Positions 1-64,000 of a stretch of DNA of 64,000 bases are shown piece by piece. Within the stretch, counting starts at the first letter, position 1; each line of letters begins with the position of its first letter. Below the pieces are notes generated by a model. That model was not told the DNA's origin, did no database searches, and saw only the letters and a program-made list of their open reading frames with translations. The translations under genes were made by a program, and so were the position numbers. Source of the DNA: Liolophura sinensis (taxonomy: Eukaryota; Mollusca; Polyplacophora; Chitonida; Chitonidae). The stretch covers positions 2,480,001 to 2,544,000 of the forward strand of contig NC_088300.1 in NCBI RefSeq assembly GCF_032854445.1, written 5' to 3'.

Positions 1-257
1 ATGTTCCTGCTTAGAGTTCTGAGCCAGATAACATGAATTGATAGCTCAGGTGAATTGATGACATCTTATTCTGTGTGTATATTAATACAGGCATGCACAT
101 CTATTCAAAAGTTATTAATAACCCTCATATCTTCAGGCTATGGGGATATGTGTAATTAAGTTCATATTTGATTGTCAGATTTATCCTCTTTCAAAATGTA
201 CATCTGAGTTTATAACTCTATGTCCTGTCTTTTAATACATTTTTATAAATATGACCT

Positions 258-977
258 ACTGGTGGATGCTAATTGTGTTATGACTGTTGTCATGTTCAGA
301 TTGCTTGTGTTATGACTGTTCTCATGGTTCAAATTGCTTGTGTTATGACTGTTGTCATGTTCAGATTGCTTGTGTTATGACTGTTCTCATGTTTAGATCG
401 CTAGTGTTCTGACTGTTCTCATGTTTAGATTGTTAGTGTTCGGACTGTTCTCATGTTCAGATTGCTTGTGTTGTGACTGTTGTCATGTTCAGATTGCTTG
501 TGTTATGACTGTCCTCATGTTCATATTGCTTGTGTTATGACTGTTGTCATGTTCAGATTGCTTGTGTTATGACTGTTGTCATGTTCAGATTGCTTGTGTT
601 ATGACTGTTGTCATGTTCAGATTGCTTGTGTTATGACTGTCCTCATGTTCATATTGCTTGTGTTATGACTGTTGTCATGTTCAGATTGCTTGTGTTATGA
701 CTGTCCTCATGTTCATATTGCTTGTGTTATGACTGTTGTCATGTTCAGATTGCTTGTGTTATGACTGTCCTCATGTTCATATTGCTTGTGTTATGACTGT
801 CCTCATGTTCATATTGCTTGTGTTATGACTGTTCTCATGTTCATATTGCTTGTGTTATGACTGTTCTCATGTTCAGATTGCTTGTGTTATGACTGTCCTC
901 ATGTTCATATTGCTTGTGTTATGACTGTTCTCATGTTCATATTGCTTGTGTTATGACTGTTCTCATGTTCAGATTGC
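258..977. repeat. Minisatellite, 32 bp unit
   Basis: About 22 tandem copies of a 32 bp unit containing TTGCTTGTGTTATGACTGTT. Units differ mainly at GTTGTC/GTCCTC/GTTCTC and at CAGATT/CATATT. Variant types alternate in blocks, which suggests amplification of multi-unit segments. There is no open frame of note. Confidence 0.95.
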
Positions 978-1767
978 TAGTATAAACCAATATGACTAAA
1001 CATGAGTTACATCATACAATTTTTAGAGGTGAACAAGTTCAGCGAAAGTCTTAATGATGGAATTTATGATGGTGACATGTTAGGCCGTATGGCACAAATA
1101 AGGACTAAACGTTAAAGGCAAAAAAAGCTCTAAATGTCATGTGCCCTGTAACAAATCTGTTGTTTTCCCAGGATAAAGGAAGACAGGCAAACCATGCCCC
1201 ACCATAACAGCTACACAGACAAACTGTATAAATGTCCAGGTGTGTAACATGCACAAATCATTACCTGTAGATATGGAACTAAATCAAAATTGATAGTGGA
1301 TCTCAGTCTCATTGTCAAGATTCAAATGACCACACCACCTTACATTGTACATCGAAATATAGCAAAACAACATGTATGTAAAATATTTCGCCACACAACA
1401 TTGATTAAGTTAATTAACACATCTTTGGCTGATTCCACAAAGCTTTTCTGAATTAGGTCAAAATTTGAAGCCTCCTCACAATGCTTAGTGTGCAGTACTG
1501 GAAAATGATGTTTAGACACATTGTCCTGCAATCACATTTATCAGGTGGTCAAAAGTTTAATGAACATAGCGCCAAAATAAAGCTCTAAAATCACAATTCA
1601 AAATTTTGACTTAAGTCAGAAATGGCTTTGTGGAATCGACCCAGTGTCTAAACTGAAGATCAGTTGTTGATCCTGATGAAATTGTCTGCCTATCTGGATA
1701 TATGAAGCATTCATCATGTGTTAAGATCATATATTATAAGGAAATACAAAAACAAACAAAAAAAAGT
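978..1767. other. Unique AT-rich spacer, no gene seen
   Basis: Non-repetitive sequence between two minisatellites. I see no convincing splice-bounded open frame on either strand. The 63-codon minus-strand frame at 1340-1531 has no recognisable composition or context. Confidence 0.5.
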
Positions 1768-3553
1768 CGAGTGAGATACAGCTGGGTGTTGTCATGATGT
1801 ATCACTGTCTTGTCAGTATAACAAGCACCACAGTCAAGTGAGACACAGCTGGGTGTTGTCATGATGTATCACTATCTTGTCCGTATAACAAGCACCACAG
1901 TCGAGTGAGACACAGCTGGGTGTTGTCATGATGTATCACTGTCTTGTCAGTATAACAAGCACCACAGTCGAGTGAGACACAGCTGGGTGTTGTCATGATG
2001 TACCACTATCTTGTCAGTATAACAAGCACCACAGTCAAGTGAGAGACAGCTGGGTGTTGTCATGATGTATCACTATCTTGTCAGTATAACAAGCACTACA
2101 GTCGAGTGAGACACAGCTGGGTGTTGTCATGATGTACCACTATCTTGTCAGTATAACAAGCACCACAGTCAAGTGAGAGACAGCTGGGTGTTGTCATGAT
2201 GTATCACTATCTTGTCAGTATAACAAGCACCACAGTCGAGTGAGACACAGCTGGGTGTTGTCATGATGTATCACTATCTTGTCAGTATAACAAGCACCAC
2301 AGTCGAGTGAGACACAGCTGGGTGTTGTCATGATGTATCACTGTCTTGTCAGTATAACAAGCACCACAGTCGAGTGAGACACAGCTGGGTGTTGTCATGA
2401 TGTATCACTGTCTTGTCAGTATAACAAGCACCACAGTCGAGTGAGACACAGCTGGGTGTTGTCATGATGTATCACTGTCTTGTCAGTATAACAAGCACCA
2501 CAGTCGAGTGAGACACAGCTGGGTGTTGTCATGATGTATCACTATCTTGTCAGTATAACAAGCACCACAGTCGAGTGAGACACAGCTGGGTGTTGTCATG
2601 ATGTATCACTATCTTGTCAGTATAACAAGCACCACAGTCAAGTGAGACACAGCTGGGTGTTGTCATGATGTATCACTGTCTTGTCAGTATAACAAGCACC
2701 ACAGTCGAGTGAGACACAGCTGGGTGTTGTCATGATGTATCACTGTCTTGTCAGTATAACAAGCACCACAGTCGAGTGAGACACAGCTGGGTGTTGTCAT
2801 GATGTATCACTGTCTTGTCAGTATAACAAGCACCACAGTCGAGTGAGACACAGCTGGGTGTTGTCATGATGTATCACTATCTTGTCAGTATAACAAGCAC
2901 CACAGTCGAGTGAGACACAGCTGGGTGTTGTCATGATGTATCACTGTCTTGTCAGTATAACAAGCACCACAGTCGAGTGAGACACAGCTGGGTGTTGTCA
3001 TGATGTATCACTATCTTGTCAGTATAACAAGCACCACAGTCGAGTGAGACACAGCTGGGTGTTGTCATGATGTATCACTGTCTTGTCAGTATAACAAGCA
3101 CTACAGTCGAGTGAGACACAGCTGGGTGTTGTCATGATGTATCACTATCTTGTCCGTATAACAAGCACCACAGTCGAGTGAGAGACAGCTGGGTGTTGTC
3201 ATGATGTATCACTATCTTGTCCGTATAACAAGCACTACAGTCGAGTGAGATACAGCTGGGTGTTGTCATGATGTATCACTGTCTTGTCAATATAACAAGC
3301 ACCACAGTCAAGTGAGAGACAGCTGGGTGTTGTCATGATGTATCACTATCTTGTCAGTATAACAAGCACTACAGTCGAGTGAGACACAGCTGGGTGTTGT
3401 CATGATGTATCACTGTCTTGTCAGTATAACAAGCACCACAGTCGAGTGAGACACAGCTGGGTGTTGTCATGATGTATCAAGTATAACAAGCACCACAGTC
3501 AAGTGAGATACAGCTGGGTGTTGTCATGATGTATCACTATCTTGTCAGTATAA
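1768..3553. repeat. Minisatellite, 69 bp unit
   Basis: About 26 copies of a 69 bp unit containing GACACAGCTGGGTGTTGTCA and CTTGTCAGTATAACAAGCAC. Copies are more than 90% alike by eye. Variants (CAAGTGAGAGA, CGAGTGAGATA, TACCAC) recur as linked blocks. One copy near 3470-3490 has lost about 14 bases. Although 69 is a multiple of three, stops occur in the unit, so no long frame results. Confidence 0.96.
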
Positions 3554-6500
3554 TTTAAAGGAATATGTCATATTTGGTTGGGTTTTAAATGCTATACTAA
3601 TTTCACTTTACCTAACTGCTCAATGTTTTAAACAGCCTCTGCAACTAATATTTTAAAACTTTCTCAGAAAACTATGGGGTGTAGAGAAATAATTTGCACA
3701 GTTTTATAAAGCTTGCATCTTAAGTGAAACAAACAAATCATTTTTAGCATCATTTTCATATTTGTGTGCATGAATTCAATGAAAAAAAGGCTGTAGTGGT
3801 TGATAAGTGCACATTTACAGTAAATGACATCAGACAAACGGCTGGAGAACGCCAAAGTGTCCATAGGTGACTACCCACTGAACCCCCGTGACTTATACTC
3901 AAAGAACACTTATGGGCTAATTACATGTTTATTACATAAAACTCTTGTATTCAATGATAAATGTTGGATGTATTTTAATTGAAACATGTAATGTACAAAT
4001 ATAGCAACAGTATAATCAAAGTTTTTTTGCTGTTTTTGCTGTGAATGCAGTTTATGTTCTACATACCAATTCTTGAAAATGAGTAAGTATTAGTAATCTT
4101 TCTGTTTATAGCAAAACTGTAACTCACATTGGAAGACATTAATGTTTATGCAAGCCAGGTCATATTGGGTGTAAACATGGATATTTGTCTGTATATCTGT
4201 TTTAGTTAACTTACTTGCAGGACTTTGTCATCCTGTGTTTCTGTGTGTCATTTTGCACTGTTTACTTATTGTTTACAAATGTTTTACCTACATTATTGTA
4301 GAACTGCCACTTGCTCAAATAAATGATATGTTTTCTGTCTTTGTGCTAATTTAGAACATTTGTGGCCTCTCATGTCAAGTTTCATTCTGCCTTTTTTGTT
4401 GATTTTTGTCTGTGGCAATTTAGACACTTGGGTGAGCCATAATCTTCAGTGACAGTTTAAAAACCCTACAAAGTTAGGCTTTTGATCTACCAATGTTTTC
4501 AGCAAATAACAGAAGTTCACCTTGCGCTCATTTGAAATAAGTACTGGTATGTTATGAAGGAAAAAAAAAGTTAAAGAGCATCTTCTAGCTGTACTTTTGT
4601 TCAGATAACAAAAAAGTCTTGCCATCCCATTCTTCACTTTGCTCTTCCACTCGTAAAACAAAGCTCCTCGTTAATGGCCTGTTAAGCAGAACTGTTTTCA
4701 CAGTTTATGTGATACAAGATAACAGTATGAATATATTATGGCTACAGCATGACTGTAACGTTGATTCATATACTGTACCGACACATATCTGTCTTCCATG
4801 GTCCACTGCTCGCAGGCTGTAACAACACTGATTTTGTGAATCAGTTTAGACTGAGTATGTAGTCGCAGCTTTTGCATAAAAATTCTGCTTAGCAAGTGTA
4901 TGATAGGTGATATGTAAATGAAGGCACAGTTGTGATAATACTATTTTTAGCCAGAAAATCCCACACATTAGGTGTCAGTTTTCAGTGGGTTGGTATAAGG
5001 AATTTTTGAAGTAGAATAGTGTGTAAAATTGTCGGTTTAGCCTATCATTGCTATCATGTATTGATTGTGAAAGCTGATTGTAGATCAAATGGGAAAACGC
5101 AAGAAGTTTTGTTCAACTCAATTGTAGCACTTTGTGTAACATTTTTATGAAGTTGATTTTGTCCAGTCAGAGGGCGAACACATAGCATGAATTAATCTTT
5201 CGGGCTGAACAATGAACACACATGTTTGTGTAGCTATAATAAATCAGATGTAAGTTTTCATTGTCTTTAACACAACCAGTCATGTATGTGATCTGTATGG
5301 GAAGTTAAATATAATAACAATAGACATAGTGTGGGATATATTTAAGTACATGTGTATGTGTGGTGTAAAACTGGTACTTGTCAGGAAGTTTACCAGGTGG
5401 TGTAGATCTGTGAAGTCGTCTGTATAAGGGGTAGATATAATGTACCAACATCAGTAATAACATGCCTAATAACACACTTATGTACCCACTATCAGAAGGA
5501 GCAATGGTGCTATTTCATAACTGTTAGAACAGGATGAGCAACAGATAACAACGATCATAAATTGACAATGATGTTTCTTCATGATATAACTATATTGATT
5601 AGAAATTCGTGTATAATTTGTCTTCCCCTTGAAACACAATTATTTGGTGGTCATGGGACAAATGTCCGGGCTGTAAATCAAGGTTCAGAGAATCCGATAT
5701 TGCATTGACTCTTGGGTGCATTTCTTGATTCCATCTCTTATCAGAGGCGTGTTAATGAAGAAAACTCTCTTGTTGTTAATATGTTTACAGTGAAACACTT
5801 GTGGTATTTATTAATTTGCCCAAGTTTTAGTGGCATATCATTTTCTAAAAAGCAGATTGTTTGGTTCATAGAAGAATAATTGCTAATTTATGAAAAGAAA
5901 TCCCTTGCTGGACAATCAGAATAATAACTTTTGTAATAAGCTCTCTAACCCTTGACCAGTGAGGTTTGAATCAAAAGAAGTAAAATATTCTTGATCATAG
6001 TGTATTCAATATTAAATGAATAAATACATAAAAAATGTAATAGGTTATTTATGTGTGTGTGTGTGTTACAGTGCCTTATAATTTACTAGATGCTATCTTA
6101 AAGGAAATGTAATTATGGATTTAATTGTGCAATCCATCATAGTTCTGTTTAATTTTCAGCCAATGAGAGCCCAGTCGGTATTCTGTCAGAACCACTGACC
6201 CCTGATTAGCATTTGGAGAACTTAAGGTTGTGTCTGACTCATTTAACGCAGCACGGTGTGGACACTTCATCTGTACAGGCCACTGGTGAGTAGGTAGTGC
6301 TGGCCTAGACCTATTAGATCACCAGTTTTTACAGGTACATGTACATGGTTACATTTTTGCCCCATATGCATAGGTAGAAATGTTTTTTAAAAACTGCCCG
6401 TCACAGAAACAGGTGGACTTTTTTGTACCTGTCACTTACAGGTATCTACCTGTTGTCATCAGTCTGGCTTGGAAAGCCATATCAGTCTACCATGTTACAA

Positions 6501-6967
6501 GAACATTTGGTTTCAGTAGCATTTTCCTTTTTATTCAATATTCTGATGGGAGCGGGACTTCTGCATAGTTGATTGTCAAAATAACACTTACTTGCAGGAG
6601 TTCAGTCTGTACTTGTGTACACAGGCACTTCCCATTCAAGGGGAACAACCTCAGAAAAGCATTCGGTCTGTGTGCGTTTAGATTTATGTGTGTCTAGAGT
6701 TGCTCCATTTCTAAACCTGCAACGCTCCGTGTACTTCTCAAGCAGGAAAAGTTAACAGTGCGTTCCTAAAGCTGTACACTTTGGGAGGATAGAGAGAGGC
6801 CGGGACTATAAATATTAACTTAACATTGTATTATTTGGGTTATTTGACTGGTGTTTCAATCTGTACTGAAAAAGATTTGACCAACAAGTCATAGCGACTG
6901 CAATGCGGAGAGACTGTTGAGGCGTGCTTGACAATTTTTTATTGATTCACTGGTCTGCTCTGCGTTT
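3554..6967. other. AT-rich sequence without a supported gene
   Basis: Unique sequence, probably intergenic or a 5' intron of the SAM-domain gene. Open frames are short and carry no recognisable domain. One splice-bounded segment, 6161-6286, has an acceptor-like TTTTCAG before it and a GTGAGT after it, but stops interrupt all frames. It could at most be an untranslated exon. Confidence 0.45.
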
Positions 6968-9540
6968 TTGGTAGGGTGTGACCTGGTGCAGGGATGTATC
7001 AGAATGGCTTTGTTGTTGCCCAATATGTTTCTGGTAGGATGTAACCTGTGGCTAGGATGTATCGGAATGGCTATGTTGTTGCCCCTTATATTTCTGGTAG
7101 GATGTAACCTGTGGCTGGGATGTATCAAATTGGCTTCAATGTTGCTTCATATGTTTCTGGTAGGATGAAACCTGTGGTTGGGATGTATCAGAATGGCTAT
7201 GCTGTTGCCCCATATATTTCTTGTTGGATGTAACCTGTGGTTGGGATTTATCAACATAGCTGCGTTATTGCCCAATACGTTGCTGGTGGGATGTAACCTG
7301 TGGCTGAGATGTATCAGAATAGCTGCGTTATTGCCCCATATGTTTCTGGTATGATGTAACCTGTGGCTGGGATGTATCAGAATGGCTACGTTTTTCACCT
7401 ATATGTTTCTGGTGGGATGTAACTTGTGGCTGGTATGTATCAGAATAGCTGCATTATTGCCCCATACGTTTCTGGTAAGATGTAACGTGTGGTTGGGATG
7501 TATCAGAACAGCTGCTTTATTGCCCCTATGTGTTTCTGGTAGGATGTAACATGTGGCTGAGAGGTATCAGAATGGCTGTGCTGATGACCTATATGTTTCT
7601 GGTAGGATGTAACCTGTGGCAGGGATGTATCAGAATGGCTACGTTATTGCCCCATATGTTTCTGGTGGGATGTAACCCCTGGGTGGGATGTATCAGAATG
7701 GCTATGCTCTTGCCCCATATGTTTCTGATAGGATGTAACCTGTGGCTGGGATGTATCAGAATAGCTGGGTTATTGCCTCATATGTTTCAGGTGGGATGTA
7801 ACCCCTGGCTGGGATGTATCAGAATAGCTACGTTATTGCCCCATATGTTTCTGGTAGGATGTAACGTGTGGCTGGGATGTATCAGAATAGCTGCGTTATT
7901 GCCCCATTTGTTTCTGGTAGGATGTAACTTGTGGTTGGGATGTATCAGAATGGCTACATTTTTCACCTATATGTTTCTGGTTGGATGTAACTTGTGGCTG
8001 GGATGTATCAGAATAGCTGCATTATTGCCCCATCTGTTTCTGGTAGGATGTAACATTTGGCTGGGATGTATCAGAATAGCTGCGTTATTGCCCCATATGT
8101 TTCTGGTGGAATGTAACATGTGGCTGGGATGTATCAGAATACCTGCATTATTGCCCCATATGTTTCTGGTAGGATGTAACTTCTGTCTGGAATGTATCAG
8201 AATGGCTACCTTGTTTGCCCCATAGGTTTCTAGTGGGATATAACTTGTGGCTGGGATGTATCAGAATGGCTATGCTGTTGCCCCGTATGTTTCTGGTAGG
8301 ATGTAACCTGTGGCTGGTATGTATCAGAATGGCTATGTTGCTTGCCCCATATGTTTCTGGTAAAATGTAACTTGTGGTTGGGATGTATCAGAATAGCTGC
8401 GTTATTGCCCCACATGTTTCTGGTGGGATATAACCTGTGGCTGGTATGTATCAAAATGGCTGCGTTATTGCCCCATATGTTTCTGGTAGGATGTAACCTG
8501 TGGCTGGTATGTATCAGAATGGCTGCGTTATTGCCCCATATGTTTCTGGTAGGATGTAAGTTGTGGTTGGGATGTATCAGAATGGCTACGTTTTTCACCT
8601 ATATGTATCTGGTGGGATGTAACTTGTGGCTGGTATGTATCAGAATAGCTGCATTATTGCCCCATACGTTTCTGGTAAGATGTAACGTGTGGTTGGGATG
8701 TATCAGAACAGCTGCTTTATTGCCCCTATGTGTTTCTGGTAGGATGTAACATGTGGCTGAGAGGTATCAGAATGGCTGTGCTGATGACCTGTATGTTTCT
8801 GGTAGGATGTAACCTGTGGCAGGGATGTATCAGAATGGCTACGTTACTGCCCCATATGTTTCTGGTGGGATGTAACCCCTGGGTGGGATGTATCAGAATA
8901 GCTGCATTATTGCCCCATATGTTTCTGGTAAGATGTAACATATGGCTGGGATGTATCAGAATGGCTATGCTGTTGCCCCGTATGTTTCTGGTAGGATATA
9001 ACTTGTGGTTGGGATGTATCAGAATGGCTATGCTGTTGACCTATATGTTTCTGGTAGGATGTAACCTGTGGCTGGGATGTATCAGAATGGCTGCGTTATT
9101 GCCCCATATGTTTCTGGTGGGATGTAACCCCTGGGTGGGATGTATCAGAATAGCTACGTTATTGCCCCATATGTTTCTGGTATGATGTTACCTGTGGCTG
9201 GGATGTATCAGAATAGCTGCATTATTGCCCCATATGTTTCTGATAGGATGTAACCTGTGGCTGGGATGTATCAGAATAGCTGCATTATTGCCCCATATGT
9301 TTCTGATAGGATGTAACCTGTGGCTGGGATGTATCAGAATAGCTGCTTTATTGCCCCATATGTTTCTGGTAAGATTTAACGCGTGGCTGGGATGTATCAG
9401 AATAGCTGCGTTATTGCCCCATATGTTTCTGGTAAGATTTAACGTGTGGCTGGGATGTATCAGAATAGCTGCTTTATTACCCCATATGTTTCTGGTAAGA
9501 TGTAACATATGGCTGGGATGTATCAGAATGGTTTTTTGTT
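6968..9540. repeat. Minisatellite, 63 bp unit, open on both strands
   Basis: About 41 copies of a 63 bp unit containing GATGTATCAGAATAGCTGCG and CCCCATATGTTTCTGGTAGG. Because 63 is 21 codons and the unit lacks stops in one frame on each strand, long frames appear by default: a 231-codon frame on + and 122- to 134-codon frames on -. The + translation is a hydrophobic 21-residue repeat around MFLVGCNLWLGCIRIA. The - translation is an HPSHRLHPTRNIW-type repeat. The block at about 7381-7700 recurs at about 8581-8900, offset by 1200 bp, so there is higher-order structure. I see no splice sites or unique flanking exon, and I treat the frames as by-products. Confidence 0.95.
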
Positions 9541-10137
9541 GCCACTGCTGTGTAATTCCATTAATTGTAAAATATGAGCAGATGAGTATCACAATGTGTT
9601 AAACGCTGATGCGATATTTGTGCATATTTTTCGTTCCTGTTTTGAAGCTTTACTGCATTCTTAGCACTGTATGTTGTATTTTTCCGCATGTAAGTTTGAA
9701 TGGTTGGTCAGTTAATAGTAAACATAGTGGAACAGTGACTTGAAATGAAGGAAATGAAGTAATGCGTAGCTGATTTATCTCCAAGATCGTACTGTACTTC
9801 CACTGTACTTGAATCCTGTATAATACATCCCAATTTTGAGTTTGTGATGTTTTGTACCAAAAAGTTATTTGTGTGTTCTTTTTAGACCTGTCAAGTAGAA
9901 ATTCTTCATCCGCATTACTGTTTATTCGGAACATCAGGAAAGCATTCCCTCAAGGCATAAGTTTAACCAAAGGGTACACCATTATATGCTTATTTCTTGA
10001 TGAAAGAAATGTTTTCAATTTACCAACTGTGTGTTTTGTTAGTATAAAGCCAATGCCATATTAATTAAATTTCCTATAAAATATTATGAGGTTAATGTAT
10101 TAACATACATTAGAAATAATTTGACAGAGAACTAATA
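9541..10137. other. Unique spacer upstream of first supported exon
   Basis: AT-rich. A pyrimidine-rich TTCTTTTTAG at about 9884 precedes an open stretch to about 10062, but no donor closes it and I do not recognise the translation. No gene is called. Confidence 0.4.
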
Positions 10138-10264
10138 AAATGGAGTGAGCTTTGTTTCCCGCGGGCTCTGTCTAGTTTCCTCCCACCGTAATGCTCGTCA
10201 CCATCGTATAAGTGAAATATTCTTGAGGACGGCATGAAACACCAATCAAATAAATGAATAAATG
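10138..10264 (+). mobile_element. SINE family A, 5'-truncated, at an exon acceptor
   Basis: 3' part of the most frequent SINE in the window. It matches the copy at 55358-55628 through the CTCCCACCGTAATGCT block, the TATAAGTGAAATATTCTTGA block, AACACCAATCAAATAAAT and an (AAATG/AAATA) tail. It ends only a few bases before the TTTCAG acceptor of the first SAM-gene exon in the window. Confidence 0.85.
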
Positions 10265-10270
10265 TTTCAG

Positions 10271-13200
10271 ACAGGTTATTGTGAAGAACCATTGTCAGAG
10301 GAACTCGACAGTGCTACCAATGGACAGTCCATCTCCACCTTAGAGCTGAGGACGACTTGTGAGCGGTCACCTAGTTCACCAGGTGCACAGGGGTCAGCAA
10401 GTGCACAGGTGTCACCCAGTGCAGGGATGCTGGCTGGAGTCAGACCTGCTGGGGTCATTAGCAGGAGAGGTGAGTTTGAGGTGGGATCCATTGGATACAT
10501 CTAACAGTCACTATTAGGTTGATAAGGTGAAACTTCTCCATATTTTATAGTAAAATATATTCATTTATTCTGAAGAAAAAGGCAGGGGGGGGGGGGGGGG
10601 GGGGGTGTATTGGCTGATCCTTGTGGTATTAAGTATCTTCTCAATGTCAAAGTCCAGTTGTAGGTAAAAAAAATTTTTGAGAGTGTATGGTGTTCATGAT
10701 GATCGTTGGTGTTTCACCAATATGATGTGTACATGAGAAAGTCTGCAGGTAACTACGTACATTTTAGTTATTTTGCTCACTGAAGTTTTACTCTGGGGAC
10801 TTTAATTCACACATAGCTGGCTGCTGTGGTGTAAGTGTAAACATTTTTCAGTTTCTTACACACTAATAAAATAAATGCAATCATCCTTCACTGTGTTCAT
10901 TTTTGGATGTTGCCAGTACATGGCCAGCCCAGCCAGAGATTTACAGGGGGCCCTAACTACCTGCCCGGCACTCTTAGAGGTACAGATGGGGAGATTCATA
11001 CCTCTACAGCCAGCACCCTTCATGTGGTGAGTCGGTATCAGTCCCTAAGATACAGCTGGCATAATGTCTGATATTTTCACTGTTGCTATTTACCCCAAGT
11101 GTTGTATATACATATATACAAACCAACACATATACAACCAACAATGTTTTCCCATTTCACCAAAATGCATGCTCCTATTATGATTTATATTTAATACTAT
11201 TCTAAAAAATAAGGTTTATGTTTTTTTTATGTTTTTGTTCTGAATATCAGGAAATACTTCTGCTACAACTGTCATAATTTGATGGATTTAACATTGAAAG
11301 AATTGTAACAAAGAGAGAGTTCAATCTCAATGTATTCGAGAATTTATTTTCATTGGGCACATTTTCCACCAATGGTGTGCTCACAGTATTTATACGCCAC
11401 ACTTCAGATTATTTGCCATGGGTCACAACTTGCCATGGGACAATTAATCAATCATTAACCCACAAGAAAGCAAATGAACAAACCATTTTGGACCAACAGC
11501 TGTAAATCAAGAAGAAACCTTGTAATAACGAAAAGTGTTGATGTATTTTGACAGTCCAGCACAGAGCTGGATGCACATGGTGTGTCTCAGTACAGTGGTC
11601 ATCAGAAGACACAGAATATCCCTGATCACCACTCCACAGCTGTCCACCTGAACCAGGCCCGACCCCGGACTGCCCCCACTCTCTACACCAGTGGCCCCGC
11701 CCCCCAGGAACACCCACCTGTCGCCAAGAACAATGCCTGGTCTTCTAGCCACAAGCCCTCCATGCAGGTAACCTCCATATATGGTAGTTTGGCTGTAGAA
11801 GGTGTTCTTACTGGATTTCCAGTTTCTCACCAGTGATGTTGTGAGTTCAAGTCCCCGCTGACTCTCTGGTGATTTTGTGTGGGTAATACTGGACTGAATT
11901 GTTGTTTACTCCATTGTTAAACTTAAATGTTTTTGAATAGTGACAAAAAAATATAGTACAAAATCAAACAAGAAAATTTGTTTTACACATATTACATTTA
12001 TATGTTATGTTAAAGACTTTTCTTATAATTGTTCCTATACTAAATCATCTTGGGGCCTCCATGACTCAGTTGGTTACCGCGCTAGCGCAGCGTGTGAAAT
12101 ATTCCTGAGCACGGAGTAAAACACCAATCAAATAAATACTAAATCATCTTCAGTAAGGTTTAATGTTGAGGTGGTACATGTATTTAAAATCTTTTTCAGA
12201 TAATGACAGTGTTCAATCTGCTGATGACGTGCATGGTGTATCATACAGTATAGCATTGCAAAGCTTTCACTAGTTTTGTAATTGTGATGCACATTGCATA
12301 TTATTTTACAATACAGTAGTAGCTGTACAGTTGCATCTACCATGTACTATCTCTGATTCAGAACGGTGGTCGAACAGCAGTCCCTCGTATGTCTAATACA
12401 GTTGAAGACAGACTCAAAACTCTTTTATCCAACTCTCCCTCTGGTACTGGGAACAAAGTAACAAAAAATGTAAGTAACTTACAAACAAAACTATGTTCTT
12501 CTATTTTTGGCATTTATGGTGTAGAAAGATATTTTCATATTGATATTGATTTGCTGTGGTATAATTGTGGTTTCTGAAAAGTCAAGAGCGTTGAAACATA
12601 ATAAAATAGATAACTCATTAGCAGGCATTTAGCTGTGAAGTTGTGTGTTAGGTCCAACTTTTATTGGCTTGCTTCAACTGTGTGGGCCTTTTATGATGTA
12701 CACTGAAGTCCTACAAACGTATACAAGACGATAAACCTTCAATACACAAATCTGCTAATGACTGCTTAAATTCCTCATGAACAGCATCGGGTGAATTACT
12801 CTCAGCCCAGACCCTGGGTCACAGAGCAGCGCTACCCTCATCATCTCCCCCACAACAGCGTTGTTGTGTACATCACTGTAAGTGGCCTGTTGTCCATGGC
12901 ATGCACCCAGGATCATCCCTGGCTGTGTAACACGCTATACCTGTGTGCATGCTGTCAGTTATCACTCAGACTTTTGCCTGGGATACCAGCTTGATTCTTA
13001 TTACTTCTCCTGGGTCATTCTTCGGTTCAGTGCCTGTTACCTGTGTGTGTCCATATCACCATCCTTGTCATCATTCTTTTAATGCATCCTTTGTATATGA
13101 ATTAAGTTAAGCGAATGAGCATGTAGACAAAATGTAAGGACTTGCTGCATTGTCTTCTACTTTTCTTATCTTTTTCTAATACAATTCCATGGTTTGATTA

Positions 13201-14202
13201 TCTTATGCATGGAAATTTTCTGTCTACCACTGTTTATCCAGTCATTTCCTAGTGTTTTTATCGTATAAATGTTATTTTGTGGTATTTTCTTGCATTGTTC
13301 TCAGACTTGTGTACTGCCTGATGTTTCATTTTCTTCACCTGCTAATTGAGGTCTGGGTTTTCAATATTTTCTTGTTAGCTATTGATTTGTCTATATTCAG
13401 ACTGCAGTGTTTTGTGATATGATCAGTTTAAGGCAAAATGCAAGTGTTTATTGGAACAGTGTACTTAGTTGGTATGTGTGTACATATGCATATACATGGT
13501 TATCCAGTGTGTAAAGCTATACTTTATTGTATGAAAAGCCAGACTGTGTTGTGATACAGGTACTTTATTTGGTTGACACATACATGTATACATGTATATA
13601 AATGTAATATGAAATGTGGTTTTAAGAAAATTTTGGGGGATACCTGTGTCATCATTTATTGAACACATTTATTCACGAAAGTGGGATGAGATCTCAGTCT
13701 TGCCAGAGAAATACTGTAGCATTGGTACCCTGATGTATTGGTATCCCAGATGTGTTGGTATCCCTGATATATTGGTATCCCGGATGTTTTGGTATCCCTG
13801 ATATATTGGTACCCGGATGTGTTGGTATCCCTGATATATTGGTATCCCGGATGTGTTGGTATCCCTGATGTATTGGTATCCCAGATGTATTGGTATCCCA
13901 GATGTATTGGTATCTCTGATGTATTGGCATTCCTGAAGTCATTATCGTACATTGGAAAATCTAGTTTTCTAGTTTTTGCTTATATATTACTTGGGATTTG
14001 TGATATTCATGAAGGAAGTCAGACTGAGAAGTTTCATTTATTATATTCATCCCAAAAATTAAGTGTTTTGATTGTAAAATAAACGCTCATAACCTTTAAC
14101 ATGTATCAAAATATCCTGAAGTGCTTTCTTCACTTTGTCAGAATTGTGAATTTGTATGTTTTGTTTGCATTCTTAATTCATATATATATATATATATATA
14201 AA

Positions 14203-14260
<58 letters not shown>

Positions 14261-17200
14261 TGTACAATGTATGTGCTTAAGGTTTCCTGATGGTGACCCA
14301 TGTCTTTTTTTTTACTGTAATTTCAGCCTTATGAGGATGGGGAGCTGCTGAAGCCACCCACACCTGTGCCAAGGCAGACAACTCTGCCCTCAGACCATGC
14401 TGACAACACTGCCATCATTGAGGAGGACAGTCACCTTCAGCACCCTGTCTCTAAGCACCTGTCAGAAGTACAGAGACATAGCGTGAATAGCACGGTCTCT
14501 AGTTCCGGATATGTGGTGAGTTCATCATTGTGTAGTTATTGCTGTAACATCAGTTCTTTAGCATTGTATTAACTCCAGAATAACCACCGTCTCCTTCTTT
14601 CGTCACAGATCCATTCCTGGAGAAATATTTATCTGATTTATCTGTTGGTGCTGATCAGCAACTGTCTGGGAAATGATGCTTGTAATGATACCCTGCTGAA
14701 CTTACATTACTGTCACTCACTTGACTGAGCACACAGATATGCCGTGAAGATGTTTGGTGAACAATGTGTTGCTTTTCTCAGCCTTCGATACCATCAGACA
14801 GATGGTCAAGTTCATACGGAGAAACGGTCTTCGAGCGCACTTTTCCGCCTGATCATCTTCCTTCTCACTCACCTTCTCTGATGACAGCGCTCCCTGGCCG
14901 GGGACATGAGAACTACGCCTACCAGCCTGACAATCATCAGCAGATATCATCTGGGAGCAGCCAGGAACAGAGGTAGGCCTGCGTTGTGCCGTGTACCGGA
15001 GAGAAATCATTCAAGATTGAATTATAACCTGACAAAACTTTTATATTGTTCCCGTGTTGTATTACTCTGTTGAAGCGGTATCTTCAATTTTATTCATTAT
15101 ATTTTCTTTTTAGCTGTGTATGCATTTGTTGGGTTTTTTTTGCACCAAGAGACTATTTGTAAAATTACACCTTACATGTACATTGGTGCAGCAGTTTTGC
15201 GTAAAAAGTGAAACTATGTTAAATGTCATTGATGCATCCGCTCATTGATTCATTTGGTGCTATTTGCTCAAGGGACTTAACTCTGCCTTGATTTTTGTTA
15301 TGTAGACAGACAGGAGGGAGCAGTGACTTGAGAGCTGCCTGGAATCGTCTGTATGGCCAAGAAGGAAAAACTGTGTTAAAACCTCCTGTTCCTCTGTACA
15401 GACCACAGCAGAATGTATGTTTTATTTGCTATTAAACATTTCCTCTAATTTTTGAATTCTATTTTCTTTTATTTTCATGGAAGCATGTTCAGACATGTTA
15501 ATTTTATGAACAAAAATAAGCCTTGTCCTAGTACAAACTTGATCTCTCTACAGTTGACCAGAATGAGTGTTATGTTAATTTTATGAGTAAAAATAAGCCT
15601 TTACTGGATTCCTAAAATGCATAAATCCCCATACAAGGCTCAATTTATTGAGGGTTCAAGAAATTGTACCACTAAACTCTTGTCAGTCTTAATCACGAGA
15701 GCGTTACAGGAAGTAAAGCCATTTTTGAATAAGGATTGTTGACCAGTATGAGTGGCATGTTAATTTTATGAGTAGAAATAAGCCTTGTCCCAGTACAAAC
15801 TTGATCTCTCTTGAACAGTTGACCAGTGTGAATGGTATGTTAATTTTGTTATTCTGATATAATTATAAACTGAATTTCAAATTCAGATAACCAATGCTGT
15901 TAAGAAGGGACCTCCACCTCCCCCACCAATCAGAAATGAGTCTGTTCAGAGGGAGGAAGAGCCAAGAGTCTCTAAAGCAATAACACAGCCCAGAAATAGC
16001 ACACTTCTTCCACCCACTCACTCCTCAGTGAGTGTTTCTCCAGCAGTCAGATTGGAGGAGAGAAAACTCGCCAACGTCCCAATACATGTTTCAAGACCGG
16101 ACAACTTTTTGTATCCTGATGCAGCTGGTTATCCTCATGATGCCCATGGAAATGTAGGTACAGGTAGGAACAGCAACAAGACGGAGAACTCTGAAAACAC
16201 TTCTCGTACTGTCATTGGTGTCAGTCAAGGCAGGCCAGTCACGACAGTCAATCATGTGACATCTACATTCCCACCTGGTACTCCAGGGGTCATTGAAAGG
16301 TCAGGGTCATATGAAGAGTTGGGAATAGTTTCTGAGAAGAAGAAGAATCCATCCACCAAACCATCTCGAGATCCAGGGTTTGTATCACGGCTTTCTTCAC
16401 AAGTGAGGCACGCCAACGAGTTTCCGTCCAGTTATATACCTTCCAGTTCTGACTATGCTGACATTGACGGCCTGGAAGATACTCCTCTGGCAGCCCATGA
16501 CAGTATATTTGACCGCAATAGTGAGGAGTCGTCGGGATCTGTAACTCCGCCTCTTCCACCACTCTCACCATCCAATTCCCCGCCCACCAGTGTGCCGTCC
16601 TCCCCCAACCCTGAACCAAAGTTCCCACGGTCCCTCAGTGCTGACATGCTGTCTACCCCCAAAGCTCCAGACCTTCTGGCCTCCACCAAACAAGCACCTG
16701 CCTCAGCAAAGAATCGCAAAATGACCTCTTCAGAACTCAACTGGAGAAAGTACTCCCCGAGAGAAAATTCCTCCAAGCATCGAAACCAGAAGAGATCTAA
16801 AAATCAGTATGGTAAGCACTGGTGGGTTTTACATGTGTTGTCAGTGTTTCCTGATCATCATTATCTGAATTGCTTGCTAAAATGAAGCTTCACCATCATC
16901 AGCCCACCTGTAGTTGTTATAATGTAGTGTATTAACCACAGACATTTGAAAGTGGTCTTTGTAATGCTACCCTACCGCCAATGTTAGCTCATTTTCTTGT
17001 CATTGGGCAACAATATGTATTGCTCTACATATGTGTTTATAGATTTTTTTTCTTGAAAGTATTAATTATGATCGATTCAATTTTAAAACATCATGTATAC
17101 GTTTGATTTTTGTACGTTTGATTTCTGGCAATTTCCGACTTCACAGCAGCATAATTTTAGACAGGATAAATTAGTACCATGTAAATGTATGATGAATTAT

Positions 17201-20200
17201 CTACATGATTTTTGTTACAGTGTCAGCACTTACAATTTCATGTCTTCTGCATACCTGGATGTATAGTAATTAAATGAGGAGTTTGTGGATCATTTTGAAG
17301 CATTCATATTATAGGTACAGTAACAGAGAAGTAATGATCTTTGTCGTTTTCAGGTATCTCTTTAAATGGGGTCAAAGACTCTGATGAAGAAAGTTTTCCT
17401 TTTGATATTCACAACACAACTTTGACCGTTGAACAGTCCCCTAGAACATCCCAAGATACGGCTAGGGCATCATCCAATCAAATCCGAGACATGCAGCGTA
17501 AGTTGGATGGCCTTGAGGCGTTGTACAGCGAGGTTCTGAAACGTGTGGAACCTTCACGGGGCCTTGGGGTCAGAGAGAGACGCCACAGTATTGGCAGCTC
17601 GGACACAAGCTCCTTCAGGAGAGTAGGACCATTCCGACACTCATCCAGCCACAAACCCCGCATTAAGGATCTCAAGTAGGTTTTCTGTGTTAGACACCAA
17701 CCAAGTGTCATTGAAAGATAAAGGCTTTGTCTTATTAGTTGAAGGTATAAAGAATTGGAAGTCAGTTATGAAAACATTTTTGAAATATTACAGCTATCTG
17801 TTTTGACCAATCTCAAACTCAAACTCACCTGCATTTTCATCTGTAGTTTACTACTGCCCTACAACTGGTGCCCTACTGTCTACCTTCTTAAGGTGTTAAA
17901 ATCCCAATAAAGAAATAAAGCACCACTCTGTACTAAAACAAACATATGTTAATTGAATGTTTGTGGCTGTTAGAATACATATCTAGTCAGTGGTAAAGAA
18001 ATGAGCAGATATAAGAAGAATCCTTTTTTCAAAGCCATCCAGTTGCATGTATGATCACTGTCTGTATACGTCACAGGACCATCAACAAGCGTTTCCAGAA
18101 GCTTGAATCTCATGTCGTCACGCTGGCCAGAAGTGTCGCCCATCTGTCCTCTGAGATGAAATCCCAGAATGCCTTGTTAGTGGAGATGGACAGGTTACGC
18201 CAGGAGGTGAAGGATCTCCGTGAAGTGGCGCTGTCCAATCACAAGAAAGGCCAAGGTCATGTCCCTGACTTTGATAGGTTCCGGGGATGGGTTCCGGCCC
18301 TAACTAACCCCAAACGTGTCAACAAATTGACAAAGTGAGTAGTGTTTATAGTATCGGGGAGTTTTAAGCGAACTCGTGCCTAAAGCGTTTTCAGGTGGAG
18401 ACTGTCTAGATTAAAGATTCTGTCTTCTTAAAGTATGATGAGTATGTAGTCTACATGTTTTATGATGAGTATGTAGTCTACATGTTTTATGATGAGTATG
18501 TAGTCTACATGTTTTATGATGAGTATGTAGTCTACATGTTTTATTATGAGTATGTAGTCTACATGTTTTATGATGAGTATGTAGTCTACATGTTTTATGA
18601 TGAGTATGTAGTCTACATGTTTTATGATGAGTATGTAGTCTACATGTTTTATGATGAGTATGTAGTCTACATGTTTTATGATGAGTATGTAGTCTACATG
18701 TTTTATGATGAGTATGTAGTCTACATGTGTATGATGAGTATGTAGTCTACATGTTTTATGATGAGTATGTAGTCTACATGTTTTATGATGAGTATGTAGT
18801 CTACATGTTTTATGATGAGTATGTAGTCTACATGTTTTATGATGAGTATGTAGTCTACATGTTTTAGGCGGATTTAGGATAATATCCACTGAATTATAAT
18901 TTTCTCCAGTTTCCTGCATGTTTGACTGATAGGACTAATGGGTTCTGCTGAAAGTTCATTAGCCCTTGACCAGTGAGATTGTTCAAACACAGCTGATGTT
19001 AGGTAACTGACCAGGTAACTGTTTCCCCACGACTATGGGCATGACTTCTGCTCAACCAAGCCCATTGGTTCAGTTAGTAGAGTCCGCTTCAGGAGCAGAA
19101 GAACCAGGGTCATTCCTGGGTCGGGCCACATCTAAGACCTTAAAAGAGGAAGTTGTAGCTTCTTCACTTGACGTCTTCATTAAGGGGATAGGGCAACGAC
19201 TGGTTGACTCTTGTCAGTATAATGGCTCGGGTGGGGCGCCTTACTTGCCTTCGGTTAAGCCGTCTCAGTGAAGCCGCACTAGATATAAGAGTGATGGAAA
19301 TCTGTCCTGCAACAAGGAGGCACATCACATGTTCTTGCACTTTAATGACCCCTTCGTCATCATATGACTGAAACATTGTTAAGTACATTTATGACGTTAA
19401 ATCCTAAGCACTCACTCACTCACTCACTCTTCCCTTACTATGGCCAGGTAACTGTTTCCCCACGACTATTGGCTTGACTTCTTCCCCCCTTCAAGTTGCG
19501 TGTGTAAAATATCTTTGCCTGTAGGGTAAAGCAGCTGTCAGATATATATATAAGTATCTTGTATATCACTAAAGATTAGCTGCATATATAATGAATGTTC
19601 TCAGACACAACTGAGTCCAGCTATTAAAACTGGCTGGCTTGGCAGAGGACAGTCTCAGCATAAGGGAAAAGCGGTGAATTAAGCATGGAAAATCAGGCAA
19701 ATCTCTAGACCTGAAGGTTTTCATTGAAGTGCTTTGATAGAAAAATGATTGATATTTTTTGGGGGATGGGAGTTTTATACCATAGAAATGTTAGGAAGTG
19801 TTATCCTATTTGCTGTGAAATGATGATTATCATAAACGATTTTAAGACTTCTCTATGTAGTTTATCTGTTCTGGACCAGATCATAAGACAAAATATGAAA
19901 ATATAAAATTGCTTGGTACTTTCCACATTTGGAAATTATAAGCATTAGTGGTATATAAAGATGAGAGAAAAGACATAGACAGGAGACAGATTTCCAGTTT
20001 CATCTTGCAATGGGAATTCTGTAGAAATCTGAATTAAGAAAAAATTGTTATGTCACAGGTAAAAGCTGTTCTTTGAGACTGAGAAACAAATTTCATGTGC
20101 CATATTATACCAACATCTTACCTTTTCTTACGGTTAATTTGTCTTAATTTTACGGTACTCATTATGAGTGTTCTTTTCAGATTTTTTGGTCAGGAGCCTC

Positions 20201-21243
20201 CACTGTTAGAGATTTTCCTGCGGAGACTTGGTTATGAGGTAGGTGAAATTTGATTTGTGAATATGAATGACGGTATGGTAACGATGTACATTGTATGCTA
20301 CAACGGTCATTTCAGGTACTGCAGATACATGTACATGGATATTTTGCATGTAAGTACTTAAGTATCTAGGTACATGTTATGATGTGGGTGTGTCAGCACC
20401 CAGGTATTCGCGTGTGTCAGTTATCAGCTATGACCATGATCATGTGTAAATTGTTTACACCCACACAAGTACTTATGCATCAGTAGGTCTATGGTTGTGT
20501 TAAGATGTTCAGTGTGTCATATTCTAGCCTGTACAGGGGAATGACAGGAAATGTCCACTACAGTCACATACACATGTATAAGAGAGTCACATGTGAGAGA
20601 TTAACCAGTGTAATTCAGCAGTTCACATTAGGTTTAAAGTAGATGACTGGGGCCTGACATCACTGACTTATTTACAGTTTACGATTTTTACGATTACATT
20701 TTGCAGTTTTTGTTGTGAACTTAAGAACACATTGCAATTACATGTACATGCAGTACCTGTAATAAAATGAATAAAAATACAATAATGTGTTTACTTACTG
20801 GATTACTTACTGTAGCCTATAAGCTTCTCAATGTTGTTGCCCTGTTGTGTCTTGTCCAGTATGACCTTTCCTCCTAATGTACACTTACACAATAAACTAA
20901 GATGTTGGACAGTGTTTTATGAGCCCATAAGATAACACATGTACAAATGTGAAGCTTCAAAGTGTTTTCTAGTCTTCTAGGTTTGCAAATTCTGTGAAGG
21001 TAAAAGGATAAGAGTTATATAAAAACTCTTGAAGATCTTTAGTTGCATGTAGGTCTCATTTCATCTAATTTTCAGAAATTTACACAAAACTTCAAGGTGG
21101 AACATATTGGTATGATTGAGCTTCCATACATGACAGAGGAGAGGTTAAAAACAATAGGGATTCCCATGGGACCTAGGCTAAGGATCCTACAGGAGGCTCA
21201 GCTCTGCTTCAGACAGGAGAACTTTGACATTTACATCGTCTGA
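10271..21243 (+). CDS. SAM-domain, coiled-coil, proline/serine-rich protein (C-terminal 980 aa, 13 exons)
   Basis: Exons: 10271-10469, 10917-11026, 11555-11767, 12362-12469, 12785-12877, 14327-14515, 14782-14972, 15306-15414, 15887-16811, 17354-17675, 18077-18334, 20181-20238 and 21076-21243. All have AG/GT borders and their phases join into one frame of 981 codons including TGA. The first two thirds are low-complexity Pro/Ser/Thr/Gln-rich with a GPPPPPP run in the ninth exon, typical of a disordered scaffold. Exons 10-11 carry coiled-coil heptads (IRDMQRKLDGLEALYSEVLK; later MDRLRQEVKDLREV). The last two exons form a SAM domain (PPLLEIFLRRLGYEKF, then LPYMTEERLKTIGIPMGP). The chain ends FDIYIV, a possible class II PDZ ligand. 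The N-terminus is missing or starts in exon 1, where an ATG at 10262 lies in frame. Adaptor or cytoskeletal scaffold is the likely role by architecture. I cannot name an orthologue. Confidence 0.88.
10585..10605 (+). repeat. Poly-G tract (21 G)
   Basis: Uninterrupted run of 21 G in the first intron of the SAM-domain gene. Length is likely uncertain in the assembly. Confidence 0.9.
11815..11872 (+). mobile_element. SINE family A fragment
   Basis: Short match to the internal part of SINE family A: TCTCACCAGTGATG, then GTGAGTTCAAGTCC, which is the B-box-like pol III region, then a CTGACTCTCTGG block. Neither end of the element is present. It lies in the intron after the third exon of the SAM gene. 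Confidence 0.6.
12052..12136 (+). mobile_element. 85 bp mini-SINE (family A head joined to tail) with 14 bp target duplication
   Basis: The first ~45 bases match the tRNA-like head of family A (GGGGCCTCCATGACTCAGTT, GCGCTAGCGCAGCG). They are joined directly to the 3' end (TGTGAAATATTCCTGAGCAC, AACACCAATCAAATAAA). About 170 internal bases, including the B box, are absent. It is flanked by perfect 14 bp direct repeats TACTAAATCATCTT at 12038-12051 and 12137-12150, so both ends are true insertion ends. Confidence 0.85.
13723..13935. repeat. Minisatellite, 18 bp unit
   Basis: About 12 copies of an 18 bp unit, GATGTATTGGTATCCCTG with variants, in an intron of the SAM-domain gene. It is open in several frames because 18 is a multiple of three (MYWYPD-like on +, YQYIRDTNTSG-like on -). 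No coding evidence. Confidence 0.92.
14180..14258. repeat. (AT)n microsatellite with A-run
   Basis: About 80 bases of alternating AT broken by an A11 run, about 70 bases upstream of the exon at 14327. Can form a cruciform or hairpin and is prone to assembly error. Confidence 0.95.
18434..18866. repeat. Minisatellite, 27 bp unit
   Basis: About 16 nearly perfect copies of a 27 bp unit containing GATGAGTATGTAGTCTACAT. The core GTAGTCTAC is close to self-complementary. The array sits in the intron between the coiled-coil exon ending 18334 and the SAM exon at 20181. Frames are open on both strands only because 27 is nine codons. Confidence 0.95.
19049..19428 (+). mobile_element. SINE family B copy, (ACTC)n tail
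   Basis: tRNA-like head (TTGGTTCAGTTAGTAGAGTC, then GGTCATTCCTGGGTCGGGCC), body shared with 57373-57716 (CTTAAAAGAGGAAGTTGTAG, AACAAGGAGGCACATCACAT), then TTAAGTACATTTATGACGTT and CACTCACTCACTCACTC. Direct repeats of about 40 bp (AGGTAACTGTTTCCCCACGA core) occur on both sides, at about 19012-19050 and 19444-19483. It lies in a SAM-gene intron. Confidence 0.85.
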
Positions 21244-21925
21244 GGATCCTACAGGAGGTCTAGCTCTGCTTCAGACAGGAGAACTTTGACATTTACATCG
21301 TCTGAAGATCCTACAGGAGGTCTAGCTCTGCTTCAGACATGTTAACTTCGGCATTTACATTGTCTGAGGACCCTACAGGAGGTCCAGCTCTGCTTCAGAC
21401 AGGAGAACTTTGACATTACATTGTCTGAGGATCCTACAGGAGGCTCAGCTCTACTTCAGACAGGAGAACTTTGACATTTACTTCGTCTGAGGATCCTACA
21501 GGAGGTCTAGCTCTGCTTCAGACAGGAGAACTTTGACATTTACATCGTCTGAAGATCCTACAGGAGGTCTAGCTCTGCTTCAGACATGTTAACTTCGGCA
21601 TTTACATTGTCTGAGGACCCTACAGGAGGTCCAGCTCTGCTTCAGACAGGAGAACTTTGACATTACATTGTCTGAAGATGGTACAGGAGGCACAGCACTG
21701 CTTCAGACAGGTGAATAACATTTGCATCATCTCAGGACCCTACAGGAGGTCCAGCTCTGCTTCAGACAGGAGAACTTTAACATTACATTGTCTGAAGATG
21801 GTACAGGAGGCACAACACTGCTTCAGACAGGTGAATAACATTTGCATCATCTCAGGACCCTACAGGAGGGCCCAGCACTGCTTCAGACAGGAGAACTTTG
21901 ACATTTATATTGTCTGAGGATGCCT
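21180..21925 (+). repeat. 61-62 bp array derived from the last coding exon of the SAM gene
   Basis: The first unit is the end of the coding exon itself, encoding RILQEAQLCFRQENFDIYIV and the TGA. About eleven further copies follow head to tail, each with the GGATCCTACAGGAGG start and a version of GAGAACTTTGACATTTACAT. A four-unit block (about 21243-21489) recurs at 21490-21735. Unit length is not a multiple of three and most copies carry the TGA, so only the first copy should be translated. Decayed copies continue to about 22200. Confidence 0.93.
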
Positions 21926-22374
21926 AAAGGAGGTCCAGTTTTGCTTCATAAAGGGCACAGTTTGACACTTAGGATCCTAGTACTATGACAATTATTAGCT
22001 GAGGATCCAGGATTTGTGACATTATCATTGTCAGAGTATTCAGAAAATGTGAGTAACATGGTGTGAGGATCCTACAACTGTCACATTAACATTAAGATTC
22101 TGCAGGAAGCACAGCTCTACTCTATACAGGATGTCTTTGACATAAAACATTGTGCAGGATCCTACATTGACAGAACTCTGCCTTTTTGACATTGTCACAG
22201 GGATCTTACCTGAGGACCTTACATGATCTGACAAATTTAGAAATCAGTTGACAGCTGATGCGGTAATTCTGAGTCTTGAGTGCTAAACCATCTACACAAT
22301 GAACAGCTGCTGTGCATTCAAGACATTTGTACATGAGAAAACTGTATGTATTGTATAAACCTTCATGCTCCTCT

Positions 22375-23105
22375 GTATGACTGATATGTGAGAGATATGT
22401 GGACATGTGATAACAAACGTGTATCCAGTGTGTATGACTGATATGAGAGATACGTGGACGTGTGATAACAAACTTGTATCCAGTGTGTATGACTGGTGTG
22501 TGAGAGATACGTGGACGTGTGATAACAAACGTGTATCCAGTGTGTATGACTGGTGTGTGAGAGATACATGGACATGTGATAACAAACGTGTATCCAGTGT
22601 GTATGACTGATATGAGAGATACGTGGACGTGTGATAACAAACGTGTATCCAGTGTGTATGACTGATATGTGAGAGATACGTGGACATGTGATAACAAACG
22701 TGTATCCAGTGTGTATGACTGGTGTGTGAGAGATACGTGGATGTGTGATAACAAACGTGTATCCAGTGTGTATGACTGAGATGTGAGAGAGACGTGGACA
22801 TGTGATAACAAACGTGTATCCAGTGTGTATGACTGATATGTGAGAGATACGTGGACGTGTGATAACAAACGTGTATCCAGTGTGTATGACTGGTGTGTGA
22901 GAGATACGTGGATGTGTGATAACAAACGTGTATCCAGTGTGTATGACTGATATGAGAGATACGTGGACGTGTGATAACAAACGTGTATCCAGTGTGTATG
23001 ACTGATATGTGAGAGATACGTGGACATGTGATAACAAACGTGTATCCAGTGTGTATGACTAATATGTGAGAGATACATGGACATGTGATTACAAACATGT
23101 ATCCA
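22375..23105. repeat. Minisatellite, 57 bp unit
   Basis: About 12.7 copies of a 57 bp unit containing GTGATAACAAACGTGTATCC and AGTGTGTATGACTGATATGT. The unit lacks stops in all three minus frames, so 224-, 268- and 292-codon frames overlap there. That is expected from the repeat and not evidence of a gene. Units ending GGTGTGTG alternate with GATATG(TG) units. Confidence 0.94.
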
Positions 23106-24290
23106 GTTTATGCACCTTTATAAAATTCCTTTTGAATTACTACTTTTCTGTGTTGGGAAGCACAGTCAGGCACTCTGGCCAATGATAATTCACCAGTTCA
23201 TTCAGAAAGCTAATGACTGTTCAGGTTTAATCCAATTGGTTAATGATAAATAATGGTACAGTAAGATTACATTAGAAGCTGCCCCATGTGCTGAGCGCAA
23301 GTAATAAGCATCTTTGGCACAAATTAGTTTTAGAACTCCATTCATAAATTTTTCTTCTCACCGGTAATTATGAACATAATTCAAAACCATGCACTTTATT
23401 TAAAGCAAAGGAATTGTTTGTGGTGTGTGTCTTTAAATTTTTTTCCAGAAGTATTTAGCAGTATTTTTTTATATTTACATGATCAGTGGGTGTGAGAAGT
23501 GATTTTTTTTAAAGTATTTAGAAAATTTGCATAATGCACTTTAGGACTGTCAAAACATTCCAAACTCTTAGTTTTGTACAAGGTGGGGTTTTACAGATAT
23601 CCATTTTCTACTATTTGTACATATTTATCATCAGGTTTATGTTTTATCTTACCTATCATCAAATATTGACATATATACTATATTCTTATAAGTTATACAT
23701 GTATATTGATGTTTGAAATAACTACTCACTGAAAACATTGTATATGCTTAATTTGTGCTACACACCACCTTTGACAGCCTCTGTATTGTTGAAGCTGAAG
23801 AAAGAAATAAAGATATATAATCAGTCAAAGTATGATTCTCTTTTGACATTAGAATTTTCTAAATTTGCTGTGGCTGGTTCAGATGGTTACAGCAAAAGAT
23901 ACCTTGACAATTGTGTGCTTGCATACAGCTTGCTACTCTTGGCCTGCAGTTTTTAGTCAGGAGGTTTACCAGGAGAAGAGCATTTGTTTACCCCACACAC
24001 TGCTGCTTCTCCACCTTTCTGGGAAAAATTCTTCAGTGCAGCATTAATCACCATGCAAATGAAGAAATGCATTTCTGAGATACTGACATCATGTTGGCAG
24101 CTCAATTATTAAAGTAAATTGCAAGCTGAAAAATGTGTGAATGAAAACAGGATTATGGTAATCAGCTTTTAAGAGAAATTATTGGTAACTATTCAGTCTA
24201 AGAAATGGATGAACTTCTGATTTTTATACTCCGAAAATGAGAGGTTAGAATGCCTCTTAACTTCAGGAGATCATTCACCCGTTGGAGATC
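23106..24290. other. AT-rich unique sequence; possible poly(A) signal
   Basis: No gene seen. The first AATAAA that I noticed on + after the SAM-gene stop is at 23806-23811. If it is used, the 3' UTR would contain both the exon-derived array and the 57 bp array. This is only a candidate. Confidence 0.35.
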
Positions 24291-25095
24291 TGGTTCTTGA
24301 CACTAGGGGATGATACTTTACATCTGGGGGTGATTTTGTCATCAGGGGAGGGGTGGTTTTTCATATCAGAGGATTCTTTTCATATCAAGGGAGTTACAGA
24401 CGATTCTTCATATCAGGGGGAGGCTTTTCATATCAAGGGTGTTGCAGACGATTCTTCGTATCAGGGGAAGGTTTTGCATATCGAGGGAGTTGCAGACGCT
24501 TCTTCATATCAGGGGAAAGGTTTTCATATCAAAGGAGTTGCAGGCGCTTCTTCATATCAGGGGAAGATTTTTCATATCAGGGGAGTTGCAGACGATTCTT
24601 CATATCAGGGGAAGCTTTTCATATCAAGGGAGTTGCAAACTCTTCTTCCTATCAGGGGAAGCTTTTCCATATTGGGGGAGTTTGCAGATGATTCTTCAGA
24701 TCAGGAGTTGATTCTGCAGGGGAGCTGCAGACGCTTCTTCATATCAGGAAGATCTTTCATATCAGGGGAGTTGCAGACGATTCTTCATATCAGGGGAAAC
24801 TTTTCATATCAAGGGAGTTGCAAACTCTTCATTCCTATCAGGGGAAGCTTTTCCATATTGGGGGAGTTGCAGATGATTCTTCAGATCAGGAGTTGATTCT
24901 GCAGGGGAGCTGCAGACGCTTCTTCATATCAGGGAAGATCTTTCATATCAGGGGAGTTGCAGACGATACTTCATATCAGGGGAAACTTTTCATATCAAGG
25001 GAGTTGCAAACTCTTCTTTCTATCAGGGGAAGCTTTTCCATATTGGAAGTTGCAGATGATTCTTCAGATCAGGGGGTTGATTCTGCACAATGTAT
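24291..25095. repeat. Minisatellite, ~48 bp unit with higher-order repeat
   Basis: About 16 copies of a unit near 48 bp built from CTTCATATCAGGGGAAG and CTTTTCATATCAAGGGAGTT. From about 24640 a four-monomer block of 184-190 bp repeats, marked by CAGATCAGGAGTTGATTCTG. Several overlapping + frames up to 204 codons are by-products of the 16-codon unit. Confidence 0.92.
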
Positions 25096-25427
25096 GGTTG
25101 TTCAACCAGAAATTGGTTCTTGACATAAGAAAATGCTCTTGTAAAGAAAGGCTTTTCATACCTCTTCATTTTGTGAATGCTTCATTGACATTAAAGAATA
25201 AATGACGGTTACATACGTCTGTAAACAAACAGAAGAGCCCCACTCTTCCACTTTGATTATAAGTGTTTTGTATCTTGAAAAGCAGTTGCCTATTTATCTC
25301 CTGGATAAACTTTCATCTTTCATCCTAAGTTTGTTTCACTGGTTTCTGAATCCTTCATCACATGTTGGTTAATGGCTTTATTCTGGTCTCTGAATCCTTG
25401 CCCTGAAGTAGATCAGCCTTGTTCTGA

Positions 25428-25500
25428 TCCTGGAAACGTTTTGTATGGAATCCTGACCACCGTTGAGTACTACTTGAAACACCAATCAAATAGATAAATG
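25428..25500 (+). mobile_element. SINE family A 3' end fragment
   Basis: Carries the GAGTACTACTTGAAACACCAATC block and ATAGATAAATG tail of family A, with the 5' part missing. Confidence 0.6.
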
Positions 25501-25521
25501 TCCTACGATTTTCCACTAACA

Positions 25522-25705
25522 ATTTATCATGCTGGCTTCCTCTCTGGCCGTGGTTGGGAAGGTCTGCCAGCAATCTGCGGATGGTCATGGGTTTCCCTCG
25601 GGCTCTGCCCGATTTCCTCCCATCACAATGCTGAGCCGCCGTCGTATAAGTGAAATTTTCTTCATTACGCATAAAACACCTGTCAAATAAATTAACCAAA
25701 TAAAA
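25522..25705 (+). mobile_element. SINE family A, 5'-truncated
   Basis: Starts within the internal part (CATGCTGGCTTCCTCTCTGG), continues through GGATGGTCATGGGTTTCC, CTCCCATCACAATGCTGAGC and CGTCGTATAAGTGAAATTTT, and ends AAACACCTGTCAAATAAATT. Diverged by several percent from the 55358 copy. Confidence 0.85.
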
Positions 25706-27494
25706 GTCCAGTGACTCCTAAGCTCCTATTTTTCTCATTGTCCTATTGTGTGTCCGAAACCTCCTATATTGCCTATATTTTTGCCAGTTTTCCTCCTATA
25801 TGTTTGTTTTTTTTAGTTTTATTTTTGTGGGCCTTTCGGCAAATTGCAAATTGAATTGCATTTCGGCAAATATTAGTATGTCCACTCTTTTGTTCTGTCA
25901 AAACGCATCACATGTAATGCGGAGGCTGGTTAGTTATAACTCCAAGGTTCAACGTCATGAATGTAGCCTTATGAGAAAGAGGTGCATGTTCTAGGGATGG
26001 TGAGGTGTAGCCACGCTCCATTTATCGTGAAAGTCTGCCGACCTGGTCGGGGCTTGAATGTTCTCCCATCATTCGATCTCTGGAATACAATTCGCTCTTA
26101 ATATAATCAAAATAATCCTGTATGATAGGAGATGTAGGACGCACGCATAATTCGAAAGAATCTGTGTGTGGGAAAGCGGATTGTTGATCCAAAATGTGAA
26201 GAAGAAAAAGATTTTAAATTTCCCGCTTAGAATAATGTTGAACATTAAAGTGTTTAACGAAACGGTTTAGCGAAATTTTGCCATTTTCTGGGTGTTTACT
26301 GGATCTCGTGTACGCCGTCCAAGGCAAAACGCAAGGACGGTTGATGAACCTTAACTGGTACTCGCCTACATGTCCTTGGTCTTTCGCATTTCCACGATGC
26401 AGCCGGTGATATTAGATAGGCCGATAGTGGCTCATTGTGCCAAATTACTGAATGCTATTGTGTCTGAGTAATTTTCTGAGTATGTATAAACCCGTTATAT
26501 GGTGTAAGGAGCCGTGTTAGTGTAAGGAGCAAGAAAGGAAGGAAATGATCAGCATATACAGGGTCACGGCGTATAAAGGTCACGGTTAGCTTTGTTTAGG
26601 CTAGAAATGGTGAACAGTGAATACTAACCTATTTATCATGAAACAAAAATTGTTAAGTACAACGTTAAACCGCAAGCACTCACTCACTCACTCATGAAAC
26701 AAAGACCGATATTCACAATTCATTGTTTATGTTTAACTTGCGTCATCTCGCATGTTAACAAGGCTTATGTAGCCTTGTTAACATGAACAGAAATCCAAGC
26801 TGCAGGTTTAATAATAAACTTTTTGTAAATTACTATATATTTAGTCTGGCAGTGGTAATCTATATACCGGATGTAGTGTGGTTAAACTAAAATTCATTCA
26901 AAATGCCCTTGAACTGACATCGTGTATCATAAAGATCAGCACAAAGGTGACATGACCAAGGTCAGTGAGTACATACCTTTACTGTATGCACGAAAGTCTG
27001 TGACTATTGTTTTATATCTATAACTCTTTCTTGAATACAGCGTTACACACCAATCAAACAAATAAATATTTATAATATATATACTTGCTGGTTTAATGCC
27101 ATGAACTGATAATTCTCCATGTCAAAATGTTAACGAATGCAACATAGGGATGTTTTCAAAAATGCACACATTTACAAAACTTTTTACCTTTGTATCTGAA
27201 CTACGACGAAAACCCGAATGACAAATCTCTATGTACCGTATACCTATATCGAAACCTATACAGAACACATAGTACAGAATAGCTGTTGCCAATACAGAGA
27301 TTCGGCACCAGCGAAAAATATTGCCCGACTCTGACTGAATAGAGATGAAAAGATATGCGTGTGGAAATATGCGCGAGTGGAAATATGTGCGAGTGGAAAT
27401 ATGTGCGTGTGTAGATATGAAGTGATTTTCCAACTTTTTCTCAATACAACCATGTTTTGGACATATTGTATTTTCTTTTTATTTTTTTTTTTTG
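25706..27494. other. Unique sequence without a supported gene
   Basis: No domain or spliced frame recognised. It contains a family B SINE tail at about 26640-26694 (GTTAAGTACAACGTTAAACC then CACTCACTCACTCA) and a short 17 bp repeat around GAGTGGAAATATGTGC at 27355-27410. Confidence 0.5.
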
Positions 27495-27726
27495 TTTATT
27501 AATTTTACTAGTGTTATTTGACTACACCGTACTTAAGAATGTTTCAGTTATACGACGGCATTATGGCGGGAGAAAAGCGGGCAGAGCCCTAGAGAAACCC
27601 ACGACCATCCGTAGTTTACTGTAAGACCTTCCCATGCATGTGAATGTTCCGTCGGAGAGGAAGACAGCATAAGCATGTGGGTTATTGTACCGCGCTGGCA
27701 CGCTAACCACGCGGGCCACGGAACTC
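27495..27726 (-). mobile_element. SINE family A, reverse orientation
   Basis: Read on the minus strand it has a tRNA-like head near 27726 (GTGGCCCGCGTGGTTAGCGT), the TCCTCTCCGACGG block, GGATGGTCGTGGGTTTCTCT, and the 3' CATAATGCCGTCGTATAAC block. Diverged from the 55358 copy. Confidence 0.78.
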
Positions 27727-27737
27727 TGAGGACATAA

Positions 27738-27803
27738 TATATTTATTTATTGATTTGATTGGTGTTGTACGCCGTACTCACGAGTATTTCACTGTACGAT
27801 GAG
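27738..27803 (-). mobile_element. SINE family A 3' fragment, reverse
   Basis: TTTATTTATTGATTTGATTG and GTACGCCGTACTCACGAGTA are the reverse complement of the family A 3' end and tail. It is a second fragment head to tail with the copy ending 27726. Confidence 0.75.
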
Positions 27804-27910
27804 GACATATTATACATCCGTGTCGTTAAATTTACATTCGCAAATTAAGATCAGTGTGATCTAACTTATATTGTTGCACCATTTGTTGTGTCAGAAATGG
27901 TATGGATTTT

Positions 27911-28100
27911 CCAGTGGCCTGGTGGCTCAGGTGCTTAAAGCGTTGGCTCACTGCCACTATCAGACCCTTGAACAATTAAGTCGTGCGTTCGAATATAGCT
28001 CTCGTTTTCTGCCTTGCTTTTAATTTTCTTCCTACCAATACAAGCCTATTGTACGTTCAAATCCTCCCAACCGAGGGATGAGTTTGGACCCCAGTGTAAC
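27911..28100 (+). mobile_element. Possible tRNA-derived SINE of another family
   Basis: An A-box-like CTGGTGGCTCAGGTGCTTAA and a B-box-like GTGCGTTCGAATATA, spaced as in tRNA-derived SINEs, are followed by a non-tRNA body. No second copy is visible in the window, so the 3' end is uncertain. Confidence 0.4.
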
Positions 28101-28906
28101 TTTATGTCTCTGACTTTTACCTCCCCATTTGTAACTGCATAAAGATGGAGAACTTTCAAAAGTTACCAGCATATTTTCCAGTATTACAAATAACAGTAAT
28201 CTGTATGATGCCTGTTGTTGATATTGTCTTTATGATGCCAGATGATTCACTGTAAAGAAAACAACACGTGTTAAATGCATTGTTTATGGATATTGGCATA
28301 TCTTTATCTGGGGCTGATTAGGAGCCAATACGAAACTGGCTGCTACTTTTCCATATCTTTTAGAGTATGAGATTAATGTATTATATAAAGCTATTATAAA
28401 CCAGCATACTCCTACAACCTGATCTGACATTTGTGTGGCATGTGAATAACTCCCTTTACGCTCGGTAGGATAAAGGTGAAGTCAAGACGTTTGTCAGGTA
28501 CAAACGTCAAGACGTTTGAAAAAGTTCATTGTGTGACAGAAAAGATTAGGCCTAGTATGAGAATCTGAAAAGTAGCCCAGTTGCATGAAGGTAAGTTCGC
28601 TACAAACACCAGAGAGTAATGTAAGACACAAATGGAAGTCTTGATATATAAATTCATAGGATTATTATTTCACAACAAGGTTCACAAGGTATGAAATTTG
28701 AACATCGATACACAATACTCTTGATGTTAATTGCATTTTGCGTAAGTGAAATAGCGGAATTTCATATTATGAATTTATTATAAATTTCTATTCTAAATTT
28801 AGCTGACAATTTAAAAGGTAGATGTGCAACTTCATTAGGGCTATAAATATTTCTTACAGATTGTCTGAAAGCCTGGGGATTCCAGATTTTGGCACTTTAC
28901 GTGAGC

Positions 28907-30508
28907 TCATAGCCGATACTCCTTTTGTTGTTGTTGTACTTCGGGACCGTCATCTGCTTTAGCCTTGTTTTCTTCGTCTTCCTCTTCCTTTAAAACAGTG
29001 TACTGCTCACGCTTAACGCAGGCAGAAAAACCAAACTCTTCGTCGGACAGTTCATCTGAGGAAGATGACCACAGCTCCCATGGGTAGCTCTTCTGGCTCA
29101 AGAAGGAGCCTTGATCACCTATATCGGCTATCTTGGTCAGGAACAATTCTTCCTCCAGTCCCAGGTTGTTTAGGATCACCAACAGTGGGGAGTTGTCAAA
29201 ACGATGGCCATATTTCACTTGCTCCCAGTTGATGTCACGGAATATCTGATGACGCATGACCTCCTTGGCGCCAGAGGAGAATCCCAGTCGCTCATGTGGA
29301 GTCGGTCTGAGCTGGGACATTACGAACTCATGGTTTGACATCCAGGTGGAGGACTGACTTACTGTGGAGAAAGTCGAGGCCGCTTAAAACGTAGGCGCAA
29401 ATCCAGATGGCCTCTTGCTCGCCAAAGTATTTTCGGGGATTATCTTTGTACAGCCAATGAGCCAGATCTTTATGTTTATAATAATCCATACAGAGAAAAC
29501 GATCGTCTCCGAGAACGAAACGGGCGCATAATTTCACTACAAAGGGCTTTGGCACTCAGTGAGAATGTCTGCTTCTTTAGCACTGTTCTCATAAGTCAGG
29601 GTTTTCAAGGCTACCGGACTGGGGCAATGTGGAAGTGTGATAATATCCACTTGGCTCATGCTGTTTCGCGAGATATTCAGTTGTACTAGCCAATCTGGCG
29701 GTCGGATTCCGTACCAGAAGTCATCGCAGGCAAACTCCCGATTGAAACAAGGTAGTGAAACCTCACGTGGTGAATCAAGCCCAGAAAAATCTAGAGCCAA
29801 ACCAGAGTCTTTGCTGAAAACGGAACTCTCTTGTAATTTTAATGATGGAACCAACTGGAAGTCTGAGTAACTCGGATATGCATCTACATTTTCAGCTAAA
29901 TCCAATAGAGAAGTGTTGAAATTTTTAATGTGCGGGGCGTGGTGCAAAGTACTGTTTCTTGGAATGGACCTGCCTCTGCCCAACTTATTTAAAGGTGTAT
30001 GGACTTCACTGAATTGTGAATACTGAGTGGCGGTATAAGGTCTGTCAGCCAAAATGTCATTGGTCACACTGTAGTGGGATTCCGGTGGCGTTTTAATAGA
30101 AATGACAGGACTGACTGATTCTAGACGGACATTTCTTGATAAAAGGTTCTCAACAGAGGCCGAGTTACCGTCGCAGACAACTGAGATTTTACTGACCTGT
30201 TTTGGCAGCTCAGGGTCAGTTATTATCTTGGCTGATGCTGAAGTTCCCGGTTTTCCCGACTCGCTGAAAGCTATCCTGTCTCCACAACGTGGAGATGCAC
30301 GCGATGTGTCGTCTGACGACGTTATATGCGTACAGTGACAATGGCTTGTCCGTCGCAAGGTCATCCAGGCATCCAAACGTAATTGTGACGTTGGAAGTAT
30401 TGGCGCTTCAAGCGCGGACGTCACAGAAATGCTATAATTTTGTATACACATACACATGGTTGATGACGTATTCACTTGAACTGTAAAAGTAGACCTATAA
30501 AGAGCCAC
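28907..30508 (-). pseudogene. Broken AGC-type serine/threonine protein kinase
   Basis: Read on the minus strand. A 323-codon frame (30508-29537) ends in a kinase N-lobe: PVALKTLTYENSAKEADILT gives the beta-3 lysine and alpha-C glutamate. One base is missing near 29545, after which the domain resumes in another frame ([20 protein letters not shown], then [16 protein letters not shown], an HLDVK version of the HRDLK catalytic loop). Right after DVKP the sequence jumps to the far C-lobe in a third frame (LRPTPHERLGF, then INWEQVKYG), ending at 28907. The DFG motif, activation loop and APE, roughly 120 residues, are absent. No clear Gly-rich loop is seen. It cannot make an active kinase. The lack of introns might mean a retrocopy, but no poly(A) tail or duplication was found. 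An assembly collapse is the alternative. Confidence 0.68.
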
Positions 30509-32552
30509 AGAGTATTTCCTTTATGGCCAGTATTTACCAACCATGTTCCCATACAGAGTTAACTATTTGTGTGTCAGGTGGGTCAACCGTTGGGTTTTGG
30601 GAAACTATGCAACTGCCCATTGTAAGTGGTAGATTAGTGATTTTACGAATCGAAAATATGAAATTATTATTTAGATATCCATTTGTGATGAATATTTACT
30701 GCTCACACGTGTCCTACCTTGTAAGCATCGACCATGGTCAACTGGTCTACCTCTTAAATGTTGTATCCGCGGGTCCTGAACTCGTTACATTCACGTTTAA
30801 CAGCTATGTGTAGTCCATATGTGTAGTCTATAAATAGACCTACTTATTAAACAGAGTCTGTAAAGGCTCTAGTGTTGTCCTATGAAATAAGTAATGGTTT
30901 TGAATGAATGTCTGTACGCCACATCAATGCCATGAAAGTAAAACTCACATACCCATTCAAAAACTTCATTGTTAACACGTGCCCCTTTATTTGTGTGATT
31001 CCTGAGTCCTGTGGATTTTTTAAATTTTATTTTTGTATTTTTTTTTAGTTTTTTTGTTTTGTTTTTGTTTGTTTGTTTGTTTTGTTTTTTCTTTCGGCTT
31101 TTTTATTCCAATCCTGTTTTTGTGCATAGAACCGACTTCAGTTATATAAACTTCAGTGTAATAAGGACATGGCCAATTAACTGACACAATGATACGGTTA
31201 TACAGTTATTTACATGAATTTGCTGTGACATACATAGCTATAAACACTTATGCTGAGGTGTTGAAAAAAAAAAAGGATTTTCGTACAGCTGCTTCCGCCC
31301 TGAGCTGACATTCGCTCTTAACTGTGTTTATGCCGGAATTGTTTTTCATCAGTACTTTTGAAGGACAGGAAAAACAGATTGTAATTGACTACCCTTGAAA
31401 ATTGGTTTAACACGTACATACTGACGGCTGTACACACCCCCATGTAAAAAGTTGACAACAGATTTCCGCCTGTGTTCAGTCACGTGACAAAACATAAATG
31501 AAAGGTCCTCGTGTTAATTCCGTGTTGACAAATGGTCACACGTATAACCAGTGAAATATGGCCTCTTGTCAGTTTACCTCAGTTATAGGGTTTTATTCTA
31601 ACTGTTTATGTAAATTATTAAATAGTAGCAAATTGCGAGTCCACTAGCACCACAGCTTAACACAATTAGGTACAAAATACTCATTGCTGTTTGTTGTGAT
31701 TCATTAGATGTAACTGGTCTAAAATTACTTCAAACATTGTGTTGATATCACATTTAAAATACAATAACCGGAAAACAATGCAAATTAAGGCATGTGGTTA
31801 AGGTGTTAATGTAAGTCAGTTCTCAAAGACAAATCCGCATGAAGCGACTGGGATCTCTGAATAATTATTCTTTTATTTCTTTTACCGTCCGCATCAACGG
31901 TTTTGTCATGGAAGATTTGGAATATTAATTAAAACTTTCTGAGGCATAAGGCTAGATAGGTGTAGATGTATCAAAGGCCAAACTAATGCATTCTTTGTGC
32001 ATGGCCTACTTCACAAATGTATAAACACAAGGGTTATGTTTTTTGTACAACTGATGTTATCGGGCAAACATTACATTATCACTAACACCATCTAGCCATT
32101 TTCATGTACCCGCTTGTCTACGGGGATATAGGTGCAGAAGTACTACCGATGTTTCTGTGACGTGACATTAGGCAAACAACGGCGCAATTAAAACAGGACA
32201 CACATGCGTCTTGGAATGTCATAGGCCAGTTGTAAAAGTTACGCAGATCAGGACTTGGACATAAGAATTATTACGTCGATTAAAGCCTAGCCTACATAAT
32301 ATGGTGCAACTGCCTATGCAAAGGTTAAGCTTTGGTTACATATGCTAATTTACCCTATGGCAATCCGGCAAAGGAATCAAACTATAAGTTTATGCACGTC
32401 ATTTGCACAAATAGTTGTAACACCTTGCTCTGCCCGGCAAAGTATTAACAGTCGTGGAAAGGGCACCCCTCCTCTAGATCCTCGTTAGAATTTCATTGGT
32501 GAACAGTATCGCACATTTACAATGCACTTCAATCATCCGGTTATATACTGCA
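30509..32552. other. Intergenic AT-rich sequence
   Basis: Space between the broken kinase (-) and the P450 (+). It holds T/G-rich low complexity at about 31020-31100 and no supported gene. A 96-codon + frame at 30523-30813 has no recognisable feature. Confidence 0.5.
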
Positions 32553-32560
32553 TATAAAAG
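32553..32560 (+). promoter_or_regulatory. TATA box of the P450 gene
   Basis: TATAAAAG lies 56 bases before an in-frame ATG at 32616 and 125 before the preferred ATG at 32685. A transcript start near 32585 would be expected. A short upstream frame begins at 32588 (ATG TTT TCT TGA). Confidence 0.5.
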
Positions 32561-32684
32561 GGGTCATTCACACACGATTTTAGCTAAATGTTTTCTTGAT
32601 TTGCGCTGGTGTTACATGCACTCCTGTAGCGAGTCTTTGTACATCGTTCTTGAAAAGATCACTTCCTGGATCTATTTGTTCAAG

Positions 32685-35600
32685 ATGTCGACTAAGAGCA
32701 CCGAGGACATCGCTAACACTTTAGTGAAATATTTTAAAGAAAGTGAAGTGACGGAATATTTGAAGCGGTGGATCCTAACTTTGATGCGGTATATAAATTC
32801 TGAGTCTGGCGTTTCGCATCATCACATAAAAACATGTCACAAAAACTCACATTGCAGTTGTGACGTGTCGCATTGCGGAACCCTACCATTCTCAGCGATT
32901 CCACAGAAAAGGGGTTACCCACTGATTGGCTGCATGCTAGACTATTATCATAATCTGGGCAAAACTCATTGGCTCTTATCTCAGCGAAGTGAAGAATTCG
33001 GAGCAATCTTCAAGGAGAAGGTTGGTTCTACGGAGATCGTGTTTGTATCGGACCTCGAAGCAGTGGAGACGATGGTGAAATTTGAAGGACGTCACCCTTA
33101 CCATTTTGACGTGGCACCCTGGCTCGAGTATCGGAGGGAGAGTGGGAAAGCTTGTGGAATCTTGACTGCGTGAGTAGAAAATGTATTCCTTTTAAGAAAT
33201 ATGAAACGAGTTTAAGTTGAGATTGTCAATAGTGGTTGAGTGAGGCAATCTCCCAAAACAGTTAAGGAGACTTACGTGGTTCTAGCGTTCTTTCTTTTGT
33301 TGCTTGGTGTGTGATTGATTAGTTGTCTTTTTCTTTTTTTTCTTTTAATTTGTTTTCTGTCTTTTCGAATGATACACAATGCACAACTGCAAACTGAAGC
33401 CTCTGATTAGCGGAAGATTCGAGTTCGATCCCCATCTCGGCTATAAAGGTTATAAGCTGTTTACCGGTCCAGTCGGCCTGTAAATGGTTAGACTGGGTGA
33501 GGTGTCTTGAACATGATGTTCCAGTACATCAGCTGTACAAGGCCTGCTTCAAGACGACACGTTGGTGTGTTGCCGTTATATCGTTAACACTGGGTTAAAA
33601 ACTTCTGTTCTTTCGGAAAAGTTTGATGCATTGCCTTGCCGGTGAATGTAACAGCTGATAACGGTGTGGTTGGGAACATGACAAGTTTAAAAAGGGAAAT
33701 ATATTTTTTTTAAATTTGGATGTTTTTTTATGTTTCTTTTTTCAGCCAGGGCGAGGACTGGGGTAGGATGAGAAGGGCCATAAACCGTCATTTACTGAGG
33801 TCCAAGCACGTGGCAGATTTCAGCTGTGACCTGAATGTCGTGACCGAGGATTTCCTGAGTCGGTTAGCCAGAATCCGAACAGCAGATAACACTGTCCCTG
33901 ACCTACACCACGAAGTGCTACGGTGGGCACTGGAATGTAAGGAGTCTTTGTTGTTATAGTATATGTACTTTATCATATAGGTAACAAGCATATCATTTTT
34001 ACAAAATATGGCGAGGATTTGATAAAACATATTTTCAGTGTGTAGTGTTGGTTGTTCCTTTAATAGATAAAAGTGCCAGTTCATTTTGTGTGGTTTTTCC
34101 CTAAAAAAGTTCGCTCTGGATGGGCCGTGTGTGTCCTTACCCCAGGTAGACTGAAGGTTACCATGATATATATGCGTGTGGTATTCTCTAGCTGAGGTTT
34201 CTGGTGGGGAAGAGTTGGTCTTTCTTTTTCGCAAGCACATACAGTCAGCGACATCGTAAAAGAGGGGTATTTTAGCAACTCAAGAATTAAAAGAATCAAA
34301 GGAGAGGATCGCTCTTTCTATACATTTCTGGACTGAAACAAAATACCCTCTATAATCTATAGCATCAGCATATACATGCAAATCACATTTCTCTTTAATG
34401 TAGATATACTGGTTATATTAACACTTTGTTCTGAAAAGCCTGAAATAACGAAATGTTGCTTTGTTAGCCACGGGGGTAGTTCTGTTCGAGAAGAGGCTGG
34501 GGTGCCTGGAGGATCGCCCGAACCCAGACACGGAGACTTTCATCCGAGATGCCGAGAACATCATGTCCCTAACACAGCAACTTATATACCTACCTACGTC
34601 ATTTGCCAAGGTGATTCTTCACTCCACGTGGAAAAAGCACGCGCAATGCTGGGATGCATTGTTTTCGATGGGTGAGTGTAACGCGTGCATGCATGCGTTG
34701 GATGAGCATCCCGATAGTGAGTTCCCTAGCTTCCCTATGTGGCGCGAGAGTCTGAGTTTATATATATCTTCGATACTGGTGCCAAGCATATTTATGAGGG
34801 AAATATAGCTAAACATGATCATATAGGTGTATGTTGACTTCGCATTTCATTTATCGTTTCTTTTTTTATGTTTTTTACGTGTACTTGTTCGTACGGTCGT
34901 TTATTCAACAGTTTATCAACAAAGTTTGCAAATAGTATTTCGGAGAAATCAAAACAATATTTTTTTTTTGAAGGACAACATAAACCTTTGTAAAATAAAA
35001 TTTACTGTGTGGGAAGAAATGAAGGCTTGTTAAAAAAAAGCAAAAAAAAAAACATTTTTCAACAATAGCCCATGTCTCATTTTCGTCATTCTGGCAAGTC
35101 TCATTTTCATCAACAAACTGTGTCTCATTTTCATCACTAGTTCGTGTCTAATTTTCAGCGCAGAAATGTGTAGACGAGAAAATATCTGCTCTGCAGGAGA
35201 ATGAGGAGAAAGACGAGGCGATGGGTGGGTTTCTGTCGTACTTACTGGCTCATGGATCTATGAGTGCGGAGGAAGTGTACGCCAATGTCATAGAGCTGAT
35301 GATTGGTGGAATTCACAGCGTAAGTGTACTCACGATGCTCTTACCGACGGATACAGGTGTTTATGTTTGTGAAAGTGCTTGGGAATCAGTTGTAATTATA
35401 TACTCTATACGCTGCATATGGTGGCTGTTTGGTGTGCAAACAATCTGAAAAAATAACAAATACCTGAAAATAAAAATTTCTGGAATATTGTTCCTTCTAA
35501 TTTTTCCGAGAACGTAATTTGTCTACAAACGGCTAACAGCATAGCGAGTAAAATCAGAGCAGTCATGACAGTGTGATAATTGGCAAATGGTCACATGTTA

Positions 35601-38600
35601 TTGATTAAATCGGGTCTCTTTACAAAAACCGTTCATGTAAATGCTTAAATATAACAGCAGCTTATGCACGTCTCTTAGAACCATGGTTTCAGCAGATTTA
35701 TTGGGCCATTAATCGTTCATTAGGACGATATTCACATTAGGTATTCTTTACAGTCTATTGTATGCTGTGAAAAGGTATAGTAGGTGAACAGCTCCCGCTT
35801 TGAACAATTTATGATGATGATGGTTTTCATTTTTAAGTCATAGCGACTCTATTCTTCTGGAGTTTCAGTTGAACATTTGAAATATTCTGAAATATTTTCT
35901 TTGAGTAGTTTTACCTATGGCCCCTTCAAATATTTCCGTCTACATGGAGAATTCTTGCGAGAAGTTCATCCTGTTTATGACACGAAAATGTCAATTTTGC
36001 GGTCATTCGAATGAACCTCTTTCTGTGACCTTTGTTTCCACTTAAGCTTACTGTGAAACTTGTCACTGAATTGCGACAACATGCTTTCTCTTGTCGTTTT
36101 CACTATATGCTCGCATGCCCATGGAATCCAAATATATGTAATGGAAGACTACAGTAGCTCACGTGTATCATGATAAGTAGCAGTAAAACACAGGATGAAC
36201 AACGATGCAGATTCCGATATGTTAGTATTGTATCCTTGGTCCGTGACACCAATAAACCGCAGTCCATTCATTGCATGTACCGGCCATGGTACTTTACTAT
36301 GTCTCATGCAATAGCAGAGGTATACTTTGTGTTTCAGACGACAAGTATCGTACAGTGGTTACTGTACGAGTTGTCACGGAGCCCCTCCTCCCAGGAGAGC
36401 CTGTACACAGAGTTGTCCCAGCGGTTGCCCACTTCTGCCCAGATCACAGCTTCCCAGATGAGCCACATGCCCTACCTACAGGCCGCTCTGCAGGAGGCAC
36501 TCAGGTGGGTTGTGGTTATAACAAGCTAGGACGTTTACAATACAGACAATAATTCTATTGTGTTCGGACCTAATTAAGTCAACTATCATGACAAGTTTGG
36601 TTTTGCATAAAACTTTGTACAGTGAGATAATTGTGCGACCTTTGGGCAGTAGAGTTCACATATTGTTCACTAATGTCTTTGTTGTGACATTTTGTCTGCA
36701 AACCAGCTCATTCCGAGAGAGTAGTTTTTAATTCAGCTTTGAATCGAGCCGCCATTACGCGGTAAAAGATGCCCCATTAGTTATTGCTTTGCTGGCTAAC
36801 CAACACTGTTAACCGAGTGTATTTTGTCCCTCTGTCCAGACTGTATCCCGTGGCTGGTGGAATTCCCCGTATCTTACAGACTGACCAGACACTCTGTGGC
36901 TACAGACTGCCTAAAGGGGTAAGCCGGGCATACAGAGATAATGACACCCGCTCATCCACCAGACCTTGTCAACTGCAAACTTCTAAGATCGATACAGTTA
37001 CATATTTTATTGTTACGGGTAAATTTACCACGTACTCAGACCAGAATATTATACTAATAGGCGGTCAGATTTACAGATGGAGTAAACAACACAAAGCCCA
37101 ATGGAAGTTAAGCGCGGAACCGCGTCAGTTATCTTGGAGTAAATAAATCGAATATTTTTACAGTAATTTGACTGATATTGAAGATTATTTAATGCATTTG
37201 ATTTAAGATAAAATGAATTTCAAGACATGTCAAAGTTTCTGCATAACAATGGAATACAAGCATTTTTCCTACATGTGCAGGCATGTTCATTTTGCCTACA
37301 GGTAAATAAATTTGACATTTAAAGCTTGTAACATTTGTAAAATGAAATACACTAACTAGATCACTTATCAAATTGCTGATCTTTTCTTTTGTTTGATAGG
37401 CGAACGTAATGGTGCTTACTCATGTCATTGGTCGGAGTCCAGACCTGTTTGAGAACCCTGACAATTTTTGCCCTGATCGATGGCTTCAGTCAGGTTTATC
37501 CGAACAGCACAGGCTGTTAAAGGATCTTGCTTTCGGAATGGGCAACAGGATGTGTGTTGGTAAGCCTACTGCCCTCTTACATCTAAATATAATAGGCCTA
37601 TGTACATAATGATTGATATTGGTTGTTTAACGTGATTTCCTTAAGAATTTTCACATGTACAAAAGCGATCAATTTTATTCTGGGATATGACAGTAGCATG
37701 TACAGAAGGATGTAAATCTAACTGTACCCTATAGACAGATCACACACCTCCAGGATACAGATCGTGGGCTAAAGTAAACGAGGGGAATCGTGGTATAAAA
37801 AATAATGACAAATTAGATACTGTACATGGGACCGTCAACTAGGAAAGGGTCATCATTTCCGTGGTTTAAATACCTATACATGTATATCTACTGTGATTCA
37901 TATAGATCATGTGACGGGGCCTCCGTGACCGAGGGGAATTAGGGCGCGCCAGCGCGGCGCAATGACCCGGAAGCCTCTCATCAATGCGGTCGCTGTGAGT
38001 TCAAGTCCAGCTCATGCTGCCTTCCTCTCCGGCCGTACGTGGGGAGGTCTGCCAACAACCTGCAGGCGGTCGTGGGTTTCCTCCTGGCTCTGCTCGGTTT
38101 CCTCCCACCATAATGCTGGCCGCCGTCATAAAAGTGAAATATTCTTGCGTAATTCGTGAAACACCAATCAAATAAATAAATAAATAGACCAGGTGAATGG
38201 ACAACATACAAATATTGGCCTACTCTGTAAAATTCATTTAACTATATGCGCCTCAGCACATTCTTCCCCGTGAGAGCTGTTCAACATCGCATCTGCCTTC
38301 ATCCTGAGGCGACAAATACAACATGAGCTGAAAATGTAATATGTAATCCTGTTTGTTCCGTAAACTGATGCAAGCTGTAAAATGATATTCTTTGTTCTTT
38401 GTACACATCATTATATGTCATATAGACATACCTATTAAATTTAAGTGTTATATTTCCAGGTAAACGTATTGGTGAGCTAGAGATCAAAATCCTGCTATCC
38501 CGTGTGAGTGTAGTTGTACTCTGAATGTCATATGTTCGGCTATTCTATTTTCTATGTAAATCCTAATCCTCATGTAGCCGCGGAGCCGGTAAATTTGTTC

Positions 38601-38860
38601 CTCGTTAATTTTGTCTTTATCTCTTTATTCAATTAACTATTGTCCTAAAATTAACTGAATATTAAGCATGTAAATATTAAGAACAATTTTCAAAAATTGT
38701 GTATTCGTTGACCACATGGATAATAGAATATACCGTCTCTTTACAGCTCAGTCAGAGATTCGTGGTGGAGCCCGTGACCCCTGACCTCGTGAATATTCAG
38801 TCGTGTCTACTTCTGCAGCCAGATAAACCGATCGAGGTGCGATTTCTGGATAGAGATTAA
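32685..38860 (+). CDS. Mitochondrial-clan cytochrome P450 (complete, 9 exons, 534 aa)
   Basis: Exons: 32685-33169, 33746-33936, 34468-34671, 35159-35319, 36338-36504, 36840-36918, 37400-37559, 38460-38503 and 38747-38860. Phases join cleanly to 534 codons plus TAA. P450 marks in order: PLIGCMLDYY near the N-terminus; HPYHFDVAPWLEYRRESGK, typical of the CYP11/24/27/10 clan; helix C WGRMRR; I helix LMIGGIHSTTS; ExxR in EALRLYP; PDRW; haem loop FGMGNRMCVGKRIGE with the Cys ligand. Basic residues beyond the Cys fit adrenodoxin docking. An inner-membrane monooxygenase acting on a lipid or steroid-like substrate is the family expectation, and a CYP10-like mollusc enzyme is possible. The ATG at 32685 has A at -3; an in-frame ATG at 32616 would add 23 residues. 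The I-helix acid/alcohol pair is unusual (see findings). Confidence 0.93.
33400..33610 (+). mobile_element. Possible tRNA-derived element in P450 intron 1
   Basis: GAGTTCGATCCCC at about 33420 is a good pol III B box, preceded by CTGATTAGCGGAAGATTC. The element resembles a decayed SINE, but no second copy and no clear tail are visible in the window. Confidence 0.35.
37916..38185 (+). mobile_element. SINE family A, near full length, in P450 intron 7
   Basis: Head GGGGCCTCCGTGACCGAG, B-box region GTGAGTTCAAGTCCAGCTCA, TCCGGCCGTACGTGGGGAGG, CTCCCACCATAATGCTGGCC, AACACCAATC and (AAAT)n tail. Flanks TAGATCATGTGA and TAGACCAGGTGA look like an aged target-site duplication. The A box is damaged compared with the 55358 copy. 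Confidence 0.9.
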
Positions 38861-39347
38861 CCTGCGGCTCGGAACCCCCACACCATATGCCAAGGGGAAC
38901 GTAGGAACCGCTATATAGGTCGTGCCGAGTGGAACGTCCGCTGTTTCCGAGCCGATATCAACCAGCCTTCAAGTCTTCTTCATGGGTACCATGCAAACTA
39001 CCTGCGCATTATGCAATGAAGGAGAAAAGCAAGAGACGAGTGTAACTGCTGATATATAAAGGCTGTTTGTCACAACAGATATATAGGTCGCATACTGAGT
39101 GGTGATACATGAACCTTACATATATCAGAATAGCCACCGATCATTTGGTCTGCATTTTTTTCAATCCATACCCTATGGTATACCTGTAGGCTACATATTG
39201 ACTAGTCCTATTCAACATGAATGGGATGTAGACAAAGCGTTTGTCAATACTTGTAAATTTGCCAGAAACTGTCTACTCAGACGATATTCTCAATTAAAGA
39301 ACATTGTTCAATATACATTTTCAGTTCTCTTTATATTTAGTATCATT

Positions 39348-39381
<34 letters not shown>

Positions 39382-39539
39382 CGTGTATTCAATACTTGTT
39401 GCATCAAGTTAAAAAACCACAGTTAAAGGTGTAAATATACTTGGAGTTTTACGTCGTATAATTTTTCGCAGTTAAAAGTGACCTCTAATTAACTGTGTAC
39501 GCATCTGTGTATAAATGCTGATTATAATCATAAGCTACA

Positions 39540-39549
39540 AATAAATAAA
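39540..39549 (+). terminator. Candidate poly(A) signal of the P450 gene
   Basis: Two overlapping AATAAA hexamers, at 39540-39545 and 39544-39549, lie about 680 bases after the P450 stop. An (AT)n tract is at about 39358-39381. Confidence 0.4.
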
Positions 39550-40447
39550 AATGGAAGTCTGTGTAGACCGGACATCATAAATGCGTAAATTGTTGAATGT
39601 GTCAAAATAATTGCGCAGTCAACACATAACATGACAGGAAGTGAGGTGTACCTCACACATGTCAACACTACAACAGTGTTTCCGTACTCCGGAAATCTGC
39701 GTAGAATCGCAGGAAAACAGTTGTAAAGCACTCAACTGTAATACCTGTTAACGGAAGAACTGTGTGAATTTTTTCCCGAGCTTTAGCATATGTGCATTCG
39801 GATGTTCTTATGTGCATACTTGTGAATATATACACGTGTACAATATCTGTACATAGACAAGCTTGCAGTATAATCGCATATACTCCCCTCTATCCCCAAA
39901 ATGACAGTTCGTTGTAAACAATATTCGACAGTATACTTATCTTTAACTTTCGCTTCCTATATGTGCTGATATACAGTTTGCACCGAATTTTTATTATTTG
40001 TTCGGTATAATCTCGGGCCTTTCCTCGGACGGCAGGACGGGTTCAATGTCGCCATATTTGCAGACCGGGCACCCTAATTTGTTGTTTGCTTGAAAGGTAA
40101 AATAAAAAACACCAAAATGAAGTATGTATTTCAGATGAAAGACCATTAAACATTGTCCAGGAATATAGTTGGATTAATATATTTTAGACATTTTCCAACC
40201 AAGTAAAACGGTTTTAAAACATCATATTCTACGGCGGTCTGTAGTGACCCAAGAGGTATCAATGACGTCACATCCATATTTCGACGAATGTATTCATAGA
40301 TCTACATGTATATGCATTTAGAGCGATGAAATGTAACAGCCGTGGTGTGTTAAGTGGCAAAAACCCGATGTGACTTCACTGGTCCAACATGGGCAGAAAA
40401 GCTCACCATATGGAATCCAAAGTTCCAAATGCATTCTAATAAGTTGA

Positions 40448-40450
<3 letters not shown>

Positions 40451-40478
<28 letters not shown>
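40451..40478. repeat. (AAT)n microsatellite
   Basis: About nine AAT/ATA units. Confidence 0.9.
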
Positions 40479-40597
40479 CCAGCTATTTGGGTGGACACTT
40501 TTTCATAGGCTATCATATGACACATGCCTCACGTTATTGTTTTCTTCGCTTTCAAGTACGGCGTCTCTTTTATAATTGGAATAGGCCTTCAGTCGTT

Positions 40598-40723
40598 ATG
40601 GGGACTGGTTCAAGCCGGCCTTCGACTACCACATCATCATTAAACTCGAACTTGTCCTCTAACACAGAGTGTGGACCTATACAAAACACACGTAGGCCTA
40701 GCCAAAGATGCTCTTTCTTTAAA
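40598..40723 (+). CDS. Candidate first coding exon of the ABRA-like gene
   Basis: An ATG at 40598 opens 42 Ser/Thr-rich codons (MGTGSSRPSTTTSSLNSNLS at the start) to a possible donor AAA|GTGAAA. Its phase 0 end would join in frame to the exon at 44909. The N-terminal MG could be myristoylated. There is no homology support and the donor is weak, so this is a proposal only. Confidence 0.22.
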
Positions 40724-41105
40724 GTGAAACCGATTTGAGCTACAATCAATAATTTTCTCGCCAGAAGTGTCTATACGATATCACCCCTTTCCGGAAAGAT
40801 AAATGTGTGCCTGTTTATTTAACATTAGAGATATAGCCTACCAGTATACGCTCTTTAGGCAGCCTGGTTTCTACATGGTTTCATTGAACTTGCCAAAGCG
40901 GTTGTGTACTTAGAAATGGCTATGCTGTCTTCTACATGTATTTCATAGTGTACGGATGCATAGGTAATTACGACAACAAACGACGTGAACTCCCGCTTTT
41001 CTTTATTTCACCGAGCGAACTGAACAAATATTTATTTGGATCACCGTCTACTTTTTCAATATCATAAATAGGCACGCTGTAAATGCTCGGGTTTTTTCCT
41101 GTGAG

Positions 41106-41224
41106 CCATTTCATTACCATATCGAAAGCCATTCACCGCCTCGTCTTTTCAGCTTGTTCTCGCCATGATATGGCTGCAATATTGCCCGCGGGGCGTAAAG
41201 CACTAATCATTCATTCATTCATTC
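41106..41224 (+). mobile_element. SINE 3' part with (CATT)n tail, third family
   Basis: TCGCCATGATATGGCTGCAA, TATTGCCCGCGGGGCGTAAA and CACTAATCATTCATTCATTC form a SINE-like 3' end with a tail unlike families A and B. The 5' end is not clear. Confidence 0.6.
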
Positions 41225-41897
41225 CCGTGGACAAAGCAGCAGGTTCTGCATTATTGTAAATAATGGGAAACAAATCCTCCAACTGCAGTACAATATCAAC
41301 TATGCGTAAATTACCTCCCTTGTCGCCACTCTTCTGCATTTTAGAGAACTGTCAGTTCGAGAACTGAATATGCGGCTATATTGACTCTTTTGAGATAAGG
41401 TGAGATTTTACTTACCTGCTAGGCACAAGCATGTAACCTTGCAAAATGTTTTCTGTGGAGGCGGGGACTAGACGCTGAGTACCAAGAGAGGGGAGAGAAA
41501 ACTGGTAAATCTGTTATTACAGAACACCTACGGAGAGGGGAGAAAACATGCAAACCCTGTTATAGGCGACTTTCGCATTTCGGGATACGAGCCACTACAC
41601 TCGCTACAACAGAACAGTCGTGATCAAGTTAGCATCCATTCTCGAACAGTGGCCTTTGAAATTTCTGATTTTCTCGGCCAATAAAACGACAAGCTTTCAA
41701 AGCAACACTATTTATTTGGTGTTTTCAATTTCTCCATTGTTTTTACTATAAGTTACAGCGAATGGGGACACGATTTCCAATGCAGGATTTCATTGAAACA
41801 GATATTTAATGCAGCAAGCATGCTGCTGCTAGGTTAGCCGCCCAAATGTGGCTCAACTGAGCTGACGATGTACTGACGTGCCGAGTAGACAGAGCCA

Positions 41898-42700
41898 TAT
41901 GGCAAGCCGTCTTACTTTTTATTCCACTTTTCGTGATATCTTAAAATAATTCAAGATATCATGAACTTATTTAATGATATCAAAAAATGGATCCATGATA
42001 TCACAAATTGAATTTATAATATCAACAATGCATTTAATGATATCTGGAATGCTGACCATTTCTTGATGGCTTGAATTTAATTCTTGATATCATTAAATGT
42101 GGCGGTGCCATCTATCCCAGAACTCACTGCGTGCGATGTAACCAAAATGGTGGATTTGCAAACTGCAACTTGGTCTACTCTTGATAGAATTAGTAGGACA
42201 TTACGTGAAGTTTAGCGCTTGTTTTCGGACAGTAGTGACTTAGGAGTTATCATCACAATGTTGCTAGATAACTTAAACTGGCCTGAAATGTAGCATACAA
42301 TTCAACCATGTACTGAAGCCAAGGAATATTTTAACTAGGAATCACATCGAACAGCTTTGTTCTTCTGTCCGCCATCTTTGATGATATCTTGAAATGAATT
42401 TGTGATATCTGGAATTGAGTTGAAGATATCAAGAAATAAATAGTATTTGTTGATATCTTTAATTCTATTATTGGTATCTTTAATTCTTTTTCTGATATCT
42501 TTAAAGTATTTTCATGATATCTCAGTAATTCAATTAAAGATATTGGAAATTATTTTGATATCAGGAATGAAATTGGGATATCTGGAATGATTTTAAGATA
42601 TCTTAAATGATTTAAAGATATCATTAATTTATTTGAAGATATCTTAAATTATGTTAAGATATAACGAAAAGTGGAATAAAAAGTAAAACGGCTTGCCATA
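41898..42700. mobile_element. 803 bp foldback/MITE-like element with GATATC arrays
   Basis: Terminal inverted repeats of about 38 bp: the left end starts TATGGCAAGCCGTCTTACTT and continues TTTATTCCACTTTTCGT, and the right end is its reverse complement with one change near base 14. Direct repeats GAGCCA flank it at 41892-41897 and 42701-42706. Subterminal zones (about 41934-42110 and 42380-42665) carry about 16 GATATC or near-GATATC sites spaced 17-30 bp. The central 270 bases are unique and hold no transposase. Superfamily unassigned. Confidence 0.85.
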
Positions 42701-42780
42701 GAGCCACGCTGACTTCTGGTATCACACAGGATGTCCAACAGATGTGTGAGCATGGGAAGAAGAACATTAGGTTTCCTTAA

Positions 42781-42932
42781 CCATACCTTGAACACCTCTG
42801 TACTTCCCTTGCTGGCTTCAGTATACAACTGCAGGGCACCAAGTATTATAAACAGACAAATTATTTGGTGCCCAGCAGTAGTATACTGAGGCCTGCTGGG
42901 AAAGTACAGAGGTGTTCAAAGTAAGCTTATGG
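42781..42932. repeat. Imperfect 150 bp inverted repeat (hairpin)
   Basis: Left arm 42781-42849 (TTGAACACCTCTGTACTT, CTTCAGTATACAACTGC, AGGGCACCAAGTAT) pairs with right arm 42859-42932 read in reverse (AATTATTTGGTGCCCAGCAG, AGTATACTGAGGCC, AAGTACAGAGGTGTTCAA). The arms are about 80% complementary around a ten-base A-rich loop. A small non-autonomous foldback element or an expressed hairpin are both possible. Confidence 0.8.
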
Positions 42933-43634
42933 AACAAGACAGGCCTTTTCTAGAATACTTAATCGCAGCCCTACAGACCGAGTCAAAATCAAACGATTTC
43001 GGCGCACAAGTTGCCTCCACATCAATGGGTTGGTCGTCATTTTTGGCTGCCGTACGTGACTCGGGGATTTCAGCTCTAAACGTAATAAGCTGTCAAGCTA
43101 TAAAACCACAGGGTCTCACGATGCCACGTGGCAGGAAATTGCTTATTGCGTGACATTTAGTCCAAACATGGCGAAAGTATACGGACGTGAAGATGTTTCG
43201 ATAAAAAGAAACACGAATTTACTCTACCGACCCGTTGATCGGAACACAAAACTGAATCAACAGTTGTATGCAGGCATGAAGTATCTTTTCGTCGAGGCAT
43301 AAATCTACAAGGTCAGGGTTAAGGTAGAACAGTGAACACAGATCATTGCAGGTGTGTGCGAAACTGACTACCAACTCGGTACGGTAGTACATTGTTAAAT
43401 GTACTGTCAGTTTCACTTGTGGGGCTACCGCTAGGTTAAACCATAGACTGTTGATAGAAAATTAGGACCGAGCTTCCGTGTAATGCGAGATGCAGCTACA
43501 CTTCTGGAAAAAAAAATTGCCGGCCTTATGAAATGCGAAAGTGACTTATTACAGAGTAGGCTGCCTAAGGGGAGAAAATATGAGAACATGTGATTACAAA
43601 GTACTTAGTAAGGAAGGAGGAGGGCGGGTGGACA

Positions 43635-43870
43635 AAGCATGCAAACCTAGCTGTAATTACACAAATCCTAAGAAAAGGGAGAGAGGACATGCAAACCTGT
43701 AATTAATCCTAAGAAAAGGGAGAGAGGACATGCAAACCTCTAATTACATAATCCTAGGAAAGGGGACAAAAACATGCAAACCTGTAATTAATCCTAAGAA
43801 AAGGGAGAGAGGACATGCAAACCTCTAATTACATAAATCCTAGGAAAGGGGACAAAAACATGCAAACCTG
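43635..43870. repeat. Short tandem repeat, ~50 bp units
   Basis: About four to five copies of units containing AATCCTAAGAAAAGGGAGAG, GACATGCAAACCT and CTAATTACATAA. Related sequence (AAAACATGCAAACCCTGTTA) also stands alone at about 41540, so the unit was already present as a single copy elsewhere. Confidence 0.85.
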
Positions 43871-44565
43871 TAATTGCAGAGCACATATGGAGGTGTGTGT
43901 GTGGGGGGGGGGGGGGCATACACACTTGTAATTACAGATCACCTATGGTGGTGGAAGGTAACATGCAAACCTGTAATTACAGAGCAGCTATGGAGGTGTG
44001 GGGGGGGGGGGGAGGGGGCATACACACTTGTAATTACAGATCACCTATGTTGGTGGAAGGTAACATGCAAACCTATAATTACAGAGCACATATGGAGGTG
44101 TGGGGGGGAGGGGCATACACACTTGTAATTACAGATCACCTATGGTGGTGGAAGGTAACATGCAAACCTGTAATTACAGAGCACCTATGGAGGTGTGGGG
44201 GAAGGGGGGCATAACTCATTTGTAATTACAGATCACCTATGGTGGTGGAAGGTAACATGCAAACCTGTAATTACAGAGCACCTATGGAGGTGTGGGGGGG
44301 GGGGCATACACAGTTGTAATTACAGATCACCTATGGTGGTGGAAGGTAACATGCAAACCTGTAATTACAGAGCACCTATGGAGGTGTGGGGGAGGGGGCA
44401 TACACACTTGTAATTACAGATCACCTATGGTGGTGGAAGGTAACATGCAAACCTCTAATTACAGAGCACCTGTGGAGGTGTGGGGGGAGGGGGCATACAC
44501 ACTTGTAATTACAGATCACCTATGGTGGTGGAAGGTAACATGCAAACCTGTAATTACACAACTCC
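43871..44565. repeat. Minisatellite, ~95-105 bp dimeric unit with G-runs
   Basis: About seven copies. Each is two related halves: one with GCACCTATGGAGGTGTG followed by a variable G-run and CATACACA, the other with GATCACCTATGGTGGTGGAA and GGTAACATGCAAACC. Unit length varies because the G-run varies (about 5 to 13 G). It lies 350 bases upstream of the ABRA-like exon. Confidence 0.93.
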
Positions 44566-44908
44566 AAGGAAAGGTGAGAGAGAACATGCAAAGCATCTAG
44601 GTTATTGAGAGAGAACATTACAGAGCAACTAAGTGGAGGGGGGGGGGATATAGTAAAACTTGTTATTACATGGCCCTAGGAATCGGGAAAGATGATAAGA
44701 ACCTGTAATTACAGATGACATAGGGATGGGGAAAGAATATGAGAAGGCACCTAGGAAAGGGGATAGAAAATAAAAATCTCTAATGACTTAGAAATGTGGA
44801 GACGAGATAGTTAGTAATCTTAACAGATTTGTAACAGGTAACGTATGGGAAGACATTGATGAGAAGGTCTCACATCAACAGGTGACATGACATATTTTCT
44901 GCTCACAG

Positions 44909-45428
44909 AACTATGGCTTACAGAGCTGTTTGAAGGGGCAGATAGCTCAGTGGCAGAAGAAAGCTGACGAACACGAAGAGAGGCAGCTGATCAATCCGTC
45001 TCTCAGACTGGGAGGGGGCGTCTCACAGGACCAAGCTGTCTAAAAATGACGCTAACTATGGACGACCTGTTGAGGGTTCCATGACGGAAACCCGCGGGAA
45101 GAAGGCTGGTCAAATGGTCAGTGGGGAGATCATAGAGCTCTGCCAGGTGATTCGTGAATTAGGGGTCCGTCAACGTGATGGCACCTATGTCATACCGTTC
45201 GGCCAACTGTTTGAGGCGTACACGCGGATTTCCAACAAGCTCGTCGGCATGCTGATGAGGGCTCGTAAGCAGAACTTGGTAAGCTTTACGGGAGAGATGC
45301 TCTACCAGCGACGGGATGACCACGTGGTCATTACTTTACTGCGCGTACCAGAATGTTTGCAGGAATTTTTTCAGAAAATATCACTGACATTAAAAATTTA
45401 TTCCTATGCAATCTTTCGCTGCAAATAA
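44909..45428 (+). CDS. ABRA/STARS-like costars-domain protein, terminal exon, one-base frame break
   Basis: The exon follows a CTCACAG acceptor. First frame: LKGQIAQWQKKADEHEERQL then INP, which resembles the segment before the costars domain in ABRA (STARS), an actin-binding activator of Rho/SRF signalling. At 44996-45001 one extra base shifts the frame. In the next frame the family pattern continues (SDWEGASHR, then NYGRPVEGS), followed by the costars domain: EIIELCQVIRELG, IPFGQLFEAYTRISNKLVGM, LMRARKQNLVSFTGEML, RRDDHVVITLL. A TAA ends it at 45428, leaving about 24 residues past the usual domain end. Without the shift, translation stops at 45042-45044. The break could be a real null allele, a sequence error, or something bypassed. 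The gene symbol is not certain because vertebrate ABRA and invertebrate costars proteins overlap here. Upstream exons are unproven. Confidence 0.85.
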
Positions 45429-45914
45429 GATTACACGAAGAAGTAACAACTGGTGTTGAGAATACAAATACCTTGGCTAGGTGAGACGCTGTGAACTTTA
45501 GTTTCCAAACTTAGATGGCCAATTCAAACTGTCCACATTTTACAGAAGTAATTAAGGGGAGTTTTGTAACGCAGTTTCTGTAAGGTGGTTTCTGTTGAGA
45601 ATTACAGATGTAAAGCTTGTTTCCCTTTTCAAAAGGATTTATTCTCATGAGGGCACGGAGACAACGTGAACGAAGAATTTTGTCGATGGTTGCAATATTT
45701 CTCTGACTGTTGTCGATTTGCTCCGTCCATTTCTGGCCAATTCACTAATGTTTACTTAGAGTATGGTTAGTTCCTACCTGTACCTTCAGCTTATTGTGTT
45801 ACCAGTCCAACAGTGATGGTTTAGAGACGAATGTGTGCTGTGATGTAGGTATACTTTGATGTGCAATACTCATATCTCGCCAGAAATATTTTGGCAATTT
45901 GATGGTCTTCCGTG

Positions 45915-45920
45915 AATAAA
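45915..45920 (+). terminator. Candidate poly(A) signal of the ABRA-like gene
   Basis: AATAAA 487 bases after the stop, followed within 25 bases by T-rich sequence. Position fits a normal 3' UTR. Confidence 0.5.
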
Positions 45921-45984
45921 GTTTTTAACCGCTTTCTAACTTGTCCATCTTGAATGCTTTAACCCCCCCCCCCCCCCCCACACC

Positions 45985-46032
45985 CAGTTATTTATTTGGT
46001 TGGTTTCACGCCGTACTCAAGAATATTCCCAG
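45985..46032 (-). mobile_element. SINE family A 3' end fragment, reverse
   Basis: TTATTTATTTGGTTGGTTTC and ACGCCGTACTCAAGAATATT are the reverse complement of the family A 3' end. A C-run of about 18 bases lies just before it (45961-45979). Confidence 0.65.
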
Positions 46033-48455
46033 AATCAGTTAAAACGAATTTAATTTATATACATATGGATGTATGGAATGTAATTTCCCACCAAGGGGCA
46101 CGTGTCTGTTGCTGTAAACCTCCGTTGTAAATAGCTGTTTTCTCTTTCGCTTTGCCGTCGATACGTACCATTATGGTCCAAAGCAGTCGTCTGTACAGTC
46201 TTGGGTCAACTTTCACAAATCCATACACATCAGTTTTGCGTATCTTTTCCCGTAAATGCAGTCGCCTTATTTTGCTGGGATGTCTCCTATTAATAAGGTT
46301 AACAGAAAGGCTAAGTGGCTTCATTGGCATTTAACTGCCGTTTAACCGGTAAACGCCATACGTAAGAATTGTTTTGTTAACAAACACGCAGGTGGTCAGT
46401 TTTTGCCTCGTTGAAATACGACCTGTTCAAGACATGTTTTAGACACGACATGTGGGCGACGATTTCCTCGAAATAAACATCTCAGTACTCATTATTAGAA
46501 TGCTTAGTATGATTTTAACTTGATTATCACTGAACGCCATACTCGAGAATTTTTCACTATAGGCCTAGACGTACCAGGCGATCGGCACCATAGGCGGTGG
46601 AAAGGCGTAGTGCCCGGGGAAATGTACAAACTCGCATCTCTTGTGTCCCAGCACTTGCAAGGCAGAACACCTACAACCCTGCTCTCAAAATGCTTCACAC
46701 GAGCCAGCTAAAGACTGATTTCGAGACAGCCATATACGGTAGAATGTAAGACCACTTAAGCTCCGGTGTACTAATGGTACATGTACTGTGTTTGAAAGAG
46801 AATATCAAGTGCTTCCTTTCTTTTCACTGTAATCAGTATCGTCAAATAACAGGACTTCATACCTGATCTTCATAACTCCTTTGATATCACGACCAGCACT
46901 GGACTAAACTGTGCAACATCAGATCAGGGTGACCCTCCTTTGCCAGCTCAATCTGACAATATTAGGCTTGGTATGTAGAATATTGAGAGAGAGAAAAAAA
47001 ACATATTAAACGAGATTAGATTAATGTCCCGATTTATGTTCTTGGTTGTCAAATATAGCCACAAATACAAAGGGTAACTTGACTGTAGTTGAATCTTAAC
47101 ATGAATACTGTAATATTAAAGGATGGGCTAGTAACCCTGGTGTAAAATGGCCATTTCATTTTGCAAAAGGGGAGTCATTCTGGAGTCGTAATGATTTCTG
47201 GACTCAAAACCTGCATTTTGGACTTGCATTGGCTGCTCTTATTTTACAACAGACCATGGCGTGAAAGCAGTCAATATCACATGTTGCTGTCAGATAATAA
47301 TGAAGACAAGAATAATTCATTCAAAGTGGCCAATTGATCTAAACTGACAAGATAATATTCAACTCCAAACACAGTACACAAATATTAAAAAGTCTCCTTT
47401 TAATTATATAAAAGTTTCAAGCACTCAAATACAACCCCACACAATTCATGTCTTACTATGTTTGCATGCATATATGTTAAATTAGTTTATCACATAGTTT
47501 ATCCTTGATATCTTATAAAGCACTGTTCCCTGTATTAGTGTGCACAACACATGGGATGTCAGTCCATTTCACATGAATTCTGCCAGCTACCAATGGTTTT
47601 AACCCTATCTGCAGTAGTCAAACTCAGTGCTAGTAGAACTACTCAACAATGGTTTATACAACTCACAAAATCACTTAGGCTGGAGAAAATGCACAAAGCA
47701 ATCATACATAAACAATTATAGGATTATGAAATGTATTTCTTTTAGTGCCACATCACCGAGTTTCTGTTTTACATGTGTTATAGCACATATATTCATTTGA
47801 CTGATGTCCACAGGGTATTGCAGAATATATCCTGCTCAATTAGATTTGTGGGTGGAGTAAACCGGGCAAACCCCAGGGCAAACCCCATCTCCTCACCAGA
47901 TACCAGATAGCTCCTCAGCCAAGGTCACAACCAGCCCTGGGACAGCTCTGGTTATTAACCTGATCTGAGTGACCAGGAAACATCTTTCAGGAATGAACAT
48001 GAGCCAATCAGAGTGAACGACATTTCACCACACTATTAACAACAGAAAACACACATATGAACCACATGGCTGGCAGCCACTCAGCAAACATCAATAATCA
48101 TTCAAAACACATTCAACCACATTCACAAACACCACTAACATATATTTCTCCACTACTTAGAGGTACTGACAAGTAATCAGTATGTCTTATCTTACTCGGG
48201 AATCTTCCTGCTCCTTCAACATTAATTAAGAGTATATCTGATCAATACAACATCAGACCTTCATTTATACACTTGGATTTCTACAAAATCACAAGGCTTA
48301 AACTGTCCAATGTACACTGTTCGAACACAACAACTTTGTGTCTGTCCATGTAAACCACAATATTTACCACTGCTAACTACAAAACATACATTACTGAAAC
48401 ACTTTTCTAGGTCAGTGGTTACTTCCCTCGGCTTCACCGCAAGCTGATACCGTTT
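46033..48455. other. Unique sequence; downstream region of COX16
   Basis: No supported coding exon. A 91-codon minus-strand frame at 46055-46330 is rich in Arg/Lys/Leu but not recognisable. The part next to 48455 is presumably the 3' UTR of COX16, which runs toward lower coordinates. Confidence 0.4.
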
Positions 48456-49956
48456 TCACGACTGTTTACTAGAAACCTGTCGTTGTTCATCTTGAATTTT
48501 TTTAGAGTCTTCCCATGGGCGTGGACCACGGACATTTTGCCAGGTGTCAAGATTCATCTTTTGTAGAGACTGCAACAAACAACATTATTTGAATACATAT
48601 TTTAAAGTCAACATGTGACTGGAGTGTAGTAAATTGATAATTATGGAAATTAATAGACCATTATTTGGGAAGAATAGTAATCGATAATTGTGACCTGTTA
48701 TAATGCTGGGTCTTGTTTCACATAGCAGCTTTACAATCAAAACCAAATGATCTCAGGTACTTCAGTGATACTCATTTCATCTGGTGTACTAAGTAGCCAT
48801 GTATATTACCATGAGTAATACAACTACGAAAATACTGAAAGAAGGAGCAAAATTTGTTATAAAATCAAAATATAAAGCTATAAACATGTTAAGGGTCCTA
48901 ACATTGACCATGTGGCTGGAAAAGTTCAGTCCTAAATGACAACCACCATCCCACTCCACAAGTCTGCTCATCTACTTTCACTGAATATAAAGAAATCTGA
49001 CAAAAACAATAAATCTATTGAAACTAAAATATTCTAAAACATGAATTCTTACCTCATATTCACTCTCAATTGTGATTTTCTCTCTTTTCATTTTAACCCC
49101 ATATTTTTCTGCCTCCTCAGGAGTTATCTGAAAGGCATAAATAAAATTCAGGTGTGGACACAGAAAACATCTGGTTCAAGACTGGAGGTCTATATATATA
49201 TACATCCATGGTTCACTTTCAACAGCATAATTAATTAACACGGACAAAAAATGTGTACACTTGACTGCCTTGTTTCACTATTTAATTAAATTATAACATT
49301 TTTTTAATTCAATCGAATTCAAAGAAAATCTGTCATAAACTACTAATCTATCAAAAATCCAATATTCTACAGCCTTGGTAGACTGCCATGTAGATTCCTG
49401 CAAACAGAGTCAAAACATGATATAAACATACCATCTCTGACTTTCTGAACTGGTATCTTATGGAGGAGAATTCCTTCAGCCCAAATGATCCAGCGACGAC
49501 AAGGACCTGTTCACAGAACACGCAATAGTTTACTATACCGGTAGATATATTTTAATATTCTTATCACTTGATTCAAAAATCTGGTTAAGTGATCTATTTC
49601 ATATGCATCTGACAAAGACATTGATTGTACCGTGTTGCTCGAAATGAAAGCTTCCCACTCCGCTAGTATGAAGCCCCGTGTTCACACCAACCAGTACGCC
49701 ATGTACTTCACGGGCGTACATCACTACATGTATACAAGGAACACGCATGTTGTTGTTGTAACTTAGCTACTTCTGTTAAGACGTTGCCAGTTATCTGGGA
49801 TATCACATCACATACAGGTTTTGACAGTGATCAAATATTTGGCCTCATTCAATCTTTCTCATCTACAGCAACAATACTAACCAGGAAAGGCGCACCGAAG
49901 CGAATAAACTTTCTCTTTCTGGCCCGCCTCCACCAGTTTACTATGGGCAGCGTCAT
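48456..49956 (-). CDS. COX16: Cytochrome c oxidase assembly protein COX16 (complete, 4 exons, 112 aa)
   Basis: Minus-strand exons 49956-49882, 49506-49432, 49127-49053 and 48569-48456, all with phase 0 borders and GT/AG sites. COX16 is a small inner-membrane protein of mitochondria that helps insert the COX2 copper module into complex IV. Matches to the family: basic start RRARKRKFIRFGAPFL, a single membrane span running into VAGSFGLKEFSSIRY (the GSFGLxEFxxIRY signature), KREKITIESEYE, and the closing NVRGPRPWED. The length of 112 is close to the usual ~106. The ATG at 49956 is the only one placing the basic start before the membrane segment; an ATG ten bases upstream is out of frame. Confidence 0.95.
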
Positions 49957-51216
49957 TCCTTGGCATGAAAGTGGGGAACGGATGAACAGGCTTATCTCCC
50001 TTGATCCATTGCATGTCGATCCATTAAAACTGAGTTTGTATATGTATGTATGTGTGCTTGGGGTTTAACGTCGTACATAACAATTTTTCAGTCATATGAC
50101 GACGAGGAGTCATTATGTGTGTGTATATATACTGTGTCTCCTTGTGGCAGAGTCAGTCCATGCCCCCAAAGTGCTGCCGCCGCTGAAGTATCACGCCGAA
50201 GACTCGCAAAGGATCTGTGATCTTTTAATATGAGCTTAGGCGTAGATAGGGATGGCCAGTGGTCCTCACGTTTCAGTACATACAAGCCATCCTTAGACCG
50301 AGGTCTTGGGCTAGCGAAAGATACCAGACATGACACTCCATCCAGCTCTAGCTTCTTTAGCTGAGCGCCAAGCGAGGCATGCAGTAAAAAGTACCATTCA
50401 TTTGGTATGACCCGACCCAGGTTTGATCCCGGTGTCTCTCGACTTCGAGGCGGACTACATGGTTTGTAATTTGGAATACCCTATTATCGTACATAATTTA
50501 TTCGGAGCATTTTCTTTCACAAAGTACAGTTTTAGGTTGTTCCCATCTGAACGAAATTTTAAGCCGGTGTGAACAAGTGTGGAGTTCTAAAAAGTGGTGT
50601 ATGTACACAAACAAGATAAGGTTGCAGCCTACAGAAAGATCTGCGAATTTTACATAAAATCTTGCCTTGAGAGATATGATAGATGTAGCGGTATACACAT
50701 GAGACGGACATATATACGTGCATAGATATATACATTTATTAAGTTTTTCTTATATGACGACTTCATCCAGCTAAAGTTTACCCAGACTGTGATAAGTAGG
50801 TCACAGTGAGTACGTTTTTCGCTCGGCGTCATATATAACGGAAATATTGGCGTGGGTGTCAAATATAACCACTACCACAAATGTAACTTCGGATCGGAAA
50901 CGCGCTGATATGGAATTTCCTTGCAGAAAAATACATGATATATCATACAACTGCCACAGTGCCGAGCTCAATTCGTCTTCAGCGTGAAATCATGAAATCA
51001 TGAAATTATATCCTGACACTTCACATTTACGTTCACAAAGATGATTTAATCGACCATATAATTATATGCGTTACATGTAATTTCCAAGTTGGACTTCAAT
51101 GTTTCTCAATGTATTTCGCTCATTTCAAGGCGTTGTGTCATTGCTACAGCGCAGACCTAAGGCTGTCGTATTTATAACCTATACAGAAATACTTTTGTGG
51201 CACCAAAAAAAAACTG
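49957..51216. other. Upstream region of COX16; no other gene seen
   Basis: Contains a family B SINE 3' fragment in reverse (about 50057-50110: GGGTTTAACGTCGTACATAA, CAGTCATATGACGACGAGG) and an isolated B-box-like CCAGGTTTGATCCCGGTG at about 50418. Otherwise unique. Confidence 0.5.
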
Positions 51217-51375
51217 ACCGTATGTGGAAAGGCCTTTCAGCAACCTGCGCGTGGTCGTGGGTTTCCGCTTACATGGCTCTGCCTTTCCACCCATCATACT
51301 GCTGGCCGCAGAGGTATAAGTGAAATAATCTTGAGTAGGGCCTAAAACACCAATCAAATAAATAAATAAATCAAA
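51217..51375 (+). mobile_element. SINE family A, 5'-truncated
   Basis: Starts in the body (GGAAAGGCCTTTCAGCAACC), then GTGGTCGTGGGTTTCCG, TATAAGTGAAATAATCTTGA, AACACCAATC and an (AAAT)n tail. Confidence 0.8.
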
Positions 51376-51879
51376 TAAAACACATGGACACCGGGCAGAC
51401 TTATGCTTGGCAATTCGCATCGAAGCCATGCGAGAAGTACCAAGATAGCCTGTATAGCCAATTCTAGCCTTTGGTTTTTGTCTGGACCGGATTAGACAGG
51501 TGAATGACTCCACCAGATTACACAGACTAGATCGGATATATACCACATTAAACAATCAATATCAAATTAAGTTTCTGTCAAAAATATATGTTGTTAAACA
51601 TAAATCACTGGCATGCAATATACATCACATCCCGTAAAGAAAACAAGATTACCAGTAAAATTAGTATTTCATATTCATGTAACCTTGACACGCGTAGAAG
51701 CAAAATTTCGGTCGAAATTAACGCCCGCATACTTCAGCTGAATGAAGACTCAAATAATTTCAACCGACTAAACGAACAAACCCGTGTATTTCACCTGTTG
51801 ACGAATTCACAAAAAAACACACCTTCCTGGTTTCACATATTGTTCCTCAGGGCCTGTGCGATAAAAGAAGCAAGCTGAA

Positions 51880-52165
51880 TGTTTCATTTTGTTCTGTATC
51901 CACTTGACGGTAGTAATATCACCGAGGGCAACTCTATATGAGGTCGATGTAATACCTAGAGGATGATTGCCAATATAAGCTTTGTTCTGTATCCACTTGA
52001 CGGTAGTAATATCACCGAGGGCAGCTCTATATGAGGTCGATGTAATACCTAGAGGATGATTGCCAATATAAGCTTTGTTCTGTATCCACTTGACGGTAGT
52101 AATATCACCGAGGGCAGCTCTATATGAGGTAGATGTAATACCTAGAGGATGATTGCCAATATAGG
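51880..52165. repeat. Three-copy tandem repeat, 93 bp unit
   Basis: Three copies of a 93 bp unit containing GTATCCACTTGACGGTAGTA and GATGATTGCCAATATAAGCT, nearly identical. On the minus strand 93 bp is 31 codons without a stop, giving a 146-codon frame around AYIGNHPLGITSTSYRAALG. It has no splice context that I can see. Confidence 0.93.
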
Positions 52166-52564
52166 CAATTTCATACACACAGACCTTACATAACATAGCC
52201 AGGAAATCGACCATATGTGTTATTTCGTATTTTGTATATATAAACATCCAGCGGATTTAATATCACTCATGCTTTAATAGATGAAATATAATATGTAAGC
52301 ATTCACTATTCACACAAAGAATACTGCATATGCCACCAGAATACCGGAATGCTGAAATTATATGGGGTGGATTTTATTAATGAGATAGATCTTTGAGATG
52401 ATAACCGTTGTTATTGATGTTTATAAAAACTGGCATGAAATCCTATATTCCACAAACGTTTTTTTTTATATGTAATGTTTAATTGGGAAATCAACCGACC
52501 TTATTAATGGTTACTGCGACGGTCAGAATTCTGAATCAGAAATAGTGAAGAAATGAAGTGTGGT

Positions 52565-53450
52565 TATGGCCATGCCATGCGGGTATACACCCTAGGCAAT
52601 GGTTCTGACCATGTCATGCATGTATATATCATAGGCAATGGTTTGGCCTTGCCATGCTGGTAATATACCATAGGCAACAGTTCTGGCCCTGCCATGCAGG
52701 TATATACCAAAAGCAATGGTTCTGGCCTTGTCATGCAGGTATATACCATAAGCAATGGTTCTGGTCCTCTCATGCAAGTATATACCACAGGCAATGGTTC
52801 TGGTCCTGTCATGCAGGTATGTACCATAAGCAATGGTTCTGGCCTTGCTGTGCAGGTATATACCATAGGCAATGGTTCTGGCCTTGTCAGGCACGTATAT
52901 ACCATAGGCAATGATTATGGCCTTGTCATGCAGGTATATACCATAGGCAATGGTTCTGACCATGTCATGCAGGTATATATCATAGGCAATGGTTCTGGCC
53001 TTGCCATGCAGGTATATACCATAGGCAGGAGTTCTGGCCCTGCCATGCAGGTATATACCCTAGGCAATTGTTCTGGCGTTGTCATTTAGGTGTATATAAT
53101 GGTTCTGGCCTTGTCATGCAGGTATATACCATAGGCAATGGTTCTGACCATGTCATGCAGGTATATATCATAGGCAATGGTTCTGGCCTTGCCATGCAGG
53201 TATATACCATAGGCAGCAGTTCTGGCTCTGCCATGCAGGTATATACCCTAGGCAATTGTTCTGGCGTTGTCATTTAGGTATATATAATGGTTCTGGCCTT
53301 GTCATGCAGGTATATATCATAGGCAATGAATATGGCCTTGTCATGCTGGTATATACCCTAGGCAATTGTGCTGGCCTTGCTGTGCAGGTATATACCCCAG
53401 TCAATGGCTTTGGCCCTGCAATGCAGGTATATACCATTGGCAATGTTTAC
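52565..53450. repeat. Minisatellite, 39 bp unit with ~189 bp higher-order repeat
   Basis: About 22 copies of a 39 bp unit containing ATGCAGGTATATACCATAGG and CAATGGTTCTGGCCTTG. A block ending in GTTGTCATTTAGGT occurs at about 53090 and again near 53278, showing a five-monomer higher-order copy. Open frames (MQVYTIGNGSGLV on +, YTCMTRPEPLPMV on -) follow from the 13-codon unit. Each unit contains CAG|GTATAT, a donor-like sequence. Confidence 0.94.
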
Positions 53451-54139
53451 TTTGGAGATTTCACGAGTAATTATTACATTTGTTACGGTTAACACTACGT
53501 ATTTTAATTAGTCTAACATATTCGCTTCAACATAATGTTAAGCTTCGCAATTTTCATCTTTTTTATTGATTTATTCTAATCGAGTACGTTGTATGGTTGA
53601 TGTGAGACATCAGTTATGCTATCAGTTGGCGTATAAATCTGTGTACTCTATCTGTATAAAGATATATATGTCATAGCAAAAAGACCATTGGTGTTGATAC
53701 TAGATGTGTAAATGTTAAATTTTATAACTGTTTTACACATAAATCACCAAATGAATTTTAAAAACCTCATATTCAATGTTTTAATATATAACTTTTAAGC
53801 GTGTCACGAATTTAAATGTTAATTCAGTTACGGGCCATGCTAATTATACTGTCAGATGGCTGTCTACTCGATATACTTCTATATGAGTCACTGCCTACAG
53901 GTCATGCCTGTTTATACGGTTTATGCAGAATGTATAATGCAGTTTGACGATGCTAAGATAAAATACAGAAGAGAATGTTTATGGCTTCAATCACAATTCA
54001 CCACGTCGTACATGAATACGTGCCACATGGTTTGGAACGTAATTGTACTTATTTGTTTTGAGCTTGTGGCAGAAGTTACATGTGTAATACTATTCTATTC
54101 ACCATTGTCCAAAATTAAAAGATTTTAACAGACACCTGT
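53451..54139. other. AT-rich spacer between arrays
   Basis: No gene seen. A 90-codon + frame at 53856-54128 has no recognisable feature. Confidence 0.45.
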
Positions 54140-55335
54140 TATAAGGTTCCTCCATGCTCCCTTTGTGGTTTCCTCCCCGTTCCGCCAGATTTTCCCAAAG
54201 CTCCAAACTGCAGTTTTCTCCTTACTCCGCCAGCTGTTTCCTCCACGATACTTCAGATTTTCCCAATGCTCTAAACCACGGTTTTCTCCTTACTCCGCCA
54301 GCGGTTTCCTCCAAATTTCTTCAAATCTTCCCAATACTCCAAGCCGTGGTTTTCTCCTTACTACGCCAGCGGTTTCCTCCACGTTCCTTCAGATTTTCCC
54401 AATGCTCCAAACCGCAGTTTTCTCCATGCTCCGTCAGCTGTATCCTTCAAGTTCCCTCAGATTTCCCAATGCTCCAAGCCACAGTTTTCTCCTTACTCCA
54501 CCAGCTGTTTCCTCCACTTTCCATCAGGTTTCCCAATGCTCCAAGCCACAGTTTTCTCCTTACTCTGCCAGCGGTTTCCTCTACTTTGCATCAGGTTTCC
54601 CAATTCTCCAGGCCACGGTTTTATTCTTACTCCGCCAGATGTATTATCCACGTTCCATCAGACTTCCCAATGCTCCAAGCCGCAGTGTCTCCTTACTTCT
54701 CCAGCTGTTTTCTCCACGGTACTTCAGAGTTTCCCAATGCTCCAAGCCACGGTTTTCTCCTTACTACGCCAGCGGTTTCCTCCACATTCCATCAGATTTC
54801 CCAATGCTCCAAGCCACGGTTTTCTCCTTACTACGTCTGCGGTTTCCTCCACGTTCCATCAGATTCCCAATGCTCCAAGCCGCAGTGTCTCCTTACTTCT
54901 CCAGCTGTTTCCTCCACGGTACTTCAGAGTTTCCCAATGCTCCAAGCCACGGTTTTCTCTTTACTACGCCAGCGGTTTCCTCCATGTTCTATCAGATTTC
55001 CCAATGCTCCAAGCCACGGTTTTCTCATCACTCCGCCAGCGGTTTCCTCCTCTTTCCTTCAGATTTCCCAATGCTCCAAGCCACGGTTTTCTCTTTACTA
55101 CGCCAGATGTTTTATCCACGTTCCATCAGACTTCCCAGTGCTCCAAGCCGCAGTGTCTCCTTACTTCTCCAGCTGTTTCCTCCACGTTCCATCAGATTTC
55201 CCAATGCTCCAAGCCACGGTTTTCTCCTCACTCTGCCAGCTGTTTCCTCCACGTTCCATCAGGTTTCGAAATGCTCCAAGCCACGGTTTTGTCCTTACTC
55301 CGTTCGCGGTTTCCTCCACGTTCAATCAGGTTAAA
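54140..55335. repeat. Minisatellite, ~67 bp unit, open in all three + frames
   Basis: About 18 copies of a unit near 67 bp containing CGCCAGCGGTTTCCTCCACG, CATCAGATTTCCCAATGCTC and CAAGCCACGGTTTTCTCC. It is pyrimidine-rich on + and lacks stops in any + frame, so frames of 410, 389 and 339 codons overlap. Since 67 is not a multiple of three, each frame cycles through all three translations every 201 bp. Units with CTTACTTCTCCAGCTGTTTC and a GTGTCTCC junction recur about every 3-4 monomers. Confidence 0.94.
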
Positions 55336-55357
55336 TCTAAACCCCTATCCTTATCCA

Positions 55358-55628
55358 GTAGGGGCCTCCGTGGCTCAGTTGGTTAACGCGCTAGCGCAGC
55401 GCAATGGCCCAGGAGTCTCTCACCAATGCGGCTGCTGTGAGTTCAAGTCCAGTTCATGCTGGCTTCCTCTCCGGCCGTACGTGGGAAGGTCTTGCAGCAA
55501 CCTGCGGATGGTCGTGGGTTTCCCCCGGGCTCTGCCCGGTTTCCACCCACCATAATGCTGGCCGCCGTCGTATAAGTGAAATATTCTTGAGTACGGCGTA
55601 AAACACCAATCAAATAAATAAATAAATA
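55358..55628 (+). mobile_element. SINE family A, full-length reference copy with 11 bp target duplication
   Basis: tRNA-like head GGGGCCTCCGTGGCTCAGTT with A box and GCGCTAGCGCAGCG, B box GTGAGTTCAAGTCC, conserved body (CTCCGGCCGTACGTGGGAAG, CACCATAATGCTGGCCGCCG), 3' end TATAAGTGAAATATTCTTGA, AACACCAATC and an (AAATA)n tail. Perfect 11 bp flanks ATCCTTATCCA at 55347-55357 and 55629-55639. The intact boxes and flanks suggest a young insertion. It resembles tRNA SINEs widespread in molluscs, but the named family was not checked. Confidence 0.95.
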
Positions 55629-55639
55629 ATCCTTATCCA

Positions 55640-56289
55640 CAACCAAATGCAAATATATACGATGCGTTTTTCAAGCCACTCATGAGTTAAATGATATTTG
55701 AAAAATCATAATGATGGAAATATTATTTTATTCTACTTTATTTTATTTTAAGTACTTTATTAAATCCGGGTATTTATGACTCTATATTTTCAAAGCTGCA
55801 CCAATGTATGACGCGAAATACCCATGCATGACCTCTATCGCAGAAGTGATATAGTTTTAAGTATCTGTCGAGAAATACCGGTCAGCTAACCTGGGCGTTG
55901 TTTTGAGGTATGATCTCAGTATCAGGAGCTGGCATGCCCCGTCTCGGTGAAGGGGTTATAGAGCGCTAATATCACATCTTCTGCTATAAATTGGACACAT
56001 TTTAATCTCACATTTCTGTGAGAACTACGTGCTATTAATTCCCCATGAAAAAAATATTCCGTTTATACCGTTGTCCATCTCACCCAGTACATCGAATTAT
56101 CTTCTTCAATCGGAGTTGCATGGTAATTACAGCGGTATGAATATCAGAAACATTACAGCGCTGCACTTTGTGTTGCAGAACGAGTGCTTCCATAATAAAT
56201 AAATTCCATAGATAGTTAAAGTTATTTTTTAAATAATACCCAATAATGTCACCAGCTGATTTTGTCTCAAGATCTCATTAATGTTTAGT
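55640..56289. other. Unique AT-rich spacer
   Basis: No gene seen. GTCTCGGTGAAGGGGTTATA at about 55940 is a GC-richer patch without a recognised identity. Confidence 0.45.
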
Positions 56290-56455
56290 ATAGTTTATTT
56301 ATTTTATTTGATTGGCGTTTACGCCGTACTGAAGCATATTTCACTTATACGGCGGAGGCCACCATTATAATGGGAGGAAACCGGACAGAGCCCGGGGGAA
56401 ACTCACGACCATCCGCAGGTTGGTGGCGGACCATCTCCTCGGCCACGGAAGCCAT
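56290..56455 (-). mobile_element. SINE family A 3' part, reverse
   Basis: Reads on minus as the CGGTTTCCTCCCATTATAAT block, CGCCGTATAAGTGAAATATG, GTACGGCGTAAACGCCAATC and tail. The tRNA-like head is missing. Confidence 0.85.
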
Positions 56456-57372
56456 ATTTATAAGAAGACGTGTTTGGGCTGAGTTTGCTGTATTCCCTGC
56501 ACATGCATGCATGAACTGTTTACTTGTCTTAAAGGGATTATATGTGCCTGTTATTATTCTGTTCAGCTTGTTTATCTCGATGTAATTATTATATCATGGA
56601 AGTCAAACCTCGCCAAATATGGATTGACATCTGTTTGGTGTATACGATATGAACCTTTTGTACATACATGCACGGGATCGGACTCGCCCATCCCTATGAT
56701 GACACCTGCAGGTGGTTGTCACAGCGATGTTGGCGTCATGCTAGTGATTCACCGTGCCATTGTATAGACACCTGGGTCCTATTCTCTGCCCTGACATACT
56801 TCCCAAAGAATCATATTCCCAAAGAATCAATGTTACTGGTGTTGACAAAACTTGCGCAAGCTCATGTCAATGGAATTCTGTTTTGTAAGAAGAACCTACT
56901 AGAAACGGGTCAGTGAAGCCTATGTTAAGAGTATAGAAAAACGTTCGCCTCCAATTCATGGACGAATAAACTTCTGTAAGTGTTAATTCTATAGTACATT
57001 TAAAGAAAAGCAAAAAAAACCCCCCAAAAAACAAAACAAAAAAAGACAAAACAAAACAAAAAAACAAAACAAAAAAGCACGTAGAATGCAAGTTTTTAAC
57101 AAAATAGGTTGAATTGACACTGGGTCATGCCTGTCTTGAATAATATTGGTATATCCCATATATATATTCTAACTATCTGTACAGAATTGATAGTTTTGCT
57201 CCGCAAAGGGTCCATAGTTATGTTGGCACTTCTTAATGACATCTTATTTTGAACTATTGCTATGTATTCAGATATGATACATGTACATTTCGTTCATCCG
57301 TATATATTCGAATGAGCAGATGTGACTCTGTATACAAGCTACTACACAGTAGATATCAAATATCTCCCTTCC
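56456..57372. other. Unique spacer with A/C low complexity
   Basis: No gene seen. An A-rich stretch with AAAAC repeats occupies about 57003-57078. Frames at 56507-56916 are not recognisable. Confidence 0.45.
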
Positions 57373-57716
57373 GGCCCCTATAGCACAGTTGGTAGAGCAG
57401 TAGATCCAGGGTCAGTCCTGGGTCGAGTCACACCTAGACCTTAAAAGAGGGAGTTGTAACTTCCTCGCTTGGCGTTCGGCATGAATGGGGGCAGTGCAAA
57501 GACTGGTTGGCCCGTATCAATATAACGGATCGGACAGGGCGACTTACTTGCCTTCGGTAAGACGTCTCAGTGAAGCAGCACTAGATAAAAGAGCGGTGGA
57601 AATCCGTCTTGCAACAAGGAGGCACATTACATGCTCTCTAAGGACTCCTTCGTCGCCATGTGACTGAAAAATTGTTAAGTACGACGTTAAACCTCAAGCA
57701 CTCACTCACTCACTCA
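57373..57716 (+). mobile_element. SINE family B, full length
   Basis: tRNA-like head with A box CTATAGCACAGTTGGTAGAG and B-box-like CTGGGTCGAGTCAC, body TTAAAAGAGGGAGTTGTAAC, CCTTCGGTAAGACGTCTCAG, AACAAGGAGGCACATTACAT, 3' end AATTGTTAAGTACGACGTTA and (CTCA)n tail. Flanks AAATATCTCCC and AAATATCTGCC look like a target duplication with one change. Confidence 0.9.
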
Positions 57717-58726
57717 AATATCTGCCTGATTATAAGTAACCTCATCCGGGCTATATACACAGATTTGTACCTGTCGCTTCTACTGCCGCATATATTATTG
57801 GATGTGAACGCTCACATTCTAACACTGTTTATCATAACCCCACAAAAGCCCTGAATGACGACGTATTCCTAAAATATGGCTGTGTCAGACCTGCTCTTTT
57901 CTATACATCTGTATGTAAGTTTTTAATAAAACTTAACGTCATTCTCTCGCTCACCATTTAAATGCAGGGTTTTACAGCTCATTTGTATACACGAGTGTCT
58001 AACTTTTTTTCGGCACAATTTGTATTTATCTCTTTGAATTTTTTATATAATGGCACAATAGATGCGTGATCTTCGCCCACACCTTCACGACTCCGATTTT
58101 CTGAGCGTATGTAAGTATATCACTGATTTGTCTTCTGTCGCCAAACCAAGAGGTTCGTCCATATCTTCAGTCCCTTGCCCCGTAGCTGAGGATTTTAGGA
58201 CGGCGCTGTACAGCTCGCGCACTGCGGAATGCTTGACAGTGCAAGAAGGGGGATGTGTGGTTAGGTTTCGTTAATACATGAATCACTTATATGATACACC
58301 TCCTACGTCAGGTTAACACACGGAGGACACAGCGAGCTTTGAGCCGTGACCGCTACCCGGCCAATACAACTTTATACCCGTCTCACACAAGAGCGCAGAG
58401 TGCCGAGAACTTCATTCCGGACAGGTATATTTAGCCAGGCCAGTTATTTTAAAGCGACGACTGAAAAATCGTGATCAGTTCAGAGAGAAATATTTCCGCG
58501 CCTGCCTGTTCAGGTAAAAAATTTATAAATTTAGAGAACTTCGGAACTACTTTCTGTTGTCGTGAAATGGATGGAACTTTGCTGTGGCGGAGAGTGACTT
58601 AATATTCTACGCGGGGAGGCAGTCAGTTGCACGCTGACACATTGGGCCTACTGTTGACGTCTGAGTAGCAAAATACCAGTGGATAGAGCACCGCTGATTT
58701 CTGTTGCAAGGACCCGCCTGTAGGCA
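57717..58726 (+). promoter_or_regulatory. Upstream region and presumed 5' UTR of the Rho-family gene
   Basis: GC content rises from about 58060 toward the ATG at 58727. No TATA box was identified at a fitting distance. The interval holds no separate supported gene; the 70-codon frame at 58062-58274 is unassigned. Confidence 0.35.
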
Positions 58727-58862
58727 ATGGTTATGGGGTCCCGCGACATTAAGTGTGTGGTGGTAGGGGATGGAGGGGTGGGCAAAACAAGCATGTTACT
58801 GTCCTACACCACGGGGGATTTCATGATGGAATACGTGCCCACTGTGTTCGATACTTTCTCAG
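58727..58862 (+). CDS. Rac/Cdc42-like Rho-family GTPase, first coding exon
   Basis: The ATG at 58727 opens 45 codons plus one base to the donor CAG|GTAGGT. After MVMGSRD comes [20 protein letters not shown], the Rho-family beta-1 strand and P-loop, and then [11 protein letters not shown], switch I with the Mg-binding Thr. Such proteins are membrane-tethered GTP switches controlling actin. The P-loop reads GDGGVGKT where Rac and Cdc42 have GDGAVGKT, and switch I has DTFS in place of DNYS/DNYA, so it is a divergent member and not plain Rac1 or Cdc42. The phase 1 donor is near the usual first intron of Rac-type genes. No later exon was found in the 5.1 kb that follow, so the rest lies outside the window. 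Confidence 0.9.
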
Positions 58863-60591
58863 GTAGGTCAGATTTGAAGGAAAAAAATGACAGTTGTTCT
58901 ACTTTGACCCATGTTTTTTTTTAAAACCCAATCCTACAAGTGCTTTAAAATTGTTTATAACCACAAATTTCAAGATGGTTCTCAGAGCCATGAAGTTGTG
59001 TAATGGCGGTGTTAACCCATACCTGTGCCCAGATTATAAACAGAAGGCTGTAAATACCTGTATAGATATTCCAACACACGTCATGTAAGAGGTATTAACA
59101 TTATACAAGACAGTTACCAAATCATCATACATCATCATATATATCCAATTAGGAGTTAACCAAACAGTTAACCTCATCTTATTGTATCGTATATGTGTGT
59201 GGAGAAATCACCTATATACAATAGTACCCAGTATATAAAGAATCGCCCTTGTTTCCCGGTTATAAGTGGCCAGGTAGCACGGTACCGGTGAATTCTTGTC
59301 GTGATAACAATGGATTCTGCACTGAATTAATTACCAGGTCTACGTTTTCTATCATCCTGACCTCGAGACCATATATAGATAATCTGTGTTGTCGTGAGCA
59401 TTGTTTTATAAGCAGCTTATAATTATGTAAGGCTTGAGTTTAAAATTTCAGCCTGTTATCGGTCTTAATTAACGCATTCAGACGCCTAGTCGCCTGAATG
59501 TTACATGTCGATGTGCTATCATCCATTCTGTAAACGTACATTCAAGCTAAAGAACAACACACCCTGATATAGCCAGTTCAAGAAACAGACCACTCAGTGC
59601 TTTGCGTGACGCTGAGACACATGAACTATAAAGGCATTTCCCCTTATAATATAAACGCTGTAGCACAACTGTATGCATAGCTGTGTAATCCTACATAGGC
59701 TCTTGTTTAAGTCATTATAATATTTTTTTAAAAATATACTGGGTAACCGGTTTTATGACTGACTATTTTTCTCCAAATGAACTGCATACAACTGCTATAC
59801 AAAGGACACACGGGAATATATATGAATAATGTATAAAACCTAGCATGTACATGTGTATGGCCTAGACGATAAATAATCGTGACGCATTTTACAGCGGATC
59901 TGAAAACTCCAGTCTTCCAGTCTTAAACTGTATTTATGTTAATTTTCCGTCTTAATTTTCCACGTGAATATTAAAGTTTAACTATTCATATAGACAATCT
60001 GTAGAGCTCTTTAACATGCATGCAAATGGCGACACGCCCTCATTACCATTGTCCACATACATCCTCGCGTTCGTAATTAATTCCATATAGCGTACCCGAT
60101 TACAGGAGCCCCATGCGCTGTCCCCCGTGGGTTAGACTATGACTTAACATGTGGCATATACCTGACGAGGTGGGTATTCCCTGGGGCTCTGACACCCACA
60201 TATACCTGGGCGCGTGGTGTGTATGTGAAATAAAACATTATAATCGAATTCCTGTGTATAAATAAGAAATTATAAATACCATTTGCGTTTCATCTGTTCA
60301 TAGCCACCAAGTGGAAAGAATCACATGTTTTCATCGGTGAATAATCAAGTCATGCAGTCTAAAAAATTATCGAATATCAAACCAATCGATCAATTGATCG
60401 ATCGATCGATCACCATGCGGATCAAATTAACAATGCTTCCATTCCCCCAAACCACCTTGTAAGAACACATTTAATGATCATTCATTTGCCTTCTGAATAG
60501 CTCAAGTAATGACTGACATATTACAACAGGGTTTTTCGAAATACATTCTACGCCTAACTCATTCTCAACATGAGTCCCTTCAAATGTGATA
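58863..60591 (+). other. Presumed first intron of the Rho-family gene
   Basis: AT-rich sequence with no recognised exon. It contains a short GATCGATCGATCGATC palindromic run at about 60396-60411. Confidence 0.5.
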
Positions 60592-60914
60592 CGGGACCGG
60601 TAGATCCAGGATCAATCCTTGATCGAGTCACCCCTAAGACTTTAAAAGAGGAAGTTGTAACTTCCTCGCTTGGCGTTCAGCATGAAGGGGATAGTGCAAC
60701 GACTGGTTGACCCGTATCAGTATAATGGCTCGGGCGGGCGGCTTACTTGCCTTCGGTAAGTCGTCTCAGTGAAGCAGCACTAAATGAAAGAGCGGTGGAA
60801 ATCCGTCCTGCAACAAGGAGGCACATTACACATACATGCACCCTAATGATTCCTTCGTCGTCATATGACTGAAAAATTGTTGAGTACGACGTTAAACCCC
60901 AAGCACTCACTCAC
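60592..60914 (+). mobile_element. SINE family B, 5'-truncated, 12 bp target duplication
   Basis: Matches 57373-57716 from GGTAGATCCAGGATCAATCC through CTTAAAAGAGGAAGTTGTAA, GCCTTCGGTAAGTCGTCTCA, AACAAGGAGGCACATTACAC and AGTACGACGTTAAACCCCAA to CACTCACTCAC. Perfect 12 bp flanks TCAAATGTGATA are at 60580-60591 and 60915-60926. Confidence 0.92.
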
Positions 60915-63446
60915 TCAAATGTGATATTGTATTGAAAGAGGTCATATTCCCTGCGACTCTGATACAAGCATGTTTGCGATTGAAAACAATTTTCGTTAAA
61001 TAGTTTGCCTGTTTAAATAGATTTTCTTTCTTAACTATTTTTTAAGAGAAAAGTGTTCCTTAATCATCAGTCAGGAGTGTCACTTGGCGATGTACGTTAT
61101 TAATTATTTGCTCTATTCTCTCCCGCTGGGTGCTAGGCTCGGGGCTGAAGGTGTGAGATATAGCCGTGATTCATGATGCACTGAGGCAAACCTCGATACC
61201 GGGGGCTGGGTTATGGCGGAGCCCCGGAGGGACACAAATCAAATAATTACACCCTTAAATAAATAATTAATTAATTAGTTCCTATAAGTTAAAGACAGTA
61301 TCTCTCAGAAGTGCTTCTTTGTAAACATTATACAGTCATAAGACGTGTACCGATATCCAACTTGTTGTATACGTGTACATATATATGTATATATCAAAGT
61401 TAACATAGCTTACATATATTATTCAGTATATTTAAACATGTGCCACTGTTTACATTCATGTTACATTTTATACAGAACTAGTTCGAACTAGAGAAGAATT
61501 TAAGGAGTAATACAGCACCACGTGCAGCTCTGGTAATAATGTTTTGTTTGTATTTTTTTTGTTTTTTTCTTTTGTTTTTTTTGGCTCCAAGGTCTTTGAT
61601 AGTTCATTGACAGTCATGAATATATATTGAGAGAGTAGCTTATGTTTTATGCTGCATAGATGGGGGCTAATTTGCTGCAACAGTCCTTGTGTCGGGTGTG
61701 GGGGAATGTGGTGGTGGTAGTCGCAGTGTGAGGAGGATGGGGGAGCAGATTTAGGGGTGAGGGGGCAGATTCAGCCCTATTCCAGGTTAATGAAAACATC
61801 CTATTTCAGTTGTAACCTGGCTTGGAGATAAGTCATTCCACTCTTTGCACCTCTCAGTTTATTCCATGTGAAATTTATACGCAGATTCTGTACACGTAAC
61901 AAAGGCTGTACTGTTTATGTAAATGCCCTATATATGCACGTGTTTAAATGTGAACACGTTACAAATCATTTCTCATGATTCTACATGATGTTACACCTGT
62001 TCAGGATCCTCCAGGTGCGCTTTTGTTGTCGGATTACATGTATATACACTCTAACTATGTCATCTTTGGTTGATTTTAGTTTCAAATGTTCAAATATTCC
62101 AAGTATTTTTGTACATAAGCTGACCGAGATACATGTATATAAATCAGTAATTGTATAAGCAGCAAGTTTAGTGACTGTAGGCGACCGACGATGCTCTCTG
62201 TACCTTCCCCTTTGCGCGGTCTAACGCCCCATGACTATCACTTGTCCTCCACCAACAGCGCCTACATGCACATGCTTAACTTGCCAAAGGTGGGTGTTTT
62301 ACCTCCACCCACAGAATTGAACGCCATCGTACAAGTGTAAAACAAAGCTTGAGTGCGACGCTAAATAACAAATAAATATAAATAAGTAGATGTACGTACA
62401 AAACCAACTCACGTTTATAGCTGTACATGTATATGTATTCTAATGTGTTTACCATAATCTAACCATAATCTGTTAATCGAATGGACATTGATACTGTTAT
62501 ATGTAATATGTAAAACCGTGAGAGCGATAAACACATGAGTTGTAATATCGTAACCATATATGCTGTGTTTAGAAGGAATTCCAATCTCACACTGATTTTC
62601 TTTTTTTCTCCTATGATTAAATCACATGGCTGATTGATGGCTAATAGCACCTGTGCTTATAAAACTGTCGGCGAAATGTTTATTTATGCTAAGCACTTCA
62701 TGATTCTTAAGATTGTCACATAATTGCTTTAGCCGATCCCAAATGTATATGCGATTATAATTATTAGTGCACTTTTACGCGTCCAAATGTCGTCACGGAG
62801 TTATCTGGTGCATGTCACAGGCGAGTGTAGGGCTGTATTCAAACAGGGAGTGGAAGGTTCCGAACAGCCAGGTGGCCAGCGCCATGAAGACTTGTTTGTT
62901 CAGGACACTATATACAATCTATATACAGTTAGTTATAACTATACACTACAATTCTTTATCTATGACATTGTGAAAATGAGCAGGTTTCTCATTGGGTTTT
63001 TTATATAATGCCAATTTCTGCTTGTTTTGACACGTGACGGACAGCTATAAAAATTAATCACGAAAATATCTTTCTTTCCATTTTTTTTACATTGTCAGCT
63101 ATATTTTTTAACATAGGGGATGTCAAAAGAGTTTGAATTCAAAGGGAACTTAAACTCTAAGCACGTGAAAGCATGACTGTGATTTAGGGCAAAGATGAGT
63201 GGTACAGGGTATGTAGTGGCCGTGTAGGCTGTTGGTCCGTACGAGGGGTTCAAGGTTCGAATGAGTGAACGAATGCTTATTGTGTTTGACATTGGCAGTA
63301 CTTAAATCAGTTACATTGCAATGAAAGCATGTTGGAGCTAGGACACGAGAATGGAGATGAGAATGATAACACCCAATATCAGAGGAAAGTGAACCTTAGC
63401 GTGATATATAGGAAAAATATATCGTGATCAATTGAATGTAACATGT
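60915..63446 (+). other. Intron or intergenic sequence after the Rho exon
   Basis: No recognised Rho exon 2. It includes SINE-like remnants at about 62290-62385 (GAACGCCATCGTACAAGTGT, GAGTGCGACGCTAAATAACA) and 63215-63265 (a tRNA-like GGGGTTCAAGGTTCGAATG). A GC-richer patch at about 62780-62905 is unassigned. Confidence 0.45.
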
Positions 63447-64000
63447 GTATTAACAAAGGTCGGTTTCTATCATTTGTTTCATGTCAAATAATGTCCCAGG
63501 CAATTCCTACCGACGAAGGTCGGTTAATTACATTTGTTTCATATCAGATAATGTCCCAGGCAATTCCTACTGACGAAGGTCGGTTTATTACATTTGTTTC
63601 ATGTCAGATAATGTGCCAGGTAATTCCTACTGACGAAGGTCGGTTTATTACATTTGTTTCATGTCAGATAATGTCCCAGGCAATTCCTACTGACGAAGGT
63701 CAGTTTTTATCATTTGTTTCATGTCAGATAATGTCCCAGGAAATTCCTACTGACGAAAGTCGGTTTATTAAATTTGTTTTTTTATCAGATAATGTCCCAG
63801 GCAATTCCTACTGACGAAGGTCAGTTTTTATCATTTGTTTCATGTCAGATAATGTCCCAGGCAATTCCTACTGACGAAGGTCGGTTTATTACATTTGTTT
63901 CATGTCAGATAATGTGCCAGGTAATTCCTACTGACGAAGGTCGGTTTATTACATTTGTTTCATGTCAGATAATGTCCCAGGCAATTCCTACTGACGAAGG
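63447..64000. repeat. Minisatellite, 60 bp unit, runs off the window
   Basis: More than nine copies of a 60 bp unit containing GGTCGGTTTATTACATTTGT and CAGATAATGTCCCAGGCAAT. Variant units recur as blocks: the GTGCCAGGTAATTCC unit at about 63612 occurs again near 63912, a 300 bp five-unit spacing. The 123-codon + frame comes from the 20-codon unit. Confidence 0.94.

Follow-up and report, generated by a model that had tools for sequence, protein, structure and literature searches.

A minisatellite lying across the stop codon of a SAM-domain gene in Liolophura sinensis

The SAM gene and its surroundings

The window analyzed here is a 64,000-nucleotide stretch of Liolophura sinensis DNA (NC_088300.1, positions 2,480,001 to 2,544,000) on a contig of 82 Mb, one of 632 that make up the 609-Mb genome; coordinates below are those of the window, and the SAM gene and its array lie on the forward strand. 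The penultimate coding exon of this gene (20181–20238), recognized by its AG/GT borders and by a SAM_2 match on the spliced protein, encodes the N-terminal part of the SAM domain, FFGQEPPLLEIFLRRLGYE, between a TTTTCAG acceptor and a GAG/GTAGGT donor, and the codon preceding FFGQEPPLLEIFLRRLGYE is split between it and an upstream exon that ends at 18334 with the donor ACAAA/GTGAGT. The last coding exon (21076–21243, including the TGA at 21241–21243) directly follows a second TTTTCAG acceptor, and its coding part (21076–21240) supplies the remaining SAM residues and a C-terminal tail, LCFRQENFDIYIV, as supported by the acceptor, the SAM_2 alignment, and the open frame.

The 74-residue spliced end matched the Pfam family SAM_2 at residues 10–61 (E = 1e-9), scoring 38.8 bits against a family cut-off of 20.5 bits, which places it among SAM domains, and the reading frame closes 13 residues past the end of the match, which we take to be the last helix of the fold. 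No Pfam family exceeded its cut-off in three upstream open frames. The nearest solved SAM domains by sequence were those of plant HP30-1 (3.3e-6), USH1G (0.0028), and ANKS4B (0.0092). Within the genome, a protein search with the SAM exon returned 12 matches, 10 of them in its own locus, and recovered no close relative elsewhere, the best being 33% identical (E 0.18) in a search that can miss matches. Class II PDZ ligands follow the pattern hydrophobic-x-hydrophobic-COOH; the C-terminus, ...IYIV-stop, fits this pattern, so the possible PDZ ligand named in a preliminary description of this DNA stands at the level of a motif match, with binding putative.

Several other features were present in the window. 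A second minisatellite (22374–23107; 57 bp, 13 copies, with higher-order periods of 169/226 bp) begins ∼190 bp past the decayed end of the array described below, and no similarity to the exon-derived unit was found in 22240–22374. Three open frames on the forward strand (32478–36526) match cytochrome P450 and probably belong to one multi-exon gene, and a Costars-domain exon (44991–45425, Pfam 1.6e-31) lies beside tandem arrays at 43654–44558. On the reverse strand, three 93-bp units with 98% matches (51888–52163) share, as judged by eye, one open frame, AYIGNHPLGITSTSYRAALGDITTVKWIQNK; these may be coding repeats or a product of chance.

Structure and genomic setting of the array

Tandem Repeats Finder (TRF) delimited an array at 21181–21948 with periods of 62 bp (12.5 copies) and 247 bp (3.1 copies). 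Twelve clear units fill 21181–21916, with lengths of 62, 62, 62, 61, 62, 62, 62, 61, 59, 61, 59, and 63 bp (in similarity scoring, the unit tree, edit distances, and junction modelling, the final unit was ended one base early, at 21915). Head-to-tail units of 10–100 bp at one locus define a minisatellite, and these 12 units of 59–63 bp form one. Unit 0 (21181–21242) is the coding copy itself: it encodes RILQEAQLCFRQENFDIYIV, begins within the SAM-coding part of the exon, and ends with the TG of the stop codon, the A being the first base of unit 1, so that the TGA spans a unit junction. The preliminary description was therefore right that the unit is the end of the coding exon, but had placed the entire TGA within it. 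Likewise, its “about a dozen copies” correspond to 11 clear copies after unit 0, and it overlooked decayed copies extending to about 22181.

These decayed copies, about three in number (21917–22181), were examined by wraparound alignment against 100 shuffles each. The first (21916–21972) scored 29 vs. a shuffle maximum of 14 and the third (22105–22181) 30 vs. 16; the middle one (21973–22104) is weakly supported, its score of 21 barely passing a maximum of 20. Beyond them, a unit copy was not detected at 22182–22260 (score 13, below the shuffle maximum of 19), and a second scoring of 22150–22260 gave 25, over the 95% point of the shuffles (22) and under their maximum (36). On the exon side, no unit similarity was found at 21076–21180 (score 16 vs. 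a shuffle mean of 16.2), and the array therefore has its edge among the codons for the end of the SAM domain. The assembly shows a single copy of the locus, and no further copies of the unit were found elsewhere in the genome, in searches that can miss common or weak matches.

Edit distances resolved the clear units into two blocks of 247 bp and a distal remainder. The first block (21181–21427) consists of unit 0 and units 1–3 (21243–21427), and the second of units 4–7 (21428–21674); the remaining units 8–11 (21675–21916) show a dimer pattern of 59 + 61 bp and end with the 63-bp unit 11, one frame of which again codes CFRQENFDIYIV followed by a stop. Successive units of the two blocks differ by 2, 0, 0, and 0 edits, units 5–7 being identical to units 1–3, which bears out the four-unit block of about 247 bp already noted from the sequence. 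Both differences fall in unit 4, where they change C to Y and I to F in the frame of the exon, and both are absent from the other 11 clear units, although one is shared with the decayed copy at 22105. With both edits confined to unit 4, the exon copy was part of the duplicated block or was converted together with it; the coding copy has thus taken part in a recent block duplication or conversion. Units were most similar at lag 4 (mean 5.8 edits) and lag 2 (6.9), with lags 1, 3, 5, 6, and 7 at 9.2–11.4, and decay is strongest in copies at a distance from the exon. Between units 0 and 1, three adjacent bases are the sole difference, and the unit 1 version of these bases is an in-frame TAG within the end of the SAM domain; the missing TAG in unit 0 fits selection keeping this triplet out of the exon and, as a single case, is suggestive.

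Minisatellites (period at least 10, at least 3 copies, about 100 bp or more) were scored in 13 sampled 10-kb pieces, where they cover 28,206 of 130,000 bases (22%; 0–74% per piece), compared with 18.6% of the window. Four of the 13 pieces are free of minisatellites, and in two others they make up 74% and 50% of the sequence, many different units adjoining one another. Under a laxer array definition, stop codons fell within arrays at 0 of 30 receptor loci (the best 30 of 150 matches listed) and 0 of 12 C1q loci (the best 12 of 38), that is, 0 of 42 in a biased sample that lies nearly all far from the SAM locus and consists of first in-frame stops rather than verified gene ends; one receptor stop lay inside the match, and three stops, two receptor and one C1q, lay 127 to 1,111 bases beyond it. 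Density of arrays alone does not predict this outcome, and chance placement at the stop codon, considered because 22% of sampled bases are minisatellite, was rejected with none of the 42 stops in an array. Placement of an array at a stop codon thus looks uncommon, although even a 1% rate would amount to many such genes. The preliminary description had called an exon-derived array behind its own stop unusual, which agrees with the 42 other stops and is tempered by the abundance of minisatellites in the sampled genome and by the similar mirages of amphioxus (see below).

At the receptor loci, arrays occupied 277 of the 38,790 bases flanking the 3′ side and 355 of the 36,000 on the 5′ side; at the C1q loci they occupied 2,187 of 40,392 bases. 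Both sets (0.7–1.0% and 5.4%, respectively) are far poorer in minisatellites than the sampled genome; arrays may have been removed from their vicinity, or these genes may lie in array-poor regions.

Origin of the array and its bearing on the protein

The SAM match finishes with the first seven codons of the unit (RILQEAQ), and removal of the residues that the unit encodes lowers the SAM_2 score by 8.7 bits, to 30.1. This contribution is specific in part only, as a version of the domain ending in RILQEV scored 37.3 bits and a version with unit 11 attached (RTLQEG...) 33.2 bits. Because RILQEAQ lies within the SAM domain and the exon holds no unit copy upstream of it, the array would derive from the exon, a direction that domain homology supports but does not prove; the tail beyond the match could have either origin. 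To this extent the homology favors the earlier proposal that the exon seeded the array, whereas alignment of the units leaves its root unsettled: the unit tree, in which the exon copy clusters with units 4, 8, and 10, is unrooted with supports of 0.58–1.00, in part weak, and was dropped as evidence of direction. The stop codon straddles a unit junction, and we infer that amplification took place after this codon was in place.

In the reverse order of events, an older minisatellite behind the gene would have donated the tail, the exon having taken LCFRQENFDIYIV, for example, through loss of an earlier stop or exchange with the array. Such an origin would suit a genome rich in arrays and a tail not covered by the SAM match. 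Unit 0 also shares its final 43 bases with units 1 and 5, themselves identical, so that the tail may have been overwritten from the array. The fit of RILQEAQ to the end of the domain is, however, not what a random array would be likely to provide, and the similarity to the array stops within the SAM-coding part; we therefore consider an array-first origin unlikely. A once-translated array, with coding selection on units that are now non-coding, was also rejected: unit 0 differs from the clear units by 23 distinct substitutions at codon positions 1/2/3 in the numbers 5/9/9 (13/16/17 of 46 with the inclusion of two decayed copies that aligned poorly), and this lack of third-position bias leaves the idea without support.

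The array is a putative part of the 3′ UTR. The first AATAAA past the stop, a possible but unproved polyadenylation signal, lies on the forward strand at 23806–23811, 2,563 bases from the stop codon, with the nearer one-base variants CATAAA at 21947 and TATAAA at 22354; if the gene ends at this AATAAA, both minisatellites are within its 3′ UTR. Units 8 and 10 contain a donor-like CAG/GTGAAT, and 11 of the 12 clear units contain an acceptor-like CTGCTTCAG; these sequences, counted rather than splice-scored, offer material for cryptic exons, a potential also proposed for mirages (PMC3087553). These splice-like sequences, and the absence of AATAAA within 2.5 kb of the stop, are what could be expected if the array were irrelevant to the mRNA, either because the true last exon lies elsewhere or because the transcript terminates no further than the first units. 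Nevertheless, the SAM match is completed in the exon here taken as the last, the frame closes soon after it, and by eye no good donor is present between the end of the match and the TGA, all of which makes this reading quite improbable.

Unequal exchange could alter the C-terminus, as the preliminary description had held, and the outcome was modelled by replacing the whole of unit 0 with each of the other 11 units. Unit 4 leaves the length unchanged; units 1, 2, 5, and 6 shorten the protein by 14 residues through the in-frame TAG, and unit 11 by 5; units 3, 7, and 9 lengthen it by 14–15 residues, and units 10 and 8 by 20 and 60, respectively, again with the ending ENFDIYIV. Nine of these 11 products end ≤15 residues from the normal end. 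Among 668 modelled aligned junctions, with length changes from −14 to +61, 317 kept the normal length and 380 kept IYIV, and 550 (82%) ended within the same 15 residues; a shuffled array joined in the same way did so in 72% of 6,000 trials, and in 63% of 5,000 trials when all of unit 0 was replaced. It is accurate, then, that most recombinants would find a stop close by, but the property exceeds chance only modestly. Truncation might leave the SAM domain intact, as the RILQEV version retains 37.3 of its 38.8 bits.

The array might also be viewed as a sequence reserve on which exchange or gene conversion draws to rewrite the last 20 residues of the protein, the C-terminus evolving in concert with the 3′ flank. 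This we regard as an improbable reading, under which allelic C-termini would segregate (truncated RILQEV, same-length YFV, and extended forms ending ENFDIYIV). Still less probable is that selection maintains the array as a working store of cassettes or as a regulatory element of the 3′ UTR: units 4, 8, 10, and 11 do give, or lie in, frames with an ENFDIY(I/F)V-type C-terminus, but units 1, 2, 5, and 6 lead to a truncated end, changes among units have no codon-position bias, the neighborhood is filled with other arrays, and an Rfam search of 17000–26000 found no family at the gathering threshold. A misassembled copy number or order of blocks, for which the identical pairs 1/5, 2/6, and 3/7 at a locus of one copy would offer scope for misjoining, is hardly credible given the graded differences among units and the decayed far copies, and would change the unit count and not the identity of exon and array.

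The explanation we judge probable is that the end of the coding exon was duplicated over its own stop codon and grew by ordinary turnover into a minisatellite of ∼15 units that occupies the 3′ flank or 3′ UTR. The process most likely started by slippage or unequal exchange between short matches, CTAAGGATCC in the exon and CTGAGGAT past the stop, which would have tandemly duplicated the exon end, and further growth by replication slippage or unequal exchange would be ordinary in an array-rich genome. Unit 0 would have stayed coding, presumably under purifying selection, which the codon positions of its differences (5/9/9) do not demonstrate, while the remaining units would be untranslated and drifting; activity would persist on the exon side, where the 247-bp block starting with the exon copy appears recently duplicated. 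Neutral turnover of the array, under selection that would maintain the exon copy, is the most likely account, and a function of the array beyond turnover is not supported. With an array over the stop codon and the coding copy in a duplicated block, the locus is a natural test of how fast repeat turnover changes a C-terminus and of whether selection excludes harmful units from the coding slot.

Comparison with known systems

Minisatellites in or beside the end of a transcript are familiar from coding and 3′ UTR VNTRs, for example the SLC6A3 3′ UTR and the coding arrays of CEL and MUC1; we know of none among such VNTRs whose unit is the end of an exon plus its own stop. No published array spanning a stop codon was recognized among titles, abstract openings, and passages of PMC1273636, a body of text that constitutes weak evidence.

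In human segmental-duplication genes, variable internal tandem repeats arose by exonic minisatellite expansion, and the seven frame-shifting cases described all lie in the last coding exon, lengthen the protein at its end, and may evade nonsense-mediated decay (PMC2812944). The SAM array is likewise a minisatellite expansion in an exon, but the human repeats lie inside the coding sequence of paralogs, whereas the SAM copies lie past the stop and could enter the protein only by exchange or conversion. By one estimate, up to 1% of human proteins may have frame-shifting tandem-repeat polymorphisms (PMC1273636), in which a change in the number of repeat copies affects protein length or frame; unlike the SAM array, these are mostly short units within reading frames.

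The closest known structures are the mirages of amphioxus, tandem copies over intron-exon boundaries described in globin genes and Adh3 (PMC3087553) and further in TnC and PGBD5 (PMC3902484). In Adh3, TnC, the globins BflGb6 and BflGb9, and PGBD5, minisatellite-like copies stand at the edge of a coding exon beside the authentic copy, with units that range from 10–72 bp in Adh3 to some 160 bp in the globins, with concerted evolution inside clusters, and with regular splicing reportedly undisturbed (PMC3087553, PMC3902484); Adh3 mirages also show haplotype length differences and somatic instability (PMC3087553). The SAM array shares with them an authentic copy at the edge, in the coding unit 0, and concerted evolution, in the identity of units 1–3 with units 5–7. 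Mirages span intron-exon boundaries, whereas the stretch copied from the SAM gene starts within the last exon and runs over the stop codon at that exon's outer end; because it includes no known splice boundary, the array is best described as mirage-like and kept outside that class. In the BflGb6 mirage, moreover, the cluster boundaries are reported as excluded from homogenization (PMC3087553, PMC3902484), unlike the SAM array, in which the edge next to the exon belongs to the young block and decay affects the opposite end. The SAM array is something similar to a mirage, placed at a stop codon.
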